Source: Asticcacaulis solisilvae (GTDB lineage Bacteria; Pseudomonadota; Alphaproteobacteria; Caulobacterales; Caulobacteraceae). Taken from it: a stretch of 64,000 nucleotides of DNA. The notes below the pieces were generated by a model. It made no database searches. It was not told where the DNA came from and worked only from the letters and a program-made list of their open reading frames with translations. The position numbers and the translations under genes were made by a program. The stretch lies in NCBI RefSeq assembly GCF_017875235.1, contig NZ_JAGGMI010000004.1, forward strand, positions 248,001 to 312,000, given 5' to 3'. This document shows positions 1 through 64,000 of this stretch, in pieces. The first letter of the stretch is position 1. Each line of letters starts with the position of its first letter.

Positions 1-2132
1 GTTTCCGAGACGTCGAGCATTTCGGAGTCGTTGTAGCAACCTTCGGTATTGCCCGGACGGTCGCAGATCGGCGTCCACTTCAGAGGCGTGTTGGTCTTGG
101 CGCCCGACAGACCGTTGATGTGACGCGAACGGTCGGCCAGGACGTCATTCGACAGCCACGGCAGGGCGCCGGGGTTGAAGACATCGCCGTTATAGAAGCC
201 GTCGCGGAAGGGCTCCGACACCCACATATCCTTGCCATAGCCCTGGAAGGTCTGGCCGGCATTACAGGTGTACGGCGCCGGCGTCGTGTTATCCAGGTTG
301 AAGGCAGGCCCGTTACAGGCGTTCCACGGCTGGATGACCGGCGACCAGTTATAGGCCGAATAGCGGACCTTCTGGTCGCGTTCGGCATGACGCACGCCGA
401 CCTTCAGCGAGTTCAGCCAGCCCGTTTCCTCGAAGCGGTATTCGGCATCGGCGCGAACCGACAGCTGGGTCGCGTCATTGTCTTCGACGTGATCCTGGAT
501 GAACGGGATGTACCAGTTGTGCGGGTTGGACAGGCCGCCCGCCGCGTAGTTGACATTGGTGCCCGGCAGCAGGTCGATCTCCGGCGTACCGTCGCCATTG
601 GTCGAGTACTTGACGTTGGCCAGCGTGTTGGCGGCGACCAGGATGTCATAGTTGTTGGTCTCGGCCGTCACATACTGGACGTCGAAATTGGCGCGCAACT
701 TTTCGGTGATTTCCCACTTCAGGTTGGCAGCGATATCGCGGGTGCCTTCTTCGTGGTCGAAGATGCGCGACTCGTTGGAAATGCCGGTGCCCTGACGCGT
801 CGAGCTACAGCCGCCACCGCCGCAGTAGTTGACGAACGGCAGGCCCGGAACGGCCGAACCGATGTCGATCGCCGCGGCAGTCGAGCCACCCCAGCCACCC
901 GACGGCGCGGTCAGCGTGCCGGAATCGAGCATGCCGTCGGCGCCGAACACAAAGGCCGGCGTGCCGTCGGCCGGCGCGATAACGGCGGTCGTCTGCGGCG
1001 AGAAGGCCGGCGCCGCCCACAGGTCGAAGAAGCCGACATTGGTCGAGCGCTCCTTCCAGGCGTTCTTGTAATAGGTGTCGTTATATTGCAGCGAGAATTG
1101 CACCGTCTTGGCGTTGTTCTGCCATTGCAGCGCCGCCGCGATACCGCGACGGTCGCGGTCATATTCGACCTGGCTGAAATTGACCTGGCGGGGCATGTAG
1201 ACCCAGCCCGTGCCGCCATAGGGGTTTGCCGTACAGGCAACGGTGCCGTCGGCATTGACATTGGCAGCCGCCGTCGTGCCGAAACCGGCCGAGCAGAAGG
1301 CGCCGATACGCTGACCGACCACGCCTTCGGTCTGCGTCAGGACGTGACCCTGGGCGTAGTTGAGCATGACGCCCCACTCACCGGCTTCGGTCTGCCAGCG
1401 GTTGGTGTAGATGCCCGAAAACTCGTAGGTCGTTTCTTCCGAACGGTCGCCATAGTTGGCCTTGGCCGACAGGCCGATGACCTGGCCCTTGCTGTCGAAC
1501 GGCAGACGGGTGCGCAGGTTGACCGAGCCGGCGATGCCGCCTTCGATCATTTCCGCCGTCAGGTTCTTGTAGCTGTCGACGCCGGCCATCAGTTCCGGTG
1601 ACACGTCGTTGAAGTTCAGCCCGCGCCCGCCGTCGGCAGTGAACACGTCACGGCCGTTCAGTTCGGTGCGTACAAAGGTCAGGCCGCGGATCAGGACCTG
1701 GGCCGGCTCGGCCGAAAAGTGCGTCGAGTCGTCCGACGACTGGAAGCGCGACACGGTGATGCCCGGCACGCGCTGCAAAGCTTCGGCGACCGACTTGTCC
1801 GGGAAGGCGCCGATATCGGTGGCGGTGATCGAATCGACGTGGGTGTCGGCGTTCTTCTTGATGTCCTGGGCGGTCTTGAGCGCCTTGCGGACGCCGACGA
1901 CAACGACGGCGTCGTCTTCAGTCGGCGCAGCGTCCTGAGCCTGCACGGCTCCGGCAACCGTCACGGCCGCCAGCGCCATGAGGGACACGCTTCCTTTCAA
2001 AGCGATATGTCGAAAAGTGTCAGCGGTTTTCGACTTAAATATCGCGCCAAAGCAAAGACCTAGATCGGATTGATTTCCTTTGAAATCATTCCGATCTCGC
2101 ATTCGGCCGCTGATGAAACGGGTGTTTCGCAT
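1..2132 (-). CDS. TonB-dependent receptor, 5' part (gene runs off the left edge)
   Basis: Outer-membrane receptor that would import a siderophore, sugar oligomer or similar ligand using TonB energy; only the first 710 codons are here. After the signal peptide (h-region ending GAVQAQD, predicted cut after Ala65) comes a TonB box-like stretch (DAVVVVGVRKALK) and a plug domain with FPDKSVAEALQRVPGITVSR and VLIRGLTFVRTELNGRDVF, typical of Caulobacter/Xanthomonas receptors. The chosen ATG (2130-2132) has a good Shine-Dalgarno sequence (GGAGAG) just upstream, and the frame stays open into the receptor. Residues about 12-44 are encoded by a palindromic repeat, giving a long n-region before the hydrophobic core. 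Alternative starts downstream of the repeat (TTG 1997-1999, GTG 1988, ATG 1979) lack a clear ribosome site and would leave a shortened signal peptide. Family assignment is firm; the ligand is unknown. Confidence 0.9.
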   Translation of the reverse strand, partial: MRNTRFISGRMRDRNDFKGNQSDLGLCFGAIFKSKTADTFRHIALKGSVSLMALAAVTVAGAVQAQDAAPTEDDAVVVVGVRKALKTAQDIKKNADTHVDSITATDIGAFPDKSVAEALQRVPGITVSRFQSSDDSTHFSAEPAQVLIRGLTFVRTELNGRDVFTADGGRGLNFNDVSPELMAGVDSYKNLTAEMIEGGIAGSVNLRTRLPFDSKGQVIGLSAKANYGDRSEETTYEFSGIYTNRWQTEAGEWGVMLNYAQGHVLTQTEGVVGQRIGAFCSAGFGTTAAANVNADGTVACTANPYGGTGWVYMPRQVNFSQVEYDRDRRGIAAALQWQNNAKTVQFSLQYNDTYYKNAWKERSTNVGFFDLWAAPAFSPQTTAVIAPADGTPAFVFGADGMLDSGTLTAPSGGWGGSTAAAIDIGSAVPGLPFVNYCGGGGCSSTRQGTGISNESRIFDHEEGTRDIAANLKWEITEKLRANFDVQYVTAETNNYDILVAANTLANVKYSTNGDGTPEIDLLPGTNVNYAAGGLSNPHNWYIPFIQDHVEDNDATQLSVRADAEYRFEETGWLNSLKVGVRHAERDQKVRYSAYNWSPVIQPWNACNGPAFNLDNTTPAPYTCNAGQTFQGYGKDMWVSEPFRDGFYNGDVFNPGALPWLSNDVLADRSRHINGLSGAKTNTPLKWTPICDRPGNTEGCYNDSEMLDVSE
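2001..2097 (-). repeat. Double-hairpin palindromic repeat, copy inside the receptor gene
   Basis: Read from 2001 upward, the copy has hairpin 1 (GCGATAT, then GTCGAAAA paired with TTTTCGAC, then ATATCGC), a linker GCGCCAAAGCAAAG and hairpin 2 (AGATCGGATTGATT paired with AATCATTCCGATCT). It is the same element as at 23167, 37251, 48790 and 56773. In the other copies the inner stem is GGCGAAAA/TTTTCGCC; here both arms changed together, keeping the pairing. It lies within translated sequence of the receptor and causes no stop or frameshift. Confidence 0.85.
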
Positions 2133-2767
2133 ATTTCTCTCCATGTTCAGTCCGATTCCCGCGGACTGGTGTTGGTGGCATCATTGTCGTTGCACCGAAG
2201 CGCGCAGGACGAAGGGCCCTGTCGCGAGACGGTGATTTTCTTGCTCTTCCAACACTTGGCTTATGGAGACTTCGGCCAGCTCGATGGCGGATGACGGCCG
2301 CCCGGCTTTGACTGTGGCTGCGAATGCTCTTTGTTTTTTGTTACAGGCTTTGTGCGGTACGCCTGCCTGTGGCGTATCTGGTCAGGCTGTCTGCCCGCCC
2401 CGCGTGCCCGGCGTGAGCCAGACGAATGCGCTATGTAGTCTCCCTGAAGTTCCGATGGCTTATGTTTTTTATCGGGCCACACAATGAGATGACGGTCATC
2501 ATCTGAGTTATATGACATGCATAATATAATGCGATGACGCGACAAGCGCAAAATCCAAATTTTTCAGATTTTTATAAATTCAAAGCGGCTTGCAAAAATA
2601 TCACGTTTTTTGTGCGCTCCGTTGCTGCGCAGGCTCGCCGCATGAGCGGCGGCACGCAGTCGCGCTTAGCTCGAAAGGTTTGATAAAACTTCTGCGTGGC
2701 ACTGAGATGAGTTGCGCTGATCCGCTTTAAGCACTCTACACTTAACTAAGTGTCCGAGCATAGCCTT
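2133..2767. other. Gene-free stretch between the receptor and the defence island
   Basis: Roughly 635 bases with no convincing gene. It must carry the promoter of the receptor gene at its left end and the left junction of the AT-richer island at its right end. The segment around 2500-2600 is markedly AT-rich (for example AAATTTTTCAGATTTTTATAA). I found no direct repeat matching the right-hand junction of the island near 6450-6560, and no integrase or transposase. Confidence 0.5.
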
Positions 2768-4711
2768 CTATTTTGCCTTATTAAGCTTCAGACTCTGATC
2801 AACCTTAGTGTATTTTCCGCCAACTACATATTTTGACCCTTCAAGTTCAGGCGCGATCTTGGATGTGGAAAATATAATTTGATGCGGCACATCAGATTCT
2901 TCACATTTTTCAATAATTAGGCGCTGGAAATTCCAGGACCTTTCAGCCACCATCCCCTTATCCTCTATGTTGTCCATTAACATGAAGCGAGGTAAAGCAA
3001 ATGCCTTGTCGCTCAATGAAGCTAAGAAAAGAGCAAACAAGAAGCTATTCTTAAGTATAACCATTCCACTTGCGCTCCCGACCCTATTTTTGTCCCCATC
3101 AATAGCCATCCAGTCCGCCGCAAAGCTGAAAGAAAAAGATTTAAAATCACCAAAATCGCTATGCTCTGGCAAATCCTTTCGAATTAGACCTTCAGTCAAG
3201 GTCGAAATTTTAGTGTAAGCAATTCGCTTCCTAGAATCTTGCGCATTTTCGGTGGCAGAAATTTGATTTTTTATTCCCGTAATTTGCTCATTTAATGCAG
3301 CCTTTCTTTTTGAAAGCGCATCTATCTCAGTCGCAAGATCATGTCGACGGCGAAGCTGGTGAAGCTCACTTTCGATAAAGCCGATTTTTCGATTTATCTC
3401 AGATAGCGCCACGTCAAAGCGAGTAGAATATTCAAGGCGGTTAATGTCTCCAGCCCTTTGAATAGACCTTAATTTAGCTCTCTGTGCAGAAATTTCGACC
3501 TCAACTTGCGCCAACTCACGCTGCCGCTCCGCTTGCAGAGCAAGCGACTCCGTTAACTGCATTTCTAAATCAAGCTTGACCGCGAGCGCACGCGTTTCGT
3601 CGCGCTCAGCGCGCACATCGCCGCCGCAAAGATAACACCCTTGGGCTGCTGCACTTTCTTCTTCAACACCTTCGCAATGGTGGCCTTTGACAGGGCCAAA
3701 ACACGAAGGACAGAATTCAAAACGCACCGCTCCAAATGCCGAAAAGGTTGCACTAGCATCGTCAAAATCTATTATCGACTGCCCCAGATGGCTTATAAAT
3801 AGATCGCTATCTTCTATTTCAAATGACAAGGTTTTGAGCCTGTCATCAAGTTCAGCGACTTTACGACGAACGACAGAATATTCCTTTGCTTGCTTTTTTA
3901 GCACCTCATCAATTTCCGCTGCTGCCGCTCGCTGCCCGGCACCCTCCAGCAATGTAGCCGCCTGAATAACAAGCCCTTCGCGCTCCGCGTTTTTCGCTTC
4001 AATAGCGCTCGTTATTTGCTCGATGAGAACCTTCTCTCCGTAACCGCTTGCGATGGAAACCACACCCTTCAATTGTGCGGAAACCTCATCGTGTTCCTTG
4101 GTAAGATTTCTTAGAAACAGTTGAAGGGCAAACAGATCGTATCCGCCAATTCCACAGAGCACGTGTCCGACAGCTTGGCGTATTTGCCAAGTATCAAAGG
4201 ACTCCACCTGAAAAATTCTCTGAATTGGCGTTAGTTGATCTGAGTAAAGAACACGAAGCAATTGATGCATCGTCACGTTGCTCACACCATCCGATATTGC
4301 TTCGGGTATACCAATCGCTCGAAATAGTATTTGACTGAAGCTATAACCACTTCCCTCTGGCCTCCTGTACGGAAACGCTTCAAACTGACGGAAGTCGCCA
4401 GCTATTGCCTGATCATAAGAGCCAAAGAAAATCTGCATCGGCTGATTGTGAGCTGTGGTTACATCTCGCCGAATCGTAAGATATGAGCTTCTCGCTTGTA
4501 TCTCGGCAACTACGAAGTCACCTTCCCTTACAACTTTCCGCCAATCAGTCAGATCACCACCGAGAGCGAAATATATAAAGTCAGCAATAGTACTTTTACC
4601 CGCCCCGTTGTCACCATGGATTATGTTGACGCCATCGTGGAATTTCTCATCATAGAGCGTATGCTTACCTCTATGAATAGAAAGGCGGCAGAGCTTTAAC
4701 CGAGAAATCAT
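2768..4711 (-). CDS. SMC/Rad50-like ABC ATPase of an ABC-three-component (Lamassu-like) system
   Basis: A 647-residue ATPase predicted to sense or bind nucleic acid and license the effector encoded upstream. Walker A is GDNGAGKST at residues 33-41. Long charged helical segments (about 200-300 and 370-480) flank a four-cysteine insertion, CPSC at 334-337 and CYLC at 359-362, which resembles a zinc hook or zinc ribbon. The C-terminal lobe carries a signature-like GSASGMV and a Walker B-like PRFMLMDNIED. This is the layout of small SMC-type ATPases. The gene is last in a three-gene unit and its ATG overlaps the stop of the middle component by four bases (ATGA), implying translational coupling. 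Codon use is much more AT-rich than in the neighbours, so horizontal acquisition is likely. ATPase assignment is sure; the system assignment rests on gene order. Confidence 0.85.
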   Translation of the reverse strand: MISRLKLCRLSIHRGKHTLYDEKFHDGVNIIHGDNGAGKSTIADFIYFALGGDLTDWRKVVREGDFVVAEIQARSSYLTIRRDVTTAHNQPMQIFFGSYDQAIAGDFRQFEAFPYRRPEGSGYSFSQILFRAIGIPEAISDGVSNVTMHQLLRVLYSDQLTPIQRIFQVESFDTWQIRQAVGHVLCGIGGYDLFALQLFLRNLTKEHDEVSAQLKGVVSIASGYGEKVLIEQITSAIEAKNAEREGLVIQAATLLEGAGQRAAAAEIDEVLKKQAKEYSVVRRKVAELDDRLKTLSFEIEDSDLFISHLGQSIIDFDDASATFSAFGAVRFEFCPSCFGPVKGHHCEGVEEESAAAQGCYLCGGDVRAERDETRALAVKLDLEMQLTESLALQAERQRELAQVEVEISAQRAKLRSIQRAGDINRLEYSTRFDVALSEINRKIGFIESELHQLRRRHDLATEIDALSKRKAALNEQITGIKNQISATENAQDSRKRIAYTKISTLTEGLIRKDLPEHSDFGDFKSFSFSFAADWMAIDGDKNRVGSASGMVILKNSFLFALFLASLSDKAFALPRFMLMDNIEDKGMVAERSWNFQRLIIEKCEESDVPHQIIFSTSKIAPELEGSKYVVGGKYTKVDQSLKLNKAK

Positions 4712-5223
4712 GGAAGAATCGACCTTTTCGGTAGGCCAACACGCTTGTACAGGTTGTCCGTACCGCGCAGAGGGATTGCCGCGAATGGGCCAGTAAGAAA
4801 AGTTGTTAAACCGCCGTCAGTCTGGTTTCGAACCGCTGCGCGTTTGTACAAATCTTCGGGAACATTTTTGCGATCAATCTGAATAATTCCATTTTCAACT
4901 GATGTAGAAATCATGCCCTTGGCACGCAATTGGCCTAGTGCCGAGTTTTGATAGAGCCGTAGCTCTTGGAATACAGAAGGAATCCCTGGCAAATTTATGA
5001 AAATATCCTCCGCCTTCGGAATGCCTAGCTCTTTGAAGGTATTTAGTAGCGGCCGCGGCATGGAAATTCTATGTAGCAAACTTGGAAATAGGAGCATCAT
5101 ATCCATTACACGCAGGCGTTCAACTTCGATGTCTTTACCTTTGCTCGCTTCCGAAAGACGAACCAGCCTGAACGAGCAATGATACGCATCACGTGAAGAA
5201 TGCCACGCCCGAAGATTAGCCAT
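4708..5223 (-). CDS. Putative middle component of ABC-three-component system
   Basis: A 171-residue protein with no catalytic motif I can see. It has no signal peptide or membrane segment and looks cytoplasmic, with alternating helical stretches and a C-terminal basic end (VGLPKRSILP). By size, position and tight overlap with both neighbours (8 bases with the hydrolase gene, 4 with the ATPase gene) it fits the middle component that bridges effector and SMC-like ATPase in ABC-3C systems, or LmuC of Lamassu. The match is by context rather than by a recognised motif. Confidence 0.6.
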   Translation of the reverse strand: MANLRAWHSSRDAYHCSFRLVRLSEASKGKDIEVERLRVMDMMLLFPSLLHRISMPRPLLNTFKELGIPKAEDIFINLPGIPSVFQELRLYQNSALGQLRAKGMISTSVENGIIQIDRKNVPEDLYKRAAVRNQTDGGLTTFLTGPFAAIPLRGTDNLYKRVGLPKRSILP

Positions 5224-6430
5224 TGTCCCACCTCAGGTGACAGTTGCCCCCTAAGTAATACATAGCACTTTCGACTGTGGAGACGGATAACGTCTCCCCA
5301 ACGGTAAAATGAGATTTCACCGTTTGATCAATTACCTGATCTTGAATTATCTGATCTACAGTTGACCTATCAACTCCCGAAGCAATCGCCGTCACTACAA
5401 ACCGATTAAATCGAGTTTCGATATTTGACATTAGCCTAGCATACATTTGAACAGCAGCCGGCTGCGCAATATTCCTATTCAGGAGTTTGCTAAACGATTC
5501 CTTCTGCCTTTCAGCACGACTTACTTCACTAACGCGATCTCCCTTAATAAGCTTTTCAGACAAACTCTGGCGATCAGAGTTTGCTTGAGTAGTGAAGGCG
5601 GTGTAGGCATCATTGAGGTCTGTATCGATGGCGGCTTGGGCGCTATGACCGGCTTTTATCCCATCCAACGCATCTCTAAGAAAAGCAGATATGGAGACAA
5701 ACAGTAACTTTTCTCTTGAGGAAATCTTACTTATAGAGACATGATCTTCATCTACAGCCGTGATATCGCATCCCAATATATTTGGGTTCGCGCTCACTTT
5801 ATCGACCACAAGTGCAGCTTTGTATTTCTGCGTCTCATAATATCCAGATATAGGAATCTTTTTCTTCACCGCGTATCCAGAGAACCAAGAACCAAGGTCT
5901 AGAAGCGGGTCTGAAGCATATTGCAGATTTTTAAGAGCCTTAGATGTAACCACGCCACCTATGGCATTTACAATGCTGGCCAGTTGGGCGCCTTGATGAG
6001 GTGTGGCGATAAACGCGATACCCTTTACGCAGTCACAGATCGTCCGCTTTTTGGCATTGGTTGCCCCCTCTGACGACCGGATAAGCTGTTTGACAATGAG
6101 CCCACCTAAGCTGTGGCAAATAAACACAACTGGTCTCTCAAATTTTTCTCTGCTTACCAACCTATCAAGCATCATGCTCGCTTGATCGTTTAGCGAAGCG
6201 CCGTCACCTTTTATCAAATCGATGAAGAGCGCAGAATTATATCCTATTGAATAGACGTTACACTCAGGGAAATCCGCAGCGATCCATGACGGCCAGAATT
6301 CATTGTTTGAGTGGGTCCAAGTGCCCGTTGCGTCTCCAGTTATCCCGTGGACGAACACAATATCCGCGATCGCATCAGCGTTCAGATTCTGCTGACCACC
6401 CGGTATAAAATTAAAGCAAGATTCGGCCAT
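5216..6430 (-). CDS. Alpha/beta-hydrolase effector protein of ABC-three-component system
   Basis: The 404-residue protein has an N-terminal alpha/beta-hydrolase domain (about residues 1-245): VFVHGITG as the oxyanion-hole strand, the nucleophile elbow ICHSLGGLIVK with serine, and a late DEDHVSISK that supplies a catalytic histidine. It resembles the DUF676/PGAP1-like lipase or esterase branch. The C-terminal 150 residues have no recognisable enzyme motif and probably bind the other components. There is no signal peptide, so it acts inside the cell; in such systems the hydrolase is the toxic effector unleashed on infection (inference). The ATG at 6428-6430 follows GGGGGTG; upstream GTG and TTG codons are in frame but less likely. 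First gene of the AT-rich unit. Confidence 0.75.
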   Translation of the reverse strand: MAESCFNFIPGGQQNLNADAIADIVFVHGITGDATGTWTHSNNEFWPSWIAADFPECNVYSIGYNSALFIDLIKGDGASLNDQASMMLDRLVSREKFERPVVFICHSLGGLIVKQLIRSSEGATNAKKRTICDCVKGIAFIATPHQGAQLASIVNAIGGVVTSKALKNLQYASDPLLDLGSWFSGYAVKKKIPISGYYETQKYKAALVVDKVSANPNILGCDITAVDEDHVSISKISSREKLLFVSISAFLRDALDGIKAGHSAQAAIDTDLNDAYTAFTTQANSDRQSLSEKLIKGDRVSEVSRAERQKESFSKLLNRNIAQPAAVQMYARLMSNIETRFNRFVVTAIASGVDRSTVDQIIQDQVIDQTVKSHFTVGETLSVSTVESAMYYLGGNCHLRWDNG

Positions 6431-6449
6431 CCGCACCCCCAAGAGCTAA

Positions 6450-6477
6450 CGGATATATTTTTTGACTATCATGTCAA
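6450..6477 (-). promoter_or_regulatory. Probable promoter with overlapping inverted repeat, effector operon
   Basis: On the minus strand TTGACA (6472-6477) is followed after 14-16 bases by TATATC/TATCCG (6450-6457), a near-consensus sigma-70 promoter about 20-40 bases before the effector start. The -35 box lies inside a perfect inverted repeat TTGAC-N6-GTCAA (6462-6477), which could be an operator. No regulator gene lies in the island. Confidence 0.5.
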
Positions 6478-6557
6478 GTGCATGCGCCACACCGGCAACC
6501 AGCGGTGGCAGGACTTGAAGGGTACGTAGATCTCGGGGGACAGGTTATCAATTGCCC

Positions 6558-7640
6558 CTACTTCCGCTCTGACTCCCTCAACAACCGCACCAGATCAGCC
6601 TTCCAGAACTTCGCCCACGTGTGCGTGCCGTGGCCTCGCGTGTCGGGCGAGGACGGAATAAGCCGGTAGGTCACGGTTTTCAGGCGCGGCAGGACCGTCT
6701 CGGGGATTTTCAGTTCCGGCGGGTTGATAAAGTCGTCGGCCGAGTTGATCCACATGGTCGGCGCGGTGATCTTTTCCAGGCCCGGCAGCGGATTATAGGT
6801 CCGCGACGAATCGAACTGATAGAGGAAGTCGTTGGCGTCGCGTGAGGCGATGTCCTTGGCGATGCGTTCGCGGACATTGGCTTCGGCGGCTGCGCGCGTC
6901 GGATACTGCGCCTGGAAATATTCCGGCGCGCTGCCGGCCATGACCGAAAGGGCCGCAGCCGTGCGCAGGCCCTGCACCGGCGGGGTCGTGTAATTACCGC
7001 CCTGCCAGGCCGGATCGGCGCGGATAGCATCCATGGCGACGACGCGCCACATGCGATTGCGGCCGGCGATTTCGACCGGCTGGCAGGCCATCGGCATCAG
7101 GGCGTCGGCAAAGTCTGGATGCGCTTCGGCCCAGACGAAGATGTGCATGCAGCCCATAGACGTGCCGAAGATCAGGCGCAGGCGCTCGATGCCGAAGGCT
7201 GTTTTAAGCATCTGCCGCTGGGCTTCGACCATGTCGGCATAGTCGTATTTCGGAAAGGCCATGCGCAGACCGTCGGATGGCTTGGACGAAGCGCCATGGC
7301 CGATATTGTCCGGCAGGATGATGAAATATTGCGTCACATCGAGCGGCTGACCCGGGCCATAAAGTTCGTCGGCGAACTGCGGCGCCAGGAACTGCGCACC
7401 GGACCCGCCCGTGCCGTGCAGGATCATGACGGAATTGGTGATGCGGCCTGAGGCATCGCGCTTCGGCGTGCCCAGCGTGCGGTAATGCATGCGCAGGTCG
7501 GGCAGGCTTTCGCCGGTGGCGAATGTGAAGTTGCGCAAGGTGACGTCGCCGTCCTTGACCTGCGGCGCGGCGGCGGCGCTCAGCGGTGTGGCCATCGCCA
7601 GCAGGGCCGCCATAAGGCTCAGGCACGATTTCGGGTTCAT
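6558..7640 (-). CDS. Exported alpha/beta-fold hydrolase, homoserine O-acetyltransferase-like
   Basis: A 360-residue protein whose fold family includes homoserine O-acetyltransferase (MetX). An N-terminal Sec signal peptide (LSLMAALLAMATPLSAAAA) puts it in the periplasm, so an amino-acid biosynthetic role is unlikely; a hydrolase acting on an imported ester or amide is more plausible. Visible motifs are HGTGGSG (oxyanion strand), FGTSMGCMHIF with the nucleophilic serine near residue 165, NSADDFINPP with the acidic residue, and RGHGTHTWAKFW with the histidine near the C-terminus. The ATG at 7638-7640 is chosen because it begins the signal peptide; the frame is open further upstream, but into the divergent promoter region. 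It is divergent from the DUF885 gene, with an operator-like palindrome between them. Confidence 0.8.
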   Translation of the reverse strand: MNPKSCLSLMAALLAMATPLSAAAAPQVKDGDVTLRNFTFATGESLPDLRMHYRTLGTPKRDASGRITNSVMILHGTGGSGAQFLAPQFADELYGPGQPLDVTQYFIILPDNIGHGASSKPSDGLRMAFPKYDYADMVEAQRQMLKTAFGIERLRLIFGTSMGCMHIFVWAEAHPDFADALMPMACQPVEIAGRNRMWRVVAMDAIRADPAWQGGNYTTPPVQGLRTAAALSVMAGSAPEYFQAQYPTRAAAEANVRERIAKDIASRDANDFLYQFDSSRTYNPLPGLEKITAPTMWINSADDFINPPELKIPETVLPRLKTVTYRLIPSSPDTRGHGTHTWAKFWKADLVRLLRESERK

Positions 7641-7681
7641 GGGGCGCCTCAATGAAATATGTGCGACGGACTTTTCTGCGT

Positions 7682-7698
7682 TATACGTATATCGTATA
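7682..7698. promoter_or_regulatory. Operator-like perfect inverted repeat in a divergent promoter region
   Basis: TATACG-TATAT-CGTATA is a perfect palindrome placed between the divergent starts at 7640 (minus) and 7735 (plus). Its position suits a repressor controlling one or both genes; the TetR gene at 9535-10191 is the nearest candidate, by proximity only. Confidence 0.45.
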
Positions 7699-7734
7699 CA
7701 GAATGTTGGCCAGCGAAAAACAAGAGGTGATGCG

Positions 7735-9534
7735 ATGACACGTGCGGTTCGGGTTTCGGTGCTTCTGGGTCTTGTGTGCAGCGTATCGATTCTGCCGGTC
7801 ATGGCGTCGGCGCAGACCGTGCCGGTTTCCCCGCCCGCCGTCCAGGCCGGCGTGTCGGCCGACGCCAACCTGAAAGCGCTTTATGAAGCCGAATGGGCGT
7901 GGCGCCAGGCCGAGTTCGGCCGCTCAATCCCGGGCCGGGGCGCCGACGGCCCGACCTTGCCGAGCGTGACGCCCGAAACCTATGCCCGCCGGCTGGCCTA
8001 TTGGGACAAGGCGCTGAAGATGCTGGACCAGATCCCGGTCGATCAGCTGTCGCACGACGAACGCATTAATGCCGAGGTCTTCCGCGCCTCGCTCACCACC
8101 CAGGCCAACAATATCCGCTTCAAGACCTATGAGGCACCGTTCAATTCCGACAGCTTCTTCTGGACCTTCAATCCGCGCACGCCCTATCGCACGGCCGAGG
8201 AGTACCGCAACTATCTGGGCCGCCTGCGCGACATCCGGCGCTATTTCGCCGAGCAGACGGTCAATATGAAGGCCGGCCTCAAGCGCGGCTATACCGTGCC
8301 CTATGTGTCGACCGTCGGCCGCGACAAGACGATGGAGCCCTACACAAAGGCGGACGAGACCAACCCCTTCTACGACGCCTTTGCCCAGATGCCGGAGACC
8401 ATTCCGGCCGACGAGGCCGCCGCCTTGAAGGCCGAGGCCAGGACCGTCATCCGCGACGTGGTGGCGCCGGAATACACCAGGCTCCTGACCTTCTTCCGCA
8501 CCGAATACCAGCCCAGGGCGCGGCGCGATTTCGCCGCCTGGTCGCTGCCGAACGGCAAGGCCTTCTATAAGGCGCGCATCCAGGAATTCGTCACGCTCGA
8601 CATGACGCCCGAGGAGATCCACCAACTGGGCCTCAAGGAAGTGACCCGCATTCGCGCCGACATGGAAAAGACCATGCGCGACTCCGGCTTCAAGGGTACG
8701 TTCGCCGAATTCCTCGTCTTCATGCGCACCGATCCGCAATTCTACGCCAAGACACCGCGCGAACTGCTGTCCTATTCGGCCTATGTCTCGAAGAAGGCCG
8801 ACGGCAAGCTCAAGGACTTCTTCGCCGTCCTGCCGCGCTATCGCCATGCCATCCTGCCGGTGCCGGACGCGGTGGCGCCGATCTACACGTCGGGGCGCGG
8901 CGGGCTCGATTCCTGCCTGATGAACACCTATGCGCTGGAGTCGCGGCCGCTGTACAACCTGCCGGCCCTGACCCTGCATGAGTGTACGCCGGGCCATTCC
9001 TATCAGGCCGCCGCCGCCCTGGAAGCCCCGCCACGGCCGGAATTCCGCCGCTATACCGGCTTTTCCGGCTATGGCGAAGGCTGGGGGTTGTACACCGAAT
9101 GGCTAGGTACCAAGATGGGCATCTATGAGACGCCGTACGAAGAATTCGGCCGCCAGACATTCGAGATGTGGCGTGCGGCAAGGCTGGCCATCGACACCGG
9201 CCTGCACACCCAGGGCTGGACGCGCCAGCAGGCCATCGACTACCTGAAGGACAATACGGCGCTGGCGCAGCTCGATATTGAAAACGAGGTCGACCGCTAT
9301 ATCGCCTGGCCAGGCCAGGCCCTGGCCTACAAGATCGGCGAGTTGAAGATGCGCGAGATGCGTAGCCTGGCAGAAAAGGAACTGGGCGCTGACTTCGACC
9401 AGCGCACCTTCCACGACACGATCCTGAACATGGGCTCGGTGCCGCTGACGACGTTCGAACGCGAAATGCGCGGCTATGTCGACGCGGAAAAGACGCGCGT
9501 TGCGAAGAAGGTTACGCCGAACGCAGGCAACTGA
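7735..9534 (+). CDS. DUF885 family metallopeptidase-like exported protein
   Basis: A 599-residue protein of the DUF885 family, thought to contain zinc metallopeptidases. A signal peptide (VSVLLGLVCSVSILPVMASAQ) indicates export. The conserved LHECTPGHSYQ (HE...GH arrangement) falls near residue 415 and GEGWGLYTEWLG near 445; both are hallmark motifs, the first giving zinc ligands and the catalytic glutamate. Length is usual for the family. The ATG at 7735 is preceded by AAGAGGTG. The gene ends immediately before the stop of the convergent TetR gene. With the divergent hydrolase it may form a peptide- or ester-degrading pair, but the substrate is unknown. Confidence 0.85.
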   Translation: MTRAVRVSVLLGLVCSVSILPVMASAQTVPVSPPAVQAGVSADANLKALYEAEWAWRQAEFGRSIPGRGADGPTLPSVTPETYARRLAYWDKALKMLDQIPVDQLSHDERINAEVFRASLTTQANNIRFKTYEAPFNSDSFFWTFNPRTPYRTAEEYRNYLGRLRDIRRYFAEQTVNMKAGLKRGYTVPYVSTVGRDKTMEPYTKADETNPFYDAFAQMPETIPADEAAALKAEARTVIRDVVAPEYTRLLTFFRTEYQPRARRDFAAWSLPNGKAFYKARIQEFVTLDMTPEEIHQLGLKEVTRIRADMEKTMRDSGFKGTFAEFLVFMRTDPQFYAKTPRELLSYSAYVSKKADGKLKDFFAVLPRYRHAILPVPDAVAPIYTSGRGGLDSCLMNTYALESRPLYNLPALTLHECTPGHSYQAAAALEAPPRPEFRRYTGFSGYGEGWGLYTEWLGTKMGIYETPYEEFGRQTFEMWRAARLAIDTGLHTQGWTRQQAIDYLKDNTALAQLDIENEVDRYIAWPGQALAYKIGELKMREMRSLAEKELGADFDQRTFHDTILNMGSVPLTTFEREMRGYVDAEKTRVAKKVTPNAGN

Positions 9535-10191
9535 CTATATCAGACGACCCGGCGCTTCCGGCGAAGTGTGATGCACTTCAACCTCATCCGCACGCGTGGC
9601 AATCGACCGCTCAAGGCGCGCGATGATCGTCTGACGGGCGTTTTCGGTAATGTGCTTCTGCGCTTCGGATGACTTGACCGCGCGCGCCATGACGACGGCG
9701 CCGGCCAGTTCGCTTAAGAGCACCACGGCTTGCGTATAGGCCTCATCGGGGCCAAGGCCCATCATTTCGAACTGCCCGCCGATCAGCGCCTGCAAACGGC
9801 CAAGCCCCGCTTCGAACCGGCGTCGCGCCGATGCGCCCAGCCGCGCCACATCGCCGCCGCATGCCGGCACCGGACAGCCCTGCCCCGGCCGGTTGACGTG
9901 CGGCATCGACAGATAGTGCTCGATATAGGCCATCAGCGCCTGATGCGGCGCAAGCCCACGCGTCCGCAGCGCGAAACGCTCGCACGTCTTGTCAAACATC
10001 ACCTCGATGGCTTGTTCGATCAGGTCGTCCTTGGATTCAAAGTGCGCATAGAAGCCGCCGTGGGTCAGCCCCTGGCGCTTCATCAGCGTGGCGACCGACA
10101 GACCGTCAGGGCCGCTTTCGCGCAAAAACATCGCGGCCTCGGTCAGAAGCCGGACGCGCGTGCGCTGCTTATGGTCTGTTCCGTACCGCAA
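9535..10191 (-). CDS. TetR/AcrR family transcriptional regulator
   Basis: A 218-residue cytoplasmic repressor. The N-terminal helix-turn-helix (about residues 12-58) contains LSVATLMKRQGLTHGGFYAHFESKDDLI, the typical TetR recognition segment with GGFYxHF. The C-terminal ligand domain includes PGQGCPVPACGGDVARLG, which resembles regulators of the YcdC/NemR type. Convergent with the DUF885 gene with no spacer between the stops. The ligand and targets are unknown; the palindrome at 7682 is a possible site. Confidence 0.85.
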   Translation of the reverse strand: MRYGTDHKQRTRVRLLTEAAMFLRESGPDGLSVATLMKRQGLTHGGFYAHFESKDDLIEQAIEVMFDKTCERFALRTRGLAPHQALMAYIEHYLSMPHVNRPGQGCPVPACGGDVARLGASARRRFEAGLGRLQALIGGQFEMMGLGPDEAYTQAVVLLSELAGAVVMARAVKSSEAQKHITENARQTIIARLERSIATRADEVEVHHTSPEAPGRLI

Positions 10192-10423
10192 ATGACCTTC
10201 CCGGATGATCTGCCCGCGTTAACGAGTCTAAGCCAAGTGACGCCAAAGGTCCATGGGGCAGGCCTCCGGATAAGGCACGGTAAAATATCACTTCTTTCAG
10301 ACCGAAGCGCCCTGGGCATGGTTAAGATGGCGGCCCTGTTTATTAACAAGGTCCTTTCACGATTAGGAAATTGCAAGGTCCTATTAATGGGTGACGTTAG
10401 GAAACCTCGGGCTGGGGGTTATC

Positions 10424-11653
10424 ATGTTTCGTTCCGGGTACGGATCTTTGCGTTCATTTGCGTCCAACAGGTCAGGCAGCGTATCGACCCTGTTCGCGTT
10501 CAGCATGCCGCTGGTCATCGCGGGTGCCGCCTTCGGCGTCGAAATCGGCGTCTGGTATTACGACGACATGCGGCTGCAGCAGATCGCCGATACCGCCGCC
10601 TTCGCCGCAGGGATCGAGCAGCGCGCCGGCCAGGACAGCATCGTCATGCTGTCGGCGGCCCGGATCGTGGCCAACGAAAATGGCTTCGACGCCGGGCGGG
10701 ACACCTTGGTCCTCAACAGCCCGCCGACCTCAGGCACGCATCAGAACGACCATTCCGCGGAAATCCTGCTGACGCGGACGGAGCCGCGCTATTTTACCCA
10801 GCTGTTCGACAGCAGCCCGGTCGTCGTCAAGGCGCGGGCCGTGGCGACCTATACGACGGCGGCCAATGCCTGCATCATCGCGCTCGACCCCAGCGCCGCC
10901 CAGGCCGCCTATTTCTCGGGCAGCTCAACCATCACCCTGGTCGGCTGCAACGTCATGTCGAATTCGATTTCTGGCCAGTCGATCTATACCCAGGGCGCCA
11001 CCAGGCTGACGGTACCGTGCCTGATGGCCACGGGCGACGTCGCGCTCAACGCGCCGGTCAGCCTGACCGGGTGCGAGGCGGCCATGACGCAGCTGCCGCC
11101 GGTCGCCGACCCTTTTCGTAACGTCCCGGAACCGGCCTCCACCGGCAACTGCAACAATTCCAACGGCAACACGCTGCAGCCGGGCCGCTACTGCAACGGG
11201 CTGAGCATTAATGGCTCCGTCACATTCAAGCCCGGCACCTACATCATCGAAGGCGGCACCTTCAAGGCCAACGGCAATGCGGCGCTGACGGGCTCAGGCG
11301 TGACTTTCGTGCTCAAGAACAATGCGCAGATCGCCTTCAACGGCAATGCCACGCTGAACCTGTCCCCGCCGACCAGCGGGACCTATGCCGGCATGCTGTT
11401 CTTCGGCAGCCGCGCCAACGCCGCCAATACGGCGATCACCCTCAACGGCAATGCGGCCTCGGTCATGACCGGCGCCGTCTACTTTCCCAACCAGGTCGTA
11501 TCCTACATCGGCAATTTCCAGGGCGCCAACGGCTGCACGCAACTGGTCGCGCGCATGGTCGAATGGAGCGGCAATTCAAACCTGGCCGCCGATTGCAGCG
11601 CACACGGCATGAACCCTATCCCCGTCGGCGGGGTGGTTAAACTCGCGGAGTGA
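10424..11653 (+). CDS. TadG-like pilus assembly / pseudopilin-domain protein
   Basis: A 409-residue envelope protein with an N-terminal membrane segment of the TadE/TadG type (NRSGSVSTLFAFSMPLVIAG followed by VEIGVWYYDDMRLQQIADTAA). Such proteins sit in the inner membrane or periplasm and support Flp/Tad pili or a related surface structure. The later half carries short Asn/Gly repeats (KANGNAAL, AFNGNATL, TLNGNAAS) with hydrophobic spacing, suggesting a right-handed beta-helix (inference). The ATG at 10424 begins the basic n-region; an in-frame GTG at 10391 would add 11 residues. It leads a three-gene run with the next two genes. No Tad ATPase, secretin or prepilin peptidase is nearby. Confidence 0.75.
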   Translation: MFRSGYGSLRSFASNRSGSVSTLFAFSMPLVIAGAAFGVEIGVWYYDDMRLQQIADTAAFAAGIEQRAGQDSIVMLSAARIVANENGFDAGRDTLVLNSPPTSGTHQNDHSAEILLTRTEPRYFTQLFDSSPVVVKARAVATYTTAANACIIALDPSAAQAAYFSGSSTITLVGCNVMSNSISGQSIYTQGATRLTVPCLMATGDVALNAPVSLTGCEAAMTQLPPVADPFRNVPEPASTGNCNNSNGNTLQPGRYCNGLSINGSVTFKPGTYIIEGGTFKANGNAALTGSGVTFVLKNNAQIAFNGNATLNLSPPTSGTYAGMLFFGSRANAANTAITLNGNAASVMTGAVYFPNQVVSYIGNFQGANGCTQLVARMVEWSGNSNLAADCSAHGMNPIPVGGVVKLAE

Positions 11654-11657
11654 CAAG

Positions 11658-12113
11658 ATGAAAAACGCAAAGACACCGGCACCGGTCTCCTTCCGTCGCG
11701 CGATCGCCGACTTCCGACGAGACCGCAATGGCGCCGCCCTGGTCGAATTCGCCATCATCGCGCCCCTGCTGCTGGCGACCTTGGCGGGCATCAGCGACGG
11801 CGCCAGCTTTCTGCTGCGCAACAACGCCATGCATTCGGGCCTGAGCAGCAGCGCCCAGTACATCATGAGCGGCGGCTCGGACCTGTCGACCGCGCGCCAG
11901 ATCGGCCTGTCTTCGTGGGCGGGACGGTCGGAGCAGGGCACCGTCACGACCAGCAAGGACTGTTTCTGCGCGGCGGCGCCCGCGACCTGTTCGACGCTGT
12001 GCGGTGACCAGAGCGTGCCCCTGGCCTATGTCAAGATCGCCGCCACCGACACCTATGACGGCTGGTTCGGTGACACCACGCTTCACGCCGAACAGGATGT
12101 CCGCATCAGATGA
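11658..12113 (+). CDS. TadE-like pseudopilin protein
   Basis: A 151-residue protein with the TadE signature RNGAALVEFAIIAPLLL (about residues 24-40): a charged leader, a glycine cleavage position and a glutamate five residues into the hydrophobic segment, as in type IV pilin-like proteins processed by a prepilin peptidase. The rest is periplasmic and holds five cysteines around SKDCFCAAAPATCSTLC, which could form disulfides. It begins four bases after the preceding stop and overlaps the next gene by four, so the three are probably one operon. Confidence 0.75.
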   Translation: MKNAKTPAPVSFRRAIADFRRDRNGAALVEFAIIAPLLLATLAGISDGASFLLRNNAMHSGLSSSAQYIMSGGSDLSTARQIGLSSWAGRSEQGTVTTSKDCFCAAAPATCSTLCGDQSVPLAYVKIAATDTYDGWFGDTTLHAEQDVRIR

Positions 12114-12517
12114 GGCGTTTATTGCGGCGTCTGACGCGGAACAGGCGCGGCGCGACGGCGCTGGAATTCGCCATCGTCGCGCCCGTCTTCATTGCCATGG
12201 TATTCGGCGTATTCAATCTCGGCTACGCGCTCTATTGCGGCGCGGCCGTCCGCCACGCCATCCAGGAATCGTCGCGTCTGCTGATGTTCGATCCCAACAC
12301 TACCGCCAGTACGTTCAAAACGGCGGTCGTATCGAAGCTGGTCAATGTGCCGGTCACGAACCTGCGCATCGCCATTACGGATGAAACAGTGACGCAGACG
12401 CAGCACCTCAAGCGCGTCACCTGGACCTACAACTATATGGTCTATGCGCCCTTCATCACGTCCAAGGCGTTCGAAATGGGCTCAAGCGTCACCGTGCCAA
12501 CGCTGGCTGCCCCCTAA
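12110..12517 (+). CDS. TadE-like pseudopilin protein
   Basis: A 135-residue protein with the same architecture as its upstream neighbour: basic leader, RRGATALEFAIVAPVFI, then a small periplasmic domain. The glutamate after GATAL is the usual pilin Glu5. The ATG overlaps the previous stop (ATGA), so translation is coupled. Its stop overlaps the stop of the convergent TetR gene by two bases. Likely a minor pseudopilin of a Tad-type apparatus encoded elsewhere. Confidence 0.75.
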   Translation: MRRLLRRLTRNRRGATALEFAIVAPVFIAMVFGVFNLGYALYCGAAVRHAIQESSRLLMFDPNTTASTFKTAVVSKLVNVPVTNLRIAITDETVTQTQHLKRVTWTYNYMVYAPFITSKAFEMGSSVTVPTLAAP

Positions 12518-13200
12518 CCGAAAAGGAAGGCCGTGGTGCCGTAGGCGATCTTGCGCAGCTCGTCTCGGCCGGCGCCGGCGCGCGCGCGCACCAAAAGATT
12601 CGACGTCAGGCCGCTGATCATCTGGGTCAGGACCATGGGATCGGCGTCGGTGCGCAAAAAGCCCTTGTCGCGGGCCTTGGTGAAGAAGGCCTCGAACCGG
12701 CGGTCGAAGCTCTCGATAGTGCCCTGCAGCATTTCCAGGATCGATTCGTGCTGCGGCGCCTCATTGAGCGCCGTGCACATGAAGGCACAGCCGAGTGGAT
12801 GTTCGCGCTCGCCCGTATAGGCGCCGATCACCACGTCGAAATAGCGGTTGATGATGTCGCGCAGACAGGTGCAGGTGCCGTCGCAGGTCAGGACATTGTC
12901 CAGCTGCGCCTTGATGCCATCCTGGTAACGCTCCATGGCCTTGATATAGAGGGCCTGCTTATCGCCGAAGGCTGCCGCCAGACTGGGACGGCTGACGCCG
13001 GTGGCCAGCGCGATATCGTCAAGCGAAGTAGCGGCAAAGCCGCGCTCCCAGAACATTTTCAGCACTTTTTCCAGCACGGCGTCCGGATCGAAGGCGCGCG
13101 GCCGGCCCCGGCGCTTGCCGGAACAGGCAGCAGGATCCATGGCATGGCCGGGACAGATTTCATGGCTGTCGAACTTCAGGTCGGCCTTGGCGTGATACAT
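12514..13200 (-). CDS. TetR/AcrR family regulator, probable repressor of the RND efflux operon
   Basis: A 228-residue regulator: the HTH (about residues 30-80) contains RGRPRAFDPDAVLEKVLKMF and TSLDDIALATGVSRPSLAAAFGDKQALY, characteristic of TetR proteins. The N-terminal 25 residues before GKRRGRP are an unusual extension with two cysteines and two histidines. The start at 13198-13200 has AGGAA seven bases upstream; starts at 13227 and 13140 are alternatives. It is divergent from the efflux operon at 13575 and the two share an intergenic region with two operator-like palindromes, the usual arrangement for AcrR/NalC-style control. Confidence 0.85.
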   Translation of the reverse strand: MYHAKADLKFDSHEICPGHAMDPAACSGKRRGRPRAFDPDAVLEKVLKMFWERGFAATSLDDIALATGVSRPSLAAAFGDKQALYIKAMERYQDGIKAQLDNVLTCDGTCTCLRDIINRYFDVVIGAYTGEREHPLGCAFMCTALNEAPQHESILEMLQGTIESFDRRFEAFFTKARDKGFLRTDADPMVLTQMISGLTSNLLVRARAGAGRDELRKIAYGTTAFLFG

Positions 13201-13430
13201 GGCATTTCCTACGCGCCTGCTACGCACCGCAGGCTGGTGACACTTTCTGGCAGGAAGTCAGCTATCCTGTCCTTGTTATCATCAGAGTAGCGCCGTTCAT
13301 GGCGCATGAAAAGTCTGCTTTTTGCGGACCGCCGAAGGCTACGCGAATACCGATAATCTTTGGCACGCAATTGATCCGAAAACCGGGTCGCCATTTTCGG
13401 ATTGCGCGCCGTCCTGACAGTTTAGCAGAT

Positions 13431-13451
13431 TTATTTGCGATGTCGCATAAA
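13431..13451. promoter_or_regulatory. Operator-like palindrome, first of two (TetR/RND intergenic region)
   Basis: TTTGCGA-TG-TCGCATAAA is a near-perfect dyad with flanking TTA. A second version lies 53 bases downstream. The two occupy the region between the divergent TetR gene (start 13200) and the membrane-fusion gene (start 13575), and fit binding of a dimeric TetR repressor. Confidence 0.6.
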
Positions 13452-13483
13452 AATGTGTTTACAAAACGTCAGGCGGCGATTAT

Positions 13484-13506
13484 TTATTTGCGAGTTCGCA
13501 CTAAAT
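13484..13506. promoter_or_regulatory. Operator-like palindrome, second of two
   Basis: TTATTTGCGA-GT-TCGCACTAAAT repeats the first site (shared TTATTTGCGA and TCGCA with TAAA). Spacing of 53 bases between site starts places both on about the same DNA face (five helical turns), compatible with cooperative binding. The site lies about 70 bases before the efflux operon start. Confidence 0.6.
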
Positions 13507-13574
13507 AGGGCCTCGCGGCAGAACCGCAAGGCCCGTCAGTTCCGCGTACCCTTTCTCCCCGAAGGAATGCTGTC

Positions 13575-14774
13575 ATGCTGCCCACCGAAATCCTCGCGTC
13601 CGTCCATCGGGCGCGCCGTCAAACCCTGCTCGCTTTCGCCGCCGTCTCCGTGATCGGCGCCGGCGCGATCGCCACCATCGCTTTTGCCCCCAAGGCCGAA
13701 AGCCAGGCTGCCGCCCAGGCCGTGCCGGTCTCGGTCGCCACCGTCTCCGAACAGAATGTCGAAAGCTGGACGGACTTTTCCGGCCACCTGGAAGCCGTCG
13801 AGCGCGTCGAAATCCGCCCGCGCGTCGCCGGCGCCGTGAAAGCCATCCACTTCCGCGAAGGGGCCCTGGTGCACACTGGCGATCTGCTGGTGACCATCGA
13901 TCCGGCGCCGTACCTGGCCGAAGTCAACCGCGCCAAGGCCAGTGTGTCTTCAGCCGAAGCCCGCCTGACGCTCGCCCGTTCCAATCAGGAACGCGCCCAG
14001 CGCCTGTGGGACGACCAGGCCATTTCCCGCGCCGATGTCGAAGCCCGCGACAATGAGCTGAAGGCCGCCCAGGCGCAGCTTGAAGCCGCCCGCGCCGAGC
14101 TTCAGATCAGCAATCTGAACCTCAGCTACACCCAGGTCCGCGCTCCGGTCTCCGGCCGCGTCGGCCGCATCGAAGTGACCGTCGGCAACCTCGTCGCTTC
14201 GGGCCCGCAGGCCCAGACCCTGACGACGCTTGTCTCGGTCAGCCCGATCTATGCCAGCTTCGACGCCGATGAGGCCATCGTCAACCAGACGCTGGAAGAC
14301 TTGCGCGTCGCCAATCGCGCCCAGATCGACCAGATCCCGGTCAAGCTGGAAACCGGCACGCCGGGGGAGGCGCCGATCGAAGGCAAGCTTCAGTTGATCG
14401 ACAACCAGTTCGACAATGGCTCGGGGACTTTGAAAGCCCGCGCCGTGTTTTCGAACGCCGATGGCAAGCTGATCCCTGGCCAGTTCGTTCGCGTCCATAT
14501 GGGCGCGGCGGTGACCAAGCCGGCGCTCTTGGTATCGGAACTGGCCATCGGCACCGACCAGGACAAGCGTTTCGTTTACGTCGTCGGGACCGACAAAAAG
14601 GTCTCGTACCGCGAGGTCACCTTAGGCGCGCCGGTCGGCAATCTCCGTGTCGTCAAGTCTGGCCTGAAAGCCGGCGAACACGTCGTCGTCGATGGCGTCC
14701 AGAAGGTCGGTCCGGGGACGGTTGTCACCGCCCAGGCCGTGCCGATGGACAAGATCGCCGCACCGAACGCCTGA
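13575..14774 (+). CDS. RND efflux periplasmic adaptor subunit (AcrA/MexA-like)
   Basis: A 399-residue membrane-fusion protein that links the inner-membrane RND pump to the outer-membrane channel. The N-terminus has a basic leader and a membrane anchor or signal (LLAFAAVSVIGAGAIATIAF). The barrel-sandwich lipoyl halves are visible (VEIRPRVAGAVKAIHFREGA and LSYTQVRAPVSGRVGRI), separated by an alpha-hairpin (about residues 110-190), followed by a beta-barrel (GTLKARAVFSN, LIPGQFVRVHM). The ATG at 13575 follows GAAGGAA. First gene of an adaptor-pump-channel operon, although a 227-base gap with a long inverted repeat separates it from the pump gene. Confidence 0.92.
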   Translation: MLPTEILASVHRARRQTLLAFAAVSVIGAGAIATIAFAPKAESQAAAQAVPVSVATVSEQNVESWTDFSGHLEAVERVEIRPRVAGAVKAIHFREGALVHTGDLLVTIDPAPYLAEVNRAKASVSSAEARLTLARSNQERAQRLWDDQAISRADVEARDNELKAAQAQLEAARAELQISNLNLSYTQVRAPVSGRVGRIEVTVGNLVASGPQAQTLTTLVSVSPIYASFDADEAIVNQTLEDLRVANRAQIDQIPVKLETGTPGEAPIEGKLQLIDNQFDNGSGTLKARAVFSNADGKLIPGQFVRVHMGAAVTKPALLVSELAIGTDQDKRFVYVVGTDKKVSYREVTLGAPVGNLRVVKSGLKAGEHVVVDGVQKVGPGTVVTAQAVPMDKIAAPNA

Positions 14775-14783
14775 GTTAGATTA

Positions 14784-14950
14784 GCCCCCACCACCATGCC
14801 GTTCCACGGCATGGTCCCCCTCCCCATTCGCTTCATCGCGTTGAACGCCCGAGGCGCTCTTGGGGAGGAATAAGAAAAGAGCCCCCTTAAACCTATACCT
14901 CCCCACTTGTGGGGAGGGGGACCATCTGCGGAGCAGATGGTGGTGGGGGC
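14784..14950. repeat. Long imperfect inverted repeat (REP/BIME-like) inside the efflux operon
   Basis: The left part begins GCCCCCACCACCATGCC and continues into CATGGTCCCCCTCCCCA. The right part is its inverted counterpart, TGGGGAGGGGGACCAT followed by GGTGGTGGGGGC ending at 14950. Each arm also has its own small hairpin (GCCGTTCCACGGC; ATCTGCGGAGCAGAT). Transcription of the pump gene must pass through this structure unless an internal promoter exists at 14951-15001. Confidence 0.8.
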
Positions 14951-15001
14951 CTCTTGCCTGAAACACACCCCAAATCCCACGCCCAACCACCGAGGGCTAT
15001 C

Positions 15002-18000
15002 ATGAACCTCTCCAAATTCTTCATCGACCGGCCGATCTTCGCAGGAGTCCTGTCGCTGCTCATCCTGATCGCGGGCCTCCTGTCGCTCCGCGTTCTCCCC
15101 TTGTCGGAATATCCGGAAGTCGTGCCGCCGCAGGTCGTCGTGCGCGCCGTCTATCCCGGCGCCAACCCGGCCGTCATCGCCGAAACCGTCGCCGCCCCCA
15201 TCGAAGAAGCAGTCAACGGCGTCGAAAACATGCTCTACATGTCGTCGCAAACGACGACCGACGGCGTGATGACCCTGACCGTCACCTTCAAGCTGGGCAC
15301 CAATCCGGACCTGGCGCAACAGATGGTCCAGAACCGCGTCAGCCAGGCCGAAGCCCGCCTGCCGTCCGACGTGCGCGCGCTCGGTATCGTCACGCAGAAG
15401 AACCAAACCTCGCTGCCGCTGGTCATCCACCTGATTTCGCCGAACGGCCGCTACGACGCGACGTACTTGCGCAACTACGCCATGCTGAACGTCAAGGACC
15501 GCCTCCAGGCCGTCAAGGGTGTCGCGCCGATCCAGATGTTCGGCGGCGGCGACTACGCCATGCGCGTCTGGCTCGATCCGCAAAAGGTCGCCGCCCGCGG
15601 CCTGTCGGCCGGTGACGTCACCGAAGCCATCCGTTCCGAAAACGTCCAGGCCGCGGCCGGCATCATCGGCGGTTCGCCCGCCCTGCCCGGCCAGGCCCTG
15701 CAGCTGTCGGTCAATGCGCAAGGCCGCCTGAAGTCCGAAGAAGACTTCCGCAACATCATCGTCAAGACCGGCGCCGACGGCTCCGTCACCCGCCTTGGCG
15801 ACATCTCGCGCGTCGAGATGGGGGCATCGGACTATTCGCTGCGCTCGCTGCTCGACAACAAGCAGGCCGTCGCGATTCCGATCTTTGAAAATCCCGGCGC
15901 CAACTCGCTGCAGATGGCCAAGGAACTCAAGGCCATCATGGCCGACCTGAAAAAGTCCATGCCGGAAGACGTCGACTACCGCGTCGTCTACGACACCACC
16001 GAATACGTCCAGGAATCGATCGATTCGGTCATCCACACCCTGCTCGAAGCCATCCTGCTGGTCGTGCTGGTCGTCATCCTGTTCCTGCAGACCTGGCGGG
16101 CGTCGATCATCCCGCTGCTGGCCGTGCCCGTCTCGGTCATCGGCACCTTCGCCGTCATGCACCTCTTCGGCTTTACCATCAACGCCCTGACCCTGTTCGG
16201 CCTGGTGCTGGCTATCGGCATCGTTGTCGATGACGCCATCGTCGTCGTCGAAAACGTCGAGCGCAATATCGAAGCCGGCAAGACGCCTAGAGAGGCCACC
16301 TATCAGGCCATGCGCGAAGTCTCCGGGCCGATCATTGCCATCGCATTGGTGCTGGTCGCGGTCTTCGTGCCGCTGGCCTTCATCACCGGCCTGTCGGGCC
16401 AGTTCTACCGCCAGTTCTCGCTTACCATCGCCATTTCGACAGTCATCTCGGCGGTCAACTCCCTGACCCTGTCGCCTGCGCTCGCCGCGTTGCTGCTCAA
16501 GGATCACCGCACCCCCAAGGATGGCCTGACGCGCTTCATGGACAAGTGGCTGGGCGGTTTCTTCGGCTGGTTCAACAAGATGTTCCACCGCGGGTCCGAC
16601 CGCTATGCCAACAGCCTTGGCGGCGTCGTCAAGCGCAAGGGCCTGATGCTAGGTCTTTACGGTGGCCTGGCCGCCCTGGCCTTCGTCATGTTCAATGTCG
16701 TCCCCGGCGGCTTCATTCCGCAGCAGGACAAGGCCTATCTGGTCGGTATGATCCAGTTGCCCGAAGGCGCCACGCTCGATCGCACCGAGGCCCTGAGCCG
16801 CAAGGTCGGCGAAATCGCCCTCAAGCAACCGGGTGTCGCCCACGCCATCCAGTTCCCCGGCCTGTCGATCAACGGCTTCACCACGTCCTCATCCAGCGCC
16901 GTCGTCTTTCTGTCGCTGAAGTCCTTCCACGACCGCCACGGTCCGGCCGAAAGCGCCGGCGCCATTGCCGGCGCCCTGAACCAGCAGTTTGCCGGCATCA
17001 AGGGGGCCAATGTCATCGTTTTTCCCCCGCCGCCCCTGATGGGGCTGGGCCAGACCGGTGGTTTCAAGCTTCAGCTCGAAGACCGCGCCGGCCTCGGTTA
17101 CGCCGAGCTCGACAAGGCCACCAAGGCCATGGTCGCCAAGGCCTACCAGACCAAGGAACTGGCCGGCGTGTTCAGCGGCTTCCAGATCAATACGCCGCAG
17201 ATCTATGCCGACATCGACCGCACCCGCGCGCGTCAGCTGGGCGTCAGCGTCAATGACATCTTCACCACCATGCAGGTCTATCTCGGCTCGCAATACGTCA
17301 ACGACTTCAACCGCTTCGGCCGCACCTACTCGGTCCGTGTCCAGGCCGACGCCGCCTATCGCGCCCAGCCGGAAGACATCGGCAACCTGAAGGTCCGCTC
17401 GAACACCGGCGAGATGATCCCGCTGTCGGCGGTGCTCAAGGTCGACCCCAGCTTCGGCCCGGTCACGGCCAGCCGCTACAACTCCTACCTGTCGGCCGAT
17501 ATTTCGGGCGGCCCGGCCCCCGGCTATTCCTCAGGCCAGGCCGAAGCCGCGATCACCAAGATCGCCGCCGAAGTCCTGCCGCAGGGCATCGCCTTCGAAT
17601 GGACCGACCTGACCTATCAGCAGATTCTGGCCGGTGACTCATCGACCCTGATCTTCGTCCTGGTCATCCTGCTCGTCTTCCTGGTGCTGGCCGCCCAGTA
17701 CGAAAGCGTCGTCCTGCCGGCCGCCATCATCCTGATCGTGCCCATGGGTCTGCTGTCCGCCATGATCGGTGTTTTCCTGAGCCAAGGCGACAACAACATC
17801 TTCACCCAGATCGGCCTGTTCGTCCTGGTGGGGCTGTCGGCCAAGAACGCCATCCTGATCGTGGAATTCGCCCGCGAGCTGGAGCTGGCCGGATTGCCGC
17901 CCGTCAAGGCCGCCATTGAGGCGTCGCGCCTTCGCCTGCGCCCGATCCTGATGACGTCGATCGCCTTCATCATGGGCGTGCTGCCGCTGGTCACCAGCCA

Positions 18001-18220
18001 GGGCGCGGGCGCCGAAATGCGCCGGGCCATGGGCGTGGCCGTCTTCGCCGGCATGATCGGCGCGACCCTGCTGGGCCTTTTCCTGACGCCCTTCTTCTAC
18101 GTCCTGCTCCGCGCCATCAGCGGCAACAGGCCACTCAAGGCACACACCTCGACGCTTGGCTTCGACGACGCGCACCCTGCGCCGGCCCCGGCTGCCCAAC
18201 GTCATACAGAGGAGGCATAA
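15002..18220 (+). CDS. RND efflux pump, HAE1 family inner-membrane transporter (AcrB/MexB-like)
   Basis: A 1072-residue proton-driven multidrug exporter. It begins MNLSKFFIDRPIFAGVLS as AcrB homologues do, with twelve predicted transmembrane helices in two pseudo-repeats. The proton-relay aspartates are in LAIGIVVDDAIVVVENVER (TM4). Other hallmarks are SRYNSYLSADISGGPAPGYS in the second porter domain and VLAAQYESVVLPAAIILIVP. The length is typical. The frame is open upstream to 14909 through the inverted repeat, but the family start is clear at 15002. Coupled to the channel gene, which starts directly after its stop. Confidence 0.95.
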   Translation: MNLSKFFIDRPIFAGVLSLLILIAGLLSLRVLPLSEYPEVVPPQVVVRAVYPGANPAVIAETVAAPIEEAVNGVENMLYMSSQTTTDGVMTLTVTFKLGTNPDLAQQMVQNRVSQAEARLPSDVRALGIVTQKNQTSLPLVIHLISPNGRYDATYLRNYAMLNVKDRLQAVKGVAPIQMFGGGDYAMRVWLDPQKVAARGLSAGDVTEAIRSENVQAAAGIIGGSPALPGQALQLSVNAQGRLKSEEDFRNIIVKTGADGSVTRLGDISRVEMGASDYSLRSLLDNKQAVAIPIFENPGANSLQMAKELKAIMADLKKSMPEDVDYRVVYDTTEYVQESIDSVIHTLLEAILLVVLVVILFLQTWRASIIPLLAVPVSVIGTFAVMHLFGFTINALTLFGLVLAIGIVVDDAIVVVENVERNIEAGKTPREATYQAMREVSGPIIAIALVLVAVFVPLAFITGLSGQFYRQFSLTIAISTVISAVNSLTLSPALAALLLKDHRTPKDGLTRFMDKWLGGFFGWFNKMFHRGSDRYANSLGGVVKRKGLMLGLYGGLAALAFVMFNVVPGGFIPQQDKAYLVGMIQLPEGATLDRTEALSRKVGEIALKQPGVAHAIQFPGLSINGFTTSSSSAVVFLSLKSFHDRHGPAESAGAIAGALNQQFAGIKGANVIVFPPPPLMGLGQTGGFKLQLEDRAGLGYAELDKATKAMVAKAYQTKELAGVFSGFQINTPQIYADIDRTRARQLGVSVNDIFTTMQVYLGSQYVNDFNRFGRTYSVRVQADAAYRAQPEDIGNLKVRSNTGEMIPLSAVLKVDPSFGPVTASRYNSYLSADISGGPAPGYSSGQAEAAITKIAAEVLPQGIAFEWTDLTYQQILAGDSSTLIFVLVILLVFLVLAAQYESVVLPAAIILIVPMGLLSAMIGVFLSQGDNNIFTQIGLFVLVGLSAKNAILIVEFARELELAGLPPVKAAIEASRLRLRPILMTSIAFIMGVLPLVTSQGAGAEMRRAMGVAVFAGMIGATLLGLFLTPFFYVLLRAISGNRPLKAHTSTLGFDDAHPAPAPAAQRHTEEA

Positions 18221-19621
18221 ATGTCCCGCCAAATACGTAACAAGATAATTACCCTTAGCCTGGCAGCCGCATTGTTGAGCGGCTGCGCCTCCGCCCCGCT
18301 GGAAAACGCTGCGATCAACACGCCTGCCGCCTTCAAGGGCCAGGCGGCGGCGGGCCAGGCCGCCCCGGTCCAGCAGGCCGGCGCCTGGTGGCTGGTCTTT
18401 TCCGACCCCATCCTGGCCGAACTTGAAGCCAAGGCAGCCAGCAACAATGGCGATATCCGCATCGCCGCAGCGCGTCTCACCCAGGCCCGCGCGCTGCTGA
18501 AATCCGCCCGGGCCGACCTGTGGCCTCAGGCGGGCGCGGGCCTGACCGCCGCGCGCAGCACAGCGCAGCAACCCTACCCCAAGGCGGCCAATGCCTATGA
18601 CCTCGGTCTCGATCTCAGCTACGAGGTCGATGTCTTCGGCCGGCTGTCCAAGGCCTCGCAAGCCGCCAAGCTCGATGCCGATGCCGCGGAAGCGCTGCGC
18701 AACGACACACAGCTCCTGATCCAGTCACGCGTGGCGCAGACCTACTTCGCCCTGCGCGCGCTCGATGAGGATCGCGCCATTGTTGCCGACACGCTGGAAG
18801 CCTATCGCGCCAGTCTGAAAGTGACACAGCGCCGCTATGAGGAAGGCGATGTCGCGCAGCTTGATGTCGCCCGCCTTGAGACCGAAGTCGCCCGCACCCA
18901 GTCCGAGGCCTACGCCCTGGACCAGCAACGCGCCAACCTGACCAACGCCCTGGCTGTGCTGGTCGGCGAACCGGCGACGACGTTCGAACTGGCATCATCG
19001 ACCTGGAGCACCCAGCCATGGGCCGGCGCTGTACCGGTCATTCCGGCGGGCGTGCCGTCCGACGTGCTGCAACGCCGGCCGGACGTCATCGCGGCGGAGG
19101 CCTCGCTTCATGCTGCGCAAAAACGCGTCGGCGTGGCGCGCGCCGCCTGGTTCCCGACGCTCACACTGACGGCATCCGGCGGCTATGCCTCGGGTGATCT
19201 CGACACCCTGTTCGACAAGGGCATGGAGGGCTGGTCGCTGGCGGCCATCCTGTCACAGGCCGTGTTCGATGGCGGCCGCCGCAATGCCGGCATCGATTAC
19301 GCCAAAGGCGGGCTGGACGGCGCCTTTGCCGGCTATCAGCAGCAGGTGCTCGTGGCCTTCCAGGACGTCGAAAACCAGCTGTCCGACCTCACCTACCTGC
19401 AACAGCAACAGGGCGCCGAAGCCCAGGCTGTCGACGCAGCGACGCGGGCCCTGGCCCAGTCGCAGTCGCGTTACAAGAACGGCCAGTCGTCGCAGTTGGA
19501 GGTGCTGGATGCCCAGCGCCAGCAGCTGGCGATCCGGCGGCAGGCCTTAAGGGTCCGCGCGGCGCAGTATCAGTCCACGGTGGGCCTGATCCGCGCCCTG
19601 GGCGGAGGATGGCAGGGCTAA
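18221..19621 (+). CDS. Efflux outer-membrane lipoprotein (NodT/OprM-like TolC family)
   Basis: A 466-residue outer-membrane channel of the RND system. The signal peptide ends in a lipobox (LAAALLSGC), so the mature protein is acylated on Cys22. Two homologous halves with long coiled-coil segments follow; conserved pieces include YEVDVFGRLSKASQAAK, DVLQRRPDVIAAEASLHAAQ and YKNGQSSQLEVLDAQRQQLA. The ATG directly abuts the pump stop and has GAGGAGG upstream. Last gene of the operon, followed by a strong terminator. Confidence 0.93.
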   Translation: MSRQIRNKIITLSLAAALLSGCASAPLENAAINTPAAFKGQAAAGQAAPVQQAGAWWLVFSDPILAELEAKAASNNGDIRIAAARLTQARALLKSARADLWPQAGAGLTAARSTAQQPYPKAANAYDLGLDLSYEVDVFGRLSKASQAAKLDADAAEALRNDTQLLIQSRVAQTYFALRALDEDRAIVADTLEAYRASLKVTQRRYEEGDVAQLDVARLETEVARTQSEAYALDQQRANLTNALAVLVGEPATTFELASSTWSTQPWAGAVPVIPAGVPSDVLQRRPDVIAAEASLHAAQKRVGVARAAWFPTLTLTASGGYASGDLDTLFDKGMEGWSLAAILSQAVFDGGRRNAGIDYAKGGLDGAFAGYQQQVLVAFQDVENQLSDLTYLQQQQGAEAQAVDAATRALAQSQSRYKNGQSSQLEVLDAQRQQLAIRRQALRVRAAQYQSTVGLIRALGGGWQG

Positions 19622-19656
19622 ACGCGCTTTTCGTAAAAAGCACGACCCCGCCGTCG

Positions 19657-19695
19657 CGGGCTGGAGGCCTCCCGGCAACTCCAGCCCGTTTTTTT
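19657..19695 (+). terminator. Rho-independent terminator of the RND efflux operon
   Basis: A perfect ten-base stem (CGGGCTGGAG paired with CTCCAGCCCG) with a twelve-base loop is followed by TTTTTTT, 36 bases after the channel stop. Confidence 0.9.
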
Positions 19696-20091
19696 GTGTC
19701 GGTATCTGTTCGCCGCTCTGGCGGATCTTGCCGGGGCCGCGTCTCAGAATGTTTTGCGTCGTACCGGCGCAGGACATTTATGTTTTTGGTCAAACCAATG
19801 GATCGGGAAACCGCTATCAAATCGGCCAGACAGCAGACGTTTTATTCGTAAAATTTGCCTGAGACGTGCCATTTTACTTCTAAAATTCGCACGATTAACC
19901 TGCGTCGCCGCATGGCAGATGACAACGCCGGACATTGCAAGGCCAACCGTGTGCCTTTTCTGCATCTCAAATGACATTGTTGTGCCAAATGGTCAGACCA
20001 TGTTGACATGAAAAGTCTGACTACTTACGATGTGACCGGTAACAAGCTGCGACCTAAACGCAGCGCTGGGAAACAAAAGGGAATTACCATC
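19696..20091. other. Regulatory region upstream of the second TonB-dependent receptor
   Basis: About 400 bases without a gene of its own. It is AT-richer than its surroundings and contains the FadR-type palindrome at 19989-20001. An in-frame ATG at 20008 could extend the receptor by 28 residues but lacks a ribosome site. I see no RNA gene here. Confidence 0.5.
19989..20001. promoter_or_regulatory. GntR/FadR-type operator upstream of a TonB-dependent receptor
   Basis: ATGGTC-A-GACCAT is a perfect palindrome with the TGGTCNGACCA core bound by several FadR-subfamily GntR regulators. It lies about 90 bases before the receptor start at 20092. The GntR/FadR-type regulator at 45119-45916 is a candidate to bind it; this link is inference. 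Confidence 0.55.
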
Positions 20092-23000
20092 GTGTTAGCG
20101 ACATCGCCGCGCATACGCGCGCTCAAGACAGCCCTGCTGTCCGCAACCATCCTGACGTCAGCCGTGGCAGGGACCGCCATGGCCCAGGACACCGCGCCGG
20201 CGCCCGCCGGCAGCGACACCGAAGTCGTCGTCGTCACCGGCTATCGCGGCTCGCTGCAGAACTCGGCCATTGCCAAGAAACGCGCCGTGGGTTTCGAAGA
20301 CTCGATCTTCTCGGAAGACATGGGCAAGTTCCCGGACACCAACCTGGCCGAATCGTTCAACCGCATCCCGGGCATCACCATCGCCCGCGAAATCACCGGT
20401 GAAGGCACGACCATCGCCATCCGTGGCCTGGGTTCCAGCTTCACGCGCATCATGCTGAACGGCGCGGCGGTGGCCACGGGATCGACCGGCGACGTCAACA
20501 CCAACAACTCCAACCGCGAAGTCGACCTCGACATCTTCCCGCCGGAACTGTTCAGCTCGCTAACCGTCTACAAGTCGGCCAAGGCGTCCCTTCTGGAAGG
20601 CGGCGCCTCCGGCGCGGTCAACATGCGTCAGGCGCGTCCGTTCGACTTCAGCGGCGACCGCATCATGTATTCCGCCGAAGCCAACAAGAATTCGCTGGCT
20701 GACGAAGGCGGCTACAAGGCCTCGTTCCTGATCTCCAAGAAGTTCGGTGATTTTGGCGTTCTCGCCGGCGTGTCGCACCAGCATACCGTCATTGCGGCCG
20801 AGGGCTGGGAATCGGTCGGCTGGACCAATGCCGGCCTGTCGGCCGCGCAAAACCCGGCGGCGAACCGCAACAATACCGGCGGCGGCAACTGGACCATTCC
20901 GGCCACGGTGCCCGCCGGCGCGGGTAACGGTCTGACCACGGGCGCCACCATCGACCAGGCGCTCCTTCTGTCGCTGAACCCAGGCCTGACGATCCAGCAG
21001 ATCGACAACGCCCTGATCCCACGCCTGGCGCGTCCGATGCACTATTACGGCACACGCGACCGGACCAGCGCTGTGCTCAGCTTCGAATACCGTCCATCCG
21101 ACACCCTGCGGTTCTGGGTGGACAGCATGATCGCCCAAAAGGAAAACGATCAGGAACGCACCGACATCAACCTGATCGGCCGCAGCGGCTCGCCCATTCC
21201 GATCAATATGAAGGTTGACCGCTCGGACTGCTCGAACGGCTGTGTCGTGACCGAAGCCACCTTCGCCAATGCCCAGTACTTCCTGGAATATCGCCCATGG
21301 CTGGAAAAGGCGAAGTTCGCCTCGATCAATCCCGGCTTTGCCTGGCAGATCAAGGACGACCTGAAGCTGACCGTCGATGCCAACTACACGATCGGCACCT
21401 TCCGCCGCGACTCGCCGACCGTTCTGGTCGTGACGAAGCCCAATTCCGGCCTGACGGTCACCTACAAGAACAACCTCGTCGATGCGCCGACGACGACGTC
21501 GACCGTCGATCTCAACGATCCGTCCAACTACCAATGGAACGGCGGCCGCCTGAACATGCAGTCGGAAACGCGCCAGACCGAAACGCGCGGCCTGCACGCC
21601 GACCTGACCTGGGGCACGTCGGAATTCAACATCCAGTTCGGCCTGGCCTATGACGACACGTCGCGCAAGATTCTGCCGTTCGACAATACCACGCCGTGGT
21701 CGAACCTGGCCTGCGGCAATAACCCAACGGTCAATATCGGCGGCACGCCCTGCCGCGGCGACGTGATCGTCGGCACGGCCGCCGCCGTCAACGCCGCCAA
21801 CTCGGCCTATTCCGCCTATCCGGGCTATGGTACGGGCTATACGGCCGGCGCCACGGGCACGATCAATTACCAGGGCTCCGCCATCCCGCAATCGGCCCTG
21901 GCCAGCTATCTGATGCCCGGTCCCTACGGCTACATCACGGTCGACTGGGACAGGTTCACCGACGTCACCAAGTACTATCAGTTCCTGGACGAAGCACCGC
22001 CGGCCGGTGGCTCGAACATCTCGTCGCCGCGTTCCTACCTGCGTGAGAAGGTCGAGGGCGCCTATATCCAGGTCAATGGCGACAAGGACATCGTCGGCCA
22101 CCGCCTGCGCTACGACTTCGGTATCCGCGCCGTCACGACGACGCAGATCATCGGCGGCCAGAGCTCGTTCGCCGATCCGCGCAACACCTCGGCAACGACG
22201 CCCGCCGACGGTGGCCGCTATCCGAACCTGGTGGTCTTCAGCTACACTAACACAAAGTACAAGAACTACCTGCCCTCGGCCAACTTCGCCCTGAACGTGA
22301 CCGACAAGCTGATTACGCGTCTGGCGGCTTCGACGACCATGACGCGCCCGAACCCCAGCAACATGCTGCCGGGCCTGGGCTTCGGCGACCCGTCGGCCTT
22401 CCAGGGCACGCTAGGCAACCCGTCCCTGACGCCGTATATCTCCAAGAACCTCGACTTCGGTCTGGAATACTATACGGGCAAGGAAGGCTATGTCGCCCTG
22501 ACCGCCTTCAACAAGAAGGTCGACGGCTTCACGACCCAGCTGAACACCACCTATCCTTTCTCGTACCTGGCCAATTTCGGCGTTACCTATGAGACGCTGG
22601 GCGCCACCCAGAAAACGGCGATCGACCTGCGCGGCGGCCCCGTCGGCGCAACGGTTTCGCTGGCCCAGCAGGTCAATGTCGAAGGTCTTCTGGATATCAA
22701 GGGCCTCGAATTCTCGTGGGTCCAGCCGCTCGATCAGTGGTGGGACAGGCTGGAAGGCTTCGGCTTCAGCACCAACTACACCAAGATCGACCAGGAAGGC
22801 ACAGGCGCCGCTCCGGCCATTGCCCTTGGGGTGCCGGAAGTCACCTGGAACTTCACAGGCTTCTATGAGCGCAACGGCTGGTCCATCCGCCTGTCCGACA
22901 CCTACCGTGACGGTTCGCAGGCTTCCGGCACCAACCAGAACGGCATTCCAAACGCCGCCCTGTGGAACGAAAGCTACGAACAGATGGACCTGTCCGCCAG

Positions 23001-23169
23001 CGTCGACCTGAAGGAAGCCTTTAATTTCGGGCACGACATGTCGGTCAACCTGAACATCACCAACCTCAATGACGCCACGATGCGCCAGAACTTCCAGTTC
23101 GATAGCGCGCCGAACTGGTACTACAAGCCCGGCACGACCTACATGCTGGGTGTCCGCGGCAAGTTCTAG
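20092..23169 (+). CDS. TonB-dependent receptor (Caulobacter/Xanthomonas type), probable carbohydrate uptake
   Basis: A 1025-residue outer-membrane receptor. Signal peptide: ALKTALLSATILTSAVAGTAMAQ; then a TonB box-like EVVVVTGYRGSL, a plug with MGKFPDTNLAESFNRIPGI and IRGLGSSFTRIMLNGA, and a long beta-barrel ending GTTYMLGVRGKF with the C-terminal aromatic residue needed for barrel assembly. The GTG at 20092 is chosen because AAGGGAA precedes it and it begins a normal signal peptide; ATG 20008 is the alternative. The next genes encode an exported family 2 glycosidase and a sulfotransferase, so a plant- or algal-glycan ligand is plausible (inference). The TAG stop is the first three bases of a palindromic repeat. 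Confidence 0.92.
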   Translation: MLATSPRIRALKTALLSATILTSAVAGTAMAQDTAPAPAGSDTEVVVVTGYRGSLQNSAIAKKRAVGFEDSIFSEDMGKFPDTNLAESFNRIPGITIAREITGEGTTIAIRGLGSSFTRIMLNGAAVATGSTGDVNTNNSNREVDLDIFPPELFSSLTVYKSAKASLLEGGASGAVNMRQARPFDFSGDRIMYSAEANKNSLADEGGYKASFLISKKFGDFGVLAGVSHQHTVIAAEGWESVGWTNAGLSAAQNPAANRNNTGGGNWTIPATVPAGAGNGLTTGATIDQALLLSLNPGLTIQQIDNALIPRLARPMHYYGTRDRTSAVLSFEYRPSDTLRFWVDSMIAQKENDQERTDINLIGRSGSPIPINMKVDRSDCSNGCVVTEATFANAQYFLEYRPWLEKAKFASINPGFAWQIKDDLKLTVDANYTIGTFRRDSPTVLVVTKPNSGLTVTYKNNLVDAPTTTSTVDLNDPSNYQWNGGRLNMQSETRQTETRGLHADLTWGTSEFNIQFGLAYDDTSRKILPFDNTTPWSNLACGNNPTVNIGGTPCRGDVIVGTAAAVNAANSAYSAYPGYGTGYTAGATGTINYQGSAIPQSALASYLMPGPYGYITVDWDRFTDVTKYYQFLDEAPPAGGSNISSPRSYLREKVEGAYIQVNGDKDIVGHRLRYDFGIRAVTTTQIIGGQSSFADPRNTSATTPADGGRYPNLVVFSYTNTKYKNYLPSANFALNVTDKLITRLAASTTMTRPNPSNMLPGLGFGDPSAFQGTLGNPSLTPYISKNLDFGLEYYTGKEGYVALTAFNKKVDGFTTQLNTTYPFSYLANFGVTYETLGATQKTAIDLRGGPVGATVSLAQQVNVEGLLDIKGLEFSWVQPLDQWWDRLEGFGFSTNYTKIDQEGTGAAPAIALGVPEVTWNFTGFYERNGWSIRLSDTYRDGSQASGTNQNGIPNAALWNESYEQMDLSASVDLKEAFNFGHDMSVNLNITNLNDATMRQNFQFDSAPNWYYKPGTTYMLGVRGKF

Positions 23170-23270
23170 AGCGATACGGCGAAAAGTATAAGCGGTTTTC
23201 GCCTTAAATATCGCGACAAAACAAAAGCTTAGATCGGTATGATGTTTCCATTTAAAATCATACCGATCTA
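23167..23270 (+). repeat. Double-hairpin palindromic repeat abutting a stop codon
   Basis: It begins TAGAGCGATACGGCGAAAAG, hairpin 1 closing with TTTTCGCCTTAAATATCGC; linker GCGACAAAACAAAAG; hairpin 2 AGATCGGTATGAT paired with ATCATACCGATCT, ending 23270. The initial TAG is the stop codon of the receptor gene. The hairpins could also act as a transcript 3' end; there is no long T-run. Confidence 0.9.
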
Positions 23271-23414
23271 AAGCGATTCATTGTTCCTGAACGCCTCTCC
23301 CGAGGCTGTTCAGACAGGGCGCGCACCCGTGACGCCCGATCTCCCTGGGGTGGTGCATCTTGCGGTGCGCCGCCCTTTTTTTGAGACCTGCTCTATACAA
23401 CGAAGGAGACCACC

Positions 23415-26096
23415 ATGCGCTTCGCCAAACCGTCTGTTTTCGCGATCATGGCGGCGCTCATGCTCGCGTCCCCGGCGACCGCCGCCCCGCGCGAAAGACT
23501 GTCGATCAATGACGGCTGGCGCTTTACGATGGGCGATCCCGAAGGCACCGGCGACAAGCTGCTCTACGACATCCGGCCCGTGGTCGACAAAAGCGCCGAC
23601 GGCAAGGAGGCCGACGCCCGCCCTGACGCCGCGGTCAAGGTCGATGCCGGGACGCAAACCGTCCTCAAGCCGTGGATCCTGCCGACCGCCAATCCGCTGA
23701 TCAAGGACCCGGCCAAACGCCACCTCCGGCCGGCTGGGGATCCCGGCAGCGATGTCGCTTATGTTACCCCTGGTTTCGACGACAGCGCCTGGCGCAAGGT
23801 CACCCTGCCCCACGACTGGGCGATCGAAGGCCCGTTCCTGAAGGAAGGCCCCTATGGCGGCATGGGCCGTCTGAAGACCTGGGGACCGGTGTGGTATCGT
23901 AAAGTCCTCGACATTCCCGCCGCCGACAAGGGCAAGTCGGTTTTTCTCGATATCGACGGTGCCATGTCCTACGCCACGGTGTGGCTCAACGGCCGGCTGG
24001 TCGGCGGCTGGCCCTACGGCTATTCGTCGTGGCGCGTCGACCTGACGCCCTATCTCACCGTCGGCGGCAAGAACCAGCTGGCGATCCGCCTCGACAACCC
24101 GCCGGAGTCGGCGCGCTGGTATCCCGGCGCCGGGCTTTATCGCAATGTCTGGCTGACCAAGGCGAACCCCGTTCATATTGCGCAATGGGGCACCTTCGTC
24201 ACCACGCCGGAGGTTTCGAAGACCTCGGCGACCGTGGCGCTCGACGTCGCCATCGACAATGACAGCGCCGCCGACACCGAGGTCAGCGTCGCGACGAAAC
24301 TCTACGTCCTTAATGCCGATGGCAGCCGCAGCAAAACGATCGCCGCCAGCATCGCGTCGGCCACAGCGCGCGTCCCTGCCAAGGGCAAGGCGCACCTGAA
24401 GGGCACGACGGCGCTCAGCAATCCGCGCCTGTGGGGGCCACCGCCGACGCAAACACCCAACCGCTATGTTGCGGTCACCACGGTGACCAGCAAGGGCAAG
24501 GTCATCGACAGCTATGAAACGCCGTTCGGCGTGCGCGAGGTGAAATTCGATCCCGACAAAGGCGTCTTCGTCAATGGCGAGCGCATCGAGCTGAAGGGCG
24601 TCAACAATCACCATGATCTCGGGTCTCTGGGCGCAGCATTTAACGTCCGGGCGGCCGAGCGCCAACTGGAAATGCTGCAGGAAATGGGCGCAAACAGTCT
24701 GCGCATGAGCCACAATCCGCCGGCGCCGGAATTGCTGGAACTCACGGATAAGATGGGCATTCTGGTCATCGACGAGGTCTTCGATTCGTGGGAGCGCAAG
24801 AAGACGCCGCTCGATTTCCACCTCGTCTTCCCCGACTGGCACGAGCCAGACCTGCGCGCCATGTTGCGCCGCGACCGCAATAATCCGTCGGTCATCCTGT
24901 GGAGCGTCGGCAACGAGGTCGGCGAGCAATATACCGGGCAGGAGGGCGCCGCCATCGGGCGTAAACTGGTCGAGATTGTGCGCGAAGAAGACCCCACGCG
25001 GCCGGCGACCAACGCCATGAACTGGGCCCAGGCCGACATGCCCCTGCCGGCCGAGATGGACGTCATCAATCTCAACTACCAGGGCGCCGGCATCCGCACC
25101 CTGCCCGGCAAGTTCCCGGCTTTCCGCCAGAAGCATCCGGACAAGGTCATCATCACCAGCGAAAGCGCCTCGGCCCTGTCGAGTCGCGGCGAATACCAGT
25201 TCCCGGTGCCGGGCGTGTATAGCGCCGCCGTTCGCCCCGGTGTCGGCGGCGATCCCAAGACCAAGCAGGTCAGCGCCTATGAGCTGTTCGCCGCCGACTT
25301 CGGCACATCGGCCGACCGGTCGTGGTCAGCGCAGGATCAACACCCGTATGTTGCCGGGGAATTTGTCTGGACCGGCTTCGACTATATCGGCGAACCCACA
25401 CCCTATTACGACGCCCGCAGCTCCTATTCCGGCATTATCGACCTGGCCGGCTTCAAGAAGGATCGCTTCTGGCTCTATCAGGCGCGCTGGAAGCCGGACG
25501 TGCCGATGGCGCATATCCTGCCGCACTGGACGTGGCCGGGCCGCGAAGGCGAGGTCACGCCCGTGCACGTCTTCACCTCAGGCGACGAGGCCGAACTGTT
25601 CGTCAATGGCGTCTCACAGGGCCGCAAAAAGAAAGCCCTTTACGAATACCGTCTGCGCTGGGACTTCGTCACCTATCAGCCCGGATCGGTGAAGGTCGTC
25701 ACCTACAAGAACGGCAAGGAATGGGCGACAGAAGAAGTCACGACCGCCGGCGCGGCCGCAAAACTTGATGCGAGCGCCGACCGCACGACCATCGCGGCCG
25801 ACGGCAAGGACCTGTCCTTCGTCACGGTGCGCATTGCGGATGCGCAAGGCCGGATGTCGCCGCGCGCCAATAACCGCATCCGCTTCCGCATCGAAGGCCC
25901 CGGCGAGATCGTCGCCACCGACAATGGCGATCCGACCAGCTTTGAGTCCTTCCAATCGCCGGATCGCGACGCCTTCAATGGCCTGGCGCTGGTTGTCGTC
26001 CGTGCCCGCAAGGGCCAGGCCGGCAAGATCGCCGTCCATGCCGAGGCCGACGGCCTGACGGGGTCGACGGTCGCCCTGACGGCCCGCAAGCCGTAA
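23415..26096 (+). CDS. Exported glycoside hydrolase family 2 enzyme, beta-galactosidase-like
   Basis: An 893-residue retaining glycosidase with a signal peptide (SVFAIMAALMLASPATAA), so it acts in the periplasm or at the surface. Domain order: sugar-binding jelly roll (WYRKVLDIP, PYGYSSWRVDLTPYL), Ig-like domain, TIM barrel (GVNNHHDLGSLGAAF, LRMSHNPPAPELLEL), DUF4982-like domain and a C-terminal Ig-like domain (DGKDLSFVTVRIAD). The acid/base glutamate is in WSVGNEVGEQ (about residue 500) and the nucleophile in IITSESASA (about 582). The AAGGAG site precedes ATG 23415. Family 2 covers beta-galactosidase, glucuronidase and mannosidase; the DUF4982 layout favours beta-galactosidase. Follows the receptor gene and a palindromic repeat. 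Confidence 0.9.
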   Translation: MRFAKPSVFAIMAALMLASPATAAPRERLSINDGWRFTMGDPEGTGDKLLYDIRPVVDKSADGKEADARPDAAVKVDAGTQTVLKPWILPTANPLIKDPAKRHLRPAGDPGSDVAYVTPGFDDSAWRKVTLPHDWAIEGPFLKEGPYGGMGRLKTWGPVWYRKVLDIPAADKGKSVFLDIDGAMSYATVWLNGRLVGGWPYGYSSWRVDLTPYLTVGGKNQLAIRLDNPPESARWYPGAGLYRNVWLTKANPVHIAQWGTFVTTPEVSKTSATVALDVAIDNDSAADTEVSVATKLYVLNADGSRSKTIAASIASATARVPAKGKAHLKGTTALSNPRLWGPPPTQTPNRYVAVTTVTSKGKVIDSYETPFGVREVKFDPDKGVFVNGERIELKGVNNHHDLGSLGAAFNVRAAERQLEMLQEMGANSLRMSHNPPAPELLELTDKMGILVIDEVFDSWERKKTPLDFHLVFPDWHEPDLRAMLRRDRNNPSVILWSVGNEVGEQYTGQEGAAIGRKLVEIVREEDPTRPATNAMNWAQADMPLPAEMDVINLNYQGAGIRTLPGKFPAFRQKHPDKVIITSESASALSSRGEYQFPVPGVYSAAVRPGVGGDPKTKQVSAYELFAADFGTSADRSWSAQDQHPYVAGEFVWTGFDYIGEPTPYYDARSSYSGIIDLAGFKKDRFWLYQARWKPDVPMAHILPHWTWPGREGEVTPVHVFTSGDEAELFVNGVSQGRKKKALYEYRLRWDFVTYQPGSVKVVTYKNGKEWATEEVTTAGAAAKLDASADRTTIAADGKDLSFVTVRIADAQGRMSPRANNRIRFRIEGPGEIVATDNGDPTSFESFQSPDRDAFNGLALVVVRARKGQAGKIAVHAEADGLTGSTVALTARKP

Positions 26097-26138
26097 GAGC
26101 GATTTACAATCGCGCGCAGGCGGGGCAAGACTTTGGCA

Positions 26139-27764
26139 ATGTCCAAGTCCTCCCCGCATTCGCTCGACGCCCGATCCGCCCGCGCCATCAACGCCGGCCT
26201 GCGCAATCCCCGGCTGATGACCGCCGCCGTGGCACTTCAGGAGAACCGCATCGACGCCGCCGAGCCGCTTTTGCGCGCGCACCTGAAGGACGACCCGTTC
26301 GATGTCGCCGCCATCCGCATGCTGGCCGAGGTCGCCGCGCGTATCGGCCGCTGGCGCGATTCCGAAAACCTGCTGCGGCGCGCGCTGGAGTTGTCTCCCG
26401 GCTTCGGCGCCGCGCGCGCCAACCTGGCGACCGTCCTCTACCGCCAGGGCCGCGCCGCCGACGCCATCGCTGAACTGGACCAGTTGATCGGGCCGGAAAT
26501 CGACGCGGAAAATTTCGGTGCCGCCAATCTCAAGGCCGCCGCGCTAGGCCGGATCGGCGAATTCGAAGAGGGCATCGCCATCTACGAGGCACTGCTCAAC
26601 GAGCAGCCCAACCAGCCCAAGGTCTGGATGAGCTACGCCCATGCGCTCAAGACGATCGGCCGCACCGATGACGGCGTCAAAGCCTATCGCAAGGCGCTCG
26701 CCATCGCACCGCACCTCGGCGAGGTGTGGTGGAGCCTGGCCAACCTGAAGGTCGTCCGGTTCAGCGACGAAGATATCACCGCCATGGAAAAGGCCCTGGC
26801 CGATCCGAATTTGAGCGACACCGACCAGCTGCATCTCGACTTCGCGCTCGGCAAGGCGCTGGAGGATCGCAAGGACTACGCGGCCTCCTTCGCGCGCTAT
26901 GACAGCGGCAATGCCATCCGCCGCAAGTCGAACAGCTACAAGGCCGCCGACACCACCGCCTTTGTCGATGACTGCATCGCCCTGTTCACGCCGGAGTTTT
27001 TTGCCGAACGCCAGGGTTGGGGGTGCCAGGCAGCCGATCCGATTTTCGTGCTCGGCATGCCACGCGCCGGCTCGACCCTGATCGAGCAGATCCTGTCGAG
27101 CCATAGCCAGATCGAAGGCACGCAGGAACTGCCGGATATCCCGGCCTTGGCGCGGCGCGGCGGCAACTACCCCCAGCGCCTGAGCGACCTCCCCCCGGAA
27201 ACCTTCAAGACGTTGGGTGAGGAATATCTCAGCCGCACCCGCATCCATCGCAAGAGCGGCCGGCCGCATTTCGTCGACAAGCTGCCCAACAACTGGGTCC
27301 ATACTGGCTTTATCCGCCTGATCCTGCCCAATGCGACCATCATCGACGCGCGCCGCCATCCCCTGGCCTGCGGCTTTTCCAACTTCAAGCAGCACTTCGC
27401 ACGCGGCCAGGATTTCAGCTATGCGCTCGACGACATGGGGCGATATTATGCCGACTATGTGCGCCTGATGACGCATATCGACACCGTCCTGCCAAATTTT
27501 GTGCACCGCACAATTCACGAGCAGTTGATTGACAGTACCGAGACGGAAATCCGCGCCCTGATTTCGGCGTGCGGACTGGAATTCGAAGAGGGCACCCTGC
27601 GTTTTTTCGAAACCGACCGCGCCGTACGCACGCCGTCGTCCGAACAGGTCCGCCGTCCGATCAATCGCGACGGAGCCGATGCCTGGCAAGGCTTTGAGCC
27701 GTGGCTTGATCCACTGAAACAGGCTCTGGGCCCGGTATTGGATGCCTATCCCAAAGCACCATAA
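26139..27764 (+). CDS. TPR-repeat sulfotransferase family protein
   Basis: A 541-residue cytoplasmic protein. Residues about 30-240 form tetratricopeptide repeats (for example WMSYAHALKTIGRTDDGVKA); residues about 300-510 are a sulfotransferase domain with the 5'-phosphosulfate-binding loop FVLGMPRAGSTLIEQIL and a VDKLPNNW motif typical of this prokaryotic family. It should transfer sulfate from PAPS to an acceptor, perhaps presented by the TPR part. The ATG at 26139 is preferred over the TTG two codons earlier. It follows the glycosidase gene by 42 bases and may be cotranscribed. Acceptor unknown. Confidence 0.85.
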   Translation: MSKSSPHSLDARSARAINAGLRNPRLMTAAVALQENRIDAAEPLLRAHLKDDPFDVAAIRMLAEVAARIGRWRDSENLLRRALELSPGFGAARANLATVLYRQGRAADAIAELDQLIGPEIDAENFGAANLKAAALGRIGEFEEGIAIYEALLNEQPNQPKVWMSYAHALKTIGRTDDGVKAYRKALAIAPHLGEVWWSLANLKVVRFSDEDITAMEKALADPNLSDTDQLHLDFALGKALEDRKDYAASFARYDSGNAIRRKSNSYKAADTTAFVDDCIALFTPEFFAERQGWGCQAADPIFVLGMPRAGSTLIEQILSSHSQIEGTQELPDIPALARRGGNYPQRLSDLPPETFKTLGEEYLSRTRIHRKSGRPHFVDKLPNNWVHTGFIRLILPNATIIDARRHPLACGFSNFKQHFARGQDFSYALDDMGRYYADYVRLMTHIDTVLPNFVHRTIHEQLIDSTETEIRALISACGLEFEEGTLRFFETDRAVRTPSSEQVRRPINRDGADAWQGFEPWLDPLKQALGPVLDAYPKAP

Positions 27765-27845
27765 CACCGTTTCCGCAAGGTCAATTTTTCGGCCGGAAAT
27801 TATTCCGTCTACGGATAAATGTGCATTTGCACGATCGTGACAAAA

Positions 27846-27863
27846 GTGACACGGTATTGTCAC
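27846..27863. promoter_or_regulatory. Operator-like inverted repeat upstream of the third receptor
   Basis: GTGACA-N6-TGTCAC is a perfect dyad about 85 bases before the receptor start at 27948. A palindromic TGTGATCACA lies nearby at 27896-27905. Either could be a regulator site; no regulator is assigned. Confidence 0.35.
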
Positions 27864-27947
27864 GACAATCCAGGTGCGCCGTATACCAATTGACGTGTGA
27901 TCACATTGATCTTCTATCTTCGCGTCAAGCAACAATGCGGGGTTATC

Positions 27948-30512
27948 ATGCGGTCAAGCACACTTACGGCAGCACTGCTGTCCACCACCATGCTCAGCGC
28001 GCTGCCGGTTTTGGCGATGGCGCAAGACGCGCCCGCGGCAGGCGATCAGGGCGATGTCATCGTCACGGCCCAGAAACGCTCCGAAAAGCTGCAAACCGTG
28101 CCGATCAGCATCCAGGTGCTGGGCACCAAGAAGCTGGACCAGCTGAACGTTGCCGACGTCAACGACTACGTCGCCCTGCTGCCGTCGGTGTCGTTCCAGA
28201 ACAACCCCTACCAGGGCTCCAGCCTCTATTTCCGCGGCGTCGCTTCGGGTGGCGACGGCAACCACTCGGGTTCACAGCCCTCGACCGGCGTCTATCTCGA
28301 CGAACAGCCGGTGACGACGATCGGTGGCGCGCTGGATGTCCATATCTACGACGTCGAACGCATCGAATCCCTGGCCGGTCCGCAGGGCACGCTCTACGGC
28401 GCCTCGTCCGAAGCCGGCACGATCCGCATCATCACCAACAAGCCGACGCGGTCCGGCACCTTCGGCCGCTTCGATGTCGAAGCCAATTCGGTCGCCCATG
28501 GCGGCACGGGCGGCAAGATCGAGGGCATGTTCAATACGCCCCTCTCTAGCAACGCGGCGCTGCGCCTCGTCGGCTGGGCGCAGCACGACGCCGGCTTTAT
28601 CGACAACGTCCCCGGCACGCGCGCCTTCCTGCCGGTCCCGGGCGGGATCGTCGTCGACAACGACGAATTCGTCGAGGAGGACTATAACGACAAGGATATC
28701 GTCGGCGGCCGCGCCGCCCTTTTGATCGACCTGAACGACAACTGGACGGTCAATGCCTCGCTGATCGCCCAGGACGCCAAGCGTAATGGCGCCGGCGGCT
28801 TCGACGAAAGCGTCGGCGACCTCGAGGTCCAGGCCTTCTTCCCGCAGTCGGGCCACGACCGCTTCGCCCAGGCCGCCCTGACGGTCCAGGGCAAGGTTGG
28901 CATATTCGACGTCACCTATGCCGGCGCCTATATGGAGCGCAAGGTCGACACCGAATCCGACTATACCGACTACGCCGAAGCCTATGACCAGCTCTATTCG
29001 GGCAATGGCGGCAATGCCGGTTACTTCTATTTCTACGACAGCAATGGCGATATTACCGATCCGCGCCAGTGGATCGTCGCCAAGGACAAGTACACCAAGA
29101 CCAGCCACGAGCTGCGCGTCGCGACACCGGCCGAGAAGCGCCTGCGCTTCGTCGGCGGCCTGTTCTTCCAGCACCAGACCCACGACATCCTGCAGGACTA
29201 CAAGGTTCCCGGCCTGGCCGCCGCCGTCTCGGTCAACGGTCATCCAGGCACGCTGTGGCTGACCAAGCAGGAGCGGATCGACCGCGACAGCGCCATCTTC
29301 GGCGAACTCAGCTTTGACATCACGCCGGACCTGACGCTGACCGCCGGCGGCCGCGCCTTCTCTTACGACAACTCGCTGATCGGCTTCTTTGGCTTCGGCC
29401 TCAATCCCGACTTCGTCAATGGCGCCCCGCCCAACGCCGTCTACGGCTCTTCGGGCGCGCGCCGCTGCTTTACGACAGATACCGTCGGCGCCGTCAATCC
29501 GCGCGATCCCACGGGCACCTGGATCGCACCGGCGGTCGAGGGTTCGCCCTGTACCAACCTTGGCGTCCAGAACGCCGACGGCTCGGTCAGCCCCAAGCAC
29601 GCCAAGGGCGACGGCTTCTCGCCCAAGATCAACCTGACCTGGCGCGCGACGCCGGACACCATGATCTACGGCACCTATTCCAAGGGCTTCCGTCCGGGCG
29701 GCATCAACCGCCGCGGCACCGTGGCGCCCTATGAGGCCGACTTCCTGACCAATTACGAGTTCGGTTGGAAAACCAGCCTGTTCGACAAAAAGGTCCGCTT
29801 CAACGGCGCCATCTTCAGCCAGGACTGGGAGGACTTCCAGTTCTCCTTCCTGGGCGCGAACAGCTTCACCGAAGTGCACAATGGCCCGAATGCCAAGATC
29901 AACGGCATCGAGGCCGACCTGGTATGGACCGCGACCGACAGGCTGACCATTTCGGCCAGCGGCGCCTATACCGACGCCAAGACGACCGAGAACCTGTGCG
30001 GCTTCCAGGACGACAACGACCCGACCTGCACGGGCGTCGTGACGACCTATGAGACGCGCTACGACACCGGCTCGCCGGTCCTGACGCCGACCGACAATGA
30101 CAACTATGTCGCGGCGCCCAAGGGTACGCGCCTGCCGATCACGCCGGAACTGAAGCTCAGCGCCGTCGCCCGCTACACCTGGGAGATGGGCAAGTACGCC
30201 CCCTACTGGCAGCTGAAGGTCGCGCACCAGTCGGACGCCACCTCCGACATCCGCACCCAGGCGATCGAGATCGGCACCTTCGCCTTCGTCAATCCGGCGG
30301 AAAAGCTCGGCAAGCTGAAGGGCTACACCACGATCGACTTCGCCATCGGCGCGTCGTGGGACAGCTGGACGGCCGAACTGTTCCTCAACAACCTGACCGA
30401 CGAGCGCGCGCAGCTCGGCCGCTATCAGCAGTGCGGTTCGTGCTATGAGCGCAACTACGTCATCACCAACACCCCGCGCACCTTCGGTGTCCGGCTGGGT
30501 TCGAAGTTCTAA
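27948..30512 (+). CDS. TonB-dependent receptor (FecA/FyuA-like plug, siderophore or other ligand)
   Basis: An 854-residue outer-membrane receptor with a signal peptide (STLTAALLSTTMLSALPVLAMAQ), a TonB box-like GDVIVTAQKRSEKLQ and a plug with TVPISIQVLGTKKLDQLNV and GPQGTLYGASSEAGTIRI. It belongs to the large family in Sphingomonadales and Caulobacterales with many different substrates. The C-terminal strand ends FGVRLGSKF. ATG 27948 is chosen over an upstream frame start because it opens the signal peptide and is preceded by GCGGGG. A terminator follows. The HTH-TPR regulator downstream is a candidate partner. Confidence 0.9.
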   Translation: MRSSTLTAALLSTTMLSALPVLAMAQDAPAAGDQGDVIVTAQKRSEKLQTVPISIQVLGTKKLDQLNVADVNDYVALLPSVSFQNNPYQGSSLYFRGVASGGDGNHSGSQPSTGVYLDEQPVTTIGGALDVHIYDVERIESLAGPQGTLYGASSEAGTIRIITNKPTRSGTFGRFDVEANSVAHGGTGGKIEGMFNTPLSSNAALRLVGWAQHDAGFIDNVPGTRAFLPVPGGIVVDNDEFVEEDYNDKDIVGGRAALLIDLNDNWTVNASLIAQDAKRNGAGGFDESVGDLEVQAFFPQSGHDRFAQAALTVQGKVGIFDVTYAGAYMERKVDTESDYTDYAEAYDQLYSGNGGNAGYFYFYDSNGDITDPRQWIVAKDKYTKTSHELRVATPAEKRLRFVGGLFFQHQTHDILQDYKVPGLAAAVSVNGHPGTLWLTKQERIDRDSAIFGELSFDITPDLTLTAGGRAFSYDNSLIGFFGFGLNPDFVNGAPPNAVYGSSGARRCFTTDTVGAVNPRDPTGTWIAPAVEGSPCTNLGVQNADGSVSPKHAKGDGFSPKINLTWRATPDTMIYGTYSKGFRPGGINRRGTVAPYEADFLTNYEFGWKTSLFDKKVRFNGAIFSQDWEDFQFSFLGANSFTEVHNGPNAKINGIEADLVWTATDRLTISASGAYTDAKTTENLCGFQDDNDPTCTGVVTTYETRYDTGSPVLTPTDNDNYVAAPKGTRLPITPELKLSAVARYTWEMGKYAPYWQLKVAHQSDATSDIRTQAIEIGTFAFVNPAEKLGKLKGYTTIDFAIGASWDSWTAELFLNNLTDERAQLGRYQQCGSCYERNYVITNTPRTFGVRLGSKF

Positions 30513-30534
30513 CAGGACATTGTCGTAAGAAAAG

Positions 30535-30567
30535 AAGCGCGGCCCTCCATCAGGGCCGCGCTTTTTT
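30535..30567 (+). terminator. Rho-independent terminator after the third receptor
   Basis: A perfect twelve-base stem AAGCGCGGCCCT / AGGGCCGCGCTT with a five-base loop, continuing into a run of T, 22 bases after the receptor stop. Confidence 0.92.
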
Positions 30568-30667
30568 GCATTGATTTTCCAGTGCCACAAAAGACCTTTT
30601 GCGGTGGAGGAACATTGGTATATTCCATTCCAGAATGCATCTCATGCCATGCCGGGAGGGCTATGCG

Positions 30668-31984
30668 GTGTCAACAGGTCGGTTAGATGGGTGGAAGTCC
30701 ATCGGCGCGCACTTCGGGCGTGACCGCACCACTGTCATGCGCTGGGCGCGCGAACGCGGCATGCCCGTCAAACGCATTCCCGGCGGCAAGACCGGCACCG
30801 TCTATGCCGTCAGGGAAGAACTCGACCGCTGGGCCGCCAGCCAGTCCAACCTCGGCGACGATGCGGCGGGGACGCCTGCCGTACCCGTCGGCTTTCGCCT
30901 GACGTCGCGGCAGCTGTGGATCGGGGGCGCCGCAGCCGGCCTTGTCCTGGCGGGCACCATCCTCTCACTTTTACTGTTGGACCGTCCCGCGCCATCACGC
31001 ACCGCCCTGCCGTCCGACCCGGCCATCAGCGCCGCCTATCTGAAGGCGCGCGACGACTGGGCACAGCGCACGCCGGAACGGTTGACCGCCGCCATCACCG
31101 GCTTTGAACTGACCACGCGCCGCGACCCAAACTTCGCGCCCGGCTGGTCGGGGCTGGCCGACGCCTACCTGCTGTCGCGCGAATTCGGCGCCATGGCCGA
31201 TGGCGACGCCTTCCCCAAGGCCAAGGCCGCCGCGGAGCACGCCCTGGCGCTTGACCCAAGCCTTCCGGGTGCGCACCGGGCGCGCGGCTTCATCCTCTAC
31301 TGGTGGGAAGGCAAGCCCGCCGAAGCCGGCCGCGCCTTCCGCCGGGCGCTGGAACGCGATCCGTCGTCCGCCCAGACGCACTTCTGGTACGGCAATATCC
31401 TGGCCGACAACGGCCAGCACGTCGCAGCGCAAAAGGCACTCAACGCCGCCCGTCTGATCGAGCCCGGATCGGTGGCCATCCAGACGGACCTGGCCTGGGC
31501 GCGCTGGTCGGCGGGCGACGAGGCTGGCGCGCAGGCCGCCCTGACCGAGCTGGCGAAGGCCCATCCCGACTTTCCGGTCATCCACGACTGCCTGGCGGTC
31601 ATGGCGCTGGCCGACGGCGACTATGTCGGCTACGTCCAGTCCCTGAACGCATATGCCCGCCTGCGCCAGGACACGGCCCTGATGTCCCACGCCGCACGCC
31701 TGCGCGATGCGCTGAAGGTCGGCGCCACGGAGGTGCAGCACCTGTTGATGGTGCGCGCCATGGCCGAGATCGCGGCGGGCACGCGACGCACCCACGCCTG
31801 GCCGGTCTTTCTGGCCTCGGTGGCGCAGGACCGCCAACAGACCCTGACCCTCCTCAAGGCCGCCGATGCACGCGGCGAGGTCTGGGGCGACGCCGGGGTG
31901 ACGGCGCGCATTCTCAGGCTGTGGATCAATGATGCCGAGATCAGCCAGCTGGTGCGGCGGCGCAAGGCGGCCTCGGTGATCTGA
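30668..31984 (+). CDS. Membrane-anchored HTH-TPR regulator-like protein
   Basis: A 438-residue protein with three parts. Residues 1-58 form a helix-turn-helix of the MerR/AlpA-like type (DGWKSIGAHFGRDRTTVMRW, then YAVREELDRW). Residues about 80-100 are one transmembrane helix (IGGAAAGLVLAGTILSLLLL). The rest (about 110-430) is a TPR-type helical domain on the far side of the membrane. This suggests a one-component regulator of the CadC kind that senses periplasmic partners and binds DNA from the membrane (inference). The GTG at 30668 has GGGAGGG seven bases upstream and starts the HTH cleanly. It lies between the third receptor and the exported-protein cluster, either of which it may control. 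Confidence 0.75.
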   Translation: MSTGRLDGWKSIGAHFGRDRTTVMRWARERGMPVKRIPGGKTGTVYAVREELDRWAASQSNLGDDAAGTPAVPVGFRLTSRQLWIGGAAAGLVLAGTILSLLLLDRPAPSRTALPSDPAISAAYLKARDDWAQRTPERLTAAITGFELTTRRDPNFAPGWSGLADAYLLSREFGAMADGDAFPKAKAAAEHALALDPSLPGAHRARGFILYWWEGKPAEAGRAFRRALERDPSSAQTHFWYGNILADNGQHVAAQKALNAARLIEPGSVAIQTDLAWARWSAGDEAGAQAALTELAKAHPDFPVIHDCLAVMALADGDYVGYVQSLNAYARLRQDTALMSHAARLRDALKVGATEVQHLLMVRAMAEIAAGTRRTHAWPVFLASVAQDRQQTLTLLKAADARGEVWGDAGVTARILRLWINDAEISQLVRRRKAASVI

Positions 31985-32124
31985 TTCAGGTCCGCACCTC
32001 GGTTTGCGACCGCCCCTCAGCCACCACAAACCCCTGTTTGCAACACATTGCGACATGGTCATAGCGCCAAAAAGCGCCCACGTTTTCAGGGACTTGCAAC
32101 CCCCGGACCGTGGAGCCGCCAAGG

Positions 32125-32697
32125 ATGGCCAATCCCCCCGCCAGACTGACACGCAGGGCGCTGATCGGCGTTGTCCCGGCCGCCATTCTGGCGTCCGGAA
32201 CGGCTGACGCCGCCGCGCGCTTCGTCGCCTATCCGGGCGTCAAAGCCGTATTGCAATCGCGCCAGACCGGGCTGTTCCGCATCGCCGAACTGGGCGTCAT
32301 CGAAACGCTTCTGCTGTGCGTCAATGGCTTGGCCGTAGAGGTCCATGCCCGGCGCAACGGCATCTACCAGAAGAAGGACCGCACGCGATCGCAAAGCGCG
32401 CGTGAGATCGCGCCGGTCGATTTCAACCGGCTGATCACCGCGGCTGGCGGGCTCGACACGGCCATCAACGGCACGGCGCGCGCCGCCGGATTCTACGCGC
32501 TCTACAACGCCATGGCGGGTTTAAGCAGCGACGCCTTCGCCGTCGTGCCGGTGGCGGGCGATACCGCGGCGCGGCTGCCCTTCTCCACCGACCCGTACTT
32601 CGCCGCCTGGTCGTTCGCTTACGACGTCCGGTCCGGCGCTTATGCCTTCAGCGCCGGAGACATCCGCGCCCACTGGATTCTGGAGGGACATCCATGA
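32125..32697 (+). CDS. Exported protein of unknown function (Tat-like signal), first gene of secretin cluster
   Basis: A 190-residue protein with a twin-arginine-like leader (LTRRALIGVVPAAILASG, cut near ADAAA). I do not recognise the mature domain (FVAYPGVKAVLQSRQTGLF). An internal small-residue segment (GGLDTAINGTARAAGFYALY) is helical. The start is uncertain: ATG 32125 or GTG 32110, both close after GGAG. Its stop overlaps the ATG of the secretin-lipoprotein gene by four bases, so it is coupled to it and probably works with it. Confidence 0.65.
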   Translation: MANPPARLTRRALIGVVPAAILASGTADAAARFVAYPGVKAVLQSRQTGLFRIAELGVIETLLLCVNGLAVEVHARRNGIYQKKDRTRSQSAREIAPVDFNRLITAAGGLDTAINGTARAAGFYALYNAMAGLSSDAFAVVPVAGDTAARLPFSTDPYFAAWSFAYDVRSGAYAFSAGDIRAHWILEGHP

Positions 32698-34310
32698 CCA
32701 AGACTGCATCCCATATGCTCGCCTGTACCCTGATACTGGCCGGCCTGTCGGCCTGCGCCACCACTGGCGGAACCGCCGCCACGGCACACGAGGCCGACGG
32801 TGGCTTGAGCACCGCCGCCCGGGCGCTGCTGGCGGGAGATACGGAAAAGGCGGTGCGCGGCTTCGGCGACGCGGCGGCGCGCAACCCGGCCGACGCCAAC
32901 CGCCAGACCCTTTTGGCCCTCGCCTCGCAACAGGCGGCCGGCGGCGATCCCGGCGCCCAGGACGTCGCTGCCGCCGGCTACGACATGGCCCTGCGCAGTT
33001 CGCAGAACGCCTACTGGGCGGCTGTCCTGGCCGGCAAAGCCGCGCACGATCGCGGCCGCTACGCCCAGGCGCAGTCCTATTTCGCCCGCGCCGTGCTGAT
33101 GCGCCCCGATGATCACCGCGCCCTGCTGGCTTTAGCCATTTCGGCCTATCTGGCCGGCGATCCGCAACTGGCGTCGCTTAGCGCCGTCCAGGCCGCGCGC
33201 TCGCCCGACGCAGCCGTGCGCAAGGACGCATTGAAGATCTCGGCGCTCGCCTCGGCCGCGACCGGCCGGGACGCCGAAGCGCGCGCCACGCTCTCGCAAT
33301 TCCAGGCTTTGGCGCCCGACGAAGCGCCCGCCGTGCTGACGCGCATCAACGAACTGACGCGCACCAGCGCCGCCGAACCGGCCACGGCCGCCACTCCGCA
33401 AACCGCCCCCGCCACGCCCGACCAGGTGTCGGTCGACGTCGCCATTATCCTGTCGCAGACCGCGCAGCGCGACAGCATCGGGCTCAACCTGCTCGAAGGC
33501 CTGCAGGCGCAGTACGGCTTCCGGGAAGAAACGGTCGACAGCGGCGGCGGCAATATCGCCCGCACCGTCACCCAGGCGATCACCATCCCGCAACTGACCT
33601 ATAATCTCAACCTGTTCAACCGCTTCGGCCAATATTACCAGGTCGTTGCCCGGCCGATGCTGAGTGCGTATCGCGGCGAGCCGGCGGACTTCTTCGTCGG
33701 ACGTTCGGCCAAGGTCGCCGTCACCGGCGTCAACTTCTCGCAGTTGGAATCGATCGACATCGGCACCAATGTCAAGGTGACGCCGCTCGACATCACGCCC
33801 GAACGCAGCCGGCTGAAGATCGAGGTGACGCGCTCTTTTCTGTCGGCCGAACCGGCCGGCAATTTCAACGAAGCCGTCAACACCTGGCGCCAGACCGTGT
33901 CGACGACGGTCGAGGTCGACTTCGGCAAGACGCTGATCCTGTCGGGCCTGTCCGAAAGCGTGCGCGATTCGAGCGCGACCAAGACGCCGGTCATCGGCAA
34001 TGCGCCGATCGTCGGATCGCTGTTCAACCGGCGCATCACCACCGACAAGCGCGACGCGGTGCTGATCCTGGTGACGCCTTCGGCCGTCACGTCATTCGAC
34101 GCTCGCCCCTGGGCGCGTCCGGTCGATGTCAAGCGCCTGATCGGCCTGTGGACCACGGTCGTGGCCCCGGGCAGCGACGCCGCCACTATTACGCAACAGC
34201 TGGAACACGCCCGCCTGTTCACGCGCGGCCGCAAAGACGATGCCCGCCTGACCTGGCCCAGCCTGCCGCGCGACCAGGGTGAAATCGTCAAGGACCTGCT
34301 TATCCCCTAA
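32694..34310 (+). CDS. TPR-secretin lipoprotein, outer-membrane channel candidate
   Basis: A 538-residue protein. The signal peptide ends in a lipobox (LAGLSAC). Residues about 40-215 form TPR-like helical repeats (ALLAGDTEKAVRGFGDAAAR, GRYAQAQSYFARAVLM). The C-terminal half is a secretin domain: an early VSVDVAIILSQTAQRDSIG, then YYQVVARPMLSAYRGEPADF with FFVGRSAKV, DIGTNVKVTPL, KTLILSGLSE, TPVIGNAPIVGSLFNRR and a closing RDAVLILVTPSAV. Secretins form gated multimeric outer-membrane pores of type II/III secretion and type IV pili. Here TPRs replace the usual N-domains, and no secretion ATPase or inner-membrane platform lies in the window. Its ATG overlaps the preceding stop. Confidence 0.8.
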   Translation: MTKTASHMLACTLILAGLSACATTGGTAATAHEADGGLSTAARALLAGDTEKAVRGFGDAAARNPADANRQTLLALASQQAAGGDPGAQDVAAAGYDMALRSSQNAYWAAVLAGKAAHDRGRYAQAQSYFARAVLMRPDDHRALLALAISAYLAGDPQLASLSAVQAARSPDAAVRKDALKISALASAATGRDAEARATLSQFQALAPDEAPAVLTRINELTRTSAAEPATAATPQTAPATPDQVSVDVAIILSQTAQRDSIGLNLLEGLQAQYGFREETVDSGGGNIARTVTQAITIPQLTYNLNLFNRFGQYYQVVARPMLSAYRGEPADFFVGRSAKVAVTGVNFSQLESIDIGTNVKVTPLDITPERSRLKIEVTRSFLSAEPAGNFNEAVNTWRQTVSTTVEVDFGKTLILSGLSESVRDSSATKTPVIGNAPIVGSLFNRRITTDKRDAVLILVTPSAVTSFDARPWARPVDVKRLIGLWTTVVAPGSDAATITQQLEHARLFTRGRKDDARLTWPSLPRDQGEIVKDLLIP

Positions 34311-34332
34311 CTCCAAACTGAGAGGTGATGTC

Positions 34333-34827
34333 ATGCGTAGAGTGCTTATCGTACCGGCCATCCTGTCCAGCCTGCTGCCGTTGAGCCTGCTCAACAATGC
34401 TCCCGCCGAGGCCAAGCAGGACTGCGTCGCCGTCATGCAGCTGGTCGGCGTTCCCGCCGATGTCGCCACCGCTTCCGACGAAAGCGAAGGCGATGAGGAC
34501 GGCGATGGCGATGTCTGGATCAACCAGGGCGGCGGAAAGATGATCGGCTTCATCGACTGCAAGAAGATGCCGGGCGCCAAGAACGGCGATACCTACACCC
34601 AGAACTACGACACCGGCAAGACGCGCAAGACCGGCAACGACCCGCACACCGCGCTGATCGGCATGGACCTGCGCAGCCGCAGCACGTCGGGCACCTCGCG
34701 CTCGTCGTCCAGTTCCTCGTCGTCGAGCCAGACCGGCGCCAGCCGCCCCGCCACGTCGGGCAGCAACGACGGCGCCGCCCCGACCGTCCCCGGCAAGAAG
34801 CGCGCGCCCGTTAAGGCCGCGCAATAA
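34333..34827 (+). CDS. Small exported protein with Ser-rich tail, unknown function
   Basis: A 164-residue protein with a signal peptide (VLIVPAILSSLLPLSLLNNAPAEA). The mature part begins KQDCVAVMQLVG and contains an acidic stretch (DESEGDEDGDGD) that could bind cations, then FIDCKKMPGAKNGDTY. The tail is a low-complexity serine run followed by a basic end (GKKRAPVKAAQ). The two cysteines may pair. ATG 34333 has AGAGGTGATG upstream. It follows the secretin-lipoprotein gene by 22 bases. Not recognised. Confidence 0.65.
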   Translation: MRRVLIVPAILSSLLPLSLLNNAPAEAKQDCVAVMQLVGVPADVATASDESEGDEDGDGDVWINQGGGKMIGFIDCKKMPGAKNGDTYTQNYDTGKTRKTGNDPHTALIGMDLRSRSTSGTSRSSSSSSSSSQTGASRPATSGSNDGAAPTVPGKKRAPVKAAQ

Positions 34828-34851
34828 ATCACAACACCACAGGAGACACCC

Positions 34852-35820
34852 ATGCGTACCTTAACCATCGCCGCCGCAGCCCTGCTGCTTCCGGCATTGG
34901 CGGCCCAGGCCCAGGACAAGACGGCGCCCGCATCCTTCGAACTCAGCAAGGCCCAGCTGGCGAAAATCCAGCAGATCAACGCCCGTTACGACGCGCAGGT
35001 GAAGGCGGGTTTTGCCGGCGACGACAAGACGGTGGCCGCCATGCAGGCCGAACTGAAGACCATCGACGCAATGAAGGACCCCGCCGGCAAGACGTCCGCC
35101 ATCGCGGCTTACCAGACGAAGTACGCCAAGACCTACAAGGCGGCCCTGGCAAAGGGAAAGGTCAACCTCGCCGCCTGGGCAGGTGAACTCACGGCGGTCA
35201 CACGCATGGTCTATACCGTCAAGGACGGGACGCACATTCTGGCGACCGCCGCCAGCACCAGCGGCGGCGACCCAGTTCCCGCCACCACGACCAAGACCTT
35301 GCGCGCCTCGGATTTCACTTTCGAGAAAGACCTGACCTGCGGCGCCATCGCAGGCGCGGGCGTCACTCTGTCAGGCCTCGACATCACCAATGACACCTGG
35401 GCGGCGGAGGTCGGCGGCTGCATGAGCTACGGCATACTCATCCATGCCTTTTCGATACCGTCCGACAAGCGGGCGCAGGTCGAACTGGGCGGAGATATCA
35501 GCACGGACGTATGGGCCGTCGGCGTGATCGTCGGGGCGGTCAGTTCGGGATCAAGCGCCCTTCAGGTTGTCGATGACAACGGAAACTATGCCGTCGTCAA
35601 GACGACCCATTGCTCGGCCGCGGCGCCTGTGCTGTGGGCCGCGGCCGCCTCATGCGGCTTTGAAAACATCAATCTGTCCCAGCGGATCAGCGAGGCCGGA
35701 GACTACGAGATCGTCGCCCGGACCTATACCAGCACGATTGCCGGCGGCGTCGTGGCGGCAACCGCAGCAACCTCAAAGGTCCGGGACCTGTCCGCCAAGA
35801 TCATCCTGGAGCCCCGCTGA
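34852..35820 (+). CDS. Exported protein of unknown function in secretin cluster
   Basis: A 322-residue protein with a Sec signal peptide (TLTIAAAALLLPALAAQAQ). Residues about 28-115 are a lysine-rich, strongly helical region (LSKAQLAKIQQINARYDAQV); the remainder is predicted beta-rich, with four cysteines (LTCGAIAGAGV, GGCMSYG, TTHCSAAAP, SCGFENI) that could form two disulfides. No enzyme motif is visible. The SD is ACAGGAGAC before ATG 34852. Its stop shares one base with the next ATG (TGATG), so the two are translationally coupled. Confidence 0.65.
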   Translation: MRTLTIAAAALLLPALAAQAQDKTAPASFELSKAQLAKIQQINARYDAQVKAGFAGDDKTVAAMQAELKTIDAMKDPAGKTSAIAAYQTKYAKTYKAALAKGKVNLAAWAGELTAVTRMVYTVKDGTHILATAASTSGGDPVPATTTKTLRASDFTFEKDLTCGAIAGAGVTLSGLDITNDTWAAEVGGCMSYGILIHAFSIPSDKRAQVELGGDISTDVWAVGVIVGAVSSGSSALQVVDDNGNYAVVKTTHCSAAAPVLWAAAASCGFENINLSQRISEAGDYEIVARTYTSTIAGGVVAATAATSKVRDLSAKIILEPR

Positions 35821-37253
35821 TGACCCGCACAATTCTTTGCAATCCTGTCCTTTTCGGTTTTGCGACCACAGTCGCCCTGATGGCCGCATCCTCCGCCAAT
35901 GCCTCGGTCGAAAGCATGGCGACGCCGCGCGACGGCGACCGCAACTGCACCAACGCCCAGGAAAACAACAATTTCGCCCTGTGGCGCCCCTCTGATGGGC
36001 GGCTCGTCATCGGCGGCGAAGGCAAGGCGAAATTCGAATTCTACGGCCATGGCATCGACCTGTCGCCCGACGCCCAGCTTACCGGCATCAGCGGCGCTTC
36101 GGCGCGGCGCGTCGATGCGCGGGGCGGGGCGGTCAACGGCGCGCGCGGCTGCGGCAATATCGGCTCTGTCATCGTCGAGATCGACCTGCCGGGCGTGGGG
36201 TCGGCGAACAACGGCACGCTGAGGATCGGCTCGGAAACCATTGCCTTCACAGCCACGCCGCGCGTCGCCCAGAATGTCGAATGGGATGACGCCAACAAGG
36301 CCGACGGCCGCGCCTCGGGCGGCACTACGGCCGTCAGTACGGCGCCGCCACCGCCGCCACCGCCAACCAGCAAAAACGGCGGGGGCACCTGCACCGGCCC
36401 CGGCTGCCCTGGTCCCGCCAACAGCGTCCAGGCGCCGACAAGCAGCGGCTCTACAGTCACCCAGCCGGACACCCGCACCCTGCCGCGCTGCGCCGACGCC
36501 TATGGCATGAAGGGCGAGATCAGCAATGTCGGCCGCGATCTGACCCTGACCCTGCCGATCATCCGCACTGGGGCGATAGAACAGTGCTATGGCCGCCACC
36601 TGCTGACCCGCTTCGTGACAAAAGGCGTGAACGACGCCACCACGCTGTCCGGTCCGGCGCCCGCGCTCGGCATGACCGCGCCTCCGGCCCTGCACGCCAG
36701 CTTCCGCCAGCAGGACGGCCTTAAGGACAAGGCCGGGCTGATCACGCTCGACGACGATGTGTTGAAGACCTTCGTCGGCCGCCAGAGCTTCGACATCGAG
36801 ATTACTCCGGGTTCGGGGTCGCGCCTGAAGCTGATCCTGAAGTCCGAGCCCGCCTATGGCCCCAAGGCCATCGCCGCGCCGCTCATCAATCCCAATATGG
36901 GACGGATGAGCTCCGACATGGTGCTGAAAGTCACGACCTATCAGGCGGCGGGCACGGGCGAAACCTTCTCGTGGCGTTTGACGCCCAACGACGGCGCGCC
37001 CGGCAATTGCTTCGTGCAGACCTCGGGTACGGCCACGGCGACTTCGGGCGCGACGGCCTTCGAGTTGCCGCTGCGCGCCACGGAAGCTGCAAACTGCAGC
37101 GGCAAGAGTTTCCGGGCGACGATCGCCACCGCCTCGGTCGCCTCACCCGCCGGCACACCATTCGAACAGTCGGTCAGCTTCGTGCTGCAGCCGTTGGCGA
37201 CAGTCCGCGTCCCGAACCAAAATACACCGCAGGTCACGCGGCCAAGCTTCTAG
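35820..37253 (+). CDS. Exported proline-rich-linker protein of unknown function, last gene of secretin cluster
   Basis: A 477-residue exported protein (signal around VLFGFATTVALMAASSANAS). Two folded parts are joined by a low-complexity linker with eight consecutive prolines (STAPPPPPPPPTSKN) and TCTGPGCPGP. The first part contains NNFALWRPSDGRLVIGGEGK; the second (about 230-460) is beta-rich with cysteines CADAYG, EQCYGRH, GNCFVQTSG and AANCSGKS. No catalytic motif is seen; an adhesin- or pilus-like surface role is possible. It starts by overlapping the upstream stop. Its TAG stop is the first three bases of a palindromic repeat. Confidence 0.65.
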   Translation: MTRTILCNPVLFGFATTVALMAASSANASVESMATPRDGDRNCTNAQENNNFALWRPSDGRLVIGGEGKAKFEFYGHGIDLSPDAQLTGISGASARRVDARGGAVNGARGCGNIGSVIVEIDLPGVGSANNGTLRIGSETIAFTATPRVAQNVEWDDANKADGRASGGTTAVSTAPPPPPPPTSKNGGGTCTGPGCPGPANSVQAPTSSGSTVTQPDTRTLPRCADAYGMKGEISNVGRDLTLTLPIIRTGAIEQCYGRHLLTRFVTKGVNDATTLSGPAPALGMTAPPALHASFRQQDGLKDKAGLITLDDDVLKTFVGRQSFDIEITPGSGSRLKLILKSEPAYGPKAIAAPLINPNMGRMSSDMVLKVTTYQAAGTGETFSWRLTPNDGAPGNCFVQTSGTATATSGATAFELPLRATEAANCSGKSFRATIATASVASPAGTPFEQSVSFVLQPLATVRVPNQNTPQVTRPSF

Positions 37254-37356
37254 AGCGATATGGCGAAAAGTGTGAAGCGGTTTTCGCCATAAATATCGCG
37301 ACAAAGTAAAAACTTAGATCGGGATGATTGCTTCCATCCAAAATCATTCCGATCTA
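37251..37356 (+). repeat. Double-hairpin palindromic repeat abutting a stop codon
   Basis: Starts TAGAGCGATATGGCGAAAAG with hairpin 1 closing TTTTCGCCATAAATATCGC; linker GCGACAAAGTAAAAAC; hairpin 2 AGATCGGGATGATT paired with AATCATTCCGATCT. The first TAG is the stop of the preceding gene, exactly as at 23167. Confidence 0.9.
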
Positions 37357-37421
37357 GTTCCCGCATAGTGAACGATGGCGTGTCCTGCAAAAGGGCCGCC
37401 ATCGCTCTTTTCATTCGCGCG

Positions 37422-40583
<3,162 letters not shown>

Positions 40584-41828
40584 CTAATGATCGTGGCTGG
40601 CGCCGGACTTTTCGATGTCCGCGCGGATAAGGAAGGCGCCCTTGGTGACATAGGCCGTGCCGGGCTCGAGCCCGCCCAAGACCTCGGTCCATTCCGGCGT
40701 CTGGCGGCCGGTTGCGATCATGCGCACCTCATAGGTGTCGCCGAACCTGGCGAACACCACCGGCATGTCGCGGAAGGTCTGGATGGCTTCGGTGCGGACG
40801 GCCAGGGCCACGCCCTGCTCGCCAGTGAAGAAGCTGGCTTCGACACCGAGCCCGGGCCGGAAGACGCCCTGGCTGCCCGGGAGGTGAACGTGGGCCATGA
40901 CCGTCTGGGTGGCGGGATCGGCGCTGGGCAGCACCGTCTCGACCCTGGCCGTGACTTTCGTCGCCTTGTCGAGCGTCCGGACCTCGACCTTCTGCCCGGC
41001 GCGGACCTTTTCGGCGTCGCGCGGAAACAGGAAGAATTCGGCGTGCAGCGCATTGGGGTCAGCGATCACATACAGCGGACTGTCATAGGCGACGCCGCCG
41101 ACATTGGCGTTCTTTTCGACGATGACGCCAGAGATCGGCGCGGGGATCGGGTAGGTCTGCAGGCTCTCGCTCGATTCGACCCGGGCGATGACCTGGCCCT
41201 TGCGCACCGCCTGGCCCAGTTCGGCCGACAAGGCCATGATGCGGCCGGGATACCAGGCGCGGACCTCGCTGCGGCCTTCGGGGGTGGTCTCGATACGGCC
41301 GGACAGGTCGATGCGGTCACTGAGCGTCGCCGGACCGGCCTGTTCGACCTGGACGCCGGCTGCGACCGCAGCCGCCGGGGCGATTGTCGTGCGGCCCTCG
41401 TAGGACGCATAGGTCCAGACATAGGCCTGGCCGCGATATGTCGCGTCGATCCGGACATCGAAGGAGTGCGGTTCCGCAACCACGCCCTGCCCACGCAGAT
41501 AGTCGCCCTGGGGCGCGAAGGCGAAGCGGTCGACCTTGCCGCCGAGACGCGTCAGCTGCGTTGTGACGGTGACGGCCTTGGGGTCTACCGGCTTGTTTTG
41601 CCAATAGGGAAAAAAGCGGAATTCCGGTTCGACCCCGGTCTCATAGATGGTGACTTCAAGCGAGAAGCCGCCATCGCGCAGCAATCGTCCATTGTGCGGG
41701 CCGCGTTCGAATTCCTCTTCCGCGCCGTGGCCTTGGCCATCGTCGTCCTTCGGCCTGCCGCACGCCGCCAGTGCCAGGGCCGCCATGCCACCTAAAAGGA
41801 TGTTACGCTTGTTCATGTTACTGATCAT
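40584..41828 (-). CDS. czcB: CzcB-like periplasmic adaptor lipoprotein of the metal efflux system
   Basis: A 414-residue membrane-fusion protein. The signal peptide ends in a lipobox (AALALAACG), so it is probably lipid-anchored. An extra N-terminal domain (GPHNGRLLRDGGFSLEVTIY) precedes the biotinyl-lipoyl halves (RSEVRAWYPGRIMALSAELG, YPIPAPISGVIVEKNANVGG) and the beta-barrel (RPGLGVEASFF). This extra domain is found in CzcB homologues. The C-terminus is GASHDH, a possible metal ligand. The ATG at 41826-41828 overlaps the czcC stop (ATGA), with a second ATG four codons on. Confidence 0.88.
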   Translation of the reverse strand: MISNMNKRNILLGGMAALALAACGRPKDDDGQGHGAEEEFERGPHNGRLLRDGGFSLEVTIYETGVEPEFRFFPYWQNKPVDPKAVTVTTQLTRLGGKVDRFAFAPQGDYLRGQGVVAEPHSFDVRIDATYRGQAYVWTYASYEGRTTIAPAAAVAAGVQVEQAGPATLSDRIDLSGRIETTPEGRSEVRAWYPGRIMALSAELGQAVRKGQVIARVESSESLQTYPIPAPISGVIVEKNANVGGVAYDSPLYVIADPNALHAEFFLFPRDAEKVRAGQKVEVRTLDKATKVTARVETVLPSADPATQTVMAHVHLPGSQGVFRPGLGVEASFFTGEQGVALAVRTEAIQTFRDMPVVFARFGDTYEVRMIATGRQTPEWTEVLGGLEPGTAYVTKGAFLIRADIEKSGASHDH

Positions 41829-43102
41829 TGTGCCGTCTCCATGTCCGGCAGTACGGCGGCCCATTTGCCGCTCAGGCGCTCGCGGCGGGCCTGTTCGAGG
41901 TGAAACTGCTTGAGGATTTCGAGGCGCCGCGCCCTGACCTTGAGGAGCGAATCCTGGGCGCCCATCACGTCGCGATAGGTGAAACCGCCACGGGCAAAGC
42001 CTTCGCGGACCTGCGTCACCGCGCGTTCGGCCTGAGGGATGACCTCGGCCTCGATGCGGCGGACCTCTTCGGCGGCATTGACCAGCCGCAGCGTGCTGGC
42101 CGCGATCTCACGCGACCGGATACGTTCCGCTGCTTCGATGTCGGTGGCCGCCGCCATGGCTTCGGCCTGCGAGCGCGCGACGGCGCCCTGGTTGGTGTTA
42201 TAGCGCCCGAGCGGAAGGGTGCCGCCGATCACGAAGGCAAAAGCGTCATCAGCCTTGAAGTGGCGGATGCCGGCCTGCAAGGTCGGGTCCTGGGTGCGGC
42301 GCGAGGTTTCGACCTTGATCTCGGCCGCCGCCACGCGTTGCTGGGCGCGCAAGACTTCAACATCCGGCGTTTCAATCAAGGCTGGCGTGGCGCCGGCCGC
42401 GCTGACATCGTTGAGCCAGGCGGGATCAAGGTCGAAGTCAGCGCCTCCGTTCCACAAGCTGGCCAGTTCAAGCCGCAATTGCCGGGCCTTGGCCGTCGCC
42501 TGATCAAGCGCGATCCGGCTTGAGGCGACATCGCTGTCGGCCAGTGAACCGGCAAACAGCGGGTCGCGCGCGGCCGCGACACGGCGGCCAATTTCAGCTT
42601 GCGCTGCCTTCGCCAAGCTCAAGCGGTCGGCGGCCAAGACGGCCTCTGCTTCGGCGGCCATGGCTTCAATCCACAGCCTGTGGGCGTCCCACACGACGTT
42701 CCATGTCCGCAGGCGGCCCTGCGCGGCGATCAGGTCGCGCTGCGCCTGCGCCGCGCCGATGCGGGCGGTGCGTTTGCCGCCGCGCTCATAGGACTGCTGG
42801 TAGCTGAGCGTCGTTTCGGCCCGGTCGATGCCGCCGTACGGACCGGAACCCAGTGCGTTCTCGACCTCAAGGCCGAGGCTGGGATTGGGGCGGACACTCG
42901 CCTGGCGGATATTGGCTGAGGCGGCGGCCAGACGCTGCTGCGTCGCCTGCGCGGCCGGATCGGCTTGCGCGGCCCGCGTCAGGGCGGTGACCAGGCTGAG
43001 CGGTTCCGCCCACACGGGCGCGGCTATGACAAGAGACGCGACGGCGGCAGACGCCATGGCGAACGGAAGCGCGCGTTTTCCGCGCGAAGAAAGGGAGATC
43101 AT
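41825..43102 (-). CDS. czcC: CzcC-like outer-membrane channel of the metal efflux system
   Basis: A 425-residue TolC-family outer-membrane factor. The signal peptide (FAMASAAVASLVIAAPVWAE) lacks a lipobox cysteine, so it is not a lipoprotein. Two TolC repeats with long helices are visible (SLVTALTRAAQADPAAQATQ, SVRPNPSLGLEVENALG, GTLPLGRYNTNQGAVARSQA). It completes the tripartite metal exporter with the next two genes. A hairpin-rich repeat lies in the 97 bases between this start and the stop of the His-rich gene. Confidence 0.88.
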   Translation of the reverse strand: MISLSSRGKRALPFAMASAAVASLVIAAPVWAEPLSLVTALTRAAQADPAAQATQQRLAAASANIRQASVRPNPSLGLEVENALGSGPYGGIDRAETTLSYQQSYERGGKRTARIGAAQAQRDLIAAQGRLRTWNVVWDAHRLWIEAMAAEAEAVLAADRLSLAKAAQAEIGRRVAAARDPLFAGSLADSDVASSRIALDQATAKARQLRLELASLWNGGADFDLDPAWLNDVSAAGATPALIETPDVEVLRAQQRVAAAEIKVETSRRTQDPTLQAGIRHFKADDAFAFVIGGTLPLGRYNTNQGAVARSQAEAMAAATDIEAAERIRSREIAASTLRLVNAAEEVRRIEAEVIPQAERAVTQVREGFARGGFTYRDVMGAQDSLLKVRARRLEILKQFHLEQARRERLSGKWAAVLPDMETAQ

Positions 43103-43118
43103 CAGAGTCCTCGGTCGA

Positions 43119-43201
43119 GAGCGTTTCCCGGCGAAGCGGACACCCGTTCGCCGCCAGGTTTTTGATGCGCCGGAGACCGGCGCGCGAAATCAAAAACGCT
43201 C
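43119..43201. repeat. Diverged relative of the double-hairpin repeat, within the czc operon
   Basis: Ends GAGCG...CGCTC; hairpin 1 has CGGCGAA paired with TTCGCCG (shared with the copy at 63125); hairpin 2 has GTTTTTGAT and GCGCCGG paired with CCGGCGC and ATCAAAAAC. In the direction of transcription it begins at the TGA stop of the His-rich gene. It may attenuate or process the transcript between czcI and czcC. Confidence 0.65.
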
Positions 43202-43598
43202 AGGCGCGCGGCGGCTGGTCAGGTATGCCGACATATCGGCCGGCGAGGCGGGCGTTGTTACCCGGACGCAGGTCCAGCGCAACGGCGTAGGCGATGGCCT
43301 CTATCGGAAAGCCTCCGGCAGGGGTTCCGAACTGGGTTTCGCCGCCGGCATGGTGATGATGGACAGGCCCGCCGTCATGGCTTTCCGGAACAAGATGACC
43401 GTCGCAGTCATCGACCTGGCCGTCACAGGCCTTCGCCCATCCGCCATCCGCCAGTTGCATGTCGCCGCTGACCATGTGCTGGATGTTGAGCACATTCGAC
43501 TGGACCGCGGCAAAACCGGCGTGCAGCATCGCGGCCATGCAGAGCATGGCGCAGACCGTCATCAGTCGAGACAGATATGTGGCAGTTAGAGATTTCAT
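43200..43598 (-). CDS. Small His-rich exported protein, CzcI-like
   Basis: A 132-residue exported protein (signal MTVCAMLCMAAMLHAGFAA). The mature part holds a metal-binding stretch HDGGPVHHHHAGG and further acidic and His residues (DDCDGHLVPESHD). As first gene before czcCBA it corresponds in position and character to CzcI, a periplasmic metal-binding or regulatory accessory. The match is by context and composition, not a strong motif. The TGA stop lies on the edge of a palindromic repeat. Confidence 0.7.
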   Translation of the reverse strand: MKSLTATYLSRLMTVCAMLCMAAMLHAGFAAVQSNVLNIQHMVSGDMQLADGGWAKACDGQVDDCDGHLVPESHDGGPVHHHHAGGETQFGTPAGGFPIEAIAYAVALDLRPGNNARLAGRYVGIPDQPPRA

Positions 43599-43774
43599 GG
43601 CAATGCGACAACCATCGCATCAGAGCATAAGCGCCTTTACAGGAAATGAAAGGCGTTATCTTGTACGGCGATGATGCCGGCAAAACAGCTTTGTGACAAA
43701 AAACCAATTTAATAAATGCTGGTTATGAGGCTATTATCCACGAATTGAAGATGGAATAGTTTCGTCGCCGAATC
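43599..43774. other. Divergent promoter region between the czc operon and the LacI gene
   Basis: 176 bases containing the promoters of both units; AT-rich towards the LacI side (AATTTAATAAATGC). I could not assign a metal-regulator site or a LacI operator with confidence. Confidence 0.4.
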
Positions 43775-44839
43775 ATGGATACTGACGCAAAGCAGCAAAC
43801 AGCACGGCATCGCCGAGGCGCGGTGACGATCCATGATGTAGCCAGGCATATCGGCGTATCGTCCATGACCGTGTCGCGGGTGATCAACGGCGAAAAGAAT
43901 GTGCGGGATGAGACGCGCCAGAAGGTCCTGGCGTCCATCAAGGAGCTGAACTACGCTCCCAGCCCGACCGCGCGCACCCTCGCCACCCGCGACCCCGTTC
44001 AGCTGGCGGTACTGTACTCGAATCCCTCAACCGCCTACCTCAACGAAGTCCTCCTGGGCGTTCTCATGGAAAGCGGCCGTTGCGGCTGCCGCGTCAGCCT
44101 CCAGGCCTGCCGGGACGTCGACGGGGCGGTCGAGGCGCTGGAGCAGTTCAGCCGCTCTGGCATAGAAGGCGTCATCCTTCCCGCGCCCTTGTCGAACTAC
44201 AATCGCGTCGCCACCACGCTCGAGGCTCTCGGCCTGGCGTCGGTCGGGATCGCGGCCGCCCAGCAGCCGACGGGGCGTACCATTGTCAGCATCGACGATC
44301 GCGCCGCCGCCTTCGCGATGACCATGCGGCTGATAGAGCTTGGTCACACGCGCATCGGGTTCATCAAGGGACATCCCAATAACCGGGCAAGCGATTTCCG
44401 CGCCGAAGGCTTCATGGCGGCCATGAACGCCGCCGGCCTCGACGCCGATCCGGACCTGATCGTGCAAGGCTATTTCGACTATCATTCCGGCTTCCAGGCG
44501 TCGGCCGAGCTGCTGGGACTGGCCAAACGGCCGACCGCGATATTCGCCTCCAACGACGATATGGCCGCCGGCGTGCTTGCCAATGCGCACAGCTTTGGCA
44601 TTTCCGTGCCTGGCGAGTTGTCTGTCGTGGGCTTCGACGACACGACGGTCGCCACCACCGTCTGGCCGGAACTCACCACGGTCCGCCAGGCGACGACCGA
44701 CATGGCCGTCCGCGCCGTCGATCTTGTCCTGCAGCAGGTCCGCGCCCAACGCAGCGGCATGGCGTACGAGCCCACCTGGGAAGTGCATCCCTTCGAGATC
44801 GTGGAACGCATGTCAACGGCGCCGTTGCCGAAGGCATAG
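43775..44839 (+). CDS. LacI family transcriptional regulator
   Basis: A 354-residue repressor with the LacI HTH near residues 17-45 (VTIHDVARHIGVSSMTVSRV followed by INGEKNVRDETRQKV), a hinge, and a periplasmic-binding-protein-like sugar domain (VQLAVLYSNPSTAYLNEVLL, GHTRIGFIKGHPNNRAS, PTAIFASNDDMAAGVLANA, VVGFDDTTVATTVWPELTTV). The regulator should respond to a sugar or sugar acid. It stands next to the GntR gene and the oxidation operon at 46236-52596 and close to none of the receptors; its targets are not visible. A hairpin and a palindrome follow its stop. Confidence 0.9.
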   Translation: MDTDAKQQTARHRRGAVTIHDVARHIGVSSMTVSRVINGEKNVRDETRQKVLASIKELNYAPSPTARTLATRDPVQLAVLYSNPSTAYLNEVLLGVLMESGRCGCRVSLQACRDVDGAVEALEQFSRSGIEGVILPAPLSNYNRVATTLEALGLASVGIAAAQQPTGRTIVSIDDRAAAFAMTMRLIELGHTRIGFIKGHPNNRASDFRAEGFMAAMNAAGLDADPDLIVQGYFDYHSGFQASAELLGLAKRPTAIFASNDDMAAGVLANAHSFGISVPGELSVVGFDDTTVATTVWPELTTVRQATTDMAVRAVDLVLQQVRAQRSGMAYEPTWEVHPFEIVERMSTAPLPKA

Positions 44840-44847
44840 AGCTAGCT

Positions 44848-44864
44848 GAGCCGGCGGCCGGCTC
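44848..44864 (+). terminator. Short hairpin after the LacI gene
   Basis: GAGCCG-GCGGC-CGGCTC forms a GC-rich stem nine bases after the LacI stop but lacks a T-run, so termination would be weak or factor-dependent. Confidence 0.4.
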
Positions 44865-44867
44865 AAT

Positions 44868-44881
44868 CATGTTATAACATG
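44868..44881. promoter_or_regulatory. Perfect palindrome upstream of the GntR gene
   Basis: CATGTTATAACATG is a perfect 14-base palindrome located about 240 bases before the GntR start. It resembles an operator; no regulator is assigned. Confidence 0.35.
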
Positions 44882-45118
44882 GCGCCTCCCTGAACGGGAT
44901 TCCGCCCGCGCACCGACGACGCTCTCTATCGCGCCCGCAGCCTGCTTTTGCTCAAACGCTTTTCCTTGTTCGGATTTCTGAGCAGGCGAGATACCAGCGC
45001 TCAGGGTTTTGCGGAATTGTTATCCCATAGTCCCCGTCATAAATAAAAGCTTTCAATATGGCCAAATTTCAGGCTTTATACTCATACAATAACCGTCTTA
45101 TGTCGTTAGCGCCTGATC

Positions 45119-45916
45119 ATGCTGCACAAAAATCTGAAAATGGACATGTCTCAGAAAGATGGTACCGGTCACATCCTGACGGATTACCCTCCTCTGCCGC
45201 GTCTTTCGAACCTTATCTCGCAGCAACTGGGCGTCGATATCGTCAGGGGGCTTTACGCGGCTGGCGAAGCCCTGCCGACCGAGGTCACCCTTGCGAAGCA
45301 TTGGAACATCTCCCGCTCGGCGGTCCGGGAAGGCATATGCGTCCTGGCCTCCAAGGGCCTGGTCGAAACCCGGACCAAGGCCGGAACGATCGTTACCGAA
45401 CGGGCGCGCTGGAACCTGCTTGACCCGCTCATCCTGTCGTGGATGCGACTAAGCGATCCGAACGCGTCATTTATCAACGCCCTGCTCGAGCTGAGATACA
45501 TTATCGAACCCCAGGCCGCCGCTCTCGCCGCCAAGCGTAGGAGCGACGAGGACGTCGATGATCTGCGCAGATTGCTGGACATCATCCGCGCGCCCGGCCG
45601 CACCGAGGAAGCCGCGCGAAGAGCTGATCTCCAATTCCACACAACGATTTTAAAAGCCGCGAAGAACCAGACATTCATCCCCTTGATCGATCCGATCGAA
45701 GCGTCCGTCGCCTGGTCCCAGACCTACCGCGCCACGCTGAATATCGACGTGCGAAGCTCTGCCAGCAGCTATCTGAGGATCATCGAGGCCATCGCCAGCC
45801 ATGATGACGCAGGCGCCAGGTGGGAGATGGAAATGCTGATCCGATCGACCATGACGATCGTTACGGCTCAGCAACGCCAACCCGTGGCCGATGCGCCCCT
45901 GGTCCTGACCGCCTGA
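45119..45916 (+). CDS. GntR family regulator, FadR subfamily
   Basis: A 265-residue regulator. The N-terminal winged helix (about residues 30-95) contains LGVDIVRGLYAAGEALPTEV and WNISRSAVREGICVLASKGL; the all-helical FCD ligand domain follows (LLELRYIIEPQAAALAAKRR, DLQFHTTILKAAKN, HDDAGARWEMEMLIRSTM), with the His and Asp that bind metal and carboxylate ligands. FadR-subfamily members commonly sense sugar acids such as gluconate or galactonate. It precedes the oxidation operon. No good ribosome site marks the start; ATGs at 45140 and 45146 are alternatives. Confidence 0.88.
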   Translation: MLHKNLKMDMSQKDGTGHILTDYPPLPRLSNLISQQLGVDIVRGLYAAGEALPTEVTLAKHWNISRSAVREGICVLASKGLVETRTKAGTIVTERARWNLLDPLILSWMRLSDPNASFINALLELRYIIEPQAAALAAKRRSDEDVDDLRRLLDIIRAPGRTEEAARRADLQFHTTILKAAKNQTFIPLIDPIEASVAWSQTYRATLNIDVRSSASSYLRIIEAIASHDDAGARWEMEMLIRSTMTIVTAQQRQPVADAPLVLTA

Positions 45917-46021
45917 TTGCCGGCTGTTCCAACTTCCGCCCCGCCGGAGGTCATACATATACCCACATCGCCCCCTTACGGCATCATATGCAAGATGCCG
46001 GACTGAACAGGAGGCCATGCC

Positions 46022-46219
46022 ATGTCCGATTCCAAACCTGACAATCCCCTGAAAGGTCAGCCGCCCGCACCGGATGATCTTCGCGACAAGGACCCTGAGG
46101 GGCACAATCCCAACGCATCCTTCCATGTCGAGAACGATCCGAAGTGGAAGAAGCGTCCGGAGCAGTACCCCGCCGCCAAGGACGGCATTGCCAATCCGGA
46201 CCGGCGTCCGGCCGATTGA
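46022..46219 (+). CDS. Small hydrophilic protein of unknown function
   Basis: A 65-residue, very hydrophilic, proline-rich protein (DNPLKGQPPAPDDLRDKDPE, HVENDPKWKKRPEQYPAAKD) without a signal or membrane segment, likely disordered. The strong AGGAGG before the ATG supports translation. It lies between the GntR gene and the convergent MFS gene, with its stop 17 bases from the MFS stop. Not recognised. Confidence 0.6.
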   Translation: MSDSKPDNPLKGQPPAPDDLRDKDPEGHNPNASFHVENDPKWKKRPEQYPAAKDGIANPDRRPAD

Positions 46220-46235
46220 CCGCGCCGGTGAGCTC

Positions 46236-47501
46236 TTAAACCGGCTGGACCTCAGCCTTGGCCGTGAGCACGAAATGGCGCCGGTTCACGCTGAGCCAGA
46301 TGGCGGTCGCCAACCCTATGAGCGCAAGGATCACCATTGCCGCATAGGCCCTGGCGCCGGCAAATTCATAAAGACTGCCGGACAGCAGGGTGACGACGCC
46401 CGTCATCAGGCCCGTCGTGTAGGCGGCGTTTACCGTCTGCGCCAGGCCTTCCTGTGATTTCGGCGTCAGGTGGTAGATCAGCTCAAGGCCAGCGATATAG
46501 GCCGCGGCGAACGTAAAGCCGTGCAGCAATTGCAGGAACCAGAGCAGCCAGAGCGGCGCCAGCGACATCATGGCCGCCCATCGCACAAGGCCGGCAATTC
46601 CCGCCACGATCAGCAACGTCCACGGCCCCAAGCGGTGCTTCAGCCGGCTGGCGAATACCAGGAACACCACTTCGCCGGCCACGGCCGCCGCCCATAGCAG
46701 ACCGCATATGGTCGAGGAAAATCCGCGCTGCTCCTGCCAGATGATAGTGGAGAAGGCATAGTAGAAACCATGCGCCGCCTGCAGACATCCCGTTGCCAGC
46801 AGAAGCAGGAGAAAGCCTTTGTTCCGCAGCAGCTGCTGCAGCGGCTTCACGCCGCCTGAAGGCACGGCGTGGTGAGGCTCGCTCGCCGTCAGTCTGGGGT
46901 GTGGCAGCAACAGCCCCCGGCCGCAGACGGCAAGGCCCAGGGCCGAGGCGACGATCCATATGAGCACGATCTGGGTCGTCGACCACTGCAGCACAAAGCC
47001 CAGGCAGACATTGGCCGTGACAAAGGCAACCGAGCCCCAGGCCCGGGCGCTGGACTGAGAAAACTTGCCGGCCCGGGCGAGATGCAGCGTCATCGCATCG
47101 AGCAGCGGACTGATGTTGTTGATGCAGGTATAGCCGACCAGGTAGAGGACGATGAAGGCTTCGAAGGCGAAGCTGCCATAGCTCCGCCCCGGCAGCATGA
47201 GGGCATAGGCCGCGGCGCCCAGCCCCGCCAGGATCAGGATCGGCGAGCGATGGCGCGCGAAGCGTTCCGCCCAAAGCCCCGTCAGCGGCCCCGTCACGGC
47301 GCGCGCCAGCAAGGGGATGGCAAGGATCAGCCCGACCTGCTGCGGAGTCATGCCATTGTGGCTCAGCCAGAGGGGAATGAACGGCAGGCTCGCGCCCGTC
47401 CCCGCGAACAGGAGCGCGTAGAACAAGGATTGCCGCGTCCGGGTACTGAGCGGCCTGCCTGTCGATGGTCCTGATTGCTGTTCGGAAGACGCCGCATACA
47501 T
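46236..47501 (-). CDS. MFS transporter (LacY/HcaT-like), probable sugar or sugar-acid permease
   Basis: A 421-residue inner-membrane carrier with twelve predicted helices. It begins with a short cytoplasmic tail, then QSLFYALLFAGTGASLPFIPLWL, and has the loop 2-3 motif GPLTGLWAERFARHRSP of the MFS. It most resembles the MFS_1-like branch (HcaT, LacY, nucleoside:H+ symporters). ATG 47501 has GGAGG five bases upstream. Last gene on the minus-strand operon side, and a natural importer for the sugar or sugar acid oxidised by the upstream genes (inference). Confidence 0.85.
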   Translation of the reverse strand: MYAASSEQQSGPSTGRPLSTRTRQSLFYALLFAGTGASLPFIPLWLSHNGMTPQQVGLILAIPLLARAVTGPLTGLWAERFARHRSPILILAGLGAAAYALMLPGRSYGSFAFEAFIVLYLVGYTCINNISPLLDAMTLHLARAGKFSQSSARAWGSVAFVTANVCLGFVLQWSTTQIVLIWIVASALGLAVCGRGLLLPHPRLTASEPHHAVPSGGVKPLQQLLRNKGFLLLLLATGCLQAAHGFYYAFSTIIWQEQRGFSSTICGLLWAAAVAGEVVFLVFASRLKHRLGPWTLLIVAGIAGLVRWAAMMSLAPLWLLWFLQLLHGFTFAAAYIAGLELIYHLTPKSQEGLAQTVNAAYTTGLMTGVVTLLSGSLYEFAGARAYAAMVILALIGLATAIWLSVNRRHFVLTAKAEVQPV

Positions 47502-47629
47502 GTCCACCTCCGCTGCCGGATGTCAGACATATGCAGAATATCGTCGTAAGTTTTCTATCAGCAACACGGCGGACAAAGTATCATCAGGATCAACGTCTCA
47601 TATCCGATGTCCTGATAACTCAAAACGCC

Positions 47630-47652
47630 AAATAATGACGTTATCATTATTT
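47630..47652. promoter_or_regulatory. Inverted repeat across the lactonase stop, upstream of the MFS gene
   Basis: AAATAATGA-CGTTA-TCATTATTT has perfect nine-base arms and spans the TAA of the lactonase gene. A second dyad (TATCA..CAGGA / TCCTGATA) lies just downstream at about 47579-47618. They may be operators of a separate MFS promoter or an RNA hairpin between the cistrons. Confidence 0.4.
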
Positions 47653-48696
47653 GTGAATTGATGTCATTCTGATCGCGTCCAGCGCCCCGATAAACGCGGC
47701 CTGCGGTACCGGCAATGCCGCCTTCCTCTCGCCGATCCGGCCATCGTCTTCGAGCACAAGGACGACAACACTGTTGCCGTTTTGGTGCGCGACAATGATG
47801 CGTCCGATCGCCTCAGCGAGATGAAAATGGCGCGGCGACTGGCTGTGCGTCGAGGCATGCTGCAGCAAGGTGATCTGCCCGTCATCCGCGATCGCGAACA
47901 CCGCCAGGCTGTCGTGTCCGCGGTTGGAGACATAAAGCCGGGTCAGCGCGGCGTTCATTGCGATATGGCCCCCAAGCGACTCTCCGGCATAGCCGTCGGG
48001 AAGAGTCGACAGGCGCTGGATTTCCTCCAGCCGGCCATCGGCCGTCATGCGCAGCACAAAGACCTTGCTTCCCAGTTCACTGAGCAGGTAGGCGACCGGC
48101 AGACGGGGATGGAAACAGATATGCCTGGGCCCCTCGCCCGGTGGCGCCTGGAAGGCAACCACTGTTGTATCTCCCTCGGCGGCGATGCGTCGCATCAGGA
48201 CGGAATCCGTGCCGAGGTCGGTGCTATACAACCGGCCGCCACGGAACCTGGCGCAGTGCGCGTGCGGCCCTTCCTGCCTGTCCGGATTGGGGCCGCGCCC
48301 GGCATGGGCATAGACCTGTATCGGATCCCAAATCCGGCCGTTCAGGTCGATCCGGTACTGGGCGACATGGCCGCTCTGGTAATTGGCGACCGCGAGGCAG
48401 GAGCCATCATCTTCCAGGGCCACGAAGCAGGGCGCGCCACCACAGGTCGGCAGGCTTTGCAGCCTTTGCCAGCCATCGTCTCCGCGCCATAGGCAGGAAG
48501 AAACCGTATTGCCGCCTTCGTCCAGCAGGTAATGGACGCCCGTGCGCGGGCTGAAGGCCGCGAACGAACAGTTCTCGATTAACGGATCGGACGCGCCCAA
48601 CGCCCAGCTGTCATCCTGAGCATTATAATCCAGGAGATAAACGCCCCGTCCATCGTCGGACGTATAGGTGCCGACGAAAAACGTCACGGCGGTCAT
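47647..48696 (-). CDS. Lactonase family beta-propeller protein (6-phosphogluconolactonase-like)
   Basis: A 349-residue protein of the seven-bladed propeller lactonase family (YbhE/Pgl type), opening lactones such as gluconolactone or other aldonolactones. Typical pieces are FFVGTYTSDDGRGVYLLDYN, GGAPCFVALEDDGSCLAVAN, GEGPRHICFHPRLPVAYLLS and NRGHDSLAVFAI. There is no signal peptide. The ATG at 48694-48696 overlaps the stop of the preceding 23-codon ORF by four bases. Between dehydrogenases upstream and a permease downstream it fits an oxidation pathway in which a sugar is oxidised to its lactone and hydrolysed. Confidence 0.85.
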   Translation of the reverse strand: MTAVTFFVGTYTSDDGRGVYLLDYNAQDDSWALGASDPLIENCSFAAFSPRTGVHYLLDEGGNTVSSCLWRGDDGWQRLQSLPTCGGAPCFVALEDDGSCLAVANYQSGHVAQYRIDLNGRIWDPIQVYAHAGRGPNPDRQEGPHAHCARFRGGRLYSTDLGTDSVLMRRIAAEGDTTVVAFQAPPGEGPRHICFHPRLPVAYLLSELGSKVFVLRMTADGRLEEIQRLSTLPDGYAGESLGGHIAMNAALTRLYVSNRGHDSLAVFAIADDGQITLLQHASTHSQSPRHFHLAEAIGRIIVAHQNGNSVVVLVLEDDGRIGERKAALPVPQAAFIGALDAIRMTSIHK

Positions 48697-48764
48697 GGGC
48701 GACGGCGGCTCCACCCGAATAGGGCATTGAAGAGTGCCGCCAGCAGGGCAAGAAGCGATGTCAT
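48693..48764 (-). CDS. Candidate 23-residue small membrane peptide / coupling ORF
   Basis: An ATG (48762-48764) five bases after a perfect AGGAGG opens a 23-codon frame whose product is hydrophobic (LLALLAALFNALFGW) with a basic end (SRRRP), like a single-span membrane peptide. Its TGA overlaps the lactonase ATG (ATGA), while the lactonase has no good ribosome site of its own, so translation of the lactonase is probably coupled to it. Both a functional peptide and a purely translational leader are possible. Confidence 0.6.
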   Translation of the reverse strand: MTSLLALLAALFNALFGWSRRRP

Positions 48765-48789
48765 CCGAACCTCCTGTAATATAAGCGCC

Positions 48790-48884
48790 AGATCGGTATG
48801 ATTTTAAGTGGAACCGATCTAAGTTTTTGTTTTGTCGCGATATTTAAGGCGAAAACCGCTTACACTTTTCGCCATATCGCTCTA
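48790..48884 (-). repeat. Double-hairpin palindromic repeat abutting a stop codon, within an operon
   Basis: In minus-strand direction it starts TAGAGCGATATGGCGAAAAG; hairpin 1 closes with TTTTCGCCTTAAATATCGC, linker GCGACAAAACAAAAAC, hairpin 2 AGATCGGTTCC with a shortened left arm and AATCATACCGATCT. The first TAG is the stop of the SDR gene. It fills the gap between that gene and the ribosome site of the 23-codon ORF. Confidence 0.9.
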
Positions 48885-49631
48885 ACAGATTTTCTGATGC
48901 AAGGGCTCAATGCGCAAGGTGACGACATCGACACCCGGCGGCCGCGTCGCCGCGTACATGATCGCGTCGGCGACTTCCGCCGGGGGCAGCATCTCGTGGC
49001 TCTCGACGAATTCCGCCAGCTTGTCGTCGGAATAGGGCTGCAGATGCGTGCCGATCGCCCCCGGCTCGATCAGGGTCAGCCGGATCTTTTCGGCCATCAG
49101 TTCCTTGCGCAATGTCTCGGCGAACAGGGCCACGCCACCTTTTGACGCATTGTAAACGCTCTCGCCGACCGCCTTGATGTGGACGCTGATCGAACCGACC
49201 AGGATGATCATGCCGTCCGTTACGCCTGACGCCTTGATACGGTTGATGGCCTGTTTCGTCGCCGCGACGTAGCTGACCAGGTTGGTGTCGATGACGGCGC
49301 GCCAGTCTGCATCGTCCAGTTCCATCAGGGGCAAGGCGCCAATGCCCGTGCAGGCGACCAAGATGTCCAACCCACCCAGCCAGTCGTCGACCTTGGCGAA
49401 GGTTTGCGCGATGCCGTCCGCCGTGGCCGCGTCGGCGGCGACGATGTCTATGTCGCCCGGCCCGCCGCCGAGGCTGTCGCGGACGGCGCCCAAGGCGGCT
49501 TCGTCGCGGTCAGTGATCAGCACGCTGGCGCCCGCCATGACCATGCGGGCGGCAATATTGCGGCCGACGCCGCCCGCCCCGCCGGTGACCAGGACGCGTT
49601 TGTCTTTTAAGCATTCTTCCGGTTTTTCCAT
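48882..49631 (-). CDS. Short-chain dehydrogenase/reductase (paralogue A)
   Basis: A 249-residue cytoplasmic NAD(P)-dependent oxidoreductase. The Rossmann glycine motif is VLVTGGAGGVGRNIAARM; the catalytic Tyr and Lys are in ESVYNASKGG with the upstream Ser in ILVGSIS. It is clearly related to the SDR at 50744, with matching N-terminal cofactor and C-terminal segments (VVTLRIEPLHQ here, VVNLRIEPLIQ there). ATG 49631 has GGAG eight bases upstream; a TTG at 49649 would overlap the previous stop. The final TAG comes from a palindromic repeat. Substrate probably a sugar or polyol derivative. Confidence 0.9.
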   Translation of the reverse strand: MEKPEECLKDKRVLVTGGAGGVGRNIAARMVMAGASVLITDRDEAALGAVRDSLGGGPGDIDIVAADAATADGIAQTFAKVDDWLGGLDILVACTGIGALPLMELDDADWRAVIDTNLVSYVAATKQAINRIKASGVTDGMIILVGSISVHIKAVGESVYNASKGGVALFAETLRKELMAEKIRLTLIEPGAIGTHLQPYSDDKLAEFVESHEMLPPAEVADAIMYAATRPPGVDVVTLRIEPLHQKIC

Positions 49632-49645
49632 GTGATCTCCGGCCG

Positions 49646-50740
49646 TCAATCGATGGTCAGGGCAACAAAGAGCGCGCCGGTATGCGCCTTGTCGCGCGCG
49701 GTGGCGAAGCCTTCGTTGATCCGGTCGAGCGGGAAGCTGTGACTGATCATTTTTCGGGCGTTCAGCTTCCCCTTTGCCAGCAGGTCCAGGCAGATCTGCA
49801 TTTCGGGATAGATGCCCCAGTAAGCGTAGCTGGCGCTCGGGATGATCTGCTTCTCACCCATCTGAATGTCCTGCCAGTCGAGGCCGATCGACACCTCGCC
49901 CTTGTCGAAGCCGCCGACCAGGACGATCTTGCCGCCGCGCCGGGTGCAGGCGACTGTTTTCGGCAAGGTCAGCGGCATGGCGGTCCCGCCGGCGCATTCG
50001 AAGGTGATGTCGGCGCCGCGCCCGCCCGTGAAGGCCTTCACCGCCGCCTCGACGTCTTCTTTGTCGCTATTGACCACGACGTCGGCGCCCAGCTCCCTTG
50101 CCAGTTCCAGCGAGGAGTCGACGATGTCGGTGATCAGGACGTCCGCCCCGGCAATCTTGGCCAGTTGCAACTGGCCAAGCCCGATTGAACCGGCGCCGAT
50201 GACAAGGACCTTGTCGTTGAGCTTCAACCCGCTCAGCTGCACCGCGTGCAGACCGACGGAGAAGGTGTCCAGAAGCGTCGCTTCTTCGAAACTGACGTGG
50301 TCAGGCAGCTTATAGAGCTTCTTGGCCGGCGCGATGACATAGGTGGCAAACGCCCGCGACACGGTCTCCATGCGCACGGGGTAAAGTTCGGGGCAGATAT
50401 TGTACTGCTGGACGCGGCACCAGTCGCAGTTGTCGTCACCCAGCACCGTTTCGACCACGACGCGATCGCCGGCCTTGACGTTTTTCACCGCTTCGCCGAC
50501 CTCGACGACCTCGCCGGCCATTTCATGGCCCATGATTTCGTGGATCAGTTCAGGCTCTTCCTTTTGCCAGTGACGCAGGTCGGTGCCGCAGATGCCGGCA
50601 ACCCGGATGCGGACCAGGGTCCAGTCCGGACCTGGAAGCCTGGGGGTATCAACCTCTTCGACCTCGAACTCGCCCTTGGGCGTCTTGAGGGCGGCCTTCA
50701 TGCGCAGGCTGTGATTATGCTGGCAGGCAGTATCGTGCAT
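49646..50740 (-). CDS. Zinc-dependent medium-chain alcohol/polyol dehydrogenase
   Basis: A 364-residue oxidoreductase related to sorbitol, idonate and threonine dehydrogenases. Catalytic zinc ligands are in VAGICGTDLRHW (Cys) and IMGHEMAGEVVEVG (His, Glu). The structural-zinc loop has only three of the usual four cysteines (DDNCDWCRVQQYNIC; the first position is Asp), so that zinc may be weak or absent. The Rossmann motif is VLVIGAGSIGLGQLQLA. ATG 50740 follows the SDR stop by three bases and suits reinitiation; ATG 50701 (MKAALK) is the family-like alternative. Probably oxidises a sugar or sugar acid. Confidence 0.88.
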   Translation of the reverse strand: MHDTACQHNHSLRMKAALKTPKGEFEVEEVDTPRLPGPDWTLVRIRVAGICGTDLRHWQKEEPELIHEIMGHEMAGEVVEVGEAVKNVKAGDRVVVETVLGDDNCDWCRVQQYNICPELYPVRMETVSRAFATYVIAPAKKLYKLPDHVSFEEATLLDTFSVGLHAVQLSGLKLNDKVLVIGAGSIGLGQLQLAKIAGADVLITDIVDSSLELARELGADVVVNSDKEDVEAAVKAFTGGRGADITFECAGGTAMPLTLPKTVACTRRGGKIVLVGGFDKGEVSIGLDWQDIQMGEKQIIPSASYAYWGIYPEMQICLDLLAKGKLNARKMISHSFPLDRINEGFATARDKAHTGALFVALTID

Positions 50741-50743
50741 CAC

Positions 50744-51496
50744 TCAACTCGTTGTCTGTATCAGGGGTTCAATACGGAGATTGACGACGTCGGCCCGTTC
50801 GGACCGCGTCAGCGCGAAAAGGATCGCCTCGGCGACCTCTTCGGCGTAAAGCATTTCGTCCTTGGCGATGGCTTCGCGGCGGGCATCATCGCCGCCAGGC
50901 TGCATGTCCGTGCCGGTGGCGCCGGGCTGGATAACGCTCACCCGGATGCGCCTGTCCTGGACTTCCCGGCGCAGGGTTTCGGCAAAGGCCTGGACGCCCG
51001 CCTTGGACGCGGCATAGACGCTCTCGCCCGGCTTCTTGATGATGGTCGCGATCGACGACACGAAGAGAAGTTGCCCACCTTGCCTGTCCATGCGCGTGAG
51101 GGCGCCCTGGGCGCAGGCCATGTAGCCGGACAGGTTGGTGTCGATGACGTAGCGCCATTCGAGCTCTTCCATTTCGTGGACAGGCTGGGCCCCCAGCGCG
51201 GCATTGGCAACCAGGATGTCGAGGCCGCCCAGTTTATCGTCGACGGTGCGAAAGACCCGTTCCAGGTCTTCCGCGCTGGCGGAATCGGCGGTCATGCCAT
51301 GTACCTCGCCGCCGGCCCGCTCCGTCAGGGCGCGCACAGCCTCAAGCGCGTCATCGAGATGGGCCCGGTCGCGGCCATAGGTCACGACGCGCGCGCCCTC
51401 TTCAGCCAGCAACATCAGCGTTGCCCGGCCAATGCCGGTCGTGCCGCCGGTAAGCAGGACGCGTTTTGCTTTGAGGGAATTAAAACGAACAGGCAT
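50744..51496 (-). CDS. Short-chain dehydrogenase/reductase (paralogue B)
   Basis: A 250-residue SDR with VLLTGGTTGIGRATLMLLAE as cofactor motif, NAALG, a catalytic Ser in LLFVSSIA and Tyr/Lys in ESVYAASKAG. It shares overall layout and the unusual C-terminal LRIEPL motif with the SDR at 48882, so the two likely arose by duplication and now flank the zinc dehydrogenase. Its stop is separated from the dehydrogenase start by three bases. A weak GAG-type ribosome site precedes the ATG. Substrate unknown. Confidence 0.9.
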   Translation of the reverse strand: MPVRFNSLKAKRVLLTGGTTGIGRATLMLLAEEGARVVTYGRDRAHLDDALEAVRALTERAGGEVHGMTADSASAEDLERVFRTVDDKLGGLDILVANAALGAQPVHEMEELEWRYVIDTNLSGYMACAQGALTRMDRQGGQLLFVSSIATIIKKPGESVYAASKAGVQAFAETLRREVQDRRIRVSVIQPGATGTDMQPGGDDARREAIAKDEMLYAEEVAEAILFALTRSERADVVNLRIEPLIQTTS

Positions 51497-51505
51497 GGAA
51501 ATATC

Positions 51506-51661
51506 TCATTTGCGTTCGGATGTTTGACGACCGCTCGCCTCGTCAACGCCTGACGGTTTCCGGGGCGTTGCCTCAGCCTGGCGCGCTACGGCATCGCGAA
51601 AGAGCGGCCAGTTATCCAGGCCGGTCCACCGGGCAATCAGGCGTGACAGGAAGCGGTTCAT
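51506..51661 (-). CDS. Small protein of unknown function, coupled to the DUF2243 gene
   Basis: A 51-residue ORF whose ATG overlaps the stop of the DUF2243 gene (ATGA) and which ends nine bases before the SDR start, so its position in the operon is tight at both ends. The product is basic and amphipathic (FLSRLIARWTGLDNWPLF) with a hydrophilic tail. No family is recognised; it may aid the membrane protein or serve as a translational link. Confidence 0.5.
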   Translation of the reverse strand: MNRFLSRLIARWTGLDNWPLFRDAVARQAEATPRKPSGVDEASGRQTSERK

Positions 51662-52443
51662 AGCCGCGATCCGATGTCTTTCGGCGTGAAGCAGCCGGCG
51701 GGTGAATAGGCGCCACTGACCAGCCATGCGCCGTGACGGTATAAGGTCAGCACACTGTCCGGACGCTCGACGCTCAAGACCCAGACGCCTTTCGTGTCGG
51801 TCCAGACCATGCGGGCGTCGGCCGCCTTCACGGCCGCGAACACAGCAGGCGGCGTTGTGTCCGGGCCGAAGACGACGGTCACGGCGGATCCGCTTCGCCA
51901 CGGCAGGACGGCCGCCACGCCCATGAGCACGACCAGAATGACCATCGCCGTCACCGGTCCATTGCGGTCCGGGCCCGGCGGCCTGCGTTTGAGGATCAGT
52001 CCGGCGGCGAGCGCGGCAATGCCGAGCCCCAGGAACAAAAGGTCCCACACAAGCGGAATCGCGCTGCCTGGATTGATGCGATGCAGGCCCAGAAGCCAGT
52101 GTACCAGGATGCCATCGGCGAGATGCCAGGCCCCGAAACCGATTAGCAGGTGCGCGAAGACCTGCCGGCCGGCTCCGGAGCCAGACATCTCTGAACGGGC
52201 CTTCCACACCAGCCACATCCCGACCGCCACAATCAGGTACATGGCTGCGTGAAAAAGCCCGTCGGCCAGGATCTGCCCTCTCAGATCGCCGAGTGGCCCT
52301 TCCCGCACATTGCTGAGGAGGTGGTGCCACTGCAGGATCTGATGCAGCAGAATACCGTCGAAAAACCCGGCGAGCCCCAACCCCAGGCACAAGCCGCCCC
52401 AGGCCGCCGCAGGATTTGACAAACGGGGCGCCCCGGTCGTCAT
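51658..52443 (-). CDS. DUF2243-type integral membrane protein with extra C-terminal domain
   Basis: A 261-residue membrane protein. The N-terminal two thirds match the DUF2243 family (GLGLAGFFDGILLHQILQWH, HAAMYLIVAVGMWLVW, AWHLADGILVHWLLGLHRIN), with about four helices and conserved histidines facing the membrane, then a fifth helix (VTAMVILVVLMGVAAVLPW). The last 75 residues look like a soluble domain (VVFGPDTTPPAVFAAVKAAD, VWVLSVERPDSVLTL, AGCFTPKDIG). Members are often found with cytochrome or copper proteins, but the role is unknown. Its ATG follows the stop of the 49-codon ORF by three bases. Confidence 0.75.
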   Translation of the reverse strand: MTTGAPRLSNPAAAWGGLCLGLGLAGFFDGILLHQILQWHHLLSNVREGPLGDLRGQILADGLFHAAMYLIVAVGMWLVWKARSEMSGSGAGRQVFAHLLIGFGAWHLADGILVHWLLGLHRINPGSAIPLVWDLLFLGLGIAALAAGLILKRRPPGPDRNGPVTAMVILVVLMGVAAVLPWRSGSAVTVVFGPDTTPPAVFAAVKAADARMVWTDTKGVWVLSVERPDSVLTLYRHGAWLVSGAYSPAGCFTPKDIGSRL

Positions 52444-52446
52444 GCT

Positions 52447-52596
52447 TTATCTCCGCGGCAGCATGAAGCGGAGGATGGCGACAGCGCCCGGCCCGCTCAG
52501 GCCGGCTGAAAGCAGCCGGGTGACAGGCAGCGGACGGGCGGCGTCCTGAGGCGGGATGGCAGGGAGGGCGAAAGACCGGGCGGAATCCAAAGGCAT
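52447..52596 (-). CDS. Small protein of unknown function, first ORF of the oxidation operon
   Basis: A 49-residue ORF with GAGGGAAT before the ATG. The product (ARSFALPAIPPQDAARPLP, then RLLSAGLSGPGAVAILRFML) has a hydrophobic C-terminal half ending in Arg-Arg. The frame extends further upstream to 52812, but that part has no coding look. Three bases separate its stop from the next ATG. Not recognised; could be a leader ORF. Confidence 0.45.
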   Translation of the reverse strand: MPLDSARSFALPAIPPQDAARPLPVTRLLSAGLSGPGAVAILRFMLPRR

Positions 52597-53300
52597 GCCA
52601 ATTCCCTCAGAGGGCGTTTTCGGGTGCGTTTTCCCGCGCGGCTTCAACACGGTCTGTCGCGCGTGCCTGGCGGTGGTCCATTTTCGCAATGTGGTTTGTA
52701 CGCACAGGCAGGCCTTTCCCGAAGCGAAGCACTTCGTGGTCAAAAGTGGCAAGGACGGGTTCAGCCGGTCTGCGGCATGTAGAAACATGCCTGCGGAAGG
52801 AGAGCGCGGCATAGGCCGGCTGAAGGGATATGAGGGTCAAGCCGGCTTCTGCCGGGCTGTTTCAATCATGCTATGATGACGTCGGTAAAAATGGCGGCAC
52901 TTTGAGCGCGGTTTAAAATAAAAAACGAATTATACTTCCACTAGTGAGTATAGCTTTTGAAAACGCACACTTCGGCCGCTGCACTGCAACGATGGCTGGC
53001 AAGCCTGGATTCACTGGACTGCGCACTCAAAACCGCTATTTCTTCGCAATATGGGTTTTCGACGTCTGAGGCGCTTGATTCACCACGACCTTTTTACAAA
53101 AATTTCCATTAGATTTGCGTACTTTTTATTTCCCAAAAGGTAGATTTCTCCCGCAACGCACACAACTGGCGCCCTGTCGTCAGACCCTATGACACCTGGA
53201 TGCTTCAATCTGAATAGCGAAATGCCGAATATATACTTTAACAATAAAGTATATGCCCCGATGCTTGTCCATGTATTCCTTTGTGGCAGGACATCCTGAA
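52597..53300. other. Divergent gene-free regulatory region
   Basis: About 700 bases between the minus-strand oxidation operon and the plus-strand operon at 53301. It contains a small hairpin (AGCCGGC/GCCGGGCT near 52842-52858), an inverted repeat TATACT-N10-AGTATA at 52930-52951 with the palindrome CACTAGTG at its centre, an AT-rich segment from about 52910 to 53240, and a perfect inverted repeat at 53231-53254. I see no convincing gene. Confidence 0.5.
53231..53254. promoter_or_regulatory. Strong operator-like inverted repeat upstream of the 53301 operon
   Basis: ATATACTTTA-ACAA-TAAAGTATAT has perfect ten-base arms and lies about 50 bases before the start at 53301. TATACT/AGTATA also occurs at 52930-52951, so one regulator may bind both sites. 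Confidence 0.55.
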
Positions 53301-53654
53301 ATGCCCCTATCCGCTTTTCAACATGGCCACGCCGACTTTGCCGCATTGATGACAGACGTCTTTATCGCAGCGCCCAGCGACCGTGCCCACCAATTCGCCA
53401 CGCTGCGCGAAGCTATGACCCCGTACCTGGAAGAGCTCGGTGCCGGCAAGCCGCCGCGCGACACCGCCCACTTCGTCGCCACCGCGCGGACCTATCTGCG
53501 CGCCCTGTCGACCTATCCGTCGGACTACGCCGAGTGGCTTGAGGTCTTCCGCGCCTTCCAACAGCTCTTCAACGCCTATCAAACCGCACGGTCGGCTCGG
53601 CCCGCCGAACCCGTCATGACCCGCGTGCCAAATTCGCGCGCGTGGCGGACCTGA
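53301..53654 (+). CDS. Protein of unknown function, first gene of a three-gene operon
   Basis: A 117-residue, mostly helical cytoplasmic protein (MPLSAFQHGHADFAALMTDV, RAHQFATLREAMTPYLEELG, PSDYAEWLEVFRAFQQLFNA). No family is recognised. The ATG at 53301 has AGGA ten bases upstream; an in-frame ATG at 53253 overlaps the inverted repeat and is less likely. It ends 25 bases before the 745-codon gene. Confidence 0.55.
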   Translation: MPLSAFQHGHADFAALMTDVFIAAPSDRAHQFATLREAMTPYLEELGAGKPPRDTAHFVATARTYLRALSTYPSDYAEWLEVFRAFQQLFNAYQTARSARPAEPVMTRVPNSRAWRT

Positions 53655-53679
53655 CCTCCCGAAGGACTCGTAGACACGC

Positions 53680-55917
53680 ATGACCACCGCAGATGACAAG
53701 ATCAAAAGCCCGCAGCCGTTCGAGGACCGTCCCGGCTTTACGCCCGAAACATTGAATGTCCACCCCGAGCTTAGCGGTGCGGAAACGCCGGAAAGCCAGT
53801 GGCCGTTCGGCGACCTGACCGTGTCGACCCATGCCGGCCGCGACGGCTTCTGGGTCGTGGCACGGCGGCCGGGCGGCGGCGGCATCGCGCTGCGCACCTT
53901 CCCGATCATGGGGGCCTATGCGCTGAAAAAGGTCGCGGGCAACGACGCGGGCGGGGACTGGGAGGTTGAAACCAACTCCGGCCATTACCGGATTTCGCTG
54001 CGGCTCGAAAACGGCCTGATCCATATGACGTCGCGCCTGACGCCGTCGCACGACCTGCTGGTCGCCTTCTGGCCGCGCGACCTGTACGTCCTGGACAATA
54101 ACGACGACCCAAGGGCCGCGAAGGGCCATATGGAGGCGGCGCAACGTGGCCTGAACGGCGGCTACTGCTATTTCTGCCTGAACGAACCGGATTTCGGCAA
54201 TGTCCTCTACATGCAGAACCTGACGGCGCTCAATCCGTTCTTCAAGGAAACCAAGACGACGCCTGACGGCGTGGTCGGCGGCGAATGGCCGGAGCTGGGC
54301 TACCAGCCGCCGGCCGCGCCCAATGGCAATACGCCACCGGTCGATCCCCTGCCCAAAGGCCAGGAGGTCGTCATTTCCGACGCTCTGATCGCCATACGCG
54401 CGCCCTGTGCGGAAAACGAATTCACCATGGCCCGGACCTTCCTGGAACTGCTGGCCGACATCTATCCGCACATCGACAAGCCCGAACCCGTCCTGCGCGA
54501 CTGGCGGTGGCGCGCCGCCCGCACGCTGGAGGACCTGAAAACCTCGCCCGACGCCACGGTCGAGCACTACGGCTTCAAATATCTCCATCCCTACACGGCC
54601 TCGGAATATCCCGACAGCATGGTGCAGATGTCGGTCGTGGCGACGCTGCGCGAATATGAAGAGGTCTGCCAGATCGGCGGCGGTTTCTCGGCCGAACTGG
54701 CCGCCGGCATGCGCAAGTTCTACGACGAGGAGCTGGGCGTGCTGCGCCGCTACCTGCCGAATGTCGGCGCCGACAAGGACAGGGACGCGGTCGATTCCTG
54801 GTACCTCTACCATCCGCTGATGAATCTGGCGCGGCTGGCCATCAACGGCGAGGGCTGGGCGAAGGAGCTGTTCTTCGACGGTCTGGACTTCGTCATCCGC
54901 GCGGCGCAGCATTTCGACTATGTCTGGCCGATCATCTACAAGGTGACCGACTTCTCGGTCGTGGTGAAATCGCGCGAAGGCAACGGCGAAGACGGTCTGG
55001 GCCAGACCGATGTCGGTGGCATCTACGCTTATGTCATGCTTCAGGCGCATCAGTTGACCGGCGACAGGCGCTATGTCGACGAAGCCAAAAAAGCCTTGAA
55101 GGCTTTGGAGGATTTCCGCTTCGAGCTGGCCTACCAGACCAACCTGACGGCGTGGGGCGCGGTCGCCTGCCTGAAACTCTACAAGCTGGAAGGCGACCAG
55201 CACTATCTCGACCAGAGCCTGATCTTTATCGCCAGCCTGCTGCACAACTGCGAACTGTGGGGCTCGCACCTGAACTGGGCCGAGCACTATGCCAACTTCT
55301 TCGGCGTCACCTGCCTGCACGACGGGCCGTACCTGGCCGCCTATGAAGCGTTCGAATGCTTCATGGCCTTCGATGAATATCTTCAGGAAGGCGGCGACGA
55401 CATCCCCGATTCCGCCCGCCTGCTGCTGGCCGAATACTGGCGCTTCACACTCGACGTCCTGTGGTCCTTCTATCCCGACGCCCTGCCCGAAGAGGCGATT
55501 TCCAAGGAGGTCCGCAACGGCCATATCGACCGCAACCTGTCCTTCCCGCTCGAGGACATCTACGGCGACGGTAGTCCGGCCGGACAGGTAGGCCAGGAGA
55601 TATACGGCGCCGGCGCGGCCTTCGTCATCGCGTCGCGCGCCTATGCCGAGTGCCCGGGCGCGCCGTTCCGCGTCTTTTCGGAATATCCCATGCAGGTCGA
55701 TTGCCGCGACGGCCAGGTCCACATACGGCTTCTGGGACCCAAGGGCTATAAAGGCCGCCTGAAGCTGACGCCCAAGGACGAAGGGGCCGCGCCGCGGATC
55801 GCGCTCCTGGCCCACGACGGCGAGCCGGTTCCTGCCGAAGACCACGACATTTATCGCGCCGCCGCCGATGGCCGCTTCACGGTCATGTGGCAGCCGCCGG
55901 AAAGTACGGCCGTATGA
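53680..55917 (+). CDS. Large protein of unknown function, possible alpha-toroid glycosidase-like fold
   Basis: A 745-residue protein without signal peptide. Residues about 30-260 are beta-rich (GDLTVSTHAGRDGFWVVARR). Residues about 270-640 consist of repeated helical pairs with conserved aromatic and acidic residues (AARTLEDLKTSPDATVEHYG, YHPLMNLARLAINGEGWAKE, GLGQTDVGGIYAYVMLQAHQ, LHNCELWGSHLNWAEHYANF), a pattern suggestive of an (alpha/alpha) toroid as in six-hairpin glycosidases. The C-terminal 80 residues are beta-rich again (QVHIRLLGPKGYKGRLKLTP). This fold reading is inference from sequence pattern; no known family motif is secure. Its stop overlaps the next gene by four bases. Confidence 0.65.
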   Translation: MTTADDKIKSPQPFEDRPGFTPETLNVHPELSGAETPESQWPFGDLTVSTHAGRDGFWVVARRPGGGGIALRTFPIMGAYALKKVAGNDAGGDWEVETNSGHYRISLRLENGLIHMTSRLTPSHDLLVAFWPRDLYVLDNNDDPRAAKGHMEAAQRGLNGGYCYFCLNEPDFGNVLYMQNLTALNPFFKETKTTPDGVVGGEWPELGYQPPAAPNGNTPPVDPLPKGQEVVISDALIAIRAPCAENEFTMARTFLELLADIYPHIDKPEPVLRDWRWRAARTLEDLKTSPDATVEHYGFKYLHPYTASEYPDSMVQMSVVATLREYEEVCQIGGGFSAELAAGMRKFYDEELGVLRRYLPNVGADKDRDAVDSWYLYHPLMNLARLAINGEGWAKELFFDGLDFVIRAAQHFDYVWPIIYKVTDFSVVVKSREGNGEDGLGQTDVGGIYAYVMLQAHQLTGDRRYVDEAKKALKALEDFRFELAYQTNLTAWGAVACLKLYKLEGDQHYLDQSLIFIASLLHNCELWGSHLNWAEHYANFFGVTCLHDGPYLAAYEAFECFMAFDEYLQEGGDDIPDSARLLLAEYWRFTLDVLWSFYPDALPEEAISKEVRNGHIDRNLSFPLEDIYGDGSPAGQVGQEIYGAGAAFVIASRAYAECPGAPFRVFSEYPMQVDCRDGQVHIRLLGPKGYKGRLKLTPKDEGAAPRIALLAHDGEPVPAEDHDIYRAAADGRFTVMWQPPESTAV

Positions 55918-56636
55918 TGCCCGCCTTAAAGGAACACGCCGTGCTTCTGCACGGGCTTGGCGAAACGCCGTGGCAGATGGCGCTGATCGAAGGCGCGCTC
56001 CAGGCCGCCGGGTTCGGCGTGACCAACCTGCGCTATCCATCGACCGAAGCCTGCACCGCGGAACTGGCGGACCGCTTCGTGCGGCCGCTGTTCGACCGGT
56101 TTCGCGACGCGCCGAAACTGCACTTCGTCACCCACTCGATGGGCGGCATCATGATGCGCTACCTGCTTCAGGACCGGCAGCCGGCCAATCTCGGCCGCGT
56201 CGTCATGCTGGCGCCCGGCCACCACGGCAGCCAGATCCTGGAACTCTATCGCCGCACGCGAATGTTCAAGGAGATGTTTGGCCCCGCCGGACAGGAGGTG
56301 GGCACGGGAGACCATTGCTTTTCCTGCTTCCTCGACGACACGGCGGAATACGAGCTTGGTATCATCGCCGGCATCCTGTCGGGAGACCCGCTGGCCAATC
56401 TTGTCCTGTCCTGGCCTCATGACGGGCGGCTGTCCGTGGAGACCACGCGCCTTCACGGCATGCGCGACCACACCCTGGTTCCGGCGACCCACGACCACAT
56501 TACCTTCCACCCCTTGGCCATCTTCCAGACCCTTCAGTTCCTGAAAACCGGACGGTTCTTCAGGATCACCTCGTCCTCCTCAGTGCCCGTCCCTGCCGGG
56601 ACACGCCCAGCGATTTTCGAAAGTACTGACGCTTAG
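55914..56636 (+). CDS. Alpha/beta-hydrolase (lipase/esterase-like, PGAP1 type)
   Basis: A 240-residue cytoplasmic hydrolase: HAVLLHGLGETPWQMALIEG gives the oxyanion strand, VTHSMGGIMMRYLL the serine nucleophile near residue 86, and a GMRDHTLVPATHDH segment the acid and histidine. Similar small proteins are annotated as lipases or acyltransferases. ATG 55914 overlaps the previous stop (GTATGATG), so it is coupled to the 745-residue protein. Its TAG stop lies on the edge of a palindromic repeat. Substrate unknown. Confidence 0.8.
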   Translation: MMPALKEHAVLLHGLGETPWQMALIEGALQAAGFGVTNLRYPSTEACTAELADRFVRPLFDRFRDAPKLHFVTHSMGGIMMRYLLQDRQPANLGRVVMLAPGHHGSQILELYRRTRMFKEMFGPAGQEVGTGDHCFSCFLDDTAEYELGIIAGILSGDPLANLVLSWPHDGRLSVETTRLHGMRDHTLVPATHDHITFHPLAIFQTLQFLKTGRFFRITSSSSVPVPAGTRPAIFESTDA

Positions 56637-56740
56637 CGTTTCCCGCTAAACCGCATTTATTAGTGGACGCTGCCAGAAATTGCATCGGCGCTTTACCGGG
56701 AAACGCCCAAGATTCGAATGATTTCGGATAAACATCATTC
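56634..56740 (+). repeat. Diverged double-hairpin repeat relative abutting a stop codon
   Basis: GCGTTTCCCG (56636-56645) pairs perfectly with CGGGAAACGC (56697-56706); a second hairpin GAATGAT/ATCATTC follows (56715-56740). The TAG stop of the hydrolase overlaps its first base. The GCGTTTCCCG end is shared with the element at 43119. Confidence 0.6.
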
Positions 56741-56772
56741 AAGTCCGGATTTTTTACGTTATCGCGATATTT

Positions 56773-56874
56773 AGATCGGTATGATTTTAAATGGAAACAT
56801 TATACCAATCTACGTTTTGTTTTGTCGCGATATTTAAGGCGAAAACCGCTTACACTTTTCGCCATATCGCTCTA
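56773..56874 (-). repeat. Double-hairpin palindromic repeat
   Basis: In minus direction it starts TAGAGCGATATGGCGAAAAG, with hairpin 1, linker GCGACAAAACAAAACG and hairpin 2 (AGATTGGTATAAT / AATCATACCGATCT). Directly beyond hairpin 2 there is a further fragment (AAATATCGCGATAACG) that resembles the hairpin 1 end of another copy, giving a composite with the element at 56634. Confidence 0.88.
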
Positions 56875-56975
56875 GCCGAAATCCGCCCAACGCGTTTCGA
56901 CGTATCGCTCCACAGTCCGGCACACCTGTCAGGAGGCCGCGCACCTGACCCACAGCCTCCGGAAAGCACACGGCC

Positions 56976-57233
56976 ATGACACTGCGGTTCAGCGATCCCC
57001 GTCACATCCATCTTCTCTGCAGGATCGCGGAGGGCGATCTTTCAACCCTGAAAGCCCTGTACGGCCTGACCGCGCTGGTCCTTTACGCCTCCCTGCGCCG
57101 TCGCATGGACGATGATGAGATTATCGAGCGCTTGCTGGCCGATATTTTCGCCGCCATCTGGAAACGTCCGCATGACTTTCATGCGCGGTCGGAATGGGCT
57201 GGAAAATCCCGGGAAACGGCGCTGCTGCCGTGA
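56976..57233 (+). pseudogene. Truncated ECF sigma factor (region 2 only)
   Basis: The 85-residue product matches region 2 of ECF sigma factors: HLLCRIAEGDLSTLKALYGL, then EIIERLLADIFAAIWKRPHD, equivalent to the core-binding and -10 recognition helices. After residue about 72 the sequence departs (WAGKSRETALLP) and stops. Region 4, needed for -35 binding, is missing and no anti-sigma gene follows. It is therefore a remnant, or at best a region 2-only protein. ATG 56976 lacks a strong ribosome site. A composite of repeats precedes it and a tRNA lies downstream. Confidence 0.6.
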
Positions 57234-57478
57234 GTAGTTCCTGAGCATGGCGCCGGCCACAATGGTGTTTGTGGTGCTATCCTTGACCCACAGCACCCGC
57301 CGCGTCTTGCGCTCCGCGGCGATCGACTTCGCCCGGACGGCTGCCGCCTGCGTTTTTCTCCAGCTTGCGATCGCCAAAAGTCTCTTTGAAGAATTGTGGG
57401 GTAGCCACTATAGTTCGCGCCCGTGTTGGCACGCGTTTTCAGGACCGCAGGCCAAACCTCTCAAGCCCTTATAAAACC

Positions 57479-57558
<80 letters not shown>

Positions 57559-57663
57559 CTTCGCCGGACACCGGCCTCAGGTGGCGCGGAACCTAAGCCA
57601 ATCCCCAGCCACACTCAACCGCAAAAAGCGGATAACCACAAAAAACGGCCTCCGGCCGCCAGG

Positions 57664-59385
57664 TCAGGCAGCAAGCCCCGCCGCCTGCATCATCGGTTTC
57701 AGCGCCGCCAGGGCCTGGGGATTGCCCATCAGGCTGTCGCGGATCTGCGGTATGCGTAGCAGCCGCATCACTTCCGCCTTGGCCTGGTCGCTGACCGGAC
57801 CCAGCGGCGCACCATTGCCGGCGGCGAAGTTGAGCAGCATGGCCAGCTTGTTCATCGGCGACACGGGGGCCTTCAATGTCTGCTGGATCAGATGGATGTC
57901 GCCGGCGATCTGGCCGCCGATATGGCCCAGCTTGGCCATGATCTCGTCCCGGTCGGCATCGCTCAAGGCCGCCTTCAGCACCTTCTTCTGCATCTGCGCC
58001 AGTTGCTGCAGCCGTTGCGGCGCAGGCGTGTTGGAGTTGCGGATCTCGCGTTCGAACTTCAGGCTGGTGATGGCCGACGCCAGCCAACGCGCCGCCTGGC
58101 GCTTGTTGGCCGCGCCCGCGACGTTTTCGCAAAGCCAGATCAGCTTGTCGATTTCTTCGGAGGCGGTGTTGGCGTTCTGGGTCAGGCTGGCAACGAAATC
58201 CGACGACACCAGCATCTTGGAACGCTCGGTGAATGCCTCCTTGACGTCATCGCGCTGGGATTCTTCCTTGCCGGCGGCCGTCATGCACATGGCCAGGGCG
58301 CGCAGAATCTCGATCTCGCCTTCCGGATCGCCCGGCTTCAGGCGGCGCGGCCCCTTCAACTCCAGCATCAGGCGCTTGGAAATGTTTGCCGCCAGGGTTT
58401 TCAGGCAATCGCGCAGGATCAGGTTGTGATAGCCTTCCAGCACGTCCTTCAACGGCGGGATGATGCGCGCGATCTGCGGATCGACCTTGGCGACCAGATC
58501 GACTTCGCGGCCCGCGGCCATGCGGGTCATGATGGCCAGCGACGTGCCGAGATCGGCCTCTTCGCCCAGGACATCCGACAACGAACTGCGCGACGCGAAG
58601 ATTTCGACCACCGGCGCCTCGATGACGTGCATGGCCCACTCACGGCCATCGAGATTGTCGGCCAGCACGGTGGCGAACAGCAGCAGTTTTTCGAGCTTGA
58701 CCGCCGGCCGCCTGTCCTCGCCCAGCACCTTTGCCAGGGCGCCGCCCAGGATATAGGCCTTTTCAGGGTGGCCCGACAGCTTGTCGATCGTGCCGAGCCA
58801 GTTGGATGGCACCACATCGGGGAAGGTCTTCTTGCGGCCATCGGTGATCAGGCGGGTCACTGCCTTGTCGATCAAGGCGCGCCAGCGGCGCATCAGTTCG
58901 TGCAGGTCCTGGCCCGTGTCCTGGCTTTCCGGCACGGCCAGCTTCTGCACCACATGCTGGAGCTCGGTGCCCGTTGCCTCCAGCCGTTCAGCGAGGTCGG
59001 GCCGGTGCAGCAGTTCAAACGGCGTGACGGCATTGCGTTTCAGCCATTCTTCCAGAAGGCGCGAAATCTTCTCGCGCGCCACGGCGGTATACAGGTCCTG
59101 GGGGGCGGTACAGACGCTGTCGACCGAAGCGACCGTCTTGACCTTTGTCTTCTGTTCGGGGGCGCCCTTGGTGAAGACGGTCAGCGAGCGGTATTCACCG
59201 CTGTTGTTGTCGAGCGTCTCCTTGCTGACCATCACGGCCGCGAAGCTTTTTTCGACCAGCAGGGTCTCGGCCGACTTTATGGCAAGATCACGGTTTTCCA
59301 GCGCCATTTGCAGGGCCCATGACGATGACGGCGTCTTGCGCGCGAAAACCTCGTAGTGCACCTGGCTGTGAGCAAAGGAACTCAT
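57664..59385 (-). CDS. Conserved-looking helical protein of unknown function (573 residues)
   Basis: A 573-residue, almost entirely helical cytoplasmic protein without signal peptide or membrane segment. Near the N-terminus it has [20 protein letters not shown] and a beta segment ([36 protein letters not shown]); the rest is a chain of amphipathic helices ([60 protein letters not shown]). No catalytic motif is seen; a scaffold or adaptor role is possible. The ATG has GGGAA upstream. It is divergent from chvI, with 207 bases between, so it may share regulation with the ChvIG system (inference). Confidence 0.65.
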
Positions 59386-59592
59386 TACATTTCCCGGTCA
59401 ACCCCTACCATGGGGCCTTGAAATTCCTGCAAAATTTACACAAATGGGGTTAAAATCCCATTGAGGACGCAGACGCGTCCCGATATGACCTGCTTTGAGC
59501 CGCGTTCCCGCCTTGAAATGGTCGCTATTGCGCTCGAAGAACTGTAGCAGTGGCGTATCCTATTCTACCCTTTACAGAAAACCGGAGCATTC

Positions 59593-60303
59593 ATGGCCCG
59601 CATTACCCTGGTCGATGACGACGAAAACATCGTGACAAGCGTATCCCTCGCGCTGGAAAGCGGCGGTCATACGATCCAGGCCTATTACGACGGGGCCACC
59701 GGCCTGGCCGCGCTCGAGAAGGATCCGCCGGATCTCGCCATTCTCGACGTCAAGATGCCGCGCATGGACGGCATGGAAGTCCTGAAACGCGTCCGGGCGA
59801 CATCGAACCTGCCGGTCATCATACTGACGTCCAAGGACGACGAGATCGACGAAATCCTGGGTTTCAACCTGGGCGCCGACGACTATATGCACAAGCCGTT
59901 CTCGCAGCGCCTGCTGCTGGAGCGCGTCAAGGCAGTGCTGCGCCGCGCCGGCATCGTCGAACAGGGTGAGGCGCCTGAGGTCCAGGAAGCGCTGAACGCC
60001 AAGTCGCTGAAGCGCGGCAAGCTGGTCATGGACGCCGCGCGTCACGAATGCACCTGGGACGGCAAGCCCGTACGCCTGACCGTCACCGAATTCCTGCTGC
60101 TGCACGCCCTGGCCCAGCGTCCAGGCTTCGTCAAGAGCCGCGACAACCTGATGGACGCGGCCTATGACGATCAGGTCTATGTTGACGACCGTACGATCGA
60201 CAGCCACGTCAAGCGCATGCGCAAGAAGTTCCGCGTCGTCGATCCCGAGTTCGATTCGATCGAGACGCTGTATGGCGTCGGCTACCGTTACCGCGAAGCC
60301 TGA
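59593..60303 (+). CDS. chvI: Response regulator ChvI (OmpR/PhoB family)
   Basis: A 236-residue transcription factor. Receiver domain: acidic cluster DDD at residues 8-10, phosphoacceptor Asp52 in [12 protein letters not shown], Thr/Lys in ILTSKDDE. The C-terminal winged helix (about 140-234) contains [20 protein letters not shown] and [18 protein letters not shown]. The pairing with the kinase gene 27 bases downstream and then hprK and PTS genes is the conserved alphaproteobacterial chvI-chvG-hprK arrangement, which controls envelope stress and acid/osmotic responses in relatives. GGAG precedes the ATG. Confidence 0.95.
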
Positions 60304-60330
60304 GCACACGTCCTGCCATAGGAAACGGCG

Positions 60331-61887
60331 ATGACACCCAGTCCCTGGTACAAGCGGCTGCCCTTTATCCATTCGCGCCTGGGGCGGCTGGTTGTCGGAC
60401 TGAACATCATCAGCCTGCTGATCCTTGTTTCCGGCACATTGGTCGTGAACGAGTTCCGCCGCGGTCTGATCCAGGCCTATGAGGATTCGCTGAAGTCCCA
60501 GGCCCAAACCATCGGCAACCTGATCGGGGCCGTGGCGACGGGTGAGGAGAACGAAGCCCCACATCTGCAGCCCTATTACGCCGCGCAGGTGATGAACCGC
60601 TTCATTCCGCAGGGCCAGCGCGCGCGTCTGTTCGACATCAACGGCGAGCTGGTATCGGACGGCACCTGGATCGCCGACTCGCTGGCCGGATCGGACCGGA
60701 TCGAGGTCGCGCCCCTGCCGCCGGCGCGCAAGTCCACCGATCCGCAGCCCAAGGACAATTCTTCTGAAATGGCGAAGCTTCGCGCCCAGGGCCAGAGCGA
60801 CCTCCAGGACGAGGTCGCCATGGCGCTGAGCGGTACGGAAGTGGCGCATGTCCGCCACAACGAGCGCGGCCGGAAGGTCGTGTCAGTCTCCATTCCGATC
60901 AAGCGGGTGAAGACGGTTCTGGGCGTGCTGACGCTGGAGCGCGGCAATGTCGACGAGATCGTCCAGGCGCAGCGTCAAGCCATGGTGCCCTTCATCCTGG
61001 TCGCCTTGGGCGTGACCTTCATCTCGTCGATCATGCTGCATTTCCTGATCACGCGTCCGATTCAGCGCCTGTCGGTGGCCGCCGATACGGTTCGCGCCAA
61101 CCAGGCGCGCGCCATCTCCCTGCCTGATCTCGAGGAGCGCCAGGACGAGATCGGCGGCCTGGCGCGGTCGCTGGAAAGCATGACCGATACACTATGGCGG
61201 CGGATGGAGGAGATCGACCGCTTCGCCGCCGACGTGGCGCATGAGATCAAGAATCCGCTGACCTCAATCCGCAGCGCCCTGGAGACCCTGTCGATCGTCA
61301 GGGACGACAGCGCCAAGGACCGGCTGATGGGGGTGCTGAACCAGGATGTACGCCGGCTGGATCGCCTGATCACCGACATCTCCAATGCGTCGCGCCTCGA
61401 CGCCGAGCTGTCACGCGACGTGCCCAAGGCGGTCGATGTCGGCGGGCTGATGGAAGACATCGTGTCGCTGTATGAACATACCGGCACGGTGCGCGTCTCC
61501 TTAAGCCGGGAGATCGCGCACGCCCGGGTCAACGGCCGCGAAGGCCCGCTAGGCCAGGTCTTCCGCAACGTCATCGACAATGCCCGCTCCTTCTCGCCCG
61601 AAGACGGTGAGGTCCGTGTCACCCTGCTCCCGGGCGAGGCCGGGCAGCTCCTGGTCACGATCGAGGACGATGGCCCGGGGATTCCGGAGGAAAACCTGGA
61701 GACCATCTTCCAGCGGTTCTATACGTCGCGGCCGAAGGGCACGAGCTTCGGTAACAATTCGGGCCTTGGCCTGTCGATCTCGCGCCAGATCGTCGAGGCG
61801 CACCACGGCAAGATCTGGGCGGAAAACCGGACCGAAGGCGACACGGTGTTGGGGGCGAGGTTCAGTATTATCCTGCCGAGCGCCTGA
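60331..61887 (+). CDS. chvG: Sensor histidine kinase ChvG
   Basis: A 518-residue membrane kinase that phosphorylates ChvI. TM1 is at about residues 22-42 (LVVGLNIISLLILVSGTLVV), a periplasmic sensing domain of about 165 residues follows, then TM2 at about 215-235 (FILVALGVTFISSIMLHFLI) and a HAMP segment. The phosphorylated His lies in AADVAHEIKNPLTSIRSALE (about residue 305). ATP-binding boxes are NVIDNARSFSP, EDDGPGI and GLGLSISRQIVEAHHGKI. AGGAAAC precedes the ATG. Unusually strong hairpins follow the gene before hprK. Confidence 0.95.
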   Translation: MTPSPWYKRLPFIHSRLGRLVVGLNIISLLILVSGTLVVNEFRRGLIQAYEDSLKSQAQTIGNLIGAVATGEENEAPHLQPYYAAQVMNRFIPQGQRARLFDINGELVSDGTWIADSLAGSDRIEVAPLPPARKSTDPQPKDNSSEMAKLRAQGQSDLQDEVAMALSGTEVAHVRHNERGRKVVSVSIPIKRVKTVLGVLTLERGNVDEIVQAQRQAMVPFILVALGVTFISSIMLHFLITRPIQRLSVAADTVRANQARAISLPDLEERQDEIGGLARSLESMTDTLWRRMEEIDRFAADVAHEIKNPLTSIRSALETLSIVRDDSAKDRLMGVLNQDVRRLDRLITDISNASRLDAELSRDVPKAVDVGGLMEDIVSLYEHTGTVRVSLSREIAHARVNGREGPLGQVFRNVIDNARSFSPEDGEVRVTLLPGEAGQLLVTIEDDGPGIPEENLETIFQRFYTSRPKGTSFGNNSGLGLSISRQIVEAHHGKIWAENRTEGDTVLGARFSIILPSA

Positions 61888-61893
61888 TATTTC

Positions 61894-62016
61894 CGGGGTG
61901 TGGGGCCCGTGGCCCCACGAACACCCTTTTTTCTTTTCCTCTTTCGGCCGCTTGCGGCCGAAAGAGGAAAAGAAGTAAGTCTTGGGGCCCAAAAAACGTT
62001 TCTTGGGGCCCCAATC
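61894..62016. repeat. Cluster of strong inverted repeats between chvG and hprK
   Basis: Three hairpins in 120 bases: GTGGGGCC..GGCCCCAC (61899-61918), then perfect 19-base arms CTTTTCCTCTTTCGGCCGC / GCGGCCGAAAGAGGAAAAG (61933-61951 and 61954-61972) with a two-base loop, then CTTGGGGCCC..GGGGCCCCAA (61981-62013). No terminal T-run follows the middle hairpin on either strand beyond short TTTT, so it may be a processing site, a bidirectional terminator or a mobile palindrome. Confidence 0.75.
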
Positions 62017-62037
62017 CCATAAGTTTTCGGCACCCGC

Positions 62038-62466
62038 ATGAGCAAACTGATCCTCCACGCCACCTCCCTGACCCTCCTGGTCGGCCAGACCTGGCGCGGC
62101 GTGCTGATCGTGGGGCCGTCCGGCATCGGCAAGAGCGACCTGGCCCTGCGTGCCATCGAATCGGGCTGTCACCTGGTTTCGGACGACTATTCGTGCATCT
62201 GGACGTCCGGCGGACACCTCTATGCCGCCCCTCCCGAAACCATCGAAGGACTGATGGAAGTACGGGGCTTAGGGATAATCGGCCAGGGCCAGCGCCGTCC
62301 CATGACCCGCGTCACACTTGTGGCCCTGGCGCAGACCGATCCGGTCGACCGCTTGCCGGAAAACGAAATCACTCCCATATTGGGACTGAACCTCCCGACG
62401 ACCCGTCTCAATCCGCGTGAAGCGTCATCGGTGTCCAAGCTTATCACGCGCCTGCGGCAAAACTAG
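62038..62466 (+). CDS. hprK: HPr kinase/phosphorylase, short alphaproteobacterial form
   Basis: A 142-residue enzyme that phosphorylates HPr on a serine. It corresponds only to the C-terminal catalytic domain of the Gram-positive protein, as is normal in alphaproteobacteria. Walker A is GPSGIGKS at residues 26-33 and is followed by VSDDYSCIW; the HprK signature region is EVRGLGIIGQGQRRPMT. Together with the EIIA and HPr genes downstream it forms a regulatory phosphotransferase system without sugar permeases in view. Ribosome site weak. Confidence 0.92.
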   Translation: MSKLILHATSLTLLVGQTWRGVLIVGPSGIGKSDLALRAIESGCHLVSDDYSCIWTSGGHLYAAPPETIEGLMEVRGLGIIGQGQRRPMTRVTLVALAQTDPVDRLPENEITPILGLNLPTTRLNPREASSVSKLITRLRQN

Positions 62467-62660
62467 ACGGGCGCTGGTTTCGCAGCACCGTCACATCTTT
62501 ACCGTGCCCTTACGTCAAGTGACACAGAAGCCACGGTTTTCGCTGTGGTGCGGGTTTTGCTGGGAAGTTCAGAATTTCTCATTTTGCAGTGCGAAGCAAA
62601 GAGGACTAGTATCGCGCATTCGGCCGGTCGCACGAGCGCGGCAGTAAGGTTAAGGCATAC

Positions 62661-63065
62661 ATGATCGGACTGGTGATCGTTACGCATGGCAGGCTCGCCG
62701 AAGAGTTCGTCGCGGCGATGGAACATGTGGTGGGGCCACAGAGCCAGGTAACCCCCATCTGCATCGGCCCCGAGGACGATGTCAGCCTGCGCCGTCAGGA
62801 AATCCTGAAGGCCACGGCCGAGAACGACACCGGTGACGGCGTCATTCTGCTGACCGACATGTTTGGCGGCACGCCGTCCAACCTGGCCATTTCGGTGATG
62901 GAACAGACGCGCGCCGAAGTCATCGCCGGCATCAACCTGCCCATGCTGATCAAGCTGGCCTCGCTTCGCCGCAACGAAGACCTGGGCGCCTGCGTCTGCC
63001 ACGCCCAGGAAGCCGGACGCAAATACGTGACCGTCGCCTCCTACGTCCTGTCCGGAGACAACTGA
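62661..63065 (+). CDS. PTS EIIA component, mannose family (regulatory)
   Basis: A 134-residue cytoplasmic EIIA of the mannose type. The phosphorylated His is residue 9 in LVIVTHGRLAEEF; the conserved LLTDMFGGTPSNLAI and GINLPMLIKL follow. In this clade the protein, fed by HPr, regulates rather than transports, since no EIIB/C/D genes are present. AAGG precedes the ATG at modest distance. It lies between hprK and the HPr gene. Confidence 0.92.
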   Translation: MIGLVIVTHGRLAEEFVAAMEHVVGPQSQVTPICIGPEDDVSLRRQEILKATAENDTGDGVILLTDMFGGTPSNLAISVMEQTRAEVIAGINLPMLIKLASLRRNEDLGACVCHAQEAGRKYVTVASYVLSGDN

Positions 63066-63124
63066 GTCTCATAGGATTTTGACTGGACTCAGAATCAGAA
63101 CTCTCGCATCATCCCGCAAAACAC

Positions 63125-63226
63125 AGAGCATCGCCCGCTTCAAATGAAGCGAAGCTATGCTCTTATTTTTCGTTTTGTCGCATTTCCTAACGGCGAACCG
63201 CTTTGGCACTTCGCCGGGAAATGCTC
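63125..63226. repeat. Second-subfamily double-hairpin repeat upstream of the HPr gene
   Basis: AGAGCATCGC...GCTATGCTCT with inner CGCTTC/GAAGCG forms one hairpin (63125-63163); the linker TTTTTCGTTTTGTCGC matches the reverse of the GCGACAAAAC linker in the main family; GCATTTCC...GGAAATGC with inner CGGCGAA/TTCGCCG forms the second. It ends about 10 bases before the AAGGAGG of the HPr gene and is open in the HPr frame. Confidence 0.75.
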
Positions 63227-63245
63227 CGCCTCCCAAGGAGGTCCC

Positions 63246-63536
63246 ATGAGTGAGACGGCATTACCGGTGCGAGCCCAGGTCGAAATCTGCAACAACAAAG
63301 GCCTGCACGCGCGCGCCTCGGCTAAGTTCGTGAAACTGGCCTCGAGTTTCGAAAACGCTCAAATCCATGTCATCAAGGACGACAATCGTGTCGATGCCCT
63401 GTCGATCATGGGCCTGTTGATGCTGGGCGCCGCCAAGGGCTCGCTGATTGAAATCGAAGCCGAGGGCGAGGAAGCCGAAGCCGCCGTCACGGCACTCAGC
63501 GAACTGGTCGCCAACCGCTTCGACGAAGAGGCATGA
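63246..63536 (+). CDS. ptsH: Phosphocarrier protein HPr
   Basis: A 96-residue PTS phosphocarrier. His21 in KGLHARASAKF is the site phosphorylated by EI; Ser53 in VDALSIMGLLMLGAA is the site for HprK. ATG 63246 is fixed by AAGGAGG immediately upstream. The frame is open further upstream to 63144 through the repeat, but the family start and ribosome site rule out that extension. The gene overlaps nothing; the next ORF starts two bases after its stop. Confidence 0.95.
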   Translation: MSETALPVRAQVEICNNKGLHARASAKFVKLASSFENAQIHVIKDDNRVDALSIMGLLMLGAAKGSLIEIEAEGEEAEAAVTALSELVANRFDEEA

Positions 63537-63537
63537 C

Positions 63538-64000
63538 GTGAAACCGCTCTGGCTTGCCGTTGCCCTTGCCCTTTCGTTCACGGCGCCGACTGTCGCGCAC
63601 GCCGAAGAGGGCGAGCCCGAAGCCACGGCGCCGGTAAAGAAGAAAATCCGCAAGAAGACCAAGGCGAAACCCAAGGCCCCGGCGCCCGCGAAACCCGCCG
63701 GGCCGGTGCCCTATACCTCGCTTGCGCCGTCGACCTTGCCCAATGCCCAGCCGGTGACGCCCGGCCCGCCGGCGCACGCGCTGACGCATGAGGTCATGCC
63801 CCAACCGGCGGAAACGAACGTGCCGGTCGCGCCGCCTTCCGATGTCGCCATTGCGCCGAAAGTCGATACTACGCCGCCTCCCCCACCGCCGCCGGTGGTG
63901 GCCCAGGCGATCCCACAGGCCGCGCCGACGGTCGGCGGCCAGGCGCAGATCAGCCTGAAGTGCGAAACCACCGTGGTCGACGGCAAGCAGATGGTCAGCC
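63538..64000 (+). CDS. Exported proline/alanine-rich protein, 5' part (runs off the right edge)
   Basis: The GTG at 63538, two bases after the HPr stop, opens a frame with a signal peptide (PLWLAVALALSFTAPTVAHA), a lysine-rich stretch (VKKKIRKKTKAKPKA), and a long proline-rich linker (PVTPGPPAHALTHEVMPQPA, TTPPPPPPPVVAQA) before a domain beginning QISLKCETTVVDG at the window edge. It is probably periplasmic or surface-anchored; family not recognised. Close spacing suggests cotranscription with ptsH. Confidence 0.7.
   Translation, partial: MKPLWLAVALALSFTAPTVAHAEEGEPEATAPVKKKIRKKTKAKPKAPAPAKPAGPVPYTSLAPSTLPNAQPVTPGPPAHALTHEVMPQPAETNVPVAPPSDVAIAPKVDTTPPPPPPPVVAQAIPQAAPTVGGQAQISLKCETTVVDGKQMVS

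Follow-up and report, generated by a model that had tools for sequence, protein, structure and literature searches.

In a 64,000-nt stretch of the Asticcacaulis solisilvae genome (hereafter the window), we found a TonB-dependent receptor gene that very probably carries a two-armed, non-autonomous repeat inserted in frame in its signal peptide and translated from the ATG at position 2132. The receptor frame (3..2132, minus strand, with its 3' end outside the window) opens at this ATG, crosses the complete two-hairpin repeat, and enters the signal-peptide core. A first-pass annotation, made from the letters alone, had described an in-frame repeat in the signal-peptide region of the receptor with a GGAGAG ribosome site before ATG 2132, and this is borne out by both the sequence and the limits given by our covariance model.

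The receptor frame and its insert

Upstream of ATG 2132, the minus strand reads ...GAACATGGAGAGAAAT, in which a Shine-Dalgarno-like GGAGAG (2137..2142, minus strand) lies 4 nt 5' of the start, and an additional in-frame ATG at 2144 overlaps this motif. From ATG 2132 the frame encodes MRNTRFISGRM, then RDRNDFKGNQSDLGLCFGAIFKSKTADTFRHIA, and then LKGSVSLMALAAVTVA. Judging from the n-region lengths of its homologues, the first 11 codons (2100..2132, minus strand) are the receptor's own n-region ahead of the repeat. Codons 12-44 (2099-2001) belong to the repeat, and codons 45 onwards (LKGSVSLMALAAVTVAGAVQA) make up the signal-peptide core, with the family-conserved LKGSVSL motif and a hydrophobic stretch (1938..2000, minus strand). 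The frame taken from ATG 2144 matched TIGR01782 with 318.8 bits against a cut-off of 310, and a Pfam Plug domain was also matched. The frame is unbroken across all 710 codons that the window holds from ATG 2132, its codon usage is coding-like, and it shares 83% identity with its G009 orthologue. The receptor is missing from our codon-usage map, which displays antisense ORFs in its place, because ORFs extending past the window edge were excluded. There are 47 matches to this receptor in its own genome.

The focal repeat copy spans 1997..2099 on the minus strand (103 nt by the covariance model, 103.5 bits). Its hairpins have a predicted energy of -37.4 kcal/mol compared with a shuffled mean of -21.7 kcal/mol (z -5.0), and none of 200 shuffles was as stable. 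The copy shares 82% identity with the family consensus, both of its terminal TA dinucleotides are mutated, and by eye its differences from the consensus have no third-position bias. None of the other genomes searched has this receptor with the insertion.

We compared the distance from start to core motif across 30 homologous receptor loci in Asticcacaulis. A recognizable LKGxVS-type motif is present in 20, the focal one among them; the 10 without such a motif were left out of the distance measurement. At the 19 homologous loci, the motif is preceded at 4-17 residues by a start that has a ribosome site; for eight of them this distance is only 4 residues. The focal receptor has 44 residues in this interval, or 11 when the repeat is left out. 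Its closest orthologue, from Asticcacaulis sp. AC460 (83% identity), has the N-terminus MKKLNTGQRSVM-LRGSVSL, with its own GGAGA site, an upstream start, and no repeat. It had been predicted that orthologues would lack codons 12-44 while keeping MRNTRF and the core motif; the AC460 protein lacks these codons and retains the motif as LRGSVSL, but MRNTRF is not kept. Residue by residue, codons 1-11 show no clear homology to the orthologues, so that upstream of the insert homology is judged by length and position. BLAST at E<=0.001 gave no match to the focal repeat in the AC460 genome, while the more sensitive covariance model gave 46 diverged family members there (best 2.5e-11). We saw no ribosome site in the sequence ahead of the TTG directly 3' of the repeat, and this, together with the homologue distances and the AC460 start, favours initiation at 2132 over a later start. 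The proposed insertion into the n-region of the signal peptide is thus supported by the distances at the 19 loci, by the AC460 orthologue, and by two further in-frame cases described below.

The repeat family, its target sites and its open frame

The covariance model was built from 34 copies and gave at least 146 matches in the own genome, where 150 of 2315 candidates were scored; BLAST gave 42. This number of repeats is far above chance. Model matches occur in all 25 Asticcacaulis genomes, own included, and with stricter filters 57 of 119 Caulobacteraceae genomes and 13 of 22 genera have the repeat (own genus counted). Parts of it, mostly arm 2, match 41 Rhizobium plasmid records, and Rfam at its gathering threshold identified only a tRNA in the whole window. 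The own-genome consensus is 106 nt long, with two stems and with YTAG and CTAR at its 5' and 3' ends, and among the 100 best own copies no position of these ends is kept in fewer than 91. Of 27 consensus pairs, 7 show a two-sided change at least once, and variants of 118-119 nt have an enlarged arm-2 loop. For the count of terminal repeats, 246 copies were considered and 95 set aside, and of the 151 with intact ends 109 have YTAGAKCG at their 5' end and 123 have YTAGAGCG at their 3' end read as the complement. Copies also overlap and cluster at G000:C11:131008-131188 and 131734-131838 (L103), where nested insertions are possible. The motif GANTC is found in only 4 of 136 own copies against 45 expected by shuffling, a strong depletion, and it occurs anywhere in 33 of 85 sister-genome copies. 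Relatives in other genera mostly keep it in the arm-1 loop: the motif is present in 14 of 15 copies, and in 12 of these it reads GAATC and occupies positions 19-23.

Besides the focal copy, the window holds four close copies and a diverged one at 63123..63229 (plus strand, 42.5 bits). The four close copies had been annotated as intergenic, which applies only to the 105-nt copy at 56771..56875 (plus strand). The copies at 23166..23271 and 37250..37357 (both minus strand) and the 98-nt copy at 48788..48885 (plus strand) each share 4 nt, including the stop codon, with a neighbouring ORF. By the codon-usage map, the terminal TAG of the first is the stop of a plus-strand ORF ending at 23169, that of the second is the stop of a plus-strand ORF ending at 37253, and the third overlaps the minus-strand ORF 48882-49631 at its stop. 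It had further been suggested that the copies at 48790 and 56773 are open and encode similar peptides. Only their 3' halves encode a similar peptide, and neither is open end to end in that phase: the 98-nt copy (L019) is open throughout in another phase only, and the 105-nt copy (L023) in no frame.

Across the own genome, a coding ORF (by codon score) runs into the repeat on 67 of 272 repeat sides. In 62 of these 67 the phase makes the terminal TAG of the repeat the stop, and 56 end exactly there, as do 27 of 32 entering ORFs in the sister genomes. The repeats sit on stop codons more often than in frame inside genes. Plasmids allowed a direct comparison of occupied and empty sites, as pASEM-1 has 17 model matches, nine of which have both flanks collinear in pASTEX01, while a tenth spans a rearrangement. 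At three of the nine collinear sites, a TAG that is single in the empty site is present in both flanks once the repeat is inserted. TA or TAG is therefore duplicated at three insertion sites, the focal site not among them. At iolG the 106-nt copy gives a net gain of 102 nt, and at the other two clean sites the gain is 101 nt each; borders are less exact at the remaining six sites. All three clean empty sites are stop codons, belonging to iolG and to genes for an alginate lyase and a TonB receptor, and the annotated end of galB is overlapped by a fourth copy. Because of the TAG shared by the flanks and the stop-codon positions, insertion apparently targets TA in a YTAR context, with the repeat ends regenerating the stop. 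Since TAG is read inward from either end, a repeat that inserts into a TAA or TAG stop would restore a stop codon.

Sense frame 1 of the repeat stays open along the full length of 80 of 136 own copies, 59 of 85 sister-genome copies among the matches listed, 8 of 15 copies from other genera, and 3 of 10 further Asticcacaulis copies; in shuffled own and sister copies, about 15% are open per frame. After clustering, four of seven independent copy groups are open, with 0.9 expected by shuffling. With only seven independent clusters, this openness is no more than suggestive of selection. One copy, L312:5737-5839 (NC_014818.1 105737-105839), fills about half of ASTEX_RS17880, a hypothetical CDS of 64 residues that the repeat may have created as a spurious ORF.

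In-frame insertions and competing explanations

We screened 221 copies for in-frame insertion, comprising 136 of the 146 own copies (L001-L030 and L074-L173) and 85 sister copies among the matches listed (L198-L276 and six earlier loci). A case was counted as supported when an upstream ATG with a ribosome site was followed by an in-frame run into a coding ORF that had homologues without the repeat. Two of the 221 copies were supported in this way, the focal copy and G000:C1:458323-458440; this count covers supported cases only, because six more ORFs that have a start upstream and a weak Shine-Dalgarno-like match (L011, L127, L130, L157 antisense, L169, and L250) were set aside by eye. The second case lies in another signal peptide of the own genome, MTRKTFLARRPGQAV-[repeat]-GALSVTLLGTAIPLTGLAA, for which the orthologues in G013 and G005 read MPVSNTLARKTRAGLAVTLLLGASPLPVLAA and those in G008 and G012 likewise have no repeat. 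As the G013 and G005 orthologues match both flanks, homology is found on both sides of this insert.

A third case, outside of the 221, is a shortened copy of 84 nt (39.9 bits) at L315:10511-10594 (NZ_AP018829.1), identified in the Asticcacaulis excentricus plasmid comparison within the annotated gene EM6_RS16105 of strain M6. This gene is 2349 nt long compared with 2274 nt for ASTEX_RS17865 of strain CB 48, and the additional 75 nt, or 25 codons, fall exactly at the repeat with both frames intact. The corresponding gene of Asticcacaulis sp. DW145 (2271 nt) has no repeat either. Neither of the two further in-frame proteins had a Pfam match over the cut-off, and the M6 protein had no PDB relative at E<=0.01. 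The strain pair M6 and CB 48 allows a direct test of in-frame insertion.

Supported in-frame insertions are rare in this family, and we found no further supportable N-terminal case among the 85 sister copies in the matches listed. Other open-frame copies that run into coding ORFs (L011, L026, L133, L157, L165, and others) were rejected, as the gene apparently starts 3' of the repeat or no upstream ribosome site is present. The candidate H3 below a GH95 gene was also rejected, with an overlap with the CDS end of just 8 nt by BLAST or 49 nt by a weak model match. At L252 (G007:C1:953326-953431), an antisense coding ORF enters and runs through the repeat, a possible C-terminal extension, and the copy L250 (G007:C3:60542-60647) lies directly before what by eye appears to be a transposase fragment, in the same frame and with an upstream ATG and GGAG.

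We propose that the focal repeat, presumably by transposition, entered the receptor signal peptide at a TA target, separating its charged start from its hydrophobic core. Where the YTA of a target is read as a leucine codon, an insert would be translated. Sense frame 1 of the focal copy is free of stops and keeps the receptor frame, and a ribosome starting at ATG 2132 would be expected to read through both hairpins. In the resulting pre-protein, the stretch ahead of the conserved core motif would grow from 11 to 44 residues, and the part encoded by the repeat would probably be cut off with the signal peptide upon export. Such an insert may be tolerated because the n-region accepts additional length and would be removed from the mature protein. 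Extended n-regions are tolerated in some exported proteins, such as autotransporters. Among the points against this reading, the 101-nt net gains at two of the three clean sites are not multiples of three, and strong hairpins within a coding sequence could lower expression.

The repeat might instead lie in the 5' untranslated leader, with the start inside or after it at the TTG (MKGSVSLMALAAVTVAGAVQA), at a later GTG, or at ATG 1979. The upstream frame could then be open by chance, since most copies are open in frame 1 anyway (80 of 136 own copies). A TTG start would give a plausible short signal peptide, 8 of the 19 measured homologues have as few as 4 residues before the motif, and at several other copies the gene apparently starts 3' of the repeat. 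However, the TTG has no ribosome site before it and ATG 1979 would leave the protein without a charged n-region, whereas ATG 2132 has a good ribosome site at the distance typical of the family once the repeat is left out, and the closest orthologue starts upstream of the homologous position. We therefore consider a leader location unlikely. It is less likely still that the insertion spoiled the signal peptide or expression of the gene and that the receptor is a decaying pseudogene. The divergence of the focal copy (82% identity to the consensus) and the many related stretches in the genome, with 47 receptor matches, are consistent with decay, but 710 intact codons, coding-like codon usage and 83% identity to the orthologue argue against it. 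We see an equally slim chance that the copy is kept since its hairpins regulate the receptor mRNA, through its stability or early elongation, with coding being incidental. Its paired structure is indeed strong (z -5.0), and mRNA roles are reported for other MITE RNAs (PMC2229807), but the closest orthologue has no repeat, and nothing sets the focal copy apart from the others.

Returning to a translated in-frame insert, we tentatively suggest that the repeat could be shaped to be harmless in two codon phases. Its TAG ends would restore a stop codon in one, and at a leucine YTA in the other a canonical copy of 106 or 118 nt would add whole open codons. On this tentative view the repeat would be a translatable cassette and a recurrent source of protein inserts, signal-peptide n-regions included.

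Comparison with known repeat elements

The family resembles the CcrM-associated intergenic repeats (CIR) of Caulobacter (Chen and Shapiro 2003, via Delihas 2008, PMC2229807), to judge from published descriptions of CIR. Both are about 110 bp long, have two inverted-repeat arms with a linker and a terminal TA, and are abundant in Caulobacteraceae, and copies of our family in other genera have GAATC in the arm-1 loop, as described for CIR. Delihas 2008 gives CIR as having no terminal inverted repeats, an unknown target duplication, no open frame (closed in all six frames), and no intragenic copies (PMC2229807), and a 2024 review describes them as strictly intergenic (PMC10969869). In this species, by contrast, the copies have largely lost GANTC, are often open in frame, and occur in frame in genes. 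We treat the family as CIR-like and have not filed it as CIR, because the GANTC feature fails in this species. The first-pass annotation had named no earlier description of in-frame insertion for Caulobacteraceae; the family itself is not new there, given its resemblance to CIR, and only the intragenic copies with an open frame appear undescribed in the literature consulted. Our searches of open-licence literature brought up no account of repeats inserting into genes of Asticcacaulis or Caulobacter. What emerges is a CIR-like family whose copies are frequently open in frame, cause TA or TAG to be duplicated, mostly fall on stop codons where they meet genes, and can sit in frame in proteins.

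Among mobile elements, copies of the family other than the focal one show the target-site duplication and short terminal inverted repeats of TA-target MITEs. We rejected a RAYT transposase as the mover: the Y1 (RAYT) transposase of REP/RAYT elements (PF01797) has no matches in the own genome, and it is present in 4 of 25 genus genomes. The QMITE elements of Coxiella (PMC5896051) share both in-frame gene insertions and one listed stop-codon overlap with our family, in a different host. A signal peptide is also the site of the Yersinia RU-2/YPAL element in YPO1552 (Delihas 2007, PMC2759123). There, the RU-2 peptide has a cluster of hydrophobic residues and itself forms part of the signal peptide, whereas the focal insert would lengthen an existing n-region. 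Rickettsia palindromic elements are described as palindromes of 105-146 bp with an open frame, inserted in frame in unrelated protein genes (PMC2229807, PMC10969869). The likeness to them that was proposed at first holds for the effect only, in that three palindromic copies of our family have entered protein genes in frame through an open frame; such insertions are frequent in Rickettsia, while supported ones are rare here. These cases show that in-frame insertion of a MITE is a known kind of event, and what is new is the family involved and the n-region setting in this genus. We regard the focal case as a probable MITE-like insertion that resembles the Rickettsia elements in its effect, and it would extend this form of protein invasion to the free-living Caulobacteraceae.
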